Below are positions 1 through 64,000 of a DNA stretch of 64,000 nucleotides, in pieces. The position numbers and the translations under genes are program-made. The notes beneath the pieces were generated by a model. That model had not been told where the DNA came from. It did not search any database and was given only the letters and a program-made list of their open reading frames with translations. Source of the DNA: Brachionus manjavacas (lineage: Eukaryota; Rotifera; Eurotatoria; Ploima; Brachionidae); assembly GCA_019054805.1 (NCBI GenBank), contig JAHQIY010000009.1, forward strand, positions 3,162,001 to 3,226,000, in the 5' to 3' direction. The number at the start of each line of letters is the position of its first letter. Positions within the stretch are counted from its first letter, which is position 1.

Positions 1-3000
1 CTACCACATTGTATGGCTTCCATGACCATGTTACCACATCTCCTTTTTTTATTTCAAGATAAGGATGGTCCCAAGCGTAGCCCCGTCCCCATCCTTTGAA
101 AAGTAAAAAAAAAATTTAATCATTTTAAGAATATGTCAAAATTTTTTCTCTTTGAACATTACTCGGATTATGTCCACCATTGGTAATTTCATATACAGTA
201 TGAGCGGCCTGTGACTCACAAATAACATAGTTTGTAGTACAGCTCAAAATAATGCAATTGAATCTTTCAAATGAGACTTTATTAGAAGAACAATCGTCAG
301 CATTGAATCCGTCGCCATAAATGGTAATTAGTGATCCTCCTCTTTTGGAAGAAAATCTAGGCTCAAAAGACGAAACATAAAAAACATATTCAAATTGTTC
401 GCTAGTCCTTGATAAGAAGAATTTTTCAAAACAATAAAATCTTAAAAATAAAATAAAAATAAATTACTTTGCTTTTCCTAATGAGCCGATCGGAATTATC
501 AATGGATACAAGCCTGGTTCATTTGATGGACTTTTGATTACAACAGAACCAGAATTAGACGAAACAATTTTGGCAAGTTTAGAACCAACAAAAACTTGAA
601 TATTCTCCACTGAAAAAGTTCCATTAATTGTTATTGTCTCATCGCCTGTTACCCTCAGCTTTGTTTTAGATATACTCGTCACTTGAGGTGTATTGTCATA
701 ATCATAGGAAAATGCTCCAGGTAGAGTTTTATCATGACCACCTTCCGTAATTAGAACATCCACAGTCTTGTTAGTGTTTGTTGGCTTTGAAAAAAATTAA
801 AATTAAATACTAATTTAACAATAAAATGTTGTAAAATTTAATATTAATTTTTTGTATTTAATAAAATTTAAGCAATTTAAATTTATAATTACATTAGATG
901 GAACTATACAAGTAATTAGATTATAACTATTTGCCACGACTGGACAATCGTTTCCATCAATTGATACCTTTGTGTTGACAGTGAAGCCTTTACCAGTGAT
1001 GTTTACAGTTACTCCACCTCCAGTACCACTTGTCACTGGACTGACAGATAAAGCGTCAAGCTCAAATGTGTATTTGGCATTGGCCGCTGTCGAATTCAAA
1101 CTTGCTAAACCCTTTCCGATTACATTTAAGCTATAAGAATAGCTTCCCAAAGGTCCATGGCCAGGAACACATTCCAATTTAGTCTCACTTGCTGATACAA
1201 TATCACAAATTGTTTGACCAATTCTAACAATATTGTTTTCACGATTTAGATCAAATCCGTAGCCATTTAGAATAACAAGACTTGAATTGTGTTCATTAAT
1301 TGATTCGACTACAGGTGTCTTGTCATTTGTCCATTCGAAATCACATGAACCAGAACATTTTGAAATAATTCCACCTATAGACACGGTGATCTAATTTTAA
1401 TATAAAACAAAAAATATAAAAAAACGGGTGTCAAGGACAAAAAACAAAAAGAAAACACACACTTGAGGCTTTTGATGAAAAGTCCTCATGATATTATCAG
1501 TTAATGGAGCAAATATTGCATGACCAATTTGAATTTGCTTTGTGGAAATTTGTGCTGAATTTCCCACTAGCGAATGTGAATCCTTAAATTTTAAAATTAA
1601 TTTTTTCAACTTTATTTAGAAATAAGCTTATTAAAATTACTATTGTCATTTGTGGTTTGCTTCCTCCAGACTGCCATTTAATCCTCCATTTATAGCCAGC
1701 ACAGTTTTTACTACGTTCAACAGACACTTGACCCATATCCTTTGCTGACTCTAGATAATTTTTTAGCGATTCATCATCAATATTGGCACCAATATCTGTG
1801 GAAAAAAATAAAATAAAAAAAACCTTGGCAATTTTTAATAGAAAAACCTTGGAAATTTTTGGTATTCCACAGCAAATTGAAAGAACCATTTACCGGTGGA
1901 TTGGCAGATTGGTCACGAGTTATTGGAACATCTGGAAAGTTACGTATCGAAATAGTATCGAGACCATTTAGGCAATTGTTTGGCTTGTATCTAAGAGCAA
2001 ACGTTTTGTCATTTGGTGAAGTAATAAAATCTAGTTGAGATGGAATAATTGGAACATTTGGATACAATCGCCTTGTTGTAATCAGTCTAGGATCTAAACA
2101 AACATTTTTTTTTTTTTGAAAAAATAAAAGTTTAATTTATTTTTGAGGAATTTGTTTACCATCATATCCGAGTGGCACATTGTTTCTAAGCGAAACAGTA
2201 TCAACATAGCTTGTTTGAGTAGAAAATGGATACAATGTGGCCTTGGAAAAAGTGTTAAAAAATTTGTAAAATTAGGTATTTAAGATTTTTAAATACTCTA
2301 TGAATAAGAACTGTTCCAATGTTGTCAGCAACATTAGTTACAATGTCAAAGCATGAGTAATGCCATTCACCATCTGCAATTGTGTCTACTGAAATTGATT
2401 TGTAATAAATTTGATCACTTGAGCTCTTAAATTGAAGATCAATTCTGTAAAAAGCGATTTTTTGCTTGTAAGCAAAACAGAGCTTGAAAATTGATCAAAA
2501 TTTAAAATTCACTTTTAATTTTTATGCTTTAATTTTAAATAATTACGTATTTAAATGAAGTAAACGCTTTTATGTCATTAAAAAGAGTAGAGCTTTTAGA
2601 TGAACATAGGCCACAAAAGGTGGTTTCATTTAGATTTCCTTCTAAAATGCTCGAACATGTTTCAAAATCATTCAAAAAATGAACATTTTCTGTTTTTTCT
2701 TGAACAGAAACTGGACACCTTATTCCAAATGTCCTTTTCAAAACAGCTTTTATCTAAAAATAAAAGTATAATTCAAAATTTTTCTACAAAAATTAAAATT
2801 ATTTTCAATTTTTTTACATTATAACTTGTATCAGTAAAGCTAAACAACGGTGAATGTTGTCCTTGTACAGTTACTTGAACATTCTGTCCAGATGCAATTC
2901 CTTTTGTTTCCTCTTCAACTTGCATAATCAAATTGCCACTTTTTTCTTCCAAATTTGATACATCGCCCAGATCTTCGGAAAATATCACTCGAAATATCTT

Positions 3001-5321
3001 GATCATTGGATCATTAGATGAAACTGGACTGACAGAAACTAGATTTGGGCCTAACGTTGGCAAATCGTTGAGTGCATTTTGTAAATTAAGAGCCGTAGTT
3101 GACTCAAAATCAAACAAAACTAGAATGAAAAGAAAAAGTTTAGAATAATAAGTTTAATCAAAATTAAAATATTTTATTTTCTATTTTAAAAATAAATTTG
3201 TGAATTACTTGTTTCCACATTTTCAAATGAAAGAACATAGGGCACATTGAACGAAGAGTTGAGAGTTATTATTTGAATTTCAGAAACTCCAGTTCCCAAA
3301 GTTATATTTGAGTAATCAGCTGTCTTTGAAAATTAAAAAAAGAAAATTAAATTATTCTTGTTCTAAAATATTTAAAAAAAAAAAAAACATTAATTACAAA
3401 TTCTTCTCTAGTTTCGGTCGAACGAATCTCGATTTCTTGAATTTCATTTTTAACATTACTGGTTATTGTATCAACTAACTTTGTGTCATAGAATCTTGCA
3501 TTAATTTTCAACTCAAAAGTTCCCAAACTCGAAGAACCAATTGATTCAATATAATAACTTTATTAAAAAAGTTAATCAAAAATTAAAAAGTAATAAAAAA
3601 TATTTGGGAAAAAAATTACTTTTTTCCAGCTTCTAGATCTACTTTTGAATAATCAACAGAAGAATCTTTGTTGCTTGAAACAATGGTCATGTCACCTGGA
3701 TTCTCGGTCAAACTTAGATAGACTTTTGCATGGCCATCAGTTTCAATGGGAAAATCGTAGCTTCCTGATCTCAATGGAGCAAAATAGCCTTTGAACCAAA
3801 CTGTGACTGGGTCTGCTTGACTAATCGAAACACTCATGTTTTTGGTGAAATATTCAACTGCAGACAAAGATGGCAAAGACAAGAGTAAATTATCAAAATC
3901 AGTTGTTTTATTATCCACAATTAGATTGATGCCTCTGCCTCCATAGAAATAATTTCTATTATAAACTGGATCAGCTGGTACTTGACATTCCAATGTGGAG
4001 TCATAGTAATTATTTGACATAAATGCTGTTAGCGCACATGGCTCATTTCCAATTTTTATGTTAGCTGGTATGTCTTGGTCAGTGTAGAAATGATTTCCAG
4101 TTATGGTTAGTTTAAGGCCTCCATTTGTGCTTCCACTTTGATAATTAAGCTCATCAATTTGAGCATAGCTTTCAAAATTGTAGATTTTTTCATCAGCTGA
4201 AATGTAGAAAATTGACGACGATGCCAAAGAACGTCCATACTCCTCAGAAACCAGAATAGTGGCATTGAACACATTTACTTCATGACCCTCAAGTTTACAC
4301 ACCAAGGTATTTGTTGTCAAGTTTTGATAGACCAAATTGGTGTCTGGATTGATTAGATTGCAGAGTTGACCATTGAAATAAATTCTGGATATTCTAGCAC
4401 CTGCATCATCCGCACATGGATCTTCATCGCGAGTGTAGCACAAAGTCTTGAAATCTCCTTTTAGAGTGACCATTGAGCCAGGTGTAGCACTGATGGGCTC
4501 TAGGGATGTTAGTTTTGGTGTTGTCCAATCAACCACTCTCACATCAGCATTCTCAATATTTATGTACTGTTCAAATGGAATCAGGTTTCCATTTACCTTT
4601 ACTCGAACTGTATAGGTTCCTTCTGGCATAGCTCTTTAGGAAAAAAATTCAAGTTTGCATTAAAAACAAAAAAAATAAAAACAAAAAAAAAATTACGCAG
4701 CATAGCAGGTTATTTGTGTTGAAGTCACCTTGTCTGTGTGAATTGGACAATCATATGAATTAAATTCATTGACAATAATTACTTCATTAGAATTATCTTC
4801 TGTTGGGGCGAATGCAAACAAATTTTGGGCAAATCCTTTTAATTTAAAATATTTTTTTTTAATTATTACCAAAACTAAAAATTAATTTTTTTTCACTTTT
4901 TCCGTAGATCCAAAGCATAGTTCCACCATTGCGACTCACTGTGTTGATATAGTTGGCTCCATTTTTTCTAGTTGTTACATAATCAATTACGGCATCAGTT
5001 GGTTGAACACAAGGAGACCAACTTCCTGAAAAAGTCAAGCATTTGGGAACATAATCTAATATTGTATTGTTTGGATAATTTATAATACAATGATTGTATT
5101 CTTTGCCCTCAAAAGTAAAAGGAATTTTGCAGAATTCTCCACTCACTGTTTTTACTTCAAGTTCAAAAATTTAGAAATAGACGTGATTTAGCAAAATATA
5201 AGATCATACTTGGGCAAATCTCTACATTAGGATCATTTAAATCGGCGTCCCAAAAGTTGGTGCAAGCCTCAAGCAAATGATTTTTTAAAAATAAAAGAAT
5301 TAATAAAATCAATTTTTTCAT
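1..5321 (-). CDS. Fibrocystin-L (PKHD1L1)-like receptor, N-terminal part, multi-exon
   Basis: Large secreted or membrane protein entering on the minus strand; the 3' part lies beyond the left edge. ATG at 5321-5319 starts a signal peptide (MKKLILLILLFLKNHLLEA). About 17 exons follow, separated by 50-90 bp GT-AG introns, for example 5321-5210, about 5157-4905, 4838-4697, 4631-3620, 3559-3398, 3323-3209, 3117-2818, 1391-890, 785-467 and 99-1. The order is IPT/TIG repeats, then a PA14-like module (around 3620-3860 plus the next exon), repeated fibrocystin-type segments (CAGYKWRIKW near 1700; DIGANIDDESLKNYLESA near 1790), more IPT/TIG repeats, and a stretch at 99-1 (GYAWDHPYLEIKKGDVVTW) like that in fibrocystins. 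IPT-PA14-IPT is the order known for PKHD1L1. Family call is firm; orthology is inferred. All exons checked stay open, so the gene looks functional. Confidence 0.82.
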
Positions 5322-6390
5322 TTTGATTTTTTATATTTGAAATTTTAATTTAAAATCTTTTATTTATACTGTTTTAATTTCTCAATTAAAGCTTAGGGGC
5401 TGTGCTTTTTTTGATAAAATTATTTAAATTTTGTTTTTAGTTATCGTTAAACATTTGGAAAATAAATTTTCAAAAGAATGCCTTCAGGGATTTGTTTCGT
5501 GTTAGCTCTTGTATTACCAGGTTCTTAATTCTGTTCTTTTGTTTGCTTTTTAAATAATTTTGCGCTTCTAAATATTTTACTTAATAACATTACCAGAAAA
5601 TGCTTTGTCAATAAGTTATTTTTTCTTTTAACTTTTAATTTATTGAAAGAATATTAACATTAACGAATCCTTTAGAAATTTATGCAAAACACCCGTGATT
5701 TCAAATAATTCAATAATATTTGAAAATATTAAAAAAAATATTCATGGTTTCTGACAAATAAAATAATGTAGTTTATTACCTGTTGATCATTTTGAAAAAA
5801 AAAAATAATCACCTTAATTTAACACATTTAGATATTTTAATTAAATGTTCTTGGATTTAGCTAAAACTTTAATCAATGAAGATTTTTTCCTTTTTTTTTA
5901 AATATACTTTATATTTTATTAATTCACTTCAAATAGAGTTATATAAAACTTTTAAATCCAATATTTAATAAAGAATAAAGTAAAATTTAAGACACACATT
6001 TTCATTATTATTATTATTATTAATTTCAAAATTTAACAGGCCCAAAACACTTAACACTGAATTAGGAATTGGGAAAGAGTTATCAGGTAAAATTAATATT
6101 AATATTTATAGAGTAGATTAATATTAAATTTCGGAAAAAATATTAAAAATTTGTTTTGAAAAATTTTTTAAATTTTATGAATTAAAATTTTGATCCTAAA
6201 ATCTTTAATTTCTCAATTTTTAAAGCTAAGTTATTATTTTAGTTTTTAAAGTAAAATATCAATTTAGATACCAGATAATTAATAATAGGGTGAAATATAA
6301 TAATTAATCGGTAATCTAAATTATTTAGGCGTAAATAAATCAAAAGAGTGTTTAATATAAAAATTCTAAAATTAAAAATTAATTAATTAA
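5322..6390. other. AT-rich spacer, no convincing gene
   Basis: Very A/T-rich with homopolymer runs and no long ORF. The only coding-like trace is an ATG at 5478 followed by about 15 codons reading like a signal peptide (MPSGICFVLALVLP) up to a possible splice donor. I could not connect it to a downstream exon: the best acceptor, near 6040, leads to a stop. It lies divergent to the fibrocystin-L-like gene, so promoter sequence may sit here, but none is identifiable. Confidence 0.5.
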
Positions 6391-6394
6391 TTGT

Positions 6395-7170
6395 AGGGTG
6401 TCGCTGGACGCAAAAGTAGGTACCTGGATAGAAGGACCCATCTTATGCCCACTCATACCCTGGGATGGTCCGGGTTGGGTAAGCTAGCTGCAATGCGTAA
6501 GAGCTTTAGCTCGATTTATTTTGTTAGGGCCGTTTCTGATCTTATTATTTGGATCATGTCTCCCCTGGTCTGAGAGTGGGCAATTCCAAGATAGAAAGTC
6601 AATAGCTGTTACTTAAAGATTCTCGGAACGAGTTTTGTTGGTTGTCTTTATACTTTCTCAAGAATGTTTTTTTTTTTGGTTTCTTTTGGCAGAACTTACT
6701 GATCTCTAAACCAGCTTTGGTCAATGCCCTCGTTGATCCTGTCTGTTGTTTCCAGGAGATCGGTCATTTTTGATTTGTTCAGACCAAAACCGTGTTGCAT
6801 GGGAGCGATAAGTTTATTGCTGAAGAGATGTTCCTGCTGATCTTGAAGTTTCTCTAACTGTCGAGGAACTAGAATCTAGAATCGCTTCAGAACCTATGCT
6901 GATTCTACACCATACTTGTTCAATGCTTACCTTCGGTAGCTTGTGTTAATCGATTTAAAAAGTTTTGATGTCGCCGCGGACATAAATTGCAACACCATCA
7001 CGACAATACCACTCTGTTTCTGATATAGAGCTTTTAATTAGTGAGACTGAATATGCTGTGGTCGCATAATCAGGTCTCTGTGATCATGATTCCCTGTTGG
7101 AAGTTGTGATACCCGAATACTGAGTTGATGTCGCTCCATTTGTTGACCAAGGAAGTTGCATTTATATAGA
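6395..7170 (-). mobile_element. LINE remnant (CR1/Jockey-type), internally deleted
   Basis: Read on the minus strand, this higher-GC block holds pieces of an APE-type endonuclease and a reverse transcriptase in LINE order. First comes endonuclease sequence (ITET near 7065, then DGVAIYVRGDIK near 6985). RT finger sequence follows (MQHGFGLNKS near 6790, LLETTDRINEGIDQ near 6740). Last is an ORF2 C-terminal end (an arginine-rich RGDMIQIIRSETALTK-like stretch near 6530). Frames change repeatedly and the RT core is absent, so this is a dead, internally deleted copy. It belongs to a different family from the LINE that dominates 37-64 kb. Confidence 0.7.
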
Positions 7171-7204
7171 AAAAAATTAGATTATAAGAGCTTATAAAAT
7201 TATT

Positions 7205-8300
7205 TCACTATGGTTTTGATAATAACTCATTAGGGCTAATGTCTGACTATTTTAATAACAGATCACAAATAGTTAAATTACAAAATACGCATTCAAAACC
7301 TGGTAAACTAAAATATGGAGTCCCTCTGGGGTCTGTACGTGGTCCTCTTCTTTTTTTGATTTTTATTAATGACCTTCCATTCTGCAATATAAAGGCTTTT
7401 ATTGAGCTTTTTGCTGATGATACAACTTTAGCCAAGTCTGGGGAAAAATTAGAAATGATTTTGAAAGATTTTGAACAAATAATTGAGGATTTAAATGAGT
7501 AGTGCTATTTTAATAAGGTCGATATAAACTGGAATAAGACTTTTATTATGATTTAGAAAAAATTTAAAAAAAATAGAATTTCCTAAAAAAATCGAAATTA
7601 AGGGCGCTTCAATCGATGTTGTAAGTGAGTTTAAACTTTTGGGTTTACCATTGATGATAAATTAAATTTTATGAAATTAGTTTCAGAAGTCTGTCTCAAT
7701 GTGAATAAAAAACTTTTTTCGATAAAAAGACTATTTTATTTGTGTACTTCTGTTAAAATTCAATTTTTTAAATCATTTATTTACCTTATTTTAATAATTT
7801 TATATTTTTCAAAAGAAGCAATACAGCGTTTAGCTAATTGTTTCTATTTGTTTATTTATAAACTACTTGGATTAAATTTGAATTCATCGAATTTTAATGA
7901 ATAAAATAATTTGTTAGAAAAATATGGTCTATTTGCTTTTCAGCAAAGAGCCTTGGAAAGAATGTTAACTTTTTCCTTTAAAATAATTAATTTTGCAAAT
8001 GCACCACCACTTTTAAAAGAACAGCTAGTTAAAAATGATACTAGAAATTTGAAATATGATTTAAGAAATAAAGATCAAATAATCGAATGTGGATCAAGAT
8101 CAAAAAGTGGTGAAAAAACTTTTAAATATGTTTATTCAAGATTATCTAACAATTTCATCGTTGATAAATTGGTATTAAAGTTTAGTACATTTAAACTGTC
8201 AATGTTTAACAATATTAACTTGATTTATGACAAATCAATTAAGTCTTTTGATAATTTAAATTTGAATTTTAAAAGTTATTTTTTTTGAATTTTTTTTTTT
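7205..8300 (+). mobile_element. LINE 3' fragment (reverse transcriptase C-terminal part)
   Basis: The plus strand encodes the RT region around the catalytic box: YGVPLGSVRGPLLFLIFIND (a mutated GVPQGS.LGPLLF motif) at about 7311-7370 and LFADDTTLAKSGE at about 7410-7445. After frameshifts come thumb and C-terminal segments (7671-7904 and 7911-8288) ending near an A/T-rich tail at 8290. It is 5'-truncated and broken by several stops and frame changes. The C-terminal piece (GEKTFKYVYSRLSNNF) is homologous to a shorter fragment at 52340-52560, so both come from one family. Confidence 0.78.
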
Positions 8301-9008
8301 TTTATATTAAACATTTTGATATATTGTATTTTAATATATTTATTTTAATTTAAATAAATGAAGAGTTAATCAGTCTATTCAATAGATAAGGGCACTAGCC
8401 TGTTGATTAACCTTGAAACTTTAAATAATGTTCTAGGAAAACATCGAACGAAAAAAAATAGCATAGTATTTTTTTCAATTTTAATTTAAAATTATTTGAT
8501 TCTTAAGAATATATTCAAATTAGTATTTATAAAAGTTTAAAATAGAATTGGAAATGCATAGTTTTTATTGTTTAATTTAGGTGTTTTTCTCAATCTTTAG
8601 TGTAAAAACATTTTATTCTTTTAAAAAAATAAAACCAGAATACAATTCGAATTGATTGTTTCAAACTTTAATCAGATGATTGCCACTATTTTATTTAATA
8701 TAATTTCTTTTTTAAATCTTTTCATTAATTCTGAAGCAATTTTATTTAAAATTTAAAAATTTTAATCTTTATTAGTTTTATTTTTTTTCCAAGTAAATTA
8801 AATGGTTCAGTTTTTTAGGTTTAACAAAAATTCATTCATACTTTAAATAGCATTAAAAATATACTCTGTTTTGAATTTTTTTAACAAGATAAAATAGAAA
8901 TTTGCAAATTTTTTTAAAAATTGAAAAAAAAACACTTAAAATTTATTTCTAAATCTTTGAAAAAATAATTTAGCAAATTAATTTCCTTAAAAAATATTAC
9001 CATTATCT
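8301..9008. other. AT-rich noncoding spacer with one copy of a dispersed repeat
   Basis: No ORF of note. Positions about 8385-8415 hold a short repeat (CACTAGCCTGTTGATTAACC) that recurs with small changes at about 45688-45722 and 54050-54085. The rest is low-complexity A/T sequence. Confidence 0.5.
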
Positions 9009-9354
9009 TAAATTTAGGCAATGTGAAAGATGAGTACAAAAATTACAGTACAAAAAGTAAAAACGCTATATTTTTTTTCTAATTGTATAAAAATGGTTCT
9101 GTAAACAGTACAATATTGTACAAATTTTTTAGAAACGAATACCAAGCTCTGCAAAAACTCTGCAATTTATTGCATATGGTGTGCATTTTACAGAAAAATG
9201 CAGAGTTTTTGCAGAGCTTGGTATTCGTTTCTAAAAAATTTGTACAATATTGTACTGTTTACAGAACCATTTTTATACAATTAGAAAAAAAATATAGCGT
9301 TTTTACTTTTTGTACTGTAATTTTTGTACTCATCTTTCACATTGCCTAAATTTA
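9009..9354. repeat. Perfect long inverted repeat (156-bp arms, 34-bp loop)
   Basis: Left arm 9009-9164 and right arm 9199-9354 are exact reverse complements when read base by base; the loop is 9165-9198. Transcription of either strand would give a 156-bp perfectly paired hairpin. Inside the arms, at 9044 and mirrored at 9319, a TACAGTACAAA motif resembles the tip of the Tc1-like element at 12677 (TA then CAGTACAAAG). A fold-back or MITE-type DNA element is therefore one explanation; a recent palindromic duplication is another. An 88-codon open frame across it is a by-product of the palindrome. Confidence 0.95.
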
Positions 9355-9564
9355 CTGTTTTCAGTACTTTTTATACTCTTTCTTGATGTAAATGAATAAC
9401 TTTCAATAATTTAGACTTTAAACATCGTACTTTTTCAATTCTTTCAAGATTAGCTAGATTTTTCTCATTTAAAAAACCAAAAAAAAAGCATTAACCACTT
9501 TCTTAATTGTTTTTTATGAATATGTGAGTTTTTTTAACTTTTTTGAATTTACTGAACATAATTT

Positions 9565-9990
9565 AGAAAGTCCGGGGTGAACAGAGGAATATGAGGGAAC
9601 AAGAGGGAACTGTCCAGTCAGGCCTCAACCAAATTAACACAGATGGCTAATTTCTTTACGAACAGAGTTGTCAATGGGTGTAATGCTCTCATCACCGCGG
9701 TCACAGACTCCGACTCTGTCAATCAATTCAAGAATCGCTACGATACCTTAATGACCAGTCACCAAGTTTTTACTACATATCATTTTGTTATTTTACAAAC
9801 AATTTCTACAATTTACTTTTGTACTGTAAATAATTTCTTTTGACTCTAAAAACTTAAACGTTCTTAAATCTCTGTAATTATTTTCCTTGTACACCGCAAT
9901 ATGCTACCTTAGGTGATCTCCTAGTTGGCCGCCTGCGCAAGCTTGCTTGTCTTAGCTTTTTTATCATTATTATAATATGAACATTTTTAA
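9565..9990 (+). mobile_element. LINE 3'-end fragment
   Basis: Short fragment encoding the typical C-terminus of a CR1/Jockey-type ORF2: an RGNKREL-like stretch followed by NFFTNRVVNGCNALITAV and VNQFKNRYDTLM (about 9640-9755). Further tail sequence to about 9960 is followed by an ATTATTATAATA simple run. Severely 5'-truncated. Not the same family as the 37-64 kb LINE. Confidence 0.65.
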
Positions 9991-10183
9991 TTAAAAATAA
10001 AATAAATTTAATTTAAGCTTATATTCCACTTTGGCATTACTTTTTATTTTATTTTATTTTTTTACATCGTCTATGACGTGATTTTAGATAATAATTTAAA
10101 AAAAAGCTTTTATATTAAATTTTTTTAATAAAATATTTGATCTTATTCATTTCTTTATTTATTAAAATTTTTAGATATTGTTT

Positions 10184-10824
10184 TTATTTTGTGCATGAAG
10201 TATCATTTATCACAAGATTTGCTTTGTTTAAATCGGCATTAAAAGTCTTAAGTAATAATAAAATTTCAAATATTTCATTAAAATTATTCAGTTGTTTTTC
10301 TCTTTTAAGCAGATAATATGAATCAATCAATTCAAGGGATGAATAGACATGAAAATTGCCACATCCATATACAAGAAGATATTTATCATCTAAATGTACA
10401 ATTTGATATTCCATTAAAACATCAATGAATAGGGCAGGACTCACAATCACTCGTTTTGAACCAAATAGACTTTTTTTTTTATACACTAAATTCATTGTGA
10501 GTGGTTTTGACTGATTTGAAGTGATTGTAAAAATTGATTCGTTCGATTTTTTAAATTGAAATTTGGAACATTTGTTGTCTAGTGTGACAAAATCTTCAGA
10601 AACTATTTGAAGATACCAATCGCCCAACATCTTAAAATAAAAAAAAGACTATTTTTTAAATAGTTACCAAAAATAATTACTTCGCTCAACTTAAATGGTT
10701 TTTGTGTATATTTTAAGCATATTTTTGGTGGAAATGGAAACTCTGGATATCTAATTGAAGCTAACTTGGCTGATAATATAAGAACTTGGGAAAATATAAA
10801 AACTAAAAAAAAATTAAAATTCAT
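10184..10824 (-). CDS. Small secreted lipocalin-like protein (two exons)
   Basis: Exon 1 is 10824-10681 and exon 2 is 10630-10184, joined in phase 0 across a 50-bp GT-AG intron, giving 196 residues. The ATG at 10824 opens a hydrophobic signal peptide (MNFNFFLVFIFSQVLILSAK). The mature part has a proline-rich start, one early Cys (KICLKY), the lipocalin-like GDWYLQIV motif at the exon junction, and three more Cys (DNKCSKF, VYGCGNF, DTSCTK). Four cysteines and the G-x-W motif fit the apolipoprotein D type of lipocalin, which binds small hydrophobic ligands outside the cell. No family member is close enough to name. A TTG-initiated longer reading frame was rejected in favour of the ATG preceding the signal peptide. 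Confidence 0.62.
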
Positions 10825-10860
10825 TTTTAAATAAATGAATGGAGCTAAAATCAAACTTAA

Positions 10861-11310
10861 GCTTTATAACTTTTTCTAAAGGTAATGCTAAAATGTCATC
10901 ATATAATGTAGAAATTTTAATTAAAGTGGAATTTATCATTTCATTAATATTTTCAAAATTAATAATAAATACATCTCTTTTCTTTCAAGATTTTAAGACC
11001 ATTTGAAATTTAAATGTTTTGTTTAGATATAAACAAGGTTTATTAGGGTTTAAAGCAAAAATTTTTAATGTATAATTTTGTGTTAGAGTGCTTTAAAATT
11101 TATTTATAAAATTATGTTTATATTATTACTACAATACATTTAATTGTATAAAATTTTAAGATTGATCTTTTGATCTGAACCTTATGATTAGTCTTCAATA
11201 AATAATAGACTAAATGATATGGCCCGTATTTAATAAAGTATCTAAAAAAATGAATTTGGTATCTAATTTAAATTATATGATATCTTATATAATGGCTTAA
11301 ATTTTTTGGG
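10861..11310. other. AT-rich spacer, nothing recognised
   Basis: Upstream region of the lipocalin-like gene. Low-complexity A/T sequence without ORFs or repeats I could match elsewhere. Confidence 0.45.
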
Positions 11311-11314
11311 GGTG

Positions 11315-11830
11315 ACAAATTTAATTTTTTTAAGATAACAAAAATAACTAAAAGTGGTGACTAATTTAATCTATTTTAGCTGACAATAAAAAACTAATTA
11401 TTCTGACAAAAAACTAAACGACTGACAAATATATATATATTGAGATGACTATTTAATGATTTTGCACTGACAAAATTTTATTCATTTTTATTTTATTTTA
11501 GTTCTAATTAAGCTATTTAGTTCGACTTGAGTGGAAATCAAAAGTAATGAACCTTATGCTTCACAAGGAGTGAATAAGGAAAAAAAAAGAAAAGCAATAT
11601 AGTAATTTAATTCTCTAAGATTGTAAGGAATGAACTTAAATTGTGACGTTTTCTCATAGTTGACTCTAGCTTAATGATGAGATTTGAACAAAAAGGTTTG
11701 TCATAATCGTCGGGAGCTGAAAAAGTATTTTTGTCACTCAAATAATTATTTCATCATTCAATTAATTTATTTGTCATCATATGTAGTTTTTTGTCAGTAG
11801 ATTTAGTCTTTTTTGTCAGTAAAAAAATAA
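11315..11830. repeat. MITE-like element with clustered TGACAAA motifs in inverted arrangement
   Basis: The left part (11315-11475) carries about six TGACAA/TGACTA motifs, several extended as CTGACAAAAAACTAA. The right part (11730-11825) carries about four copies of the reverse complement TTTGTCA (AGTTTTTTGTCAGTAGATTT). The centre is unrelated single-copy sequence. Inverted clusters of a short subterminal motif are typical of binding sites of some DNA transposases. No transposase is encoded, so a non-autonomous element is inferred. Exact ends and a target-site duplication are not resolved. Confidence 0.4.
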
Positions 11831-11879
11831 AAGATATATAATAAAATTAATTATTTATTTTTTTATTTAATTTATTTGT

Positions 11880-12350
11880 TTTCTGTACCGAGCTAGGGCT
11901 CCTTCAGAATAAATTAAAAAAAAAACAAATTAAAGTTAATAAGCTAAAAAAAAGAAGACATAGATTGCTACATGTGGCACATGTTTACATAGTTCAAGTT
12001 TCAGGAAAAAAGGAGGAAATAGTAAGGTGGCAATTACACAATGGAGTTGGGTATTCAATATATCTCGATTCGAAACCTTCTTTGTATTCCTCCACCAGTC
12101 TTACAACTAATGGAATAGAATGTCTCAGTCCTGTCCCAACATGTCTCTCACTCAACTCAAAAAGCCGATTCGAGACTTTTAGTAATATAAGCTTATTAAA
12201 AGCCTCATGATGCACCATGTTGGAGGGAGTATCATATTTTAACCTAAGGAAAGATCTTACTCCTGTATTCTGAATTGCTTATAGTTTTCATTTAATAAGC
12301 CATTCTTCTAGTTAGTTGGTTATCTAGTTTATTTATTTATCTTATTTTAC
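11880..12350 (-). mobile_element. LINE 3' fragment, dominant family, internally deleted
   Basis: Minus-strand copy of the 3' end of the LINE at 57190-60600. It has the ORF2 C-terminus (VSNRLFELSERHVGTGL, then EEYKEGFESRYIEYPTPLCN) and the characteristic 3' tail (TTCTGAAGGAGC then AGCTCGGTACAG and an A/T-rich run) ending near 11880. At about 12277 the homology jumps roughly 340 bp upstream in the element, so there is an internal deletion. It stops near 12350. Confidence 0.8.
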
Positions 12351-12676
12351 TACTGATCTGATTCTTTCGGGAAGGAAATTTTTACTCGTTTCAAACCGTT
12401 TTTTACTTGACTATCTTTGCACAAAATTTTTTATGAACCGAATGATGAACCGAATGATGGTGACGTGTTTTTCGAAAGTAAAATTAATTAAAAAATTTAT
12501 AGCCAATTTAAATGATTTTTAAGATAAATCATTAATTGATAAGAGTTTGAAAAATATAGACACGAAAGTTAATATGACGGATAATCTGAAGATGTAATAT
12601 TTTTATTAACAGCGAAACAATTTATTTGAAAAATTTTTAATTAAAATTAAATCAATTTATTTATAAAAAATATTTA

Positions 12677-12858
12677 CAGTACAAAGCTGAAAAAAGTTAT
12701 CAACTTTTCAGAACATTTTCAAAGAAAAAGTCAAACTAAAGATTAAACAAAGTCTAAGCTAAAATTAAAATTTTTTTTAAACAAAAACTAAAAACTGTTT
12801 TGTTTTTCAAAAACTGAACAAAATTGAAAATTTAATAAATTAAACTTGACCTTTTAAA
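12677..12858 (+). repeat. Left terminal inverted repeat of the Tc1-like element
   Basis: Starts CAGTACAAAGCTGAAAAAAG next to a TA and matches the reverse complement of 16860-17059 through an inner AACTTGACCTTT block at about 12845-12856. The outermost 40 bp are nearly identical; the middle is diverged and differs by small gaps. Confidence 0.85.
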
Positions 12859-12982
12859 GTTTCAGTTTTATTTAATGTTAATTATTTAATTGAATCTAAT
12901 TTCATTTATAAATAAGCCAAGAATTATGTTTATTAAGCCAATTTGAATATTATCATTTAATCAATAAAAGTTTATTATCAAT

Positions 12983-14296
12983 ATGAGAGCAACAATTTAT
13001 ATTCGCCATAGAATAATATTATTAAGATCAAAAGGTTTATCTCATATAAAAATTTCTCAGATTTTAAAAACAGAAGACAGTCCAATTAGTCGTGTGTCAG
13101 TTGGAAAAATTTGCAGAAAATATCAACGTACGCACAGTTTACAAGACTTACCTGGAAGAGGAAAAAAGACATTATTTAGCGAAAAACATTACCAATATAT
13201 TGATGAACAAATAAAATCCAACAGACAAATTACTTCTGCTCATTTAGTTGCTAAAATTTATTCTGAATTTAGCTTAAAAGTAAGCAGAGATACGATTAGT
13301 AGGGCTGCTAAAAAACTCGATTGGACTAGGAAAACAACCAGGTTACTAATCTATATTTTTAATGTATCAACTTTTTCAGAAATTTATTTATTTTTATTTG
13401 AAAAAGGTATTGTCAGATTGTTTCAGAAAAAAATGTAATTAAGAGAGCTTTGTATGCAAATTTTTGTTTATCAACTAGAGATGAGCTTAATAATTGTATT
13501 TTTATTGATGAATGTATGATCGAACTCGAGCTTCATACTTTAAAAAAGTTAGTTTTATTACCATTTTTATTTATATTGATTTTTTTGTTTTAATGTGTGA
13601 TTGTAGTTGGGTAAAAAAAGGATGTCGGTATTATAAAGCTCCAGTCGCAAAGCACCCATTAAAGGTATTTTTCTCGATGTATTAAAATATTAAAAAAAAT
13701 TTAGCCAATTGTATTATATTAAAGCTTCTTCTATGGGGAGGAATTAGCAATAGAGGTGCAACACCAATTTGCATTTTTAATGGGACGATGTATAGCAACG
13801 ATTTTACAAATATTCTTAAACGAAACTTACTACCTTTTATTAGGTAAAATACATTAAACAGACTAGACATTTATTAAACTATTTATTTATATATTGTTTT
13901 TTTTTATAGCGATTGTTTTCCGGATAGTCACCGTTTAATAATGGACAACGATCGCAAACATACATCGTTCTTTACTCAAGATTGGCTTAAAGAAAATAAA
14001 ATAAACCATTGGCCCACTCCAGCTCAAAGTCCAGTAATAAATATATATATATATTTTTTTTTTCATAGCTTTTGAGTTTTTGTTTAAAGGATTTGAATCC
14101 AATCGAACTTGTATGGCATGAGCTTAAGACATATATTAGACATCAAAAACCGACCTCAAAGACTCATTTTATTAAGCAAATAGGCCAATTCTGGCAAAAA
14201 GAATTAACAGTCGAAAAGTGTCAAAGATACATCTCACATGTTAAAAGGGTTCTTCCACATGTTATCTTAAATAATGGTAGAGCTACTAGTTACTAA
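12983..14296 (+). CDS. Tc1-family DD34E transposase, six exons, intact
   Basis: Cut-and-paste transposase acting on the flanking inverted repeats. Exons 12983-13341, 13407-13547, 13607-13664, 13725-13843, 13910-14033 and 14090-14296 are joined by five GT-AG introns of 56-66 bp. They sum to 1,008 nt, a continuous 335-residue frame, the normal Tc1 length. Residues 1-60 and 68-118 form two helix-turn-helix DNA-binding units separated by a GRPR-like LPGRGKK. The catalytic triad is Asp154 (FIDECM), Asp238 (IMDNDRKHTSFF) and Glu273 (PDLNPIELVW), with 34 residues between the last two, which defines DD34E. LLWGGISNRG and WPTPAQSPDLNPIE are family signatures. No stop or frameshift is seen, so it could be active. 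AATAAA lies near 14466. So many introns is unusual, since Tc1 transposases are typically intronless or have one. Confidence 0.9.
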
Positions 14297-15022
14297 GACT
14301 ATGAATGAAATGTTCGATTCGTTGCTTTTTTTTATCAAGTTTTATCTGGTCGAGCTGAAGCTCCTTTTTATTTTGTATTTAGTTTTATATTCACCAAAAC
14401 TTTTGTGTTTATTTTATTTAGGATTTTGCTTTTATATTTTATTATGCTTTGGTTATATTTGTGTAAATAAAAATGCTTCTTTTTATTAAAACAAAATTCT
14501 TAGACTATATTTAAATTCAAAAAGAGCAAAACTAGTTTAATATTCTTTCACAACTAGGTTCGATTAAAAACTTAGAAAGTTGCTCCTGGACCTATTATCT
14601 GGCCTAAGCGTGTTGAATTAATAATTACAAAAAAGAATTGTCTTTTTAGGGGTCGACCGACTTTCGTTGCCATGATGTAGCTACCCAACTGGTTCGAACT
14701 GATACATTCAATGAAAATTCAAAGTCTGACTTTGACTTGTGATGTTTTTCAAGGACCAACTCTGCATTCAATAATAAAGAGATAAATAGTTAGCTTTGTT
14801 TTTTTAAAAAAATATTTATTAATTAAATTTAATTAAATCAATTTTAATGGCTATTAAGTAAAATAAGTCTTAAAAAAATTCCAAATTATACAAAAAAAAG
14901 AGGAATTATGATAATTGTTTTTTCTTTAATTTTAGAAAAAATTAAGATTGTTTTAACATTAAGAAAAGAAAATCAATTGATTTAAAAAAACAATCTTGTT
15001 ATTGATAACTAATTATAAAACT
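14297..15022. other. Spacer between the two tail-to-tail genes of the Tc1-like element
   Basis: About 730 bp of 3' flanking DNA for both genes. A poly(A) signal for the transposase lies near 14466. No ORF longer than about 70 codons has coding character. Nothing else recognised. Confidence 0.5.
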
Positions 15023-16597
15023 CTAATTTGTTAAAATGTTCCTAATTCGCCGATTCATATAAATAACACATTGTTCCCAAAATTTGACAATTTTATTGTT
15101 TACATTATTATTGTAATGATTGTTACACAATTTTTTTATATAGTTTATCTTATTCAGATCCAATGGTTTTTTATTAGCAAGCTTATCACCCTTTCCATAA
15201 ACATTACAACCAACCAACTCTTCACGGCAAAATATCTTTTCAAGTACATTGGCAGCAAAAAGAGGGCCAGTTTTTGATTCTCTAATTAACTCTTCTAAAT
15301 CTGATCTCGAGCAATAGTCAATATTGCTATAATTCTCTCGGTGAATTGGAGTAGCATAAGATCTATTAATATTAGCATCGAATGAAGAAATAACGTCTCT
15401 ATCTATTGGCCCTGAATATTCTTCGTTTGCTGAAATAAAATCGTCAAATAATACAGATTGATTAAGCATTGGTTGATAATGAGAAGATTTATCTAAGACC
15501 GATGTATTTTGTATTATTCTTTGGTCAGTCTCTTTATGTTTGTTTTGATCTGTTAAGACTCTATGATTCATCATAACTTCATTTTTTTGTTCAATACATC
15601 TGCTTTGTTGTTTTACCAACTCGGATAAATAGCTGTTGCACACGTTGATGCTATTTGAGATCTAATAATTACAAAAAATAATAGTTTGAAAATTATTAAA
15701 TTAAACTTAAATTTATAACAATTACAAGTTCCAATCCCTCTTTTAAGGTTTGGTTAATATCGTTGAGTTCATTTTTATATGACTCAGTTGATGTAAGTTT
15801 ATCCTTAAATTGACTTTGCAATTTTTCAAATTCAACTTGTTCAAATTGTGTCAAATCGCACTTGTTTTTTGAACTTTTTGGTGCATTTTTTGTTTTAACT
15901 TTATCTGTTTTTGCCAAGAACTCAGCATGAACTTGAATCTTAAATTGTAATTTTTTTATTAAATCAAATAAATAAAAAACACTTCAATTTATATATTACT
16001 TGTTTCTCAGAAGTTGAAGATAATTGAGAAAGATTTTTTGTTAATTTCTTTAACGTTTAGTAGATTAAAATTTAATAATAATAAATAAGATACATAGAAT
16101 AAAATTAACTTTTGGAATAGAATCAACTGCTCAAGATTCAATTTTGCTCAAGTACTTTTAAACAACATAAATAAGGGTCATTTTGAATAACAGTCCCTTT
16201 AAAAAATTAAAGATAAAATTTAATTCCATAATTAATTTAAAAAAAAAACATCTAATACCTTGAAATGTTTCCTGGTTTATTTTAAACATTATTTTATCGT
16301 TGTTTATTAAATTAGCTAAATCGATCGACTTTACGATCAAGCTATTCCGAGCTATTTCGCGTTCTGCCACAGGCTCTCGAATCAGCTCTGTTAAAAAAGC
16401 GTTAAAAGAAATTAAAATATAAGTTGATAATATTTATTTTTTAAAACAGTACCTATTGTATATTCGCTGTCATATTTATTAAGATAGTTATCAAAGTGGA
16501 TCACATAATCATTGTTTTTGATATCTTTTATTGTTGCGTTTCGCCAAACAAAACATGTCCTATCAAGAACTTGAACCTTATCGGCTATTTTATACAT
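15023..16597 (-). CDS. Chromo-barrel/Tudor-like + coiled coil + BEN-like protein carried by the Tc1-like element
   Basis: ATG at 16597-16595. Well-supported exons are 16597-16453, 16387-16259, about 15945-15730 and 15663-15023; two small central exons near 16190 and 16050 are less certain. The first exon (VQVLDRTCFVWRNATIKD, then YVIHFDNYLNKYD) resembles the chromo-barrel/Tudor-knot fold of MOF and MSL3. The centre is charged and helical (FEQVEFEKLQSQFKDKL), probably coiled coil. The last about 90 residues (LFAANVLEKIFCREELVGC, KKPLDLNKINYIKKLC, KIVKFWEQCVIYMNRRIR) resemble a BEN domain, a DNA- or chromatin-binding module. Estimated size is about 400 residues. It lies wholly inside the inverted repeats. 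A role in chromatin targeting or regulation of the element is inference. One boundary around 16080-16190 did not resolve, so a frame defect there is possible. Confidence 0.6.
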
Positions 16598-16859
16598 TGT
16601 TTTTATATTAAAAAAAATAAATTCTAAAGCAAACAATTTTAGTGTAAAATTTTAACTAATATTAAAAGAGCGGCTTAAAAAAAAAGAATTCTTTTTAAAA
16701 TATTGAATGTTAAAGATTAAAAGAAATTGAAAAATAAGTCGGCATGAGTTTAATCTTATTATTTTAGTATTAATAGCTAGCAGTAATATTATGATTGTTT
16801 AAATTGAAACAACAATAGACTAGTAATTTATCCAATAAGATTTATCATTAAATTTAATC

Positions 16860-17059
16860 AAAGGTCAAGTTTACAATTTATGTTTTTCAGTTTTTGTTCA
16901 GTTTCAAAAAAAACAAATCAGTTTCAATTTTTTTTTTGAATTTGTTCAGAACAAAATTAAGTTTTGGTTAAATTTTTTTCTGAAATTTTCTAAAAAAAAA
17001 TTAAAAAAAAATTAAAATTTGTTCTGAAATAGTTGATAACTTTTTTCAGCTTTGTACTG
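16860..17059 (-). repeat. Right terminal inverted repeat of the Tc1-like element
   Basis: Ends CAGCTTTGTACTG next to TA at 17060-17061. It is the reverse complement of the left repeat through the AAAGGTCAAGTTT block at about 16860-16873. It contains extra poly(A)/poly(T) tracts compared with the left copy. Confidence 0.85.
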
Positions 17060-18071
17060 TAGGTTTTTTTAATTTTTTTCAAGCAAAATGATGACATTTT
17101 CGAAAAAAAGCATGAAATTTTAAAACAAAATTCAAATATATCAAAAGTTGATAAGGGCAATAAGAGATCAAATATCAAAAGAATAGACCGTAACATAAAG
17201 GTCTGTCAGCATATCTGTCCAAATTATGAAGAATGCAAAGGTAAAGGAAACAATTCAAATGATGGAAAAAAAAGACACTATAGTAGAAAATATTGTCCAT
17301 TTAATAAATCTAAATTAAAATAAAAAAAAAAAAAGAATTAAGAACGGTTTGTGTTATTTTTAACTTTAAATTAATTTAATATAATTGAAATTCTTTTATT
17401 TTTAATTACTTGATTTTCTTTCTTTAAAGGTAAAAGTTTTGAAAATAATTATGATTAACCGAATGAGCATAAACATATGGAAAAATGTCCCATGAACAAT
17501 AATCTTAATGTAATTAAATCAAATTCAGACCAAAATTGCTTTAGAACAATTGCAAATGTAATGTTAAATCAAACAATGGTAACTGTTTTTCCATAAAATT
17601 TTCACTTTCTTTAAAAAATGTTTTAATTTAATGATAGACCGACATCCTCGATCAGATGACAGAAGGCTTTGATGAGATTGAATCTGACACAAACTCACTG
17701 AAGTATCTTCAAAAATCCCTTGGCGTTCCCATAGTGAATTCACGTCCGATAATTTTAAAGTCATTTGGCCTTGATTCGAAAAATTACATATCGAGACTCG
17801 ATGAAAATGATTTATTTTTAAATCAAAATTATAAATCAAATTTGAGTTTTGCTGGAGAAAATTTAATAGATGTTTTGAAGTCTGAAAACTTTATTTTAGA
17901 ATCTCAGCTCAAAGATTCAATCGAAAAAATAAAAAAACTAGGCATTCAAATTGAATTGAAAAACGAAATCGAACAAGAATTGAGATCTGGCATTGAAAAA
18001 CAATCAATTCAAATTGATCAGTTTAGCAATGTTTTAATGAGGTTAATTTTCAACCAGAAATATATATATAT

Positions 18072-18272
18072 TGTGTTTGGTTAGTGGCTTAGGGCTTAAG
18101 CTAAGATGATCCAATATTAAAACAAGAGCGTGGTTGATTATATTTTAAAAAAAATGTAAAAAACATTGAATAATTTTGATAAGAAGTGTAAGATTAGTCA
18201 CATGATTAAATAATTGAACACATAATTTAAAAATACTTAGATTAAGACATAGATTAAGATTAAGACATCACA
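18072..18272 (-). repeat. 3' LTR of the Ty3/gypsy-like fossil
   Basis: Direct copy of 20570-20770, with about 95.5% identity counted by eye. As the element is on the minus strand, this is its 3' LTR. Confidence 0.9.
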
Positions 18273-20569
18273 TCCTCGGTTGGCTTTAATTTTGTTCATC
18301 GTAGGACTTAGCTTTGTGTGATTGGATGTTAAATATTATTGGTTTCTGATGTGAACGTTTAGGATAGCGATTGTTTGGTAGTTCAGTTGATGAGTCATTG
18401 ATTAGATTATTGTGGTCAAAAGACACCAGAGCGTTCATAGTTATTGCAGCAGGGAGAACAGCTTGGTCATGCTCATCTGAATCAGAACTGGTCTCATATT
18501 ATGTGATCTAAGAGTCAAACTGTTTATGATGTTGTTTATCTAGAGGGCCTGCTCTATAATTAGGTAGATTTGGAGATGCTGGTACTGGAACTTGTGTTAG
18601 ATTTCCAATGGTTGGAATTTGTAAATAGCACTCAATACCATTCTCTGGCACTCAATAGGGCTCATATTTTTATATATGAGCCCTATTGAGTGGAAAATTT
18701 CTGCTGCGCAGTTTATTCCAAAATTGAGTCTCTTGTATTGAAATAAGCCAACATGGGCGCTGAAAGTTGTAATGAATCTTGATTCCGGATGCAGCTCTAG
18801 TTGGTGATAGGCTGCGTTGAGGTCTATCTTGGACAAATGTTTTGCACCATTCAAGTCAATTAGCATTTCATCCAGGGTTGGGGTAACATAACGCTCACGC
18901 TGGATAGCTTGATTTAGCAGCCTTGCATCGGTGCATATTCTGATCTTATCAGGTTGATTTGGCTTTGGGTCAATAACAATTGGTGACACCCATGGAGTCG
19001 GACCTTTGATTGGTTCAATTATGTCAGTATCAAGCATGTTCTGGATTTCCTTTTCAACGACATCTCTTAAATGGAATGGTACTCGACGATGTGGTTGTTG
19101 CACTGGTTTTACACTGTGATCAATGTGTAACTTAATTTGGATGCCATTAATTTTTCCAACTTAATTTGAAAAGAGGTTTGGGTACAACCTAAATTCGTCA
19201 CTTACGCTACATGTAATTGAAACTATTTTCAGTGCTTCTAGTGTCTCTAATCCAAGTATACAGCCTGAGTTTCAAAGACTGATAGCAAACTGAGTTTCTA
19301 CTGAGTTGTTTTTGTGTTTAACATGAGTACTGAATGTGCCTAGCATTTGTAATGCTTGTGTTGAGCCATATGCATATACTTTTTTTGTGCTCAGTGCGAT
19401 ATTCACTAGCTTAAAATCAAGACCCTCAAATGTACTTTGGTCGATCACATTGACTGTGGTACCAGTGTCAATGAGAAATCTTGCTTTTCCATTCAGCATT
19501 TGAATATCAACATATTTACGTCTTGATGATTGATGGTCGATTGAGAAAACATTTTCAATGTCATCCTCAGTCGTTTCATTTAACTGGTTTATTTGATTTG
19601 GATATTGTGGTCTTGAGCTGTTATTATCTCTTCGGCTTGATAACTGTTTGGTTTTTGCGCGACAAACTGTGGCAAAGTGGTTTCTTTTTCCACAACTATT
19701 GCATGTCTTGTCTTTAGCAGGACATTGGCGATTCTTGTGGGGATACTCATAGCCGCATAGGCCACATTTTTGTTCTTGCATACGATCGTTTTGGTGAGGT
19801 TTTGAGTTGTTAAACCTCTTCGTTGGTCTATTAGATCTTGAATCAACTTTGTTTATTTTGTCTGATGGTTCAGCAAGAGGTTTTATTGATTCCAATGCTC
19901 TCCCAAAACGTAGTGCGTCTTTGAGGGTGAGATTTTCTGCAAGAATAAGTTGTGTCTTGAGACTATTTGAGCTAGTATTTTCCATTATTTGAGACAGTAT
20001 TTCTTCATCATGGTTTTGGAAATCACATTCTCGTAAACCAGATGCAGATTCTCGTAAACGACTCACAAACTTGTCGATTGACTCATCGTGATACTGTTTT
20101 ATCTGTCTAAACTGAGAGACTCTTAGTCGTTTATTTCCAGTTAGTTGAAAGTATGTGCTAAGTTTGTCGATAATCTGTTGAAAAGTGTCATTGTCTGATT
20201 TTAAATTGGCATAAACATCATATGTTCTTGGTCCAATGCAATTGAGTAGCCTAGCTTTTATTTGACGCAATCTTTTTATGTATTCAGGCGGTGCTAATTC
20301 ATTTGCATTTGTTGCTGGTAATGGCTCAAGATCAAGTGTGACCAAAAGGTTGTTAAAACAATCGACCCAGTTCTTCCATCTAAAAGTAACGTTAGGGGTG
20401 TGCAGATCAGCATCAAATGTGTTTATCGTTTCATTCATCTTGGTTTAAATTATGATTGGTTTGGTAAATGGTAAAATGAATCGATTATGATTCGGTGTGA
20501 CACTGATTAAATCGGATAAAATCGGATTAAGTTTTATTCGTTTTTTTTTTTTTTCTCGTCGCCGGATGT

Positions 20570-20770
20570 TGTGTTTGGTTAGTGGCTTAGGGTTTAAGCT
20601 AAGAAGATCCAATATTAAAACAAGAGCGTGGTTGATTATATGTTAAAAAAAATGTAAAAAACATTGAATAATATTGATAAGAAGTGTAAGATTAGTCACA
20701 TGATTAAATAATTGAACACATAATATAAAAATAATTAGATTAAGACATAGATAAAGATTAAGATATAACA
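20570..20770 (-). repeat. 5' LTR of the Ty3/gypsy-like fossil
   Basis: Direct copy of 18072-18272. It sits just upstream of the gag-like reading frame on the minus strand, so it is the 5' LTR and would have carried the promoter. Confidence 0.9.
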
Positions 20771-21769
20771 TATATATATTAATATTTTTATTTAAATTGC
20801 AGACATGAGACCTCTACTCAAAATGAAAATCAAAATATCCTGATTTAAAAAATTCAGTCAAAAAGATTTGTCCACTTTTTCAAAAATGTAATGGAGAAGG
20901 TAATTCAAAGTCACAGGATGGAAAAAGACATTTTGCAATCGAAAGCTGTCCGATTTTTCGAAACATTGATCTGGAAAAAAATAAAAAAAAAAATGAAAGA
21001 ACTGAATTTGAAACAAAAGAGCTTTTAAAAATAAATGAATCTCAGAAAGAACTTATTCTAAATATGAAATCGAACTCATGACTCTGAGAAACAAGGAGAC
21101 GTTTCCAGAAAATGACTATCTAGAAATCAAGAAAGCAATAATCCAAAAGGAAAAAATCATTTCTGAAATCGAAGTTCAAAATGTAAAATATCTAAGGTAA
21201 ATTTTTACTAACAAATAAAATCTGGATATTAAATTATATAATTGATTCTCTTGCACAATTCAAGAATAAAAAAAAGAAATTGAAAAACTAAATGGTTCAC
21301 TAAAAGAAACTAAGAAAATATTTAATCACTAATTAGAAGAAATAAATGAAAAATTGAGAGGTTTGAAAAACGTTAAAATTTCTGAGATTTGAATCCTTAA
21401 ATCGTTAGTAATTCTAGTTTGTTAAATTATTATTAAAATTTTCTTAAAGATCAGTCTGCAATCTTTACAGAGCCGAATTAGATAAAACGAGTGAATTTAA
21501 TTCCATTAAAGCTACTTTATAAGGAAAAAATAATTCAATTGAACAGAAGGAAAATTTAATAAATGAATTAAGAAACGAAAATAAAAAAATGCAAAATTCC
21601 TTTAATTTTATAAATAATTTAATTAATTTAAAAAAATTAGATTTGTGTTTATTGCGAAAAAGAATGCAAAAATTGTCATAGTTTTACGATTTATTGTGGT
21701 CATAAACACAGATGCAATACTTGTAATCTTTCAATACTTAAATGCAACTGTTAATTTCTTAAAAATTTA

Positions 21770-22735
21770 TTTTTCTCAATTTTTTTGAGTTTTTTTTAAA
21801 AAAAAATATGACATTGTAAATTGCTAATATTAATTCAAAATCTATTTATTTCTTAGTATTGGTCTTTTTAATAAATGTCACTTAGATTGTTTTTAATTTA
21901 GAATCTAAAAAAAATAAGATTTCATTCCTTACTATTAAATTCTCCACTTTTACTTCCTTAATCATAGCATTTACTTTTTCATAATCGCTGTTGGCTTGGA
22001 ACTCACATTTTTTATAAATTTGTTTTGGAAATGAATTATCTTAGTAGAAATCTCTTATTTAGAAATATTAATCCGTCTGTCGGTGTCGCAATTTAGAATT
22101 GTTAACACATTATGGTTTCAAAAATGAGAATGATTCTGTTAATTTAATTCATTTTTGAATAAATAGAATATTTTTGTGGGTTTTAGGCTAAATTGCGAGT
22201 AATGTTAAGGTTTCTGGCTATAAGTAAAGGAAGTACAGTGTTTCTAATAAAATCACATTACTAACGTCCCGACCTTGGTCTTTTTTTGTTAAGATCAACC
22301 CGTATAATCCGTCCGTCAGGATAGAGGGACGTGACGGCTCTTCCTGTGGACGCCGCTATTTTAGCGTGGAGATTTCATTATTACAGCTATTAGTATTTGA
22401 ATTTAAAAGTCAGAAATGATATCTTAATTTCAACATTTAAGATTCTCAATTATAAATTGATCTTGAGACATCATTTATTAAAAATACCATCTGTTATAAT
22501 ATATTAGGAATTTTCAATTTTGTATTTTTTTAATTTTTTTAAAAATTCTTAAAACAGTTGAGGAATTTAATTTTTTAATTTATTTAATATTATTTTTTCT
22601 TTTTTTGTGTTATTTCTCATTACCCATCCTTTTTAAATAAAAATATTAATTTAAATATTTTTAATGAAATTTGATTTACCTTTTAGCTGGTAAATAAATT
22701 ATTATAAATTTTATTTATTTTAAAATAAAACACAA
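21770..22735. other. AT-rich spacer with a possible retroelement trace at about 22260-22375
   Basis: Mostly low-complexity. The segment 22260-22375 has higher GC. Read on the minus strand it gives a short stretch (TGRAVTSLYPDGRIIRVDLN) resembling the C-terminal end of BEL/Pao-type pol proteins. It is too short for a firm call and is recorded as a probable retroelement fossil only. Confidence 0.3.
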
Positions 22736-22739
22736 AAAT

Positions 22740-24770
22740 ATTGAAATGAAAAACCTTGAATTAAACTGGTGGAAATTACTTCGAAAAATTTCAATAATGA
22801 AGAAATCGACCCGAAACTTTATCCAAAATTCTCAACTGTCAACGAAAATATTTAGAAAAAAATAGCAAACGATTAACTTTTGTTATACAGATGCCTTTTT
22901 ATTGTATACTCATTTTAAAAGAAACTCAGAAGGCTACGCATTTTTTTGACATATTTTTTATTCATATTTTTTTGATAGAGACGAATTTTCATCGTTTAAA
23001 ATATCAGGATTAAAGCGGAAACGTCTACTTGTCGACTTCGAAGAAGTTCTAAATGAAAGATTACAAGCTAATGGTTTTAATTGCTATTTTCGATGCAATT
23101 ATAATTGGTTTGAGAAACAAAATAAAATAGAACATTCAATTTTTTTGACTGGAATGGTCTCTATAATTGTATCGAATCGAAATGTCAAAATTATATCAGG
23201 CCGAAAATATATAATCAAACTGAACAAAAAATAGTTATGAAATTATTTTATTCAATGAATAATTTGCTTAGCAGAATACAAAAAAACATTCGAATATGTG
23301 GCGATGAAAGAGAAACTTTGTCATTAGTTTTAAACAGCGAAGGAGTTGTGAATTTTTCAAATAGAAACAAGTTCGAGAATTTGAATGAAAAAAAAAGTGG
23401 GGCTGGATGCACTTTAATATGGAGAATAAATTTTGTTACTATCTTTAAGATGAAATTGTTCCACAAAACACTTAAGCCACTTAAAATTAAAAAAAGAACT
23501 GGAAATTAAGTTAAGACTGAGTCGAGATATGATATTCGATTTAAGGGCATCGAAAATTTTATGTGAAAATCTCGGAACTTCTTCCAACTCAGATTTTAAA
23601 AGATATGTCCATAATATTTGTTTAGTTCCTTATGGTTTTTTATTGGTGAGTGATATTCAAGTAAAACTTTATTTTTATAAGAAAAAAAAATAACGTTTCA
23701 GCTTAGATTAAAATATGAAAGAAGGTTAGCTTAAATAATCCAATTTGGTATTTTGATTCAACAGGGAGCGTTCATAAAGACATTTATCGGCAAAATAAGC
23801 CAGTTTTGTAAACAATTGTGGTTCAAGATAGAGAAAACAAGCAGATTTTACCGGTTGCTGAATTTATTACTACAGATCAAAGTGTCAAATCAATATCGTC
23901 TTATCTGCATAATATTGATCACAATTTACGTGATATACAAAAAAACTTTTAAATTGTCCCGATAATTGTGACTGATTTCTCATGAACTTTAATAAATTCT
24001 GTGTTGATTGTCTTTAATAAGATGAGCATTAAAGACTATCTCGATTGGTCTTTTAAAATGATTGTGAAAAAAGAAACAAGAGAAGGAAATATATTTACTG
24101 TCAAAACAAGGATATATTTATATTCGAGACATTTTTTAAAATCAAAGGTGAAAAAAACAAAAAAAAATGATTCAGAACCAAAAAAAAAAATGTTTTTTTT
24201 ATTTTGTTTTACTTTGCTACAAAATTCTGTTTGTTTAGTACAGTTCGAAAATTATCTTGTAAATATTTTGAATATTTTTTCCACCAAAACAAAATCATCC
24301 ACTCTTCATTATTCTCTTTTGACGATGCGAAAAGAATTAAAAAATCGAAACTTGGATACTTATGATCTCTCAATATTTGATAATGAAATTGAACTGATTT
24401 AAGCTGAAGATGAAAAAAGCTCATCAAGAACAGAGACAAATATGGAAACAGAGGAAAGTTTGAATAAAACATAACCGTTTAAATCTTTTTTAATTCTGTT
24501 TTAAAGAAGCTGTTAAACAAAATACTCGTCTTTCGAATAATCCAGTTGAGAATTATTTCGGAGTAATAAAGAATAGAATACTTGGAAAAAAAAAAGTCTT
24601 TCCCAGTGAGTTTATCAGTCTGAACTTTTTAAGAATAAAATCGAAATTTTTTGAATTTTATATGGAAAATTCTTCTATTAAAGACATCAAAAAATGAAAA
24701 ATGGGTTGATAAGAAACCAAAACGAAAAGGGAAGAAACAATTTCACTATGAAATAGATCCGATTAAAGAA
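22740..24770 (+). mobile_element. Decayed DDE-type DNA transposon (MULE-like superfamily uncertain)
   Basis: Coding pieces in all three plus frames. One is a Cys-containing N-terminal region (YNCIESKCQNY near 23180). Next is a catalytic-core-like stretch around 23750-24060 (NNPIWYFDSTGS, PVAEFITTDQSVKSI, IIVTDFS, LINSVLIVFNKMSIKDYLDW). A C-terminal NNPVENYFGVIKNRIL follows near 24540. The D-x-TGS, VTDFS and VENYF...K pattern is that of MULE-like and related DDE transposases known from cnidarians and rotifers. Numerous frame changes and stops show it is dead. Ends are not resolved. The core frame is open at 24001-24402 and 23237-23509. Confidence 0.5.
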
Positions 24771-24784
24771 AAAGGATTTTATTA

Positions 24785-25840
24785 TGTTGAACCCAAATGA
24801 TCAGTTTTCTTAGGAATATTGACATCACAGTGTTCACATTGCCAATGCCATTCTTTAGTCCATGTACGAAGATAAATGTCAGCTGCAAATTTAAAATGAA
24901 TAGTATCCGTATAATTGACTGATCTTTCTTTTGACCATCTTTTGAGGAGTTTAGTTGACACCATGTTTAAAAAGTCTGAAACTGAGAGTCTTTTGCTAAA
25001 AGTTGCCTCGCCTTTGATGATACGATTTGTTGATTCCAATGCATCATTTGTATTTGGTGTTCTTAAAGAATACGATTCATACCACGCATCATTTGAATCA
25101 GACAGCCAAACATCATTGAAATATTTTCATATAAATTTAATGCCAACTCAAGAAGACGACAAGTTGTAAGAAGACGACCAGCTTCAAGGTAAGTTTTTGG
25201 TATAAATACTTCATCTACGTTGTCTGGTACATTGATATGAGCATTTCAATAATCTCTGAGTTGATTTAATGTCATATTAGCTGGTCCGTAGTTGCTTTTC
25301 TTGTATCTTTGTATCAAATTGTATATTTGTATTGACGTTGCCTTTTTGTTTTTATCGTTAAGCTTGTCTTTTATTGCGTTAACTTGGTGTGTTTCATTTT
25401 CGAAAATTCGAATGATATCATTGCGCACTGTTTTCGATAAACGTTCACAATCGATTTCGTCTATTTAATTTTCTTGAAAATGTTTATCGTCGGACATAAA
25501 AACGGTACAATATTGAGTGTCGGAGTGCAAAAACAGATACATTTTGACCGGACACTTAACCTTCTTCCCCATAGTGTAGCAGTCATAGTTACGTTTGTCG
25601 TGTCCAGTCATTACACCTTTACGCCATTTTTGGTTATCAAAAGTTCCTAAAAGAGTGCGGTCAGCTTTAGTAAAATCGACGAATCCACAAAATTGATTGT
25701 ACTTTCGATTTTTGCCTCTTGTTTTTTTTGTTTTGATCGGTTCAATTTCCTCTGCGTCTCTCAACGAATCTTCGATTTGTTCAATATTTGGATTGTTTGG
25801 AGCAACAAACTCATAGCTAGTTGATGTATCTGTCATAGTT
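24785..25840 (-). mobile_element. MULE-like transposase remnant, core deleted
   Basis: ATG at 25836 (MTDTSTSYEFVAPNN). An acidic N-terminus is followed by a FLYWCH/WRKY-like zinc-binding region (HDKRNYDCYTMGKKVKCPVK) at about 25540-25620 and a helical segment (25246-25428). The frame then jumps to C-terminal sequence NDALESTNRIIKGEATFSKR at about 25000-25055, ending with CEHCD near 24830. This matches the two ends of Mutator-like transposases with the DDE core missing. Several stops and frame changes lie between pieces. It meets the plus-strand transposon remnant tail to tail at about 24780. Confidence 0.5.
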
Positions 25841-26234
25841 TAGTCAGTTAAATTTTGGCTTTAAGAGGAACATTTGGCCATAAACAACGGAAAAGCTGAT
25901 GTATCTCCTTTTGTTAATGAAAGTTTAGGATCTACAGCTTTCGGGTTACAATTGTTACAATTCAATAAAAATTTATCATGGACAAGTCAAAATGTTGACT
26001 GTTTGGTCCCATTTTTTTATGCTAGCATAGTTTGTTGGCTTTCTTTCTCATTAGAAATTTATCTTTTCTCTGAAACTTGTCTCTTCTCCGTCTTTCTTTC
26101 TAATCCATATAGTCCCTTTTTTCGCAGTTTTTTCATTATTAGTTTTTTCTTATTCAGGTTATTTATTATCTGAGTCTTTATCTGAGTCATATTCAGTATA
26201 AGGTTGATTTGATGTTTCCATTTCTTATTCGAAA

Positions 26235-26400
26235 TTATAATCAAAATCATTATTTTCTTGAAAATCATTATAATTATCATCAGAAACTTCAGGTTAGGTA
26301 TAATCCGCATTACTAAGAAGTTAAAGAGCTTTACATCGTTCAGAAAATTAATATTTATTCTAAGAATTAAGTAGTTGTGAATCAAAAGCATAATTAGCCA
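26235..26400 (-). mobile_element. N-terminal piece of a transposon ORF, inverted copy at 26970-27065
   Basis: The minus strand reads MANYAFDSQLLNS at about 26400, then an acidic stretch (EVSDDNYNDFQENNDFDYNF) at about 26230-26295. The same acidic stretch reappears on the plus strand at about 27005-27060 (EVSNDNYSGFQENNDLD). The two copies are inverted repeats of about 90 bp, 640 bp apart. They may be the 5' end of the MULE-like ORF and its fold-back duplicate. No intact ORF. Confidence 0.4.
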
Positions 26401-26654
26401 TGTTTTTGATTTATTTTACAAAAAATACAGACAATTTTTAATGGAGGGTTCAAAAAACCATCTCAGGATTTAACATTAATTTTTTTTTAGCATGAAAATA
26501 AAATATTTTTATTAATTGTTTTTTAAATTTTTTTGATTTTAGTTTTGATGGAAAAAATTTTTAAAAAAGTTTAAATTTTTGGAACAACAAGCAAAAGAAG
26601 TACCAAAAAGGCTCGAAAAAACCCTTCCAGTTTTATAGTGTTAGCCTATAATTA

Positions 26655-26770
26655 TATCTGGTTTAATTTTTTGTGTTTGAATTACAAAATGAGTCCAATA
26701 TTGAAATAACATTTAAAAAGTGCAATGTTTCAAATATTTTTCAATTTCAAATTAAAAAATTTTTTTAAGC
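26655..26770 (+). repeat. Dispersed repeat, copy 1 (copy 2 at 54615-54745)
   Basis: A block beginning GGTTTAATTTTTTGTGTTTG and continuing through a TCCAATATTGAAAT segment and an AAAAAGTGC segment is shared with about 54620-54740. Both copies are followed within 100-200 bp by an A/T-rich hairpin. Probably a non-autonomous element. Family unknown. Confidence 0.5.
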
Positions 26771-26841
26771 CAATATTGCAAGCATTTACATTTTTGAAAT
26801 TAAACTCTTTAGTGAAATAGAATGAATTTTATTTTTAATGA

Positions 26842-26948
26842 AAATTTGAAAAAAATACAGAAAATTCTTTTTTCTACTTATACAGATAAACAAAAAAATA
26901 AATAAATTAAAAGTAAAAAAAAGAATTTTCAGTATTTTTTTCAAATTT
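26842..26948. repeat. Imperfect hairpin (about 38-bp arms)
   Basis: Arms at 26842-26879 and 26911-26948 are near-complementary around an AGAAAATTC/GAATTTTC core. It lies between the dispersed repeat and the inverted ORF copy at 26970 and may be part of the same non-autonomous element. Confidence 0.5.
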
Positions 26949-27065
26949 ATCGAACTCGAACCATATCTTGGTTTAACTTCTTAGTAATGCGGATCATACC
27001 TAACCTGAAGTTTCTAATGATAATTATAGTGGTTTTCAGGAAAATAATGACTTAGATATAAAATT

Positions 27066-27786
27066 TAATTTAAATGAATTAGTTTTCTTTTTTTTTCATA
27101 TGTTTTTATTCTGAAGCTTCTATTTTTTTTGTACAAATTTTAATTTTTGTGAACAAATTGAATAAAACGATTTAATAAATGAGTGTCTAATTCAATAGCA
27201 GATTTAAAAATAATTTTTTTTTTTGTTTTTTTTTATTTTTAAGAAGCTTTAGTATTATTGCATTTGCTCTCATCTGGTTGACCAGGTATTACCCTTTCAA
27301 TATTCCCAAATACTCAAATGCAGTCTCTACTTAAATCTTTCCCTTTAAACATAAATAATAAAAATTAAAGAAAATTAAAATTAATTTTTCATTAATCTTT
27401 GACTTTGGGGAACACATCTAAAAATCGCAAAATATTACCTTCTCCACCCAAATTTAAATTTTTTATCTAATTGTTTTTTTTATCTTAATTTTTAATATTA
27501 TATTTGTTTTTTTCTAATTAGTTGAAATAAACTCAACATAAGTGAACTAAAATCTGAGAAGAAGAATTGTTCCAGTAACTAGACCTCAAAAACTTTGATT
27601 TTTTTATTTTTTTCAATTAATACTGACGACGAGTTAGAATCAGTTACCAAAGGGATTAAAATAATTTAATTTAAAATAAATAAAAGCAAAAGAAAATATT
27701 TTGATATTAAATGAATTTATTAACGCCTAAAAAACATGTCTAAAGTAAAAATTGAAAAATAATTTATTTAAAAAAAAAATTTTAAA
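27066..27786. other. AT-rich spacer downstream of the ATF7IP-like gene
   Basis: No gene. Positions 27607-27645 hold a 38-bp segment (CAATTAATACTGACGACGAG at its core) repeated at 30844-30881; see findings. Confidence 0.45.
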
Positions 27787-28539
27787 TTAATTAAAAACAA
27801 CTTTTTCGATATTCCCAAATTTTCCAACTGAATCGTCAGTAAATATAATTTGAACTGTGAAAAAATAAACATTGCCTTTTTGAAAGTCTTTGAGCACCAC
27901 TCGAGTGGGAATGGTTTTGCTCTTGATTTTAGCGAGCTAAATCAAAACAATAAAAATATAAATAGAACAAAATTTTTAGTTTACCGATAGCCATTTGGCT
28001 TTGTCAATTTGTTCAGGTTCATTTGGCGATTCTTGTTCGCAATGAGTTTTTTTATGCCCGAAAATTTCATATTCTTTAATTAATTTAAAGTGTGGATGTT
28101 CATTTGTTAATTTTGTTTTGGAAACCTCAATGTATAAATTCCACAGCAGAGTCACATTGTTTTGTTTTTGGATAAGTTCTAATTTGGGAATGATAAAGTT
28201 TCGTATTGATTCAATACAAGGCTCCGTTGAATCAATTCTAGGCTTTTTTTCAAGACTTGTCTCATGTTCACATGATTGAGTGGCACATTCACTAGATATC
28301 ACAGGCTTCGATTTAGCCTTGGTGGCAAATTTGAATTTTGGATTCAAATCGATAAGCTCGTTTAGCCTTGCTAATTTATTTAAACGATATGATTTGTACA
28401 TTACTTTCTTTTTGTAAAGTAGCCGCAATTCCAATGTGTGTCTATCAATAATCGACTCATACACACGAGATATGTTAAAGAGTAGTCTATTAAACAATAG
28501 TTTATTATATGATCTTAAAGATGGCTCAATATAATCCAT
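27787..28539 (-). CDS. ATF7IP/Windei-like protein with C-terminal FN3 domain (two exons)
   Basis: Exon 1 is 28539-27985 and exon 2 is 27936-27787, phase 0, with a 48-bp intron, giving 234 residues. The C-terminal about 95 residues run NNVTLLWNLYIEVSK, LIKEYEIFGHKK, then KWLSLAKIKSKTIP and GNVYFFTVQIIFTDDSVGKF. This follows the fibronectin-III domain that closes ATF7IP/MCAF and Drosophila Windei: a W-N strand, a YE(L/I)(F/Y) strand, a W-x2-hydrophobic linker, K-x-(L/I)P, then YxFxV. Those proteins bind the H3K9 methyltransferase SETDB1 and act in heterochromatin. The N-terminal half is basic and helical and carries no domain I recognise. It is much smaller than vertebrate ATF7IP. Clean reading frame. 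Its start lies 94 bp from a divergent ATG at 28634. Confidence 0.6.
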
Positions 28540-28633
28540 GTCTTAGCTATCATAAAAAATGCTGTTGTTATATATCGAATAAAAATCTCCACCTCTTTTC
28601 CTGTTAATAATAATCATCACAATTAAAATTAAA
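28540..28633. promoter_or_regulatory. Probable shared promoter between divergent genes
   Basis: Only 94 bp separate the start codons of the ATF7IP-like gene (-) and the probable mL53 gene (+), so any core promoter elements must be here or within the 5' ends. No TATA box is evident. Inferred from spacing alone. Confidence 0.4.
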
Positions 28634-30572
28634 ATGGCGAAATTAAATTTGCTATGTGAGTTATATAAAATTAAAATATTTGAAGTTGTAAAAAGATCAA
28701 TTCATTTGACTTAAAAACTTAAAAAAATCAAGATCCCAGTGCCCATGCCTCAAGAAATCAAGTAATAATTCATTTATATAAATAAATAATAAAATTATAA
28801 ATAAAAAGAAAATTTATAATGACATAAAGAGAAATAAAATATTTAATGGTAATGGTTTATTTTATGCAAAAGTTTTCATTAACAAAGACAATTTTTCTGA
28901 CACCATGTCCATTTGATATGAGGAACGGGCAAGAAGTGACTAGCTTTAAAGTCAGCATACATGTATACAAATAAAAATGGAAGTTCGCCAATTTAAAATT
29001 TTTTTTTTACGTTATTAGAAAAAAAAAAAAAAATTAAATTAAAACTGAAAAAAAATTATCAAAAATGTAAAAAACCTTAAAATTAACAAATTCACATCTG
29101 TAACTGAAGTATAAATTCTGTGGGAGACTTGAGTCATCAAGTTGTGGCGCACGTAGACTCTCCACTATAACATATTACGGCCAATTTTTTAAATAAGCTA
29201 TTTTTAGATAATTTATTTTTACACATTTTTAAATAACTTTTTTTATTTATTTTTAAATAGCCTTTTTTTAGATTCAAGAACATTTTTTAAATTTAACTCG
29301 CATCATTTAGAGAGTTTTTATAAAAATTTTTACTCATATTTTTCCTCAAATAGAAGTAATTAATAATAGAAGAAACTTATAGTATTTCGGTCAAAAATTT
29401 TCCTTTATTTGAGTTATTTTTCTAGAGAATATGTGTCTTGTTTAAAAGAAAATTTATGAATCATCTCTCATGTAAAACATGCATTTTTCTAGTTTTTAAT
29501 AGAAGAAAAAAATAGCTATTAATTTTTTTTAAATGAGTCACATTTTGGAAGTGAAAAATTTTCGAATAGAAGAAATCCTTTGATGACCAAATTTTCTTCT
29601 ATTTGAGGAAATACGGTATATTTTAACTTCTAGTTTTAAAAATATTCATATTAATGACACTCTTAGTCACCGCATCCAGGAAGTTCCAATTTCCGGTTTG
29701 TAGAATAGTTGTGTCTCACTGAACAATTGCGGATAAAATGCCGCTCGATCGCTTTATGACAAGTTCTTGTATTCCCTACCAGGCTGTTTAAACTGTCCGA
29801 AGCCAGCTTTTGATCCCCATGAATGAATGAAGCCCGATCATGACCATGTTGTATTTTGTGTGGTTGGATGAGATCACCACGCCTGCGCCTCTCTTCAAGT
29901 GTGCTCCAGCCTAGAGTCTCTCTTCTCTCGAGGTGTGGTTTTGATTTCAGTTAAGGTACCATTTTTAAAATCTACGCTGAACTTGATCAAGGATCTCGAT
30001 ATCAGTTCGATAAGTTTTAAACATCTGTAAATTTATGGATCCTATCTTTATTTAATTAAAATCTTTATTAAGGCACAGCTAGCCGCTTTAATGCCTAGTT
30101 TAGAATAAGTTAAAAATGAATTTTTAAATAAATATTTATAGGGAAAAAAAAAAAAAATAAAAAAATTAAAGACAAAGTTATTGTCTTTTAAAGTAATTTA
30201 AGAAAGAATTATTTGGTTTGAGAAAGTATGTTAGACTTGCAACTTATTAGAATTATGTTTTAGATTTTTTTGAGTGAATATCTTAAAGTTTTGAAAAAAA
30301 AAAGAGAAAAAAAAAATGAGAATTACTAATTTCCATACTGAATAAATTAAATAAATTTGCTAAAAAATTAAAAAAATTAACATTTTTCCTTAGAAAAGAA
30401 AAAGGAAATTGATGAAGTTGATGAGATTGAAGTTGAACTCAAAAAGAACAGTGTCGTACAAGATCGATTAGAGGAATCAAATTGGGGAAAACAGAAAGTT
30501 TATTTAGAAATGAATAGCTGGGACTCTTTAGATGAGTACATTTCGTCAGTCGAATCAATTTTTTCTGTGTAA
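28634..30572 (+). CDS. mrpl53: Probable mitochondrial large-subunit ribosomal protein mL53
   Basis: Exons 28634-28655 (MAKLNLLY), 28733-28761 (PSAHASRNQ), 28873 to about 28950 or 28962 (SLTKTIFLTPCPFDMRNGQ), and 30394-30572 (58 codons, stop at 30570). The third exon lines up with the K-x-I-x-(F/L)-T-x-x-P-F start of mL53. The last exon carries NSVVQDRLEE and GKQKVYLEMNSWDSLDEYIS, which follow the N-V-V-x-D-R-x-E and GKKVIF...LExL pattern remembered from insect mL53. Size (about 105-110 residues) fits. mL53 has a thioredoxin-like fold and sits in the mitoribosome. The phase between exons 3 and 4 does not close with the donors seen, so one small exon may be missing from this model. The last intron contains a LINE remnant. 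Confidence 0.45.
29660..30020 (-). mobile_element. LINE remnant inside the last intron of the probable mL53 gene
   Basis: Minus-strand translation gives the end of a CR1/L2-type reverse transcriptase: YRTDIEILDQVQRRF, then GWSTLEERRRRGDLIQPHK, and a degenerate C-terminus. Frames change several times. GC is higher than in the surroundings. It lies antisense to the host gene. Confidence 0.65.
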
Positions 30573-30597
30573 GAAACATCCTAACAAATTACCTTTT

Positions 30598-30760
30598 TAT
30601 TCATTTATTTATTTATTTGTTTTCTGTACCGAGCTAAAGCTCCTTCAGAATAAGTTAAAAATAAGATAAAAATAAAATTAAAGTTAATAAAATTAGATAA
30701 AAAAAAGAATCAAAATAGAGCAAATAAGCTAAAAAAATGAAAGTTGAAAAGCAATTACCT
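30598..30760 (-). mobile_element. Extremely truncated copy of the dominant LINE family (3' tail only)
   Basis: About 160 bp matching the 3' untranslated end of the LINE at 57190-60600: CTTTTCAACTTT, ATCTAATTTTATTAACTTTA, TTCTGAAGGAGCTTTAGCTC and the (AAAT)n tail, read on the minus strand. It sits directly after the mL53 stop codon. Confidence 0.8.
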
Positions 30761-31189
30761 TTTTAAAAGCAATTTAAAATTTAAATATGTTTTTTTTGAT
30801 ATTTTTTTAGTCATCAATTTTAATTTCTTAAATAAAGGTAACATTTTTTTCAATTAATACTGATGACGAGTTAGAACCAGTGGGATTGTTACGGTGTGAA
30901 AATAACCGTTTCAAATATTTAAATTAACCTTAACAATTTTCACAACTTATCTTGATTTTATCTTTATGCTTTTATGAATCATTAATCATGTGTCATAAAT
31001 CTTTATGACCAATTTAATTCACAACTTATCTTTATTTAAATTCTTTTCGATAAATGACCTTTTTAAGTTACAACTACTGAATATAAATAGAATTTGTAAT
31101 AATTAAAAAAAAGAAAAAGCAAAGAACAATTTGAGTAATAATTATTGAAATTAAAAATTAACATTTTAAAGTATATACTATTGCCTTAA

Positions 31190-31381
31190 TTTTGTCTTAT
31201 CTGATTTTACTTTTAATTTTACTTTTAACTCTCACAAACTTTTTTCATATTATCATTTCTATTTTTTGATTTTATTTTACTTATTTTTTAAATTTTTAAT
31301 TTAACTTAACTTAATTTTTATTTTATTATTTTTATTCTGAAGGAGCTCAAGCTCGGTACAGTTAACAAATAAATAAAAAAA
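31190..31381 (+). mobile_element. Extremely truncated LINE copy (3' tail only), second subfamily
   Basis: Plus-strand 190-bp copy of the tail, ending TTCTGAAGGAGCTCAAGCTC, GGTACAGTTAACAAATAAAT. It matches the tail of the inverted LINE half at 43622-43800 better than the 60.5-kb copy (shared CTCTACAAAC-like and GTTAAC segments), so two subfamilies are present. Confidence 0.75.
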
Positions 31382-31518
31382 ATTAAAAAGGAGGGCTTTT
31401 AAACTTTGTATTTTTCCTATTTACTTTAAATTTATAATAAACGTTTATTCAACTAAATTTTTCTCTTTTTCTTCTTTATATCTCCTCTAAAGTTAATTGA
31501 AGGTATTCAGGCCAAATT

Positions 31519-31610
31519 CTCAAGACCAACAGGACTCTTTAGATGAGTACATTTCGTCATTCGAATCGATTTTTTCTATCTAATTTCATACTAACAAATT
31601 ATCTAAAGTT
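31519..31610 (+). repeat. Duplicated copy of the mL53 last-exon end
   Basis: About 75 bp near-identical to 30517-30592, encoding DSLDEYISSFESIFS followed by a stop, as in the gene (DSLDEYISSVESIFS). A partial tandem duplication; see findings. Confidence 0.75.
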
Positions 31611-32107
31611 ATATATTATAAATAAAATCTAAGAGTGATAAAAAATTCTTAAAGAAAATTAATTTTTTCTCAAATGGTAAAAAACATATATGCAAACATT
31701 TTGTTAAATATTTTTTGATTGTTTAAATTCTTCAACTGTTGGAATGTTAGAATATAAAAGCTCATTTTTGTATTTTTTGAAATCCAAACCACCAAAATAC
31801 AATATTAGATCCATTATTTGCAAAAATTTGAATAATCTAACTATTTTAGATTAAATTTTTTTTGGAATGAGAAATTACGAAATTTTTATTGAACAGCCAA
31901 TATTTAAAAAATTTCCTTGAGTATCACGATAAAATGTTTTACCAAAAATTAAATTAAAAAATATCTCAATTAATAATTTTTGAAAAACGTCAATATGCAA
32001 TCAGGAATTAAAGTCCCATTTCTTGACAAATGTTTTCCTCTTCAGAATTAATGCATAAGATTAAATTAAAAAAGACTATAAAAACACCTTTTTAGAAAAA
32101 AATCAAA
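31611..32107. other. AT-rich spacer upstream of the serine-protease homologue
   Basis: No ORF or recognised repeat. It must hold the promoter of the gene at 32108, but no element is identifiable. Confidence 0.4.
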
Positions 32108-35100
32108 ATGAAATTATCAATGGCTTCTAATCCGAAAAAGACCGAAATTACAGGTGTCGGCATTTTTAAATTTGGAGCAGCAACGCATTCGGCCAGCTAT
32201 AAACACCGTAAAAATAAAATTCAGCCAAAACATTCAGATCCAATTGATTTCACTTCTTTTATTCAAGAAAGAGTTGACTTTTCTGGTTTCAGTGACTTCC
32301 ACACAAATAATTTTAGCAACAAAATACCTAAGAAAAAAATTAAGTTAAATTATTTTTTTTGTCTGTGTATTTCAATAATAAGCATATTATTTATTGCTCT
32401 GATATTAACTATAATTATTATTACTAATAATAAACCGACTTTACAGTCAAACAATGTAACTGCTCCTTTAAGTTCGGCACGGACAAAACAGACAGCTTTT
32501 ATTAAATTAAGTACAAATTTAACTTCTTTGACTACCCTATCAATTCAAGAGACCAAGTTGGTGCTAAATTCAACATTTAGTATTCGCGAAGCAACATATT
32601 TTAAAAATGCAACTCTAAAATTAACTTCAGACTTCACAACCATTTTAAGTACAAATTTAGCTACTGGTACTGTCAAATTAACTTCAGACACCACAACTAG
32701 TCTTTCTAGTTCGACGAATTTTTCAACATCAGCTGTCAATAAAGTAGATTCAAAAAATACAAATATTATAAAGAATCAGAATTTAACTACTACTTTGATG
32801 TTTCAAAGCTGTCCAGATGGTTTCAATGGAGCTAACTGTTCTGATGGTATAAATGAGATTTTTTTAAATTTTCCTTAATTTTTTTTTATTCTTTTCAATT
32901 TGGTACCTATTGGTAAATTTTATAATTAAAAAAAATCTTAATATCTCGGTTTCTAATTTGTTTTTTTTTATATCACAAAATTTACCTTAAAATTTGATAA
33001 AATTCTTTTTGAAGTTAATAACATCTTTAAATAATATGACCAAATTATTGGCAAAATTTGCAAAAATACACTTTCTGACCAAATCATTGTCTAAGTAAAA
33101 ATTTTTTTGTTCACATAGTTTGCTAATTAAAATGTGGTCATTTGGTCACAAAATTGACCAGTTCCATTTTCTTTTTTCTATAAAAAAAATTTTTATTAGA
33201 AATTTTTATTTAGAATGTGGGCTAAATTATAATTTCAACCAAAGTTCGTCAGATATGCAATGGTCATCGCTGGTTTCCATAAACTTTAATTATTCATTTA
33301 ATTACCGATTGAGGGATTCCATTCACACAGTCAACTATTCAAAAAAATGCACCGGATCATTGATAGACAAAAATACGGTTCTAACAACAGCTAGCTGTTT
33401 GGTCGAAAAAGTATTTTTTCAGTTTAATGGAGAAGAATATGTCCATGTCGTTATACCAAATCGATTCTACGGCTCTTTCAAATCAATGTACAATATTTTT
33501 CTTATTGAAAATAATTCTAACAGAAGTCAAGTTTTTATGTCGAGTTATAGAAAGGTAAATTTGATTTAATTTTCAAAATTTCCTTGATTTAAGATTACAA
33601 ATCAGACTTTCGCAAAAGTCAGAAAAAGAGTATTTTTAAAGTTTTTTAAACAGCTAAATTAATTAAAAATAAATTTATTAAAATTTTTATTATTCATGAA
33701 AATTCAAAGTTTAAAATAACTGAGATGGTTAAATATTTAAGGAAACATTATTTTTTAAAATGATGTTTCCTGGTACCTAAGAATCGGTTAAAACTTTTTT
33801 TTTTCAATTTCATTACCACTCTATTTTTTAATATTTCTGAAAAAATTTTCATTACTTTAGGTATTTAATAAACTTTTCTTAAAAAACTAGTCATTTTAGA
33901 TTCTGAAGAAGGCCATTTTGGTCTAAACGCGTTGATTAATAAAATAATTTCGATTTTGTAATAAAAAAATTTTTAAAATTTTTTTGTTTACTGTTTGTAT
34001 TTTGAATATAATTTTTTTTTTATTTAAAACAACAAATATTTATTTTTTTACTGTATTATATATATTTTATCATGGCGCTCTCTATTTATCTTAATAAAGT
34101 TAAAAAAAACTTTAAAATGTCTAAGCCATCTTTAGTCCAAATAAATTTTGGTATCGAAGATAAAAAAATCATATCTAGTGGTTATTTATTTATTTATTTA
34201 ATTCAATTAACCTCCATCAGGAGAAGTAAAGTAAAATTAAATTATTTTTGTATAAAAAAAAAAAAAAATAGAAGAAAATGTATAGTTATTTATAGAAACC
34301 TTCCTGGACCAAAAGGAGTGAACTGAATTAATTTGGTTTTATTAATTCATTTAGAAGTATTTGAAAAGATTTGAATCTTAAGTTATTTAAACAAAGCTCA
34401 ATAGAGTCCGAGATTCCGTCACGTAAGTAAAAATGACGCTTAAGATCCGATTTAAGCTGACCAATACTATTTAGTATTGTATCGAGGTTTTTACTAGTGA
34501 ACTGCATCAAACGCTTGAGATCATTACCAAATGAGAGGGCAGAACAAATTTTGTTCATTGAAATGTTATTACATAAGTATTTAAATATTTGTGAAGATAA
34601 GTGGTTAAATCCAACTGAACTGATAAAAGACATCTTAGAAAAAAGATACAGTTGTTCAATCTTAAAGAGTCTAAGACCTTTTAGTATACCAGACATGTGA
34701 CAATTAGATTTTAGCTTAAACATTTGTCTAACAAGGTTGTTTTGATTTATGTTAAGAGTTTTGAGTGTTTTGTTGTCCAGTGTTAAGTTTCCAAGACCAT
34801 AAGTGAATTGTGAAAGGCAAAATTTTTTGCAAATAAAATTTTTTAAAGTAGGGAAAGCATGGCTCATCTTATTTAACAAAAAAGAGGCTAGTAACAGGAA
34901 TGATGATAAGATTCCAAACTGCTTGACCCCACAATTAATTTGGAAAACATCAGATAGATTAACATCAAGACAGACTACAGCTTTGGCTGAGTCATAGTAT
35001 TTTTTTAAAAGTACCCAAAGACAAATGTCCTTTTTTGGAAGGAGCTTAAAGAAAAGTCCATCTCTCCAAACCTTGTCAAAGGCCTTCTCAGCATCAAGAG

Positions 35101-36317
35101 AGGCAATCTTGACACCCGATCCTTTCGACACGTAATTGAGTGTGGTTTCTTTAACCACAAAAAAGGCGTGATTACATGAGGTTTTCTTTCTAAAACCGAA
35201 TTGATTGTTCCTTACTTTATAAATCTCTAGTTCTAGAGATAGGGAGTCTATTGAATCACTAAACAACATTTTAAAATGAGAATGAAGAAGGTCCAATTTT
35301 ATCGACACTTTTTTTTTCAACAGAACGCTTTTTTTTTGATCTTCTAATATATGACCAAAATTTATTTTTGTTTTTAGGCCGAACGTGTTTTGAATTTTAT
35401 CTTGTTCCCTTACCTGATTTAAATAAATGTTTTGCCTTTGAATTTGTCTAAATTCCCTATTAAAAGACTTTTTTCTTTCAAGTAGTTCAGGTGTAGAGTT
35501 TGTTTTTATTAGGTCGCAAATTTCAACCAGGTTATGACAATTAAATATAATTTTATTAAATCAATTTGTACTAGTATTAAATAACAATCAATCATTTACT
35601 GTCATGGGCAAAAAGCAAATTGCATCCAAATTTCCGCTTTCAAAGAATAAAAGCGCTAAAAAATTAAAGATAGATTTCAGGGACAGACTTATTTAATATT
35701 AGATTATTAAGTCTTAAAATTCTATTCAATTTGTAAAGAATATTTAAATTAAAAATTCTGGATCTATAAATAATTATTATTTGAATTTTAGCATCCGGAT
35801 TATGAAGAAAATAGTAAACTCAATGATATAGCAATAATTAAATTAAGTACCAAAGTGGATCAAAATAAAAATCATTCTCTATTATGCTTGCCAAAGAGGT
35901 CGGAACAGATATATCCGAAAATTGATATAACTGAAGCTTATGTGATAGGCTTTGAGTCAAACAGCACAAACACTTTACAAGATAGTGTTAGGGTAACTAG
36001 ATACAACAGTTTTGAATGTTTGAATGTGACTCATATTATTGATTGGGACCGACAGATTTGCACGATTGATAACGCTGGAGAAAAAGACTTATGTGACTTT
36101 GAATTTGGATCACCTTTATTAATTAAGGAAAATTCTAATGGAAAAGACAAGTTTTTTCTAGTTGGAATGATTTCGAAGAAGAGTTCATGTGAAAAGACTT
36201 CACCAGTCGGGTAAAAATTCAAAAATCAAAATAACTAGTTTAAATGTCAATTTAATTTTTTTTAGAACATTTTCAAGAGTCAGTTATTTTACAGATTGGA
36301 TTTATGGATTTCTTTGA
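32108..36317 (+). CDS. Type II membrane serine-protease homologue, predicted inactive (four exons)
   Basis: Exons 32108-32846, 33214-33554, 35792-36210 and 36266-36317 give a continuous 516-residue frame. The N-terminus is cytosolic (about 80 residues). A membrane anchor follows (CLCISIISILFIALILTIII), then a Ser/Thr- and Asn-rich stalk with many N-glycosylation sites and a half EGF-like motif (CPDGFNGANCSDECG). The C-terminal trypsin-like (S1) domain starts near WSSLVSINF and ends FTDWIYGFL. The catalytic His is lost (TTASC where TAAHC is expected). Asp is kept (NDIAIIKL). The Ser site reads CDFEFGSPLL instead of GDSGGPL. There is no IVGG-type activation site. So it is a pseudoprotease, perhaps a binding or regulatory receptor. 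The 2.2-kb intron 2 holds a LINE; the other introns are 367 and 55 bp. Confidence 0.82.
33555..34185 (+). other. Intron 2 (5' part) of the serine-protease homologue
   Basis: Noncoding A/T-rich sequence. A segment at about 33898-33945 (GAAGAAGGCCATTTTGGTCT then AAACGCGTTGATTAATAA) resembles the end sequence of Penelope-like or other retroelements, where a GGCC...AAACGCGT pattern is common. Too short to classify. Confidence 0.35.
34190..35560 (-). mobile_element. LINE copy inside the protease-homologue intron
   Basis: Minus-strand reverse transcriptase frame of 330 codons (35320-34328). It has NQFGFRKKTSCNHAFFVVKE, VKIASLDAEKAFDKVWRDGL (first RT Asp) and INCGVKQFGILS (a decayed GVxQGGxLS). The frame then jumps to C-terminal sequence, so the FADD/YVDD catalytic box is missing through an in-frame internal deletion. 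More N-terminal sequence (SFNREFRQIQRQNIYLNQ) extends to about 35560. The 3' end is a CTCC-TGAT-GGAG hairpin plus (AAAT)n tail at about 34185-34235. A related C-terminus occurs at 53065-53640. It lies antisense to the host gene and was presumably tolerated as intronic DNA. Confidence 0.75.
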
Positions 36318-37240
36318 TTACTAAAGGAATGAAAAAAGTCTCTCAGTGAAAATTGTTGAGATATTGTTTATCAATAAAAATTCTAAAATTCTAAATTTTA
36401 TAGACGTTTCTTTTTTGATCTAAAATTTTTAAAATTAAATAAAAAGTATTTATATTAAATATTAGGGTGTAAAAATAAATATTTTTGGAGTATTTATTTT
36501 TTGTAAAAATTATTGCAAAAGAAATAAAGACTTGGTTAAAGAAAAATTATTGTTGAGTATTATAAAAATGATTATTGAGTAGTATAAAATTTATAATTGG
36601 GTATAAAAAAATGCGAACACTTGAAAATAAAAATTTAAAATCCTCCGTTTTTTAATTTTAACTTACTCCTAATCCAAAAGGATGGGAAACTCTTTCTTTA
36701 TAGTTTCTACAAATAGTATAAGGAATTCTTTCCAAACTAGCTTGTAAGTTGCATCTGCGTCAGACTTGTTTTTAAGTCAAAGTTTTAAGTCTAAGTCACA
36801 AAAATTTTTTCTATAAATAAAAAAAATTTTCATTCAACTTAATTGATTTTGATTGTTAATTGATTGTCTTTCCTTTAAAAATAAAAACACCGAAAACTAA
36901 TCTTATTTTTTTATTCAACACCATTGTTTAAAAAAAAATTAAAAATACCGAAAACTGATATTACTTTAATTGTTTTATTCAGTGTAACTTTTTAAAAAAT
37001 GAGAAAATACCGATAAATGATCTTATTTTTAACTTCGCTAAGTTGAATTAAAACGGCTAGAATTAGCTTTTTCCTTGATTAATCAATTAAAATTAACGGT
37101 TCATGGCTGGGTCTATAAAAACTAAGTTCTTAATTATATTACTCCATTGTGAAAATTTGAATCTTGTCGTTTGGCTTAGCTAATTTGAAAAATCAAATTT
37201 TTTTAATAGCGTCATCACGTGATACACAAAACTGTTAAAA
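36318..37240. other. Spacer with a degenerate triplicated ~62-bp unit
   Basis: AT-rich. Positions about 36885-37045 hold three diverged copies of a unit starting AAAAATACCGAAAACTGATA (the other two read ACACCGAAAACTAAT and TACCGATAAATGAT), spaced about 62-68 bp. Otherwise nothing recognised. The end probably merges into the 5' untranslated region of the LINE. Confidence 0.45.
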
Positions 37241-37394
37241 TTTGTGTGTTAGCAATGTCGCTAACCAATCCTAACCTAAATAGACGCTGGATTTTTAAAA
37301 ATTCGGTCAAACTAGACCTTAAAAAGTTAGATAAACCAGTCACCCACAAAAATAAAATTTGACTCTCTTGATGTCGCCCTTAATCTAGTCGAGA

Positions 37395-38462
37395 ATGACG
37401 CAATCACGTCTATTTACAACTTTTCGTCGAATAAGATATGGATCATCGAATTCAAAGACTTATCTCGAAAAAATTTTTGGTCGAGAAATTGACATCAATA
37501 GCACAATTTTTAAGCTTGAAGATGCGAATAAAATCCCGGATCTTAGAAGATATTGTACCTTTAGATTTCATTTCTTGCCTACAGATTTCGAAAACAATCT
37601 TCTGAAAAACTTTTTAAACGCGATTCGTATTGATGGACTGAAAATAGAAGAAATTTCAGAGGAAAAGTACAAAGACAGACCTGAGGGAAAAAATAGTGTA
37701 AGAAGAATTAGAATTTCGTATCCAAAGGAAGTAGACAACATTTTTAGAAGCTTGTCTGGCCCAACAATCATGTATGGTCTAAAATGTGTTGTTACAATCG
37801 TTGGACAAAAACAAAAATGCTACTTTTGTGATGAAGAAGGACATAATATAGCGAAATGCCCAGTCAAAGATTCAACATGTGAAAGGTGTAAGCAAAAAGG
37901 CCACATGACTTAAAAATGCTCGATTGCCGAAAAACTTAAATCTCTTGAGAGAAAAAAAGTTGACTATAGTGAACTTTTTGTGGAACAAGAAGAAATCGAA
38001 TCAATCCATGAACAAGAACAAATCGATTCTGAAGAAATAAGTAAGCCAGACACACCAGTATATCAGCTAGATTCCAACAATAGCAATGATTCAATTCTAA
38101 TCCATCTTACAGGATCTCAAATCCTTAAAACGCCTGTTTTAGAAGATCATCTTCGTGATGTGCAAAAATCTTACACTCAAGACATTCTAACACCGGTTCA
38201 AGCAAATAAAACTGACAAAACAAAACATTTTATTCAAACGAAAATCTAAACCAAGAGACCATCTGAATCCGAACCCAACAAAGATGATTCAAATGAAGAG
38301 AAATCGGACACAGAAAATGATGACGATAATCCTTTCGAGTCAGAAACAATGAGTTCAACGAGAAGCTTTCTACAAGGAACTGAACAATCTAAAAAGTTTA
38401 GAACGAACACAGTAATTGAACAACCAACTGGTCCAAACAATATGGAAGAAAATTTAGAATGA
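37395..38462 (+). CDS. LINE ORF1 (nucleic-acid-binding, CCHC zinc knuckles), two in-frame stops
   Basis: The frame from ATG 37395 to TGA 38460-38462 (355 codons) is interrupted by stops at about 37911 and 38247. The N-terminal about 135 residues have the look of an RNA-binding fold. Two zinc knuckles follow: CYFCDEEGHNIAKC and CERCKQKGHMT (its last Cys lies after the first stop). The C-terminal third is acidic. Homologous to the minus-strand frame at 63588-64000, where the knuckles are intact. The TGA overlaps the ORF2 start as ATGA. Confidence 0.8.
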
Positions 38463-40554
38463 TCTTTTCAAAAAAAAATTCTCTTATGAAAAAAAGGTTA
38501 GTAGTAACACACTGGAATCGAATTCATCTTCCCAGTAAGACTAAACTTTTGGAAAATTTTTTGGTCCAGAACTGTCCCGACATTGTTTTGCTCAATGAAA
38601 TAAAAATTGATTTGAGTGAATCAAATATTTATTTTGACTTTAAAAACTATCACTAAATAACTAAACGCAATAGATATGGAGGAGAAGTAGCTATTTTGAT
38701 TAATGAAGGAATTGATTTTTTACAAGACTTTTCTTTTGAGCACTTTAATTGTGAACTGCTTTGTATTAAACTTAATCTAGGAAAGAGTAATGAAATATCT
38801 GTGTTTAGTCTATACAATCCACCCAACAAATTACTTAATTTTGAGCTATTTAAAACAATAAAAAAGGAACTGTAGAAACTACATTCTGTGTGGGGACCTT
38901 AACGCCAGGACGAAGCAAATAGGCTGTTTAGGAGAAAATGAAAAAGACTCATTGTTAGAAAAAATAATCAATGAATTAGATTTTTCAGTGGTTAACGACA
39001 AATGTCCTACATATAATATTTTAAATAGGAATTACTTTGAAATTCTTGACCTTTTTTTAGTTTTTTCTTCATTAATAGACAAAGTTACTGATTTTTGTGT
39101 TCTCAATAGTAAGGATATGACTAGTGACCATTTTCCAATTGAAGCATCTATTTCAATTGACTACTAAATTAAAAGCAAATCTACAATTAAGAAATTCAAC
39201 TACAAGAAAGCAAACTGGCAACTTTTTAGAGACATCTTAAATGAAGTTAGAGATTACCTTAGTGAAAACACACTTTCAATAGATGAACTGAATAACAAAA
39301 TTACAAAAAAAATCATTTCTGCTTCACATAAATGCATACCTTATCAATCAGAGAAAATAAACAAAACTAGTCTACCCCAGATATAGTTATGCTGATCAAA
39401 GAACATAGAAAAACTAGAAGAAACTTTCATAGAACTCGTTGTCCATTACTTAAGAAAAGATTTAATCACTTAACCTCAGAGTTAAAAATCTCAGAAAGTA
39501 AATTCTGGAATCAAAATTTTTTTGATTTCATTCAGAAAATGGGGAAAAATCCTCTTTCAAGCAGGCCTTTTTGGAAAAAATAAACAAATTTAGAACACAT
39601 AAAGGATCAAAATTAATTCCAAATTTGATCTCAAATAACAAGGAATTATAAAACTAATAAGGAAAAAGGAAAATGCTTCGGAGATATATTATCTTCAACA
39701 TTTAGTCCTCACTCTGATCTAATAGATACTGAAAAAGATAATGAAATAATTAGCTTTAATTTTGAATACCTCAGGAATTACAATCAGTGTAATTTCAATG
39801 ATCCTTTTTGCCCAAACGGACTTATACTGGCTTTTAAAAGACTGAAGACTGAAGCGGCCTCAGTACCTGACCAAATATATAATCTAATGCTTAAAAATTT
39901 ACCAAGAAATTCCTTAATAGAAATCTCAAAACTTTTTAACTTATCTCTGCGACATGGTATTATTCCAAAATCATGGAAAATTGCGAACATAACTATACTT
40001 CAAAAAAATGCATCTTCTCCACAAGATCCTTCAAACTTTAGACCAATCAGTATAACAAGTTGCCTTGGAAAGTTACTTGAGCGTATAATTTACACAAGAC
40101 TCTAAAATTTTTTAGAAAAAAATTTATTACTTATCCAGGAACAATCAGGATTTAGGAAACATCGGAGAACTTCCGATAATCTTTGCTTTTTGATTCAAAA
40201 AATTGTAGAATCATTTAATAGAAAGAAAAGAATTTGTTCCCTTTTCATTGATATTTCTAAAGCTTTTGATAGGGTTTGGCAGGAAGGTTTAATTTATAAA
40301 TTAATAAAAATAAATCCACCACAATACTTAATTAACTGGATTAGATCCTTCTTAGACTCAAGGACATTTAGGGTGAATGTGAATGACAACTTAAGCGACG
40401 AATATCAAATAACTGCAGGTGTTCCTCAAGGCTCAGTTATTAGTCCTCTTTTATTTAGCATTTATATTAATGATATCCCTAAAAGAAACAAAACAAATAA
40501 TGAATACTCTCTTCTTTTTGCAGATGATCTAGTTACTTTTTTTATTTACAACAA
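38459..40554 (+). CDS. LINE ORF2 (endonuclease and reverse transcriptase), broken and truncated
   Basis: Starts at ATG 38459, overlapping the ORF1 stop by four bases. The APE-like endonuclease shows NEIKID, YGGEVAILI, LNARTKQIGC and TSDHFPIEASI (the catalytic SDH is kept here). Reverse transcriptase follows from about 39880: NFRPISITSCLGKLLERI, EQSGFRKHRRTSDNL, DISKAFDRVWQEGL, GVPQGSVISPLLFSIYINDI and LLFADDLVTFF. There are several stops and frame changes, for example near 38653, 38870, 39165 and 39382. The frame is cut at 40554 and the thumb and tail are at 43870-44565 on the other strand. Confidence 0.82.
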
Positions 40555-40579
40555 CTTGTTGTAAATAAAAAAAGTAACT
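40531..40579. repeat. Perfect 24-bp-arm palindrome at the LINE breakpoint
   Basis: Arms 40531-40554 and 40556-40579 are exact reverse complements around one C. The left arm is LINE coding sequence (LVTFFIYN); the right arm is an inverted copy of it. Such snap-back duplication is expected at a repaired break. Confidence 0.9.
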
Positions 40580-40664
40580 GTAAAGGGTATAAGTTAAAAA
40601 GTTTTGAGATTTCAAAGTTTTGAAATATAAAAGTTCTGATTTGAATTATTTTGATAAAAAACGG

Positions 40665-40790
40665 AACAATTCAGTGCACATTAAATAATGTAGTACTTTT
40701 AGGAAGTAATATAGTGCAGTTTGGTATTAAAAAAAGTGCAACTTCTGATTAATTTATAGTGCAACATTAAATACAAGCCATAAATAAATA
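40665..40790 (+). repeat. GTGCA-motif repeat, copy 1 (copy 2 at 45130-45250)
   Basis: Contains four GTGCA motifs and the segment GTGCAACTTCTGATTAATTT, TATAGTGCA. It is shared in direct orientation with 45130-45250, and the two flank the apparent inversion breakpoint at 44.6 kb. Probably terminal sequence of a DNA transposon or MITE. Confidence 0.55.
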
Positions 40791-40904
40791 ATAATTCTGG
40801 TCTTTTATATTTTAAATTATTTCTACTAAGAATTTTCATATTCTACACATATTCTACATTTGATTTATTAATAAATAAAATAAAATGTTTTTTCTTGAAT
40901 TAAA

Positions 40905-41790
40905 TTGAGTCAAAAAAAAACCAAAGGGTAACTAACGACCAAAAAATTGAGATTGACTCCTCTCAACCTATATCACCTGAAAATAGAGCTAAAATAAAGT
41001 CAAGTAGTGTAATTGTTGAAACTGAAAAGCATACGGAATTTTTTATTGATAATTTTTTGGACTTGGTTATTACAGAAGAGCAAAACCCTATAACCCTAAC
41101 CTCTAGGTAAAATAAACCATGGCCATCTGACTTTAGGCTGGCATAATTGTTTCAGCACACGCAAAAAACGCTTCAGCACACCCTTAAAATCTAACAAGCA
41201 CACTCAACAAATAGCACCTTTTAATCACTGTTCTGCACACTCAATAAAAAATTTTCAAACTGCTAAAAATCAGTTATTCAAAGTCGAAATAATACACTTT
41301 TCTTGCAAAGTAAAATTTTTGATCTAATTTAATTTTTCAAATTTGATCAGAACGTTTTTAAATGCGTAATTAAAGCTCATCGTAGATTTTTATAATTTTT
41401 TAACATTTCAAAGCTTTATTTTTAAATTTTCGAAAAAGGATTGTAATTTAATTGTGCATTGAAAAAGTCTCGATAAAGTTAGAAAAATGAAATTTGATCA
41501 AAAATTTTACTTGGTCCACTTTTCTAATGTAGAAAAACAGAAAAAGATTTTACGCGTTAAGCATCTGGCATTTATCAGTTCGACAGTCGTGATGAATACC
41601 ATGGAACCTGTCAAATCAGGAATCGTACTGGAATATGTAGCTCCATATGTTATTTGAAGTATAAGATATGTAGCCATCTACACGCATTGACCTTACTTAA
41701 AAGTGAGTTAACTGAAACTTTTGCTAATATGCCTAAAAAAAGGTCGACCAAAAAATTCTTCAAAAGCCTAAGTATATTAATTGTATTAAA
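40905..41790 (+). mobile_element. MULE-like transposase fragments (possible SWIM-type zinc finger)
   Basis: An open segment at about 40905-41105 (ISPENRAKIKSSSVIVETEK, HTEFFIDNFLDLVITEEQNP) has coding character but no clear match. A second piece at about 41570-41780 reads ICSSICYLKYKICSHLHALT then NMPKKR. This is a C-x3-C...C-x-H arrangement followed by a basic linker, as in the SWIM finger at the end of MULE-type transposases. The two pieces are in different frames with noncoding sequence between. Weakly supported. Confidence 0.3.
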
Positions 41791-42776
41791 CTAAAATTAA
41801 TTATAAGCTAAATTTTGATTTCTCTATCAATTTTATTAAATAATTCAAGTCTCAACAACATATAAAAAGTACGTAAAAAAGTCTTCAATGAATTTTTCTG
41901 CATTTACTAAAAATTACTAAGAAAGGTGTGTAAAACAGTGTTAAGAGTGTTTTTAAGTAAAGTATTTTGTTAGATTTTGAGGATGTACTGGAACGATTTT
42001 TGCTTGTGCTGATTAGGAAGACCCTTTTTCTGTAATCTACTAAATGATAAAATTCTCAATATTAATTGCTAAAAGCATTATAAAATTTAATCTTAAAAAA
42101 ATGAGAAAAATAAAAAATAAATTTAATAAAATTAAAAAAAGTATAATTAAATAAAAGTCATTTCAGATAGTAAAGGGTTGGACAATTCAAGAAACAAAAA
42201 ACTAAATATTCCCTTTGATATTGATACTAAAAAAGTGGTATATCTTTTATTATATCTTTCAAAAACCGTTTAAAGTGACACACGAATTTTTTAAATAGTA
42301 AGTTTTATAATTAATCAAAACTTAGATTCATTAAAACCAGTTCCAATTACTCATAGTTTGCATAAAGTCTCAAGTCACCAGTCATGTCAATGTACGAACT
42401 TTTTAGTTTTTTTTATCAAAATTCCAAGTCCGGAATTAAAAAATTTTGAATACTGAAGAAAAATTGTGGAACTGTTATACTAGAATTGCTAGAAAATTTT
42501 AAAATAATGCAAATCTATATGAATTAGACAACCCGAGAGAATAATTTTTGTTTATAAAGTCTAATCAAGAAAATTTAAAAAAAGTGGACTTTTATAAAAA
42601 AAATTTAAGTCCGGACTTGGACTTTATTTTGAGGATTTTAAACAACTCTACTTCAAACATTTGACAACGCCGATGATGCATAAAACATTATAGGAAAGAA
42701 AGGGTCAAAATGCACTAAATATGATTCAGCTATTAAGATGCTAAATTTTCTATTTTTCTCTAATCAATAAGATTAT
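41791..42776. other. AT-rich spacer
   Basis: No gene. An 11-bp inverted pair (CCAAGTCCGGA at about 42425 and TCCGGACTTGG at about 42609) with A/T-rich extensions may mark a small non-autonomous element. Confidence 0.35.
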
Positions 42777-43615
42777 TAACTCTTATCCGTCCAAAATAGA
42801 AAAAATTACGTTATCGGCCAAAATGGGTCATTTTTGACCCAATAAAAAAAGAAATATTTTTTTTTTGAAAGTTTATTAGAAAATAAAAGCTTTAATCATA
42901 TAAAAATACACGGAATTAGCAGAAAAAAAATAAAAATACTAAAAAAGTTAATTAACAAAACAAAAGAAAAAAAATTAATTAAGAAAATATTTTTTACAAA
43001 GGGTTTAAAAGTAACTAGATGAAAGTTTACTTAATTTTTTGAAAATATTTTTTACAAATTACAGTGTTTATTTTTTCAAAGTGTTCTTTACAGACATAAC
43101 TCTTACATTGAGAACAAACGTTTGAATTCCTATTATCACGCTTTGATTTATCAGTTGCTTCTTGGCACATTCCACATCGTCCTCTAGTACTTTTTTTTGA
43201 AGCTGGTGTGGGGCTTTCATCTAAACATCTTTTGGAATAAATTTTTGTTCCAGCCCTTCTAAAAATAGGACAATTGTTTTGAACATTAGAAGGGTCTGGA
43301 AAAATTGAGGTCTTGAATTCCAGCAATAACACTTTTCTTTTCCATAATAATTTTTGTTAGTTATGCTGCTGGATTCGGAAGCTATGGTAAATGTCGATGA
43401 GCGAGGAATTCTGGGTGTGCTAGATGGAGATTCTAATAAAGGTGCATCATCGTCTTCTTCGTCTGATGTTTCTGACTCACTTTCATACTCGTCGACAAAT
43501 TCTTGCAGACTAGGTTGAACATAATCAAACTCGTCATCGCTTACTTGATCCTCAGCATCTACCTGTTCAGATGAATATGTATTCATATAATAAAAACTCA
43601 TTTTTTTAATACTTC
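42777..43615 (-). mobile_element. piggyBac-type remnant, internally deleted
   Basis: The left boundary looks like a piggyBac end: TTAA then CTCTTATCCGTCCAAAATAG, with a GGGTCATTTTTGACCC hairpin inside. Minus-strand coding has an acidic N-terminal region (MSFYYMNTYSSEQ, then DEFDYVQPSLQEFVDEYES) from 43601. It also has a C-terminal Cys-rich zinc-binding tail (GRCGMCQEATDKSKRDNRNS, VCSQCKSYVCKEHF), as in piggyBac transposases. The catalytic core between them is missing and the frame shifts near 43320. The other end is not seen here, because a LINE 3' end abuts the ORF start at about 43620. Confidence 0.6.
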
Positions 43616-43621
43616 TAATAT

Positions 43622-44565
43622 ATTTTATTTATTTATTTATTTGTTAACTGTACCGAGCTATAGCTCCTTCAGAATAAAAATAAAAAATAAAAAGTAAAAA
43701 ATAAAAAATTAAGTTAAGTAAAATTAAAAATTAAAAAAGTTAAGTAAAATAAAATCAAAAAATAAAAATAAAAATATGAATAAAGTTTGTAAGAGTTAAT
43801 AACCTGGAATAAAAAATAGTTATATGATAATGAGAGTTTTAGGTCATTCAGGTTTACATAGTTTAGGTTTCAAGAAAAAATAGAGGAAATTGTAAGGTAG
43901 CAATTACACAATTGAGTCGGGTATTCGGTATTTCTTGATTCGAAACCTGCTTTGTATTCATCCACCAGTCTGACAACCAATGGAATGGAATTACTCAGTC
44001 CTGTCCCAACATATCTCTCACTCAACTCAAAAAGACGATTCGAGACTGTTAGTAATTTTAGTTTATTAAAAGCATCATGTTGCACGATGTTGGAGGGAGT
44101 ATCATATTTTAACTTGAGGATAGATCTGACTGCTGTATTCTGAATTGCTTGTAGTTTTTTGATATTATTTTCTGAAAATGAATTCAAGCAAGGAAACGAA
44201 TAGTCTAGAATTGAACCAACTAAAGATTTATAAAGATTTCCAAACGTTTTTTGATTAAGACCCCATTTTTTGTTTGACAGAATCTTAATTAGATTTAGCC
44301 TTGTATTGTAACGTTCTTTTATTTCGTCAACCAGTGTATTAAAATTTAATTTAGAATCAAATTTAATACCTAGAAACTTAATTTCTTTTTGGCTTTTTAT
44401 TCTATTTCCATAAATTTTTAAGTTAAGATTATCACTTTCTTTCTTGTACTAAAAGAATACTACTGAACACGACTTTTCAACTGACATCTTCATTTTCCAC
44501 TTAATTAGCCATTGTTCTAGCTCGTTGGTGTATTTATTTATCTTATTTTCAAGATTTCCCTTTTC
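43622..44565 (-). mobile_element. LINE, dominant family: 3' part of the inversion-split copy
   Basis: Minus-strand ORF2 C-terminus. It begins KGNLENKINKY at about 44565, exactly where the 40554 half ends, and runs through LWNLYKSLVGSILDYSFPCL-like sequence to LFELSERYVGTGLSNSIPLV and EYPTQLCN. It ends in the family tail (TTCTGAAGGAGCTATAGCTC, GGTACAGTTAACAAATAAAT) at 43622. One in-frame stop lies near 44448. Its orientation is opposite to the 5' part. Confidence 0.85.
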
Positions 44566-44626
44566 AAAAGGGAAAGCCGCGTAAAAAATTACTTAATTTT
44601 TTGTTAAGTAATTTTTTACGCGGCTT
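44555..44626. repeat. Two chained palindromes at the second LINE breakpoint
   Basis: The first has arms 44555-44564 and 44566-44575 around a single C and includes the last LINE bases. The second has arms 44574-44596 and 44604-44626 (23 bp, exact) with a 7-base loop. Non-LINE sequence follows. Confidence 0.9.
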
Positions 44627-45833
44627 CTCCTTAAATACTATGTTACTTCCTGTCTCTCGAATATCTTTAATTCTTATTTTCTATAAATAGCTCATACTCT
44701 AAAAAAAAATAAAATAAAATAAAATCATATTGATTTCGCGTGTTTGTTACCATAACTTACTAGTTTACCATTATTTTTGGACACTATTAAAATGTCGATG
44801 ATGCAGCACTAGTGTTAGATCCTACTTGATTCAAAAAAGCTTAAAGGCTTATTTAATTATTTAATTTAATAACGAATCGGCTTCTTAATAAATACAATTT
44901 TATTTTTTTTTATTTTATTCTTATGTATGTATTACGATATTTTTTTTCTCTCTAAATCACATAATTGTAATTTTAATTTGTATTTTCTTATGTTTAAAAA
45001 AAATGAAGTTTTCGAAAAAAATAGTGCTTGTTGTATTTATTTATCTAAAAATGAATTAAAATAGTTCAGGTCTAAAATTAATTAAGTGCTTAGTAAAGAT
45101 TATTTTACTACAAAATAAAAATTATATTCGTGCTTGTTAAAGAATATAATAGTGTAAGAATGTTACTTATAGTGCAGCCTTGATTAATAAAGTGCATATA
45201 AATATTATAGTGCAACTTGTGATTATTTATAGTGCAGAATGTATTTGATGCCTTTATTTATTTGTAAATCTAAGTCAAGCCAATGCTCCTTCAGAAAAAA
45301 AGAATATTTAAAATAAGATTGATTTTTATTCAAAATTTTTATTATTCACCATATTCTAAAATAAAAGATTATTAAAAAAAACATTTAAAATAAAAATTTG
45401 AGCTATTCTTTACAATTATATGGGATCTCTTGTTATTTTTATTTAAGTATATTAAATAGTAGCTTTATGTATAGTTATATACGGAACTAAAAGCTACCAT
45501 AGGAGTCTTTTTTGTGAAATTTATCTCCAAGTATTTCGTAGTAGCTAATTATTATTTTAAATGCTCTTAAGTTTTTTCAATTTTTGAAAATTTACTTTTC
45601 CCATAAAGTCGCAGCTGACAAAATTAATTAAAAAAAATTTAATTTATGACAAAAAAAAGTTGACAGATATTTTCCGGTCTTTTATGGAAAGGGACACCAG
45701 TCTGTTGATTAACCTTGGAACTTAAGAGCCAAAAAATCCTATTTTTTAATATCGAATATGCCATAGATTGAAAATTCATGATATTGATGTGCAATTATTT
45801 AAATTGGAAGAAAAATTTATTACTTGCTAAATA
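44627..45833. other. Spacer with GTGCA repeat copy 2, a LINE-tail trace and one dispersed repeat
   Basis: Positions 45130-45250 hold the second GTGCA-motif repeat. Positions 45245-45305, on the minus strand, hold a diverged LINE-type tail (TTCTGAAGGAGCATTGGCTT, ACAAATAAATAAA). Positions 45688-45722 hold the short repeat also seen at 8385 and 54050. No gene. Confidence 0.5.
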
Positions 45834-47262
45834 TTAAATTAATCTTACAGAAGAAATAGACGAAGTCAAAATTTTCTTATTGCTGTAACTTCTATTTAAA
45901 AAATATAGCCTCAATTGTACGAATGTAACAACTAAAAATAAAAAGATGACAAAAAATCCCATATTGAAAAGATTGTCAATAAAAAATCTCTTTTCTTTAT
46001 AACCATAAGCTAGCACATCTTTAAAATTATCCAAAGTTCCATTGATAACTCCATGTTTAATTCCCAATATGTGGCACATTAGCGGATACACGTCAACACT
46101 GAACGCAGCAGTTTTCTGTGTATAATTCTTTTTAAAAGCCGGCCCTCTGGCCACAAAAACAGGATGCATACTCAAAACTTGATTATCTCCTCCATGGTCT
46201 CCCTCTTGAAAATTTTTAAATAAAAAATAATACAATAATTTTTAAAAAAATACTCCATGATTTCCAATTAAATTTTGATCTATTTGCTCTAAAAGTCTCG
46301 TAGCCTACATCACCAAACATAACTATGGGCCCAATTCGATGGTTGTGTCTGTAATTAAACCTTGCTGGTATTTGGTCATGCTTGAAAACATTGTAATGTG
46401 GTATATTCTTTAGACTATTGTAAATCAAGTCCAAGTGGCTAAGATTTTTTGGAAAAATATTAACTTGTGTCAGACCACCATAAATATTAAACAAATTGAC
46501 ATCAACATAATCGCTTAGATCAACTGATTTGTTGTAACTAGCTGTGTCCATTCCATGATCAGATGTTATTATAACATTTATTGTGTCCAATAGGTCCAAG
46601 TATTCCAGTCTCATCATCAGATAACCGACTAAAAGATCAATTTTTTCCAAAACAAATTTAATCTCGCCAGAATAAGGACCAAATTGGTGGCCTGTTTCAT
46701 CTGGCTCGGGAAAGTACAGCACTCCAAAGTTAATGCTTTCGTTGGCAAAAAGATTGACTATTCTGTCGACTTTGTCATACCAATCCAGCTTGTTGTCATA
46801 GTCCTCGCTGTAAAACACAGTCTGGTTGGCGAATGGCACATTTGCACTGGGAAATCCACCCACTATGGCGCTTTTGCCCAAATAAATCTGATTTAGGGTC
46901 CAAATAGGCAAGGTTATTTCATTTTGAGCAAACCATTTTGTGTCATTGTCCTTGGGTCCAAAAGCGAAAAAGGTTTCGTTAATTACTGGATCAAACATGG
47001 AGTTGGCAACGATCCCGTGTGTCTCTGCGTAGAGACCTGTGGCCAGGGTCATATGGTTTGGAAATGTGACTGTGGTGAATGCATTTGTGAGTCCGTTTTT
47101 TACACGGATTCCGTTGTTTAAAAAATATTTTTTTATATAGAACAAATTATGGGTGTCAATGTAGTCATGCCGGAAGCCGTCAAAACTTATTAGAATCAAT
47201 TTAGATTCGATGCAAATCAGTGGTGACAAAAAAAGTAGTAAGATACCTCTCAAATTTGTCAT
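45834..47262 (-). CDS. Ectonucleotide pyrophosphatase/phosphodiesterase, ENPP4/5-like (two exons)
   Basis: Exon 1 is 47262-46254 and exon 2 is 46204-45834, with a 49-bp intron, giving 459 residues, the usual ENPP4/5 length. Signal peptide MTNLRGILLLFLSPLICIES; C-terminal membrane span (MGFFVIFLFLVVTFVQLRLY) with a short cytosolic tail, so a type I cell-surface enzyme. Two-zinc alkaline-phosphatase-fold residues are all visible: Asp28 (ISFDGF), nucleophile Thr66 (TVTFPNH), Asp and His in PEPDETGHQFGP, Asp-His in ITSDHGM and His in GDHGGDN. The family hydrolyses phosphodiester or pyrophosphate bonds of nucleotides and related substrates outside the cell. The substrate cannot be told from sequence. 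The frame is intact. Confidence 0.92.
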
Positions 47263-49795
47263 TTTTTTGAAATAAAATTTAAGGGCTTAGAAATTTTTAA
47301 TTAAAGGTAAATCATGTGAATTGTATTATGGCTTTTTAAATTATAAATTAAGATAAATGATATCTAAGCACGTATTTAAGCAGTCAAAGTTGTCTTACAA
47401 AAATTAAAAAATAGATGCTATTAAATAGAATTTTTATTAAATTGAAATTATAGAACCTTAAAAAATTCAAAATTTGACATTTAAAATTTTTTTATCAAAA
47501 CTATTTTTTATAAATCAAAAAGTGTTTTTATTTCAAAAAAGTTGGCAAAAATTAAATTTTCGATTATTAATTATGTTTGTGCAATGATCAATGTTCTTCA
47601 ATTTATTTTGAAAAATAATATTAAGAAAAATTATTTCTTTTGAAACGATTAAATAAATTTTGATAAAATTTCAAATTTTGAATTGAAAAAAATTATCAAA
47701 TAAAAGCCTGAATGTGGAAGTCAACATAAAATGAGTCTTTATGAGACTAAATCAGCTACTAAATTGGAGGTAGTTGAAAATTTTCAAATATTCTTTTTCG
47801 ATTAATTTCCAAATTAGCTTTTTAAATAAAATTTTTGCACATTTTACTATCAAGAAATAAAATCTTAAACGCTCATGGTTAAGTTAATCAACTTTCCAGC
47901 GATATCGACAAAGATGTCGCTATATCACAACTTCTTTTTTCAAAATAATTGTAAAAAAAAATTTTTTTCAAAAAAATTAAATAAAAATACTATTTTTTAG
48001 CCTTAATTTTCAGTCTAGTTTAATTAGAGTTTCAATAAATTTTTTAAAGCTAATGGAAAATTATTGAGTTGATTGCAACCGGGTTTAACGTAAAGATTAC
48101 TTTTAATACTTTTGCTATTTATGACAAAATCAATAATCAAAATTTCTATTTCTATTTATTAAGATTAATTATTTATTCTTTTTGTTAAAAAAAATTAATT
48201 GCATTTTTTTCTGTTCTTTTTTAATTTGGTTCTGGTCAAAACTTGGTAGAAAAAAAAGGTAAAAGACTAAAATTTTTGAATAATTTCATATTTATTAGAA
48301 TTATAACAGTTAACTTTTTATTTTGTTATCAAAAATTAAATTTATATTACAAATAAATGATAAGACAAAGAGAAAAAAAAAAAAAATTTAAAATTCTAAT
48401 TTTATTAAATAGATAATATCAAGGAGAAAAATTCTTTCTTAAATAATTATTAATTTATATTTTATATATTTTTTTAAATTTTTATCCTATTTCGACGCAT
48501 TAATCTTAGAAATGCTTGATTGACTTTTGATAATCAGGTATGCTAGGTTTACATGAATTTTTTTAATACCCAAAAATAATACTCGCTGATCCGTATAAAA
48601 ATTTAAACTCTTTTAAAAAGCGATCATTAAGAAAAAAAAGATCATTAAGAAATTTAACTGAAGTCTTAATATTTTTTTTTATCATCAATACTTTAATTTT
48701 TTTATTTTCACCGATAAAAATTTATTTCTTTCAAATGTTTTAATTATTTCATAGCTCGGTTCAAAACACACTTGGACAGAAGTTCAAATCTTACAAGTCA
48801 AAAAAGGCCTAACTAGTCAAAGTCAAGACATAGAAAAACTAAAAGTCCAAATCAAACTTTTTTATCAAAACTATTCAAATGTTTTATAATTATTAATAAA
48901 AAAATGAATAAAATAATCAATTTAATTTTATTTTAAAAAGATCGATTAATGTTGAAAATTTGGTTATGGAATTTTCAAAACATCAAAAAAATATAAAAAA
49001 TAAAATTTTTCTTAAAAATGTTTCAGTTTAAATTAAACCAAAAATGAACTTAAATTTTTAGAATTAAATTTTAATAAGATATATTTTTTCTATCGATTTA
49101 ACTAATAGATGCGGTTAATCTTCAATTTAACACTCATTTTAACCATATTTGAAAATTTTACAAAATTTTAGCTTGTCGATTAATTTGATTCTTTTAAATA
49201 GGAATATTTATTTAGTTGAAAATATTTCGTATTTTAAAAATTACTAAGTTTTAAGGTCCATTTAATGAACTAAAAATTTAATGAAAAATTAAAATTGTGT
49301 ATTTTGATCATAAAATTTACGTTGATAAATGAATCAGTTAAAAAAAATTGCGATTAGGTAACACAATTGACTAGCCTAATTTCATTTTAATAATTGAAAA
49401 AAATTTTAAAAGATTACTTGAGTTTTTTTGGAAAAAATTTAAAATTTCCCAATCTTGAATATTTTTTCAAATAATTTAAATCTATTTTTTTCGATTAAGT
49501 CTAATGAATATTTATCAAAAAATATTAAAGTCCATTTTAAAAGTCTTTCAATTTTCTCATTTTTTTAAAAAAGACATAAACTTAAAAATTCAATTCCTAT
49601 TTATTATATAATTAAAAAAGAAAAATATTTTATGTTGATTCTAAATTAATCATTTGAAATAAAATTGATTTTTATTAATCTATTTTATTTCTTCAAAAAT
49701 TTAAAAGAATAATATTTATTTTCACCATCTAAGTTAATTTTTTTAAAAAATGATATTGAATAGATAAAATTAATAAAACGAAAAAAAACTTTAAT
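47263..49795. other. Long AT-rich intergenic region
   Basis: No gene found in about 2.5 kb. One exon-like trace lies at 48757-48886 (acceptor, then WTEVQILQVKKGLTSQSQDI and EKLKVQIKLFYQN, coiled-coil-like, closed by a stop). It has no partner exons I could find. The 5' region of the ENPP gene lies at the left edge. Confidence 0.4.
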
Positions 49796-49799
49796 TTTT

Positions 49800-50115
49800 T
49801 ATGATATTTTGCTTGAATTTGCTGTTGACAAAAATTAACTAAAACAGGATTTTCAGCATTCTGTTCAGCGGGTATTTCAACAATTATAGACTGTATCTCG
49901 GACTGATTGTTTTGGTCTTCTTCTATTTGATCTATAATAATTGATTTTTCAAAATCATCGGAATTATTTATTTCGATTCTTGCTAGTGTCTCAGTCAGTT
50001 GTTTTTCTAGAGATTTTTTTGTTTTTAGCTGATCGTCCTTCTATGCGGCTCTCTCCAAATGGAACATCCTTTGCTTTTTAATGCCATTTGATTTCTCTAT
50101 AACCACAAGCAATAA
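49800..50115 (-). pseudogene. Orphan coding-like segment, charged and helical
   Basis: The minus strand is open for about 92 codons after a stop (KDDQLKTKKSLEKQLTETLA, RIEINNSDDFEKSIIIDQIE, EDQNNQSEIQSIIVEIPAE). Composition is far less A/T-rich at third positions than the surroundings, which suggests former coding sequence. No start codon, splice partners or recognised family. Probably a gene relic. Confidence 0.3.
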
Positions 50116-50879
50116 AAACAACTTGTCAACATATCGTGTTGTAATTGATTTATTTTAAAAAATGCCACTATCAAAAAATAAATAGACATCATTTATATTT
50201 TTTTACTAATTAAAGTTTTTTGATATCATTTTTTATTTTGAAGCAGGAAAATAATTTTTAAATCATTAAAAATATTTGATACTTAGTATCTTGATCAAAA
50301 TAATCAATCGATTGCTAATATTTTGCTTTTTAATCATTTATAAATAAAAAAGTTTTATAATAAGTGATTTTTTAATGAAATTATCAAATTGTTAACACTG
50401 AGCTGAAAGCAAAGACTAAGCTTCGTTCCAATATATTAGAAGTTAAAAAATATTTTGATAAAATTAGATAAAATTCAAAGAAAAAAATATTTTTGCGGTG
50501 TTTTTTTGGAAAATGTTAGAATTTTTTAAAAAAGTTTTTAAACTTTTTTTATAATTAAAAAAAGTTAAAATTTTTAATCTGAAAAAAAATATCCATCAAA
50601 ATTTCTTAGAGTATGAAATATGATAAAATTTTCCCAAGCTAAAAATGATTGATAGATAGCTTAACAAAACTTTTTCAATTTTCAAAAAATTTCCTAAGAA
50701 ATTTTTTGCTTAGTCACGATTAATCAGTGCAATTTTTTGAAAACCGAAATCGCCAATTACTAAGCATATCAAATTTTTTTATCATCTCCCAAAGTGCGAC
50801 CTCGGAAAATAAAAAAAGTATCCAAGCGTATCTCAAACCTATAAAATGGTGCAAAAGCCGATTTTATAAAAAAACAAAA

Positions 50880-51878
50880 ATGATTTTTCCAATACTATCT
50901 TTTCTCATAGCTCAAGGTCTTGTGCTGTGCATTGATGACAAAATTGGTCGTCAGGAATTCATCCGATTCAAAAATCTCTATAACAAAAAGTATAGAAATT
51001 TAATTGAGGAAAACCTACGCTATCAGCTATTTTCACTGCAATTGGACCGAGTGGTTAAGATAAACACAGACTTCAACAACAAAAGATCTACTTACAAGCT
51101 TGCCATAAATCAGTACAGCGATTTGGCATATAATGAATTTTTGTCAAAGCGTTGTGGGCTTATTGTGCCAAGTTCAATGGCACGCTCAGCTCCCATAGCT
51201 GAGACACGAAAAAAAAAGCTAAATGTTGGCCGCCAGATCGCATCATTTGACTGGCGTGACACAGGCCATGTCAGTCCAGTAAAAGATCAATTTGACTGCG
51301 GTGGATGCTGGGCGTTCGCTGCTACAGCCGCCATAGAAACCCAATGGTCAATGTACTATGGCAAGTTAAAAAATTTGTCTGAACAAAATTTGATAGATTG
51401 CACTGTGGGCAACTACGGATGCAATGGTGGTGTAATGCAGTTGGCTTATGATTATATCAGAAAAAACAAGGGCATAAATGATGATTTAAAATATCCATAT
51501 GTTGGTGCCGGTTCAACATCATGTCGCTACAAGCCTGGTTATCCGGCAGCTAATGTGTCCGGATACGTCCAGATTGATAAAGGCAATGAACAGCAGCTGG
51601 AAACGGCTGTCAGAGAATACGGACCTGTATCAGTTGGCGTTCATGCTAGTCCTGATTTTATGATGTACAATGGAGGTGTATTCAATGGGTCTGATTGCAC
51701 CAACACTCTTAACCATGCAGTTGTGATCGTCGGATTCAACAATGTTAATCAGCCAAACTATTGGATTGTGAAAAATTCATGGGGCACTTGGTGGGGCGAG
51801 TCAGGATACATTAGAATGCTAAAAGGTTCTAATATATGTGGTATTGCCAATTTGGCAACTTATCCAATTATTGTTTGA
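50880..51878 (+). CDS. Papain-family cysteine protease (cathepsin L-like), intronless
   Basis: 332 residues from ATG 50880, chosen because it directly precedes the signal peptide (MIFPILSFLIAQGLVLC); the frame is open upstream to 50727 but lacks an ATG there. An I29 inhibitor propeptide follows with an ERFNIN-type helix (EENLRYQLFSLQLDRVVKIN) and a GNFD-type strand (YKLAINQYSDLAYNEF). The mature C1A domain has the Gln and Cys of VKDQFDCGGCWAFAA, GCNGGVM, active His in LNHAVVIVGF and Asn in YWIVKNSWGTWWGESGYIRM. All catalytic residues are present. It acts in lysosomes or the gut. AATAAA near 51966 is followed by a run of ten A at about 51981. The lack of introns, unlike its neighbours, hints at a retrocopy. 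Confidence 0.93.
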   Translation: MIFPILSFLIAQGLVLCIDDKIGRQEFIRFKNLYNKKYRNLIEENLRYQLFSLQLDRVVKINTDFNNKRSTYKLAINQYSDLAYNEFLSKRCGLIVPSSMARSAPIAETRKKKLNVGRQIASFDWRDTGHVSPVKDQFDCGGCWAFAATAAIETQWSMYYGKLKNLSEQNLIDCTVGNYGCNGGVMQLAYDYIRKNKGINDDLKYPYVGAGSTSCRYKPGYPAANVSGYVQIDKGNEQQLETAVREYGPVSVGVHASPDFMMYNGGVFNGSDCTNTLNHAVVIVGFNNVNQPNYWIVKNSWGTWWGESGYIRMLKGSNICGIANLATYPIIV

Positions 51879-51991
51879 TCATATTTTTATGTCAAGTTTA
51901 AACAAAATGTTTGAACTCTAAAAAATTATTAGTTTGAATTCAATGTTTAACTAAATTTTTTTTAAATAAATTTTTATTTAAAAAAAAAAAG

Positions 51992-52339
51992 TCTCGTATT
52001 TTGTTAGCTTGTGTATTTGAAAAGCGAATAATCTTTTTAAATCGCTGTTTTTAATCTAAATTAAAATTTAATAAAATAGAGAAAATGTAAAAAATAAAAA
52101 AATGGTTACTTTATTTTTATTTTGGGATAAATGTTTTCCCGCAAACTTAAAACTTTTAAACACAAATCACTGCAAAAAACAATTTTTTGTACCGAATACC
52201 AAAATTTTTTTAAAGTTATCGGTAAATAAATAAAATAATTAAACACTTAAGATAAGTTTAAGTTTTTATTTATTTTTATTATATTATCACAAAACTCAAA
52301 ATTCAAAAAAAAGGATTATCTAAAAAAAATGACTCAAGA
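51992..52339. other. AT-rich spacer
   Basis: Downstream of the cathepsin gene. No ORF or repeat recognised. Confidence 0.45.
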
Positions 52340-52560
52340 AAACTAAATACAATTTAAGGAATAGTGCAAACCTGATTGAACCAATGGAAAAAACCAACTG
52401 TGGTGAAAAAACATTTGGATTTTTTTATTCTAGATTGATAAATATCTTTGTGACCAAAAGATCAATACTGAAATATGCAACATTCAAGCTATCAATTTAT
52501 AATAATATCAATTTGATCTTTATTTACTTAGCAAAAAAATTTTCATAAAAATTAACAAGG
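52340..52560 (+). mobile_element. LINE 3' fragment, same family as 7205-8300
   Basis: Encodes NLIEPMEKTNCGEKTFGFFY, SRLINIFVTKRSILKYATFK and LSIYNNINLIF. These match the ORF2 C-terminus at about 8090-8240 (GEKTFKYVYSRLSNNF, KFSTFKLSMFNNINLIYD). Only the last about 70 codons remain. Confidence 0.65.
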
Positions 52561-52983
52561 TTTTTCCCGTTGCTCCGCTGCCGGAATAATATAAATAAAA
52601 AAGAGACATTTTTTTGATTATTAAATTAATTTTTTTATTATATTGAAAAATTATTATGAAAAATTGATATAAAAAATATTTAAGTTATTAAATTAAATGT
52701 CTGTAAAAGCACCACTTCTTGTAAGAATGATTGAACTTCGATGAATTTGAATTTTTTTTCTTTTATTCAATTTTTTTTAATTATTTTATTATTATTTATT
52801 ATTTATTTATTTCAGTGAACCCTTTAAGGCGATGTTAAAAAAATATTAAAAAGGAATAAATGAGATAAACAGTTTTAAAGAGATTACAGACAAATATTTG
52901 GAATCATACTAAATAATTATTGTAAACTAGTTTGGTTAAATATTATTCAAAATTTCTTTTATTTATTTTTTTCTTCGATCCAG

Positions 52984-53046
52984 GAGGCAGGATAACAAAT
53001 CAACTTTTGGAGGACAACCAGTTCACCGATGGATTTTCCCTTGAGG
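52984..53046 (+). pseudogene. Orphan exon with canonical splice sites
   Basis: Acceptor TTTTTTTCTTCGATCCAG and donor GTAAGA bracket 63 bp (21 codons) reading GGRITNQLLEDNQFTDGFSL. Base composition differs sharply from the flanks. No neighbouring exon was found; a LINE fragment lies immediately downstream, antisense. Product unknown. Confidence 0.35.
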
Positions 53047-53064
53047 TAAGATTTTCTTTCTTCT

Positions 53065-53640
53065 CTTTTAGTGAGACTTGGTTAGTTCTATCAGCATTTT
53101 TCTATAAGTTTCATTTCCTATATTTTCTAAGCATTCTTTGATGGAGTCAGTTATTCCATTCCGATTTGTATTTCTTAACTCTCTTAGTTTAAGATCTATT
53201 TTCTGAGAAAAATCCATCTCTTCATTTCCATCTTCTTTTAAGCGCTCATTCAATTCTTTAAATATAGATTTTTTGCTAAGTTGGTCTTGTGTGCTTCTTT
53301 CGAGCTCTTCCAATGCATCCATTGTCATTTTATTGGTTAATAACCTTTTCATGAATGTCATTTTTCCTCTGAAAAGTTTTACTTACATTTTTTCTATACG
53401 AAGTGCACTTAGAAGATTACTTGTTCTTGATGTTTTTTGGAAATTAAGTTTTTTCTTGATCATTGTAGCCTCAGTTGTTTGTAATTTCTTTATTTGATTT
53501 TTTCTAAGGACGAAGTTTTCAAACCCAAAGATAATTTTTGGTCTAATAAACATTTTATACAGGTGTATTTTAATTTTCGTTGCTAGATATTTATTATCAA
53601 TTTGTAAGCTCTTTAATGTAAAAAATGATTTAAAGGCTGA
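53065..53640 (-). mobile_element. LINE 3' fragment, related to 34190-35560
   Basis: The minus strand reads MFIRPKIIFGFENFVLRKNQ (about 53550-53490), a typical LINE thumb segment. A frameshift follows, then a 97-codon C-terminus ending ECLENIGNETYRKMLIELTK. The same C-terminal pattern closes the intronic LINE (NLRFKSFQILLNELIKPN). Confidence 0.6.
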
Positions 53641-54390
53641 TTTTTATGATAATATGATTATAATATGATTTTTTTATCAATTTTATTTTTTACACAAATT
53701 GTAATAAATAATAATTGTAGTAACAATTCCATTTAAGGCAAAAAAAAGTAGTAAATATTATATCAAACAGGAGCAAAAATATTTTTTTAGTATTTAATAT
53801 TTTCCTTATCAGAAGTCATGTTTTAATTAATTAAATATTAAATTATTAATTAGTTATTAAATCTCAAATTTTTCCTACTAATTAAAAAAAATAACTGTCA
53901 AGTTAATGAACTGCTTTTAAATAAAATAAAATTGCTACTATAAGAAAAAATTTTCGTCAGAGAAAATATAAGCTATATTTTGTTATATAACAATTAAGAC
54001 AATTTTAAAAGCATTATTTTTAAATATTAAGTTTTGATCAGTCGACTACGATTAATGCACTAGCCTGTTAATTAACCTTGAAATTAAAAAAAAACAAGGA
54101 TTTTCAAGTGATCTTATTTACTCGTACCAAGTTCTAAATTATTTAATAGATTTTGTTCCACAAAATAATGAAAAAATATAAATCAATGTTGAACAATTTT
54201 TTTAAGAATTCAAAAAAGAAGCCTAAGTATTTTCGAGCATTGTAGCTTTCACTAATAAAATAATCATTATAATAAAATAATTTTTTAGATCCTTTTTCAA
54301 AATTACGGTTCAAAATTTCAAGTTTTTTTATAAAGAAATACATAAGTTTTAGGTTTATTTGTTTATTCATTAATTTATTTATAAGCCGCG
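53641..54390. other. AT-rich spacer with one copy of the short dispersed repeat
   Basis: No credible gene. Positions about 54050-54085 carry the repeat (GCACTAGCCTGTTAATTAAC) also present at 8385 and 45688. A 75-codon minus ORF at 54143-54370 is low-complexity and was not accepted. Confidence 0.4.
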
Positions 54391-54398
54391 ATCAAGGC

Positions 54399-54514
54399 AA
54401 GGAATATGACCTTCTACATTTGAGCGTGGAAGGTCATATTCCTTATGACTTCCATTACTTAGACGGAGGTTTTATTTTCGACCGCTCGCTTCGAATAAAC
54501 AAGCGGTCGAAAAT
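54399..54514. repeat. Two adjacent perfect hairpins in a GC-richer patch
   Basis: Hairpin 1 has arms 54399-54414 and 54429-54444 (16 bp, AAGGAATATGACCTTC). Hairpin 2 has arms 54474-54486 and 54502-54514 (13 bp, ATTTTCGACCGCT). Loops are 14 and 15 bases. The patch 54380-54560 has clearly higher GC than the flanks. It could be a structured RNA, a transposon end or a recombination scar. Confidence 0.7.
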
Positions 54515-54614
54515 ATGGTCATTTAGCCGGTCAGCTCGCTGTTCAAAATTTTAGACCGTAGAAAAATCCGGAAGAACATAAAAGAGGAAATAAGAACATA
54601 AATAAATACAAAAT

Positions 54615-54745
54615 AAAAAGGTTTAATTTTTTGTGTTTGAATAACAAAAATGTATCCAATATTGAAATTGAAAAAGTGCTTTGTTTGAAAATCTTTTCAG
54701 TTTCAATACTGAAAAAAAAATTTTCAAAAAAAGAATAAAATATTA
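54615..54745 (+). repeat. Dispersed repeat, copy 2
   Basis: Second copy of the repeat at 26655-26770, with the same opening segment GGTTTAATTTTTTGTGTTTG. Followed at about 54790-54835 by a hairpin around ATGTATTTTAAT/ATTAAAATACAT. Confidence 0.5.
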
Positions 54746-54965
54746 AAAAAAAAAGATTAAAAGATTAAAAAAAAATTAAAATGCATAATTTTTCATGTAT
54801 TTTAATCTTCCTTTAGAATTAAAATACATAAAAAACCAACAATAAAGTTAAATATATAAAATAGAATAAAATATGAATACAAAAAAAAAATGAATAATTC
54901 ACCAAGAATAAAGTTTTTATTCAATTGTTGAAAAACTGGGTCTAGTCTGTTAGATAGATAAAAAA

Positions 54966-57165
54966 ATGGAAGCTCAAACTCAAAATCAGACTAACTGAAA
55001 CCATTACACAGTAAATGACTTAAAATTTTTTTTATTTTGTTAAAGGGACTGTTTGCTTACCATCTCAAAATCCTTTACCTGAGTTTCTTTACAATATTTT
55101 GACCAGCTCATCTTTAGAATCTCAAAACTTTCGAAAATCAATCCGCTTATACAATAAGATTCTTTCGTTTAGATCTATTAACACCGATTATAATCAAGAT
55201 TTAATGCGAGCTTCATCAGATGTTTACACATATAGAATTAGAGGTGAAGTAAACCAATAAATTGGTAACTTCAAACCTGACGATTCCAACCAACCATCAT
55301 TTTCTCAAATTTATTTGTACGATACTTAGTTTTAATTAGAATATCGAGCAAATAAATTCAAATCGATACTAGATATTAATATTTTAAACAATTTACAAAA
55401 TATTCTTCAACAAAATCCATATGTAAACATTTGGCAACGGGTAAAAGGTAAAAGACTTAAAGAAGACCCTACACTTGACCTTAAAATTGTTTTAAAAATA
55501 ATTTTTCATCCAATAAACGAAACAATTTACCAATAACTCAAGAAATCGCTGTGCTAATTACAAATGACGAGAAAAAAACATAATCAACGATTAAGTTGTT
55601 AATGGTAAAGATGGAGCCATATGAAGATTTTTACGTGTAATTTTGGACATAGAAATTTTTCAATTTATTGTAATTGTATACAGAATGTTTAGAGATTTTC
55701 ATGTGTAGGAAAATAATTGGACTAAGGTTTTTTTTGAACATGCTTATATAGCCAATTAAATAAACTTTTTAAGGATAATCCTTGATAAGTAATGAATGTA
55801 AAAAGTTTAATTGATTAATTGATTGATATTTCTCATGTACAGGCGTGCTCATTTACCAATCAAAAATGACATTCCAAAAAAAATCAACATGAAATCTAAA
55901 AAAAATTCGGATAATGATGATGAAGATGTTGATCTAAACAATGAATCATAAGAGTTTAACAAGGAATACGTCACAGCTATGCATATCAACTACATGATAG
56001 ACCAAGTATGTTCGAATCTTTAATATTGATACAAGACCCTTAAATTTTTAAAATTTTTTTATCTTTAAAGATGCAAATTTGCATATTATTCAACAATAAA
56101 TTTTCCACTAATGCAACAATTTATTGTTGAATAATATGCTGGTAAAGTCGACTCAACTATTTAAAGTTCAATCAAAAAAATATACGATCTGAATTGTATC
56201 AGGGGATGATTGATTCATTAAATAAAGACGATATCCCAATCCAGAAAATATTGGAAAAAAAGTAATCCTTCCTTCTTCTTTTATCGGAGGTCCACCCCAC
56301 ATGAATCAACTTTATCAAGATTCAATGTCAGTGGTTCGAGCTTATGGTAAACCGGACCTTTTCATTACCATGACGTGTAATCCTAACTGGCCTGAAATCA
56401 AGAACGAACTTCTTAAATTCCAAACACCCAATGTCCGACCTGATTTATTAGTTCGTCTTTTTAGATCAAAACTTAAGATGCTTATAGACGATTTAACCAA
56501 AAACAATGTTCTCGGTCGTACTATTGGTCACATCTATGTTGTTGAATTTCAAAAAAGAGGCTTGCCTCACGCCCATATTTTGATAATTCTTCACCCTGAC
56601 GACAAAATTAGGACAGCTAAACAAGTCAATCAAACAGTATCGGCCACAGTATCTGAAAAAGAAAAATATCCCACCTTATATAGGATTCTAAAATCATGTA
56701 TGATGCATGGCCCATGTGGGGAAGCAAATCCAAATTCACCGTGAATGGTTGATGGTGTTTGTAGTAAAAATTTTCCAAAGGATTATACTGAGGAAACTAT
56801 TCTTTCAAACAACACATATCCAAATTACAAACGCAGTATTTCTAATTTGGAAAATAAATGGGTAGTTCTATACAAAGCTTATCTATAAACTAAGTATAAC
56901 TGTCTCAAAAACGTTGAAGTCTGTAACGCTGTAACTGCTGTTGTTAAGTACATATACAAATACGTTTACAAAGGAAAAAAATTCTTCTTTAAAATAAGAG
57001 TTTTACATAAAAGAAATCAGATAGTTTTGTATTCTTAATAAAATGATAGCTCATTGGCAGAAATCATTTATAATCTTGATGGTCAACCACAGAATCCTAA
57101 GCCAGTCGACGAAATCTTAAAATTCAAATACATGAGATATTTTAGCGCATGCGGAGCATGATGTA
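54966..57165 (+). mobile_element. Helitron, Rep-domain part, decayed
   Basis: Rolling-circle transposon. An N-terminal Helitron-like region lies at about 55040-55500 (LYNKILSFRSINTDYNQDLM, DVYTYRIRGEV, NPYVNIWQRVKG). The HUH Rep nuclease is open at 56301-56744 (LFITMTCNPNWPEI, then RGLPHAHILIIL with the two His). The tyrosine motif is AVVKYIYKYVYKGK at about 56930-56975. Near 57100-57160 comes DEILKFKYMRYFSACGA, a known Helitron segment. Stops and frameshifts occur throughout, and a hairpin insertion lies at 56081-56139. The helicase half reappears at 61560-62165 after nested LINEs, so this is one interrupted element. Helitron ends are not identified. Confidence 0.82.
56081..56139. repeat. 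Perfect 22-bp-arm hairpin inside the Helitron
   Basis: Arms 56081-56102 and 56118-56139 are exact reverse complements with a 15-base loop. It interrupts the Helitron reading frame and has no counterpart in the expected Rep protein. Confidence 0.9.
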
Positions 57166-57228
57166 ATTAATCCCCAAAAAGATCGATAAATAATTGATTA
57201 TAAACTTGAGTTTTTTAATAAGGAAAAT

Positions 57229-57558
57229 CAATTTAAATTTGACGAGCTTGTTAACGATTTTCAACTTCCATGTCAGTCACTTGTCAATGTCCTCTCAAAT
57301 GATCAGAATGAGACTGAAGCTTTTTTCCAAACAAAAAATCAAATCAAGAGATTTCCCGAATCTGATCCAAATGAAAAAGAGCTCACCGAAAATGAATCAA
57401 AGAAACCATTAGTTGTATTAGAAAATCAAAACGACAGTACCTTCGAGTCTGAATCAAACAGTTCAACAACTGAATGTTCAATTCAAGTAGATCAATCATC
57501 TAACGAAATTGGTCAGCAAACTGCCGGTCAAAACAGCATTGAAGAAAATTTAAAATGA
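57229..57558 (+). CDS. LINE ORF1, C-terminal 109 codons
   Basis: Acidic C-terminal part of the CCHC protein (SNDQNETEAFFQTKNQIKRF, FESESNSSTTECSIQVDQSS, QNSIEENLK) with the stop TGA at 57556-57558. The stop overlaps the ORF2 start as ATGA, as in the 38-kb copy. The zinc knuckles are lost through 5' truncation. Homologous to the minus frame at 63268-63537. Confidence 0.8.
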   Translation, partial: QFKFDELVNDFQLPCQSLVNVLSNDQNETEAFFQTKNQIKRFPESDPNEKELTENESKKPLVVLENQNDSTFESESNSSTTECSIQVDQSSNEIGQQTAGQNSIEENLK

Positions 57559-60216
57559 ACAAGAACCTAAATAAATCAACTTTAAGAACAAAACCTCTTA
57601 ATAAAACAAGGTTAGTAATTACACACTGGAATTGTCTTCATTTATCTAGTAGGGTTCATCTCTTAGACAATTTTTTAGCTCAAAAATATCCAGACATTGT
57701 TTTGCTCAATGAACTAAAGATAGATTTAAGTGAGGCAAAAATTTATCTTGATTTTCACAATTATCAATTCATAACAAAACCACGCAACAAGTATGGAGGA
57801 GGAGTAGCAATTTTAATTAAAGAAGGAATTGAATTTATACAAGATTTCTCTTATGAGGAATTCAATTCCGAACTCCTTTGTATAAAAATGAACTTAGGAA
57901 AGAATAATGAATTGTTTATATTCAGTCTTTATAATCCACCCAATATGCTTCTGAACTTTGAGTTTTTTAAAACTTTTAATAAAAAATGTAGAAACTACAT
58001 TTTAGGTGGTGATCTTAACGCCAGAACAAAGCAAATAGGCTGCGTAGGGGAAAATGAAAACGGCATAATGTTGGAAAGAATAATCAGTGAGTTAGACTTC
58101 TCAGTAATTAATGATAAGCGTCCTACTTTCAATATTTTTAATAGGAATTACTTTGAAATTCTTGATCTTTTCTTAGTTTCATCTTCATTAATTGACAAAA
58201 TTACCGACTTTTGTGTCCTAAATAGTCAAGACATGACTAGTGACCAATTCCCAATCGAAGCATCGATTTCTATGGGCTATCAATTAGAAAATAAATCAGC
58301 AGCTAAAAAGTTTTACTATAAGAAAGCAAACTGGCAATTATTCAGCGAGATTTTAAATTCTCAAATAGTAAATATCACTGAAAGTTCCCTCACAATAGAT
58401 CAACTAAATGATAAAATTACAGAAAAAATTATTTCTACTTCACATAAAAGCATTCCTTATCATTCGCAGAAAATCTACAAAACCAGTCTTCCCCGAACAT
58501 TGTTATTCTGATAAAAGAACGCAGGAAAGTAAGAAAAAACTTTCAAAAAACTCGCTGTCAAAATCTCAAGAAAAAATTTAATCAACTTACATTCGAGTTA
58601 AAGGCCTCTTTAAAAAAATTCTGGAATCAAAATTGGTTTGATTTTATTGAGAAAATGGGAAAAAACCCACTGACAAGTAGACCATTCTGGAAAAAAATAA
58701 ATAAATTTAGATCAAAAAAAGGATCAAATTTAATCCCAAAATTGTTTTTAAATGACAAGGAATTCAAAACTATAAAAAAAGTTAGTGGTTAGAAAAGGGA
58801 AAATGCTTTGGAGAACTCCTATCTTCAATATTTAGTCCTAATTCTGATTTAATAGATCGTGATAAAGATTTCGAAACACTTAATTCTAACTCTGAATTCT
58901 TTAGAAATTATGATCAGTTTAATTTTAATGATCTAATTTGCTTAAATGAATTAATTATGGCTCTAAAAAGATTGAAAATGATGCGGCATCAGGACCTGAC
59001 CAAATTCATAATCTAATAAAAAACTTACCTAGAAATTCATTTATAGAAATTATAGAACTTTTTAATTTATCTCTTCGAGAAGGTAGAGTCCCTAAAGCAT
59101 GGAAAACATCGAACATTACTATGATTAAAAAAAAAGCCTCTTCTTTACAAGATCCTTTAAATTATAGACCAATAAGTATAACGAGTTGTTTAGGAAAGCT
59201 CCTGGAACGCATAGTATTTTCAAGATTATACAATTATTTGGAACAAAATTCACTCCTTATCCAGGAGCAATCTGGATTTAGGAAACACCGGCGAACATCA
59301 GATAATCTTTTCTTTTTAATTCAAAAAATTGTGGAATCATTTAATAGAAAAAAAAGAGTTTGTGGCTTTTTTTTGATATTTCTAAAGCCTTTAATAGGGT
59401 TTGGCATGAAGGTCTACTTTTTAAATTGATTAAAATGAATCCACCTCATTACTTGACTAACTGGATTAGATCCTTTTTAGACACTAGGACATTTAAGGTA
59501 AATGTGAATGACCATCTGAGCGACGAATATCAAATAACTGCAGGTGTTCCTCAAGGCTCAGTAATTAGTCCTCTTTTATTTAGTATATATATTAATGGCA
59601 TCCCAAAAAGAAACAAAACAAATAATGAATACTCTCTGCTTTTCGCAGATGATCTAGTTACATTCTTCATTTATAACAAGAAAGGGAACCTAGAAAATAA
59701 GATTAATAAAAATACACCAACGAACTGGAACAATGGCTTATTAAATGGAAAATGAAGATATCAGTTGAAAAGTCGTGTTCAGTAGTCTTTTCAAGGTACA
59801 AAAAAGAGGGTGATAATCTAAACTTAAAAATCTATGGAAACAGAATAGTGAGCCAAAAAGAAATCAAGTTTCTTGGTATTAAATTTGATTCTAAGATAAA
59901 CTTTAATATTCTAGGAGACGAAATTAAAGAACGCTGCAACAAAAGGCTAAATATTATTAAGATATTGTCAAACAAAAAATGGGTTTTCAATCAAAACACA
60001 CTAGGAAATTTATATAAATCTTTAGTCGGATCGATTTTAGACTATTCTTTTCCTTGCTTGAATTCATTTTCAGAAAATAATATCAAAAAACTACAAGCAA
60101 TTCAGAATACAGCAGTCAGAGCTATCCTCAAGTTAAAATATGATACTCCTTCCAACATTTTGCATCATGAGGCTTTTAATAAACTTAAATTACTAACAGT
60201 CTCAAATCGGCTTTGA
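57555..60216 (+). CDS. LINE ORF2 (APE endonuclease and reverse transcriptase), broken
   Basis: Open from ATG 57555 to 58511: endonuclease with LLNELKIDLSEAK, KYGGGVAILIKEGI, ILGGDLNARTKQIG and TSDQFPIEASIS, where the catalytic His of SDH has become Gln. The frame then shifts several times (58512-59120), resuming at 59121-59429 (NYRPISITSCLGKLLERI), 59360-59755 (DISKAFNRVWHEGLLFKL, GVPQGSVISPLLFSIYING, LLFADDLVTFFIYNKKGNLE) and 59752-60216 (LYKSLVGSILDYSFPCLNSF). A stop interrupts SNRL at 60214. The copy cannot encode a working protein, but every domain is present in order. Confidence 0.85.
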
Positions 60217-60604
60217 GAGCTGAGTGAGAGATATGTTGGGACAGGACTGAGTCATTCTATTCGATTGGTTGAAAGACTGGTGAAAGAATATAAAGAAGGT
60301 TTCGAATCAAGATATATTGAATACCCAACTCCATTGTGTATTTGCTACCTTACTATTTCTTCTTTTTTTCCTGAAACTTGAACTTTTTAAACATGTGCCA
60401 CATGAAACAATCTTTTCCAATTTATGTCTTTTCAACTTTAATTTTTTTTAAATTATTTACTCTATTTTAATTTTTTTTTTTATCTAATTTTATTAACTTT
60501 AATTTTATTTTTATTTTGTTTTATTATTTTATTTTTAATTTATTCTGAAGGAGCTTTAGCTCGGTACAGAAAACTAATAAATAAATAAATAAAATAAATA
60601 AATA

Positions 60605-61500
60605 ACACTAAAGAGATTATATCAGCGATAAATATGTTAAAAGAGGAAACAGCTTCGGGACTAGACCAAATTCATGACCTTATGTTAAAAAATTTACCGC
60701 AAAATATTCTAAAAGACATTATGTATTTTTTTAGTTTAAGTCTAAGAGAAGGTAAAATACTCAATGCATGGAAATCTGCTAACATTACAATGATACCTAA
60801 TAAGTCAATTTTAACACAAGACCCAGCTTACTCATTACTAATTCAGGAGCAATCAGGTTTTAGAAAAAATCGACGAACCGCTGATAATCTCTTCTTCCTT
60901 ATTCAAAAAACTGGAGAATCATTTTAATTGAAAGAAGAAAGTTTGTTTCCTATTTTTTGATAACTCCAAACCATTCGATAGGTTTTGGCATGATGGTGAT
61001 ATTTATAAACTAATAAAAATGAACCATCACTTTTACCTAATACATTGGATTAATTCATTTTTTAACTCAAGATCATTAAAAGTAAATGTAAATGATCACA
61101 TAAGTGATGAATACAATATTACTGCAGGTTTTCCTCAAGGCACAGAAATTCGTCCATTACTTTTTAGTATTTTTATCAATGATATTCCTAAAAGAAATAG
61201 AACAAATAGTGAATACTCTTTTCTTTTTGCAGATGACTTGGTTACATTTTATATTTTTTAAAAAAAAGGTAATCTAGAAAATAAGATTAACAAATACTTT
61301 GAGGAACTAAAAAAATGGCTCTTCAAGTGGAAAATGAAAATATCTGTTGAAAGGTTTTGCTTCATTGTCTTCACTAAATATAATATGTAAAATGTTGACT
61401 TAAAATTAAAAATATATGAAAACAAAATCGAGAGTCAAAATGAAATCAAGTTTTCAGGTAAATTTGATTCAAAATTAACCTTTACCCCAATGGTTGATTA
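60605..61500 (+). mobile_element. LINE, dominant family, older internal RT fragment
   Basis: Reverse transcriptase pieces of the same family but more diverged. They are ETASGLDQIHDLMLKNLPQN, a deletion after TQDPA, QEQSGFRKNRRTADNLFFLI, a shifted palm, FPQGTEIRPLLFSIFINDIP, FLFADDLVTFYIF then KKGNLENKINKYFEELKKWL, and KWKMKISVER. Both 5'- and 3'-truncated, with several stops. It abuts the tail of the previous copy. Confidence 0.8.
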
Positions 61501-61559
61501 AATTAAAGACCTAATCAAATTTTCACAAATAAAACACCTCAATTCATAAAAACAAATCT

Positions 61560-62165
61560 AAACAAAGAAAAGGAGTTAAAATAAGTGATTCAACTGATGA
61601 TGAAACTGATCTCAAATAAAGATTGAATTAGCTGTTGCCTCATCTAGAATTGCAGCGTTATTGCTCCCTGGTGGAAGGACTGAACATTCTCGCTTCAAGA
61701 TTCCACTAAATTCAAATTTTACTTGTACATGTGACACAACAGTTCGATCACACTTCGCTGAACTTATTTAATGTGCAAGTCTAAATATATGGGATGAAGA
61801 TCCAATGATGCACAGACACGCGTTTGAAGCATTAGATCGCACTCTGAAAGTTAAAGATCCCCAATTTGAAAATGTCCCATTTGGAAATAAAATATTGTTG
61901 CTAGGCGATGATTTCAGACAAATATTACCTGTAGTCAAAAAAGTCAATAGAGCTCAAATTTTGAATGCAACTATTAAAAACTCCGATTTTTGGAAGAACA
62001 CAAAAAAACTCAAACTAAAAAAAACATGAGAGTTCTCAGAAAAACAGGATCTGAAAGCGAGAAAGCAAAATAATATTCTGAATTTTTAGTGAGAATTGGC
62101 GAAGCAAAGAACCCACATTTAGCAATTAAAATGGAATCAATAATTTAATTAAGCTGCCAGAAAAC
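61560..62165 (+). mobile_element. Helitron, PIF1-type helicase part, decayed
   Basis: Encodes VASSRIAALLLPGGRTEHSR then FKIPLNSNFTCTC. A Walker-B-like NIWDEDPMMHRHAFEALDRT follows (Glu of DEA replaced by Asp), then FGNKILLLGDDFRQILPVVK and NATIKNSDFWKN. These are the central motifs of the PIF1-like helicase fused behind Rep in Helitrons. The N-terminal Walker A and the C-terminal motifs are absent, and a frameshift precedes DEDPMM. It is the continuation of the Helitron at 54966-57165. Confidence 0.8.
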
Positions 62166-62234
62166 TTAATATCGCACTTAGATAATAATTAGCAACAGGT
62201 ATAATTTACACAATGAAGACTCAAAGTTTTATAT

Positions 62235-64000
62235 CACATACCTTTTTTTTCATTGGTCCTGATCTAGAAGAAAAAATCAGAGCGTTTTGATTCCAAATAT
62301 TTTTTAAACTGCTTCTTAACTCTATAGTCATTTGGTTGAATATTTTTTTAGTATTTTTACAACGAGTTTTTTTAAATATTCTTCTTTTTTCCTGCGTTCC
62401 TTAATTAAAATTACAATGATCGGTGGGAGAATTTTTTTGAAAATTCTATTTTTTTGGTATCGAATGCTTTTATGAGCTGCAGAAATTAATTTTTTGGTAA
62501 TTTCTTCATTTTGTTCGTCGATTGATTCTGAATTTAATCCTTAGTTTTGACCATTTAGAATCTCACGGAAAAAAAAAATTTGCATTTTTATAGTAAAGCT
62601 TCTTTGGTTGTTTCTTTGGTCAACAAAGAAGATGACACTAAAAATAAATTAAGATTTTCGAAATATTCTCTTTTGAATATGTAAAAGGTTGGATACTTAT
62701 TATTGATTACTGTAAAATTAAGCTCGTTAATAATGCTTTCTAAAATGATTCCATTTTCGTTTTCTCCAATGCATCCTATTTTTTTTGTTTTAACGTTTAG
62801 TCACCCCCGAGAACATAATTTTTACAATTCTTATTTATCTTTTCGAATATACTAAAATTTAGAAGTTTATTAGGTGGATTATATAAGCTGAAAATGTATA
62901 ATTGATCTTTTTCTGGATTTATTTTGTTACAAAGTAATTCAGAAGAAAATTCATCATTCGAAAAGTATTGGACGAACTATAATTACTCTTTACTAAAATT
63001 GATACTCCTCCACCATGCTTATTGCGTGGTTTAAATTTTAAAATCTAAGAAAATGTTTGATTTTTTTTCATTAAGTAAAACAATATGTGGGGAAAGTTGA
63101 GTCAAAAAATTTCTAATAGAATCTTGCTGGGGAGATGAGAACAATTCCAATGTTTTGTTACCAACCTTGTTTTATTTAGAGGTTTTGCTCTTAAAATAGA
63201 TTTTTTTTATTCTTGTTAATTCAAAATTATCTTCTAAGCTATCTTGACTTGAAGTTTGCTGAACAACTCAGTTGAATGTTTGATCCACGCGGCTTGAACA
63301 TTCATTTATTGAACTGTTTGATTCAGACTCGAAGGTAATGTCGTTTTCATTTTCTAAGGCAACCAATGGTTTCTTTGATTCTTTTTCGGTGAGTGCTTTT
63401 TCATTTACATAAGATTCGGGAAATCTCATCATTTGATTTTTGGTTTTGAAAAAAGTTTCAGTCTCATTTTTATCATTTGAGCGTATATTGACAGGTGACT
63501 GACATAGAAGTAGAAAATCGTTTAAACGACTTACCAAAGCTACTTCTAAAACTGGAGTTTTAAGGTATTTTCGGCTAATTTGGGATATTACGTCATTGAA
63601 ATTTGTTGGCTGATATCCAGGTGTTTTGGCATCACATTTTCATCATTATCTTTTTGGTCAGCTTCAATTTTTGATTGCGTTTCTAATTGGTCGATGAAAT
63701 GTTCATTGTTCTCAATCTTTATCCTCTCAAGCGACTTAAGCTTTTCGGCAATGGAGCATTTTTGTGCCAAGTGTTCTTTCTTATGACACTTTTCACAAAG
63801 AGTTTCTTTGACAGAGCATTTCGCTATGTTGTGTCCTTCATCATCACAAAAATAGCATTTCTGCTTTTGTCCAACAATTGACACAACATACTTTAAAACA
63901 TACATTATTTTGGGGCTTGACAAGCTTCCAATAATGTTCTCAACTTCTTTTGGAAATGATATTCGCACTCTTCCTACACCATTTTCCTCTCGGGTCTATC
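62235..64000 (-). mobile_element. LINE, dominant family, 3'-truncated copy running off the right edge
   Basis: Minus strand. ORF1 enters at 64000 (REENGVGRVRISFPKEVENI) and keeps both zinc knuckles (CYFCDDEGHNIAKC and CEKCHKKEHLAQKC) at about 63770-63870. It is broken near 63588 and resumes at 63537-63268. The degraded endonuclease part of ORF2 (KPLNKTRLVTKHWNC near 63185, GCIGENENGIILESIINELN near 62750) decays to about 62235, next to the Helitron helicase. The four-base ORF1/ORF2 overlap is not preserved here. Confidence 0.8.

Follow-up and report, generated by a model that had tools for sequence, protein, structure and literature searches.

A Tc1-type element of Brachionus manjavacas with a BEN-domain gene convergent to its DD34E transposase gene

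The DNA analysed here, referred to as the window, is a stretch of 64,000 nt from Brachionus manjavacas (GCA_019054805.1, contig JAHQIY010000009.1, forward strand 3,162,001-3,226,000), and all coordinates are positions within it, its first letter being position 1. The GC content is 27.5%, in keeping, together with the short introns and genes of animal type, with a metazoan host; the GC of monogonont rotifer assemblies is reported as 24.95-31.14% (PMC11954553). The interval 12677-17059 (4.38 kb, about 4.4 kb), of which one copy was analysed, is a real two-gene Tc1-type element, known here from that single copy. Its features are as follows.

12675-12676, no strand: left TA, presumed half of a TA target-site duplication (from the sequence)
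12677-12854, plus strand: left terminal inverted repeat, with a perfect 29-bp tip (12677-12705) and a conserved inner block to 12854
12983-13341, plus strand: transposase exon 1, start codon; helix-turn-helix region placed by sub-cut-off matches
13407-13547, plus strand: transposase exon 2, carrying the first catalytic D
13607-13664, plus strand: transposase exon 3 (gene model)
13725-13843, plus strand: transposase exon 4 (gene model)
13910-14033, plus strand: transposase exon 5, carrying the second catalytic D
14090-14296, plus strand: transposase exon 6, with the catalytic E and the stop
14297-15022, no strand: spacer separating the convergent genes; AATAAA on the plus strand at 14466 and 14773, and six on the minus strand
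15023-15661, minus strand: BEN gene exon 6 and stop; BEN domain at about 15038-15259 (coordinates derived from the Pfam residues)
15726-15938, minus strand: BEN gene exon 5 (gene model)
16000-16047, minus strand: BEN gene exon 4 (gene model)
16156-16196, minus strand: BEN gene exon 3 (gene model)
16259-16387, minus strand: BEN gene exon 2 (gene model)
16453-16597, minus strand: BEN gene exon 1, start codon; weak royal-family (MBT/Agenet-like) module
16860-17059, minus strand: right terminal inverted repeat, with its tip at 17031-17059 and its inner block starting at 16860
17060-17061, no strand: right TA, presumed half of a TA target-site duplication (from the sequence)

Both ends carry the tip CAGTACAAAGCTG, at 12677 and 17059, each bordered by TA, and 29 bases at the start of the two ends are identical in inverted order. 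Scanning the window with the 15-nt tip at up to three mismatches returned five matches, of which only those at the 12677 and 17059 ends are perfect; the remaining three carry three mismatches, which is about the chance level (mean 2.49). Past base 32, the local similarity of the ends has a score of 71, as high as in none of 500 first-order resamples (maximum 63), and their end-free global score of 118 was likewise reached by none of the 500, by a narrow margin (maximum 115). The local alignment comprises 206 columns (172 ungapped, 146 matches) and is gap-rich in AT-rich DNA, and the tip and the inner block are the convincing portions of the end homology. The matched ends measure 178 bp (left) and 200 bp (right), and we assign them to one element because tip and inner block match and the only positions of the 14-mer TAAACTTGACCTTT anywhere in the window are 12841 (plus strand) and 16860 (minus strand), the inner limits of the end homology.

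The tips begin with CAGT, which we take to be typical of the Tc1 family. The ends of Sleeping Beauty contain internal direct repeats; none of that style were found within either end of this element (equally high scores arose in 351 and 158 of the 500 resamples for the two ends). A search inside the element for an older right end returned nothing beyond chance: no internal site agreed with the 32-nt tip at more than 19 of 32 positions, a value reached by 99 of 100 resamples.

The transposase gene model consists of six exons (12983-14296, plus strand) and encodes 335 residues in an unbroken frame. Its five introns are 56-66 nt long and each is GT-AG; as in the second gene, the exon joints were picked by eye with GT-AG and an open frame as the criteria, and this agreement carries no independent weight for splicing. 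The predicted protein matches the Pfam family DDE_3 (E 2.7e-21; 76.4 bits, cut-off 28.6) and has the catalytic triad D154, D238, and E273, in which 34 residues separate the second D from the E (DD34E). When the PDB was searched with the protein, the sole sequence at E<=1 was the Sleeping Beauty transposase SB100X (E 2.1e-20, residues 147-335). Six models of the helix-turn-helix type also matched the transposase (best E 0.00069), each under its own cut-off. Three claims of the initial annotation are upheld: TA-flanked inverted repeats (TA at both outer borders, perfect tips, and homology reaching 12854 and 16860), a single Tc1-type element enclosing both genes (both models lie between the matched ends), and a DD34E transposase, whose modelled frame is unbroken.

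The second gene is convergent with the first and is likewise modelled with six exons (16597-15023, minus strand), which encode 404 residues in an unbroken frame; its five introns, each GT-AG, are 61-108 nt long. Its last exon contains the longest open run of the element, 212 codons, compared with a maximum of 148 in 500 resamples of the element. The C-terminus of the protein (residues 327-400) matches the BEN domain, Pfam PF10523, with an E of 1.1e-6 and a score of 29.2 bits, the cut-off being 23.2. This was the one BEN domain identified, and there was no Pfam match to BTB in the protein. Despite the clear Pfam match, the BEN exon had no match in the PDB at E<=10, and a query made from exon 5 (with one wrong residue) had none in Pfam. 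An AlphaFold single-sequence model of the BEN exon was unusable (mean pLDDT 38.7). The sequence CCAATTGG, a target of Insensitive, which is a BEN protein of flies, is absent from the window.

The N-terminus of the BEN protein resembles a royal-family (MBT/Tudor/Agenet) barrel only weakly. A phmmer search of the PDB with the N-terminal 105 residues matched 20 sequences, 14 of them L3MBTL proteins with MBT repeats. The best match, L3MBTL3, had a whole-chain E of 3.5e-4, but the independent E of its best single repeat was 1.8; four of the 20 rows were the unrelated MukE (E 0.06-0.17), and the best value in a reversed-sequence control was 0.88. In Pfam, Agenet matched the N-terminus below its cut-off (E 0.0067-0.13), as did Tudor_FRX1, and the unrelated MukE profile slightly outscored Agenet in the two scans that returned both (0.038 vs. 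0.13, and 0.0025 vs. 0.0067). No chromo-barrel or Tudor-knot profile matched in the Pfam scans of the protein, in which the HMMER filters may drop weak matches, and the AlphaFold single-sequence model of exon 1 was unusable (mean pLDDT 43.0). Profile searches with the 16597-15023 protein thus agree with the initial annotation as to a BEN-like end of the minus-strand gene, and they do not support the chromo-barrel/Tudor-knot module that it had placed in the first exon, where we obtained the sub-cut-off Agenet matches and the weak resemblance to L3MBTL.

Several other weak Pfam matches were taken as noise. These were Peptidase_S46 (0.023), MukE (0.038), MAML1_3_TAD2 (0.066), and Neur_chan_memb (1.1) for the full second protein, DUF4806 (0.044) and FKBP15 (0.088) for the BEN exon, and Glyco_tranf_2_4 (0.043) for exon 1.

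The BEN gene lies wholly between the element ends from start to stop. Its third-position GC is 0.262, and that of the transposase is 0.232. Among five comparison ORFs of the window, taken as stop-to-stop runs, three host-like ones have values of 0.306-0.381 and two mobile ones 0.272 and 0.302. The BEN gene is therefore nearer to the transposase than to the host-like ORFs, which we regard as a hint only, the mobile value of 0.302 abutting the lowest host-like value of 0.306. When 1265 open runs of at least 25 residues from the window were compared with both proteins, the matches at E<=1 amounted to 11 rows, all within 12968-16651. Relatives were also sought in five scans of contig collections, with the BEN protein (viral and prokaryotic contigs), the transposase (viral contigs), and the exact 25-nt tip (viral and prokaryotic contigs). 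None were found in these collections, which are nearly uninformative for an animal element; short patterns in three of the five scans matched 2, 2, and 15 stretches, none of which was confirmed by tblastn.

The window contains other repeats and mobile elements. An LTR-type retrotransposon of about 2.7 kb occupies 18068-20771, with two 206-nt direct repeats (95% alike), between which lie, on the minus strand, a gag-like ORF (Pfam gag match below cut-off) and a reverse-transcriptase ORF; a short AT repeat at both sides is a possible target-site duplication. Related pieces of non-LTR retrotransposons lie at 37389-40564, 57190-61460, 63119-63995, 43870-44564, and 11962-12288; they have zinc-knuckle, endonuclease, and reverse-transcriptase ORFs with 72-90% identity between compared blocks, and one piece stops about 390 bases to the left of the Tc1 element. 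A Helitron replicase fragment was identified at 56226-56744 (Helitron_like_N, E 6.5e-45). There is a near-perfect hairpin at 9009-9354 (160-nt arms, 99% complementary, 26 nt apart) and a short inverted repeat at 26842-26948, whose 41-nt arms are 93% complementary with 25 nt between them.

A single gene is usual in Tc1/mariner elements. The element described here has the features common to the DD34E Tc1 family of the Sleeping Beauty type, namely TA flanks, inverted repeats, and a DDE_3 transposase with the 34-residue D-E spacing. Unlike usual members of that family, it adds a convergent BEN gene, its transposase model has five introns, and internal direct repeats were not found. The metazoan BEN proteins BANP, NAC1, and the BEND family share the C-terminal BEN domain with the second protein, which differs in being transposon-encoded and in having one BEN domain, no BTB match, and a weak royal-family-like N-terminal module. 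A search of the open-licence literature (titles and the starts of abstracts) found no Tc1 element with a BEN gene. DNA transposons may hold additional ORFs, and the TBE and Tec elements of ciliates, which belong to the Tc1/mariner superfamily, are described as having three (PMC7325037); in TBE the 22-kD ORF is reversed and purifying selection is reported for all three ORFs (PMC4724952). As described in those papers, these elements resemble ours in combining a transposase with accessory genes, of which one is reversed; ours differs in its animal host, in having two genes, and in the second gene being a BEN gene. A multi-gene layout in Tc1/mariner is consequently not new, and the proposal of the initial annotation that Tc1 elements normally encode only the transposase holds as a rule with the ciliate TBE and Tec elements as exceptions (PMC7325037, PMC4724952).

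The reading that we consider somewhat more probable than all others together is a single autonomous DD34E cut-and-paste transposon of the Tc1 family with two genes, the BEN protein being an accessory factor that serves the element. It is favored by the matching ends, by the failure to find an older end between them, and by the short introns of one style in both complete gene models, as well as by a BEN match above the curated cut-off, a third-position GC near that of the transposase, and the multi-gene precedents in ciliates. It is weakened by the single copy, the weak GC argument, the missing internal direct repeats, and the sub-cut-off helix-turn-helix matches, and also by the poor support for the N-terminal reader and the AlphaFold models, which were of no use. 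DNA transposons are well known to pick up host sequence, and an ordinary Tc1 element may have taken up a complete host BEN gene in a single event, the gene riding along without taking part in transposition. BEN genes are ordinary genes of metazoans according to PMC10206803, only one copy of the element was seen, and no finding here ties the BEN gene to transposition. Such a capture is nonetheless unlikely in our view, as the BEN gene has an unbroken frame and fits entirely inside the two ends, the search for an internal repeat end gave nothing above chance and, as a weak argument, its third-position GC is closer to that of the transposase than to those of the three host-like ORFs.

Nearby insertion of two copies can also create structures of this kind, and two related Tc1 copies, inserted separately, could by chance have left their ends on either side of a host BEN gene, in which case the right end would be foreign to the left transposase copy. 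We give this very little credence, since the window has just two perfect tips, inverted and facing outward as expected of a single element, with TA at both sides and no internal end beyond chance. Least probable of all is that the element is an immobile, domesticated locus of which the host has retained one or both genes. Both frames are indeed unbroken in the sole known copy, but the perfect 29-bp tips and the TA at both sides are what mobile elements keep and domesticated genes usually lose.

Under the favored reading, the BEN gene would be a standard part of the transposon family, as suggested by the unbroken frame and the fit between the ends. A more ambitious form of this proposal is an animal Tc1 lineage in which every copy has a stable convergent BEN gene whose product is a partner that directs the choice of target or protects the element against silencing. 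We hold it only tentatively and lean against it; to our knowledge, no described animal Tc1 family uses a BEN partner for targeting or for escape from silencing.

By analogy with the family, the transposase would bind each end at its tip and at its conserved inner block, excise the element, and then insert it at a TA. Each end with its subterminal DNA could be a candidate promoter for its gene, because the start codons lie 306 bases from the left tip (transposase) and 462 bases from the right tip (BEN gene). Factors with a BEN domain are described as DNA binders that recruit chromatin-modifying factors (PMC10206803), so a DNA-binding accessory role is the most likely one for the second protein. 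Carried to the benefit of the element, it would bind either the element ends or host sites through its BEN domain, its long middle part might, as a guess, join protein copies to one another, and the barrel-like module at its N-terminus may contact chromatin. We infer a chromatin role for this protein, which may modulate expression, silencing, or target choice.

Tc1-type elements, which serve as gene vectors, rank with the simplest of the cut-and-paste transposons. A BEN gene that was a feature of a Tc1 family would be surprising, whereas otherwise the capture would be an ordinary one; even then, with the gene as a one-off passenger, the locus would represent the clean capture of a whole gene, introns included, by a Tc1 element. 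If instead the element brings its own DNA-binding chromatin protein, it would show a minimal element gaining control over its landing site or its silencing, and the two-gene element would then be a ready system for testing such control.
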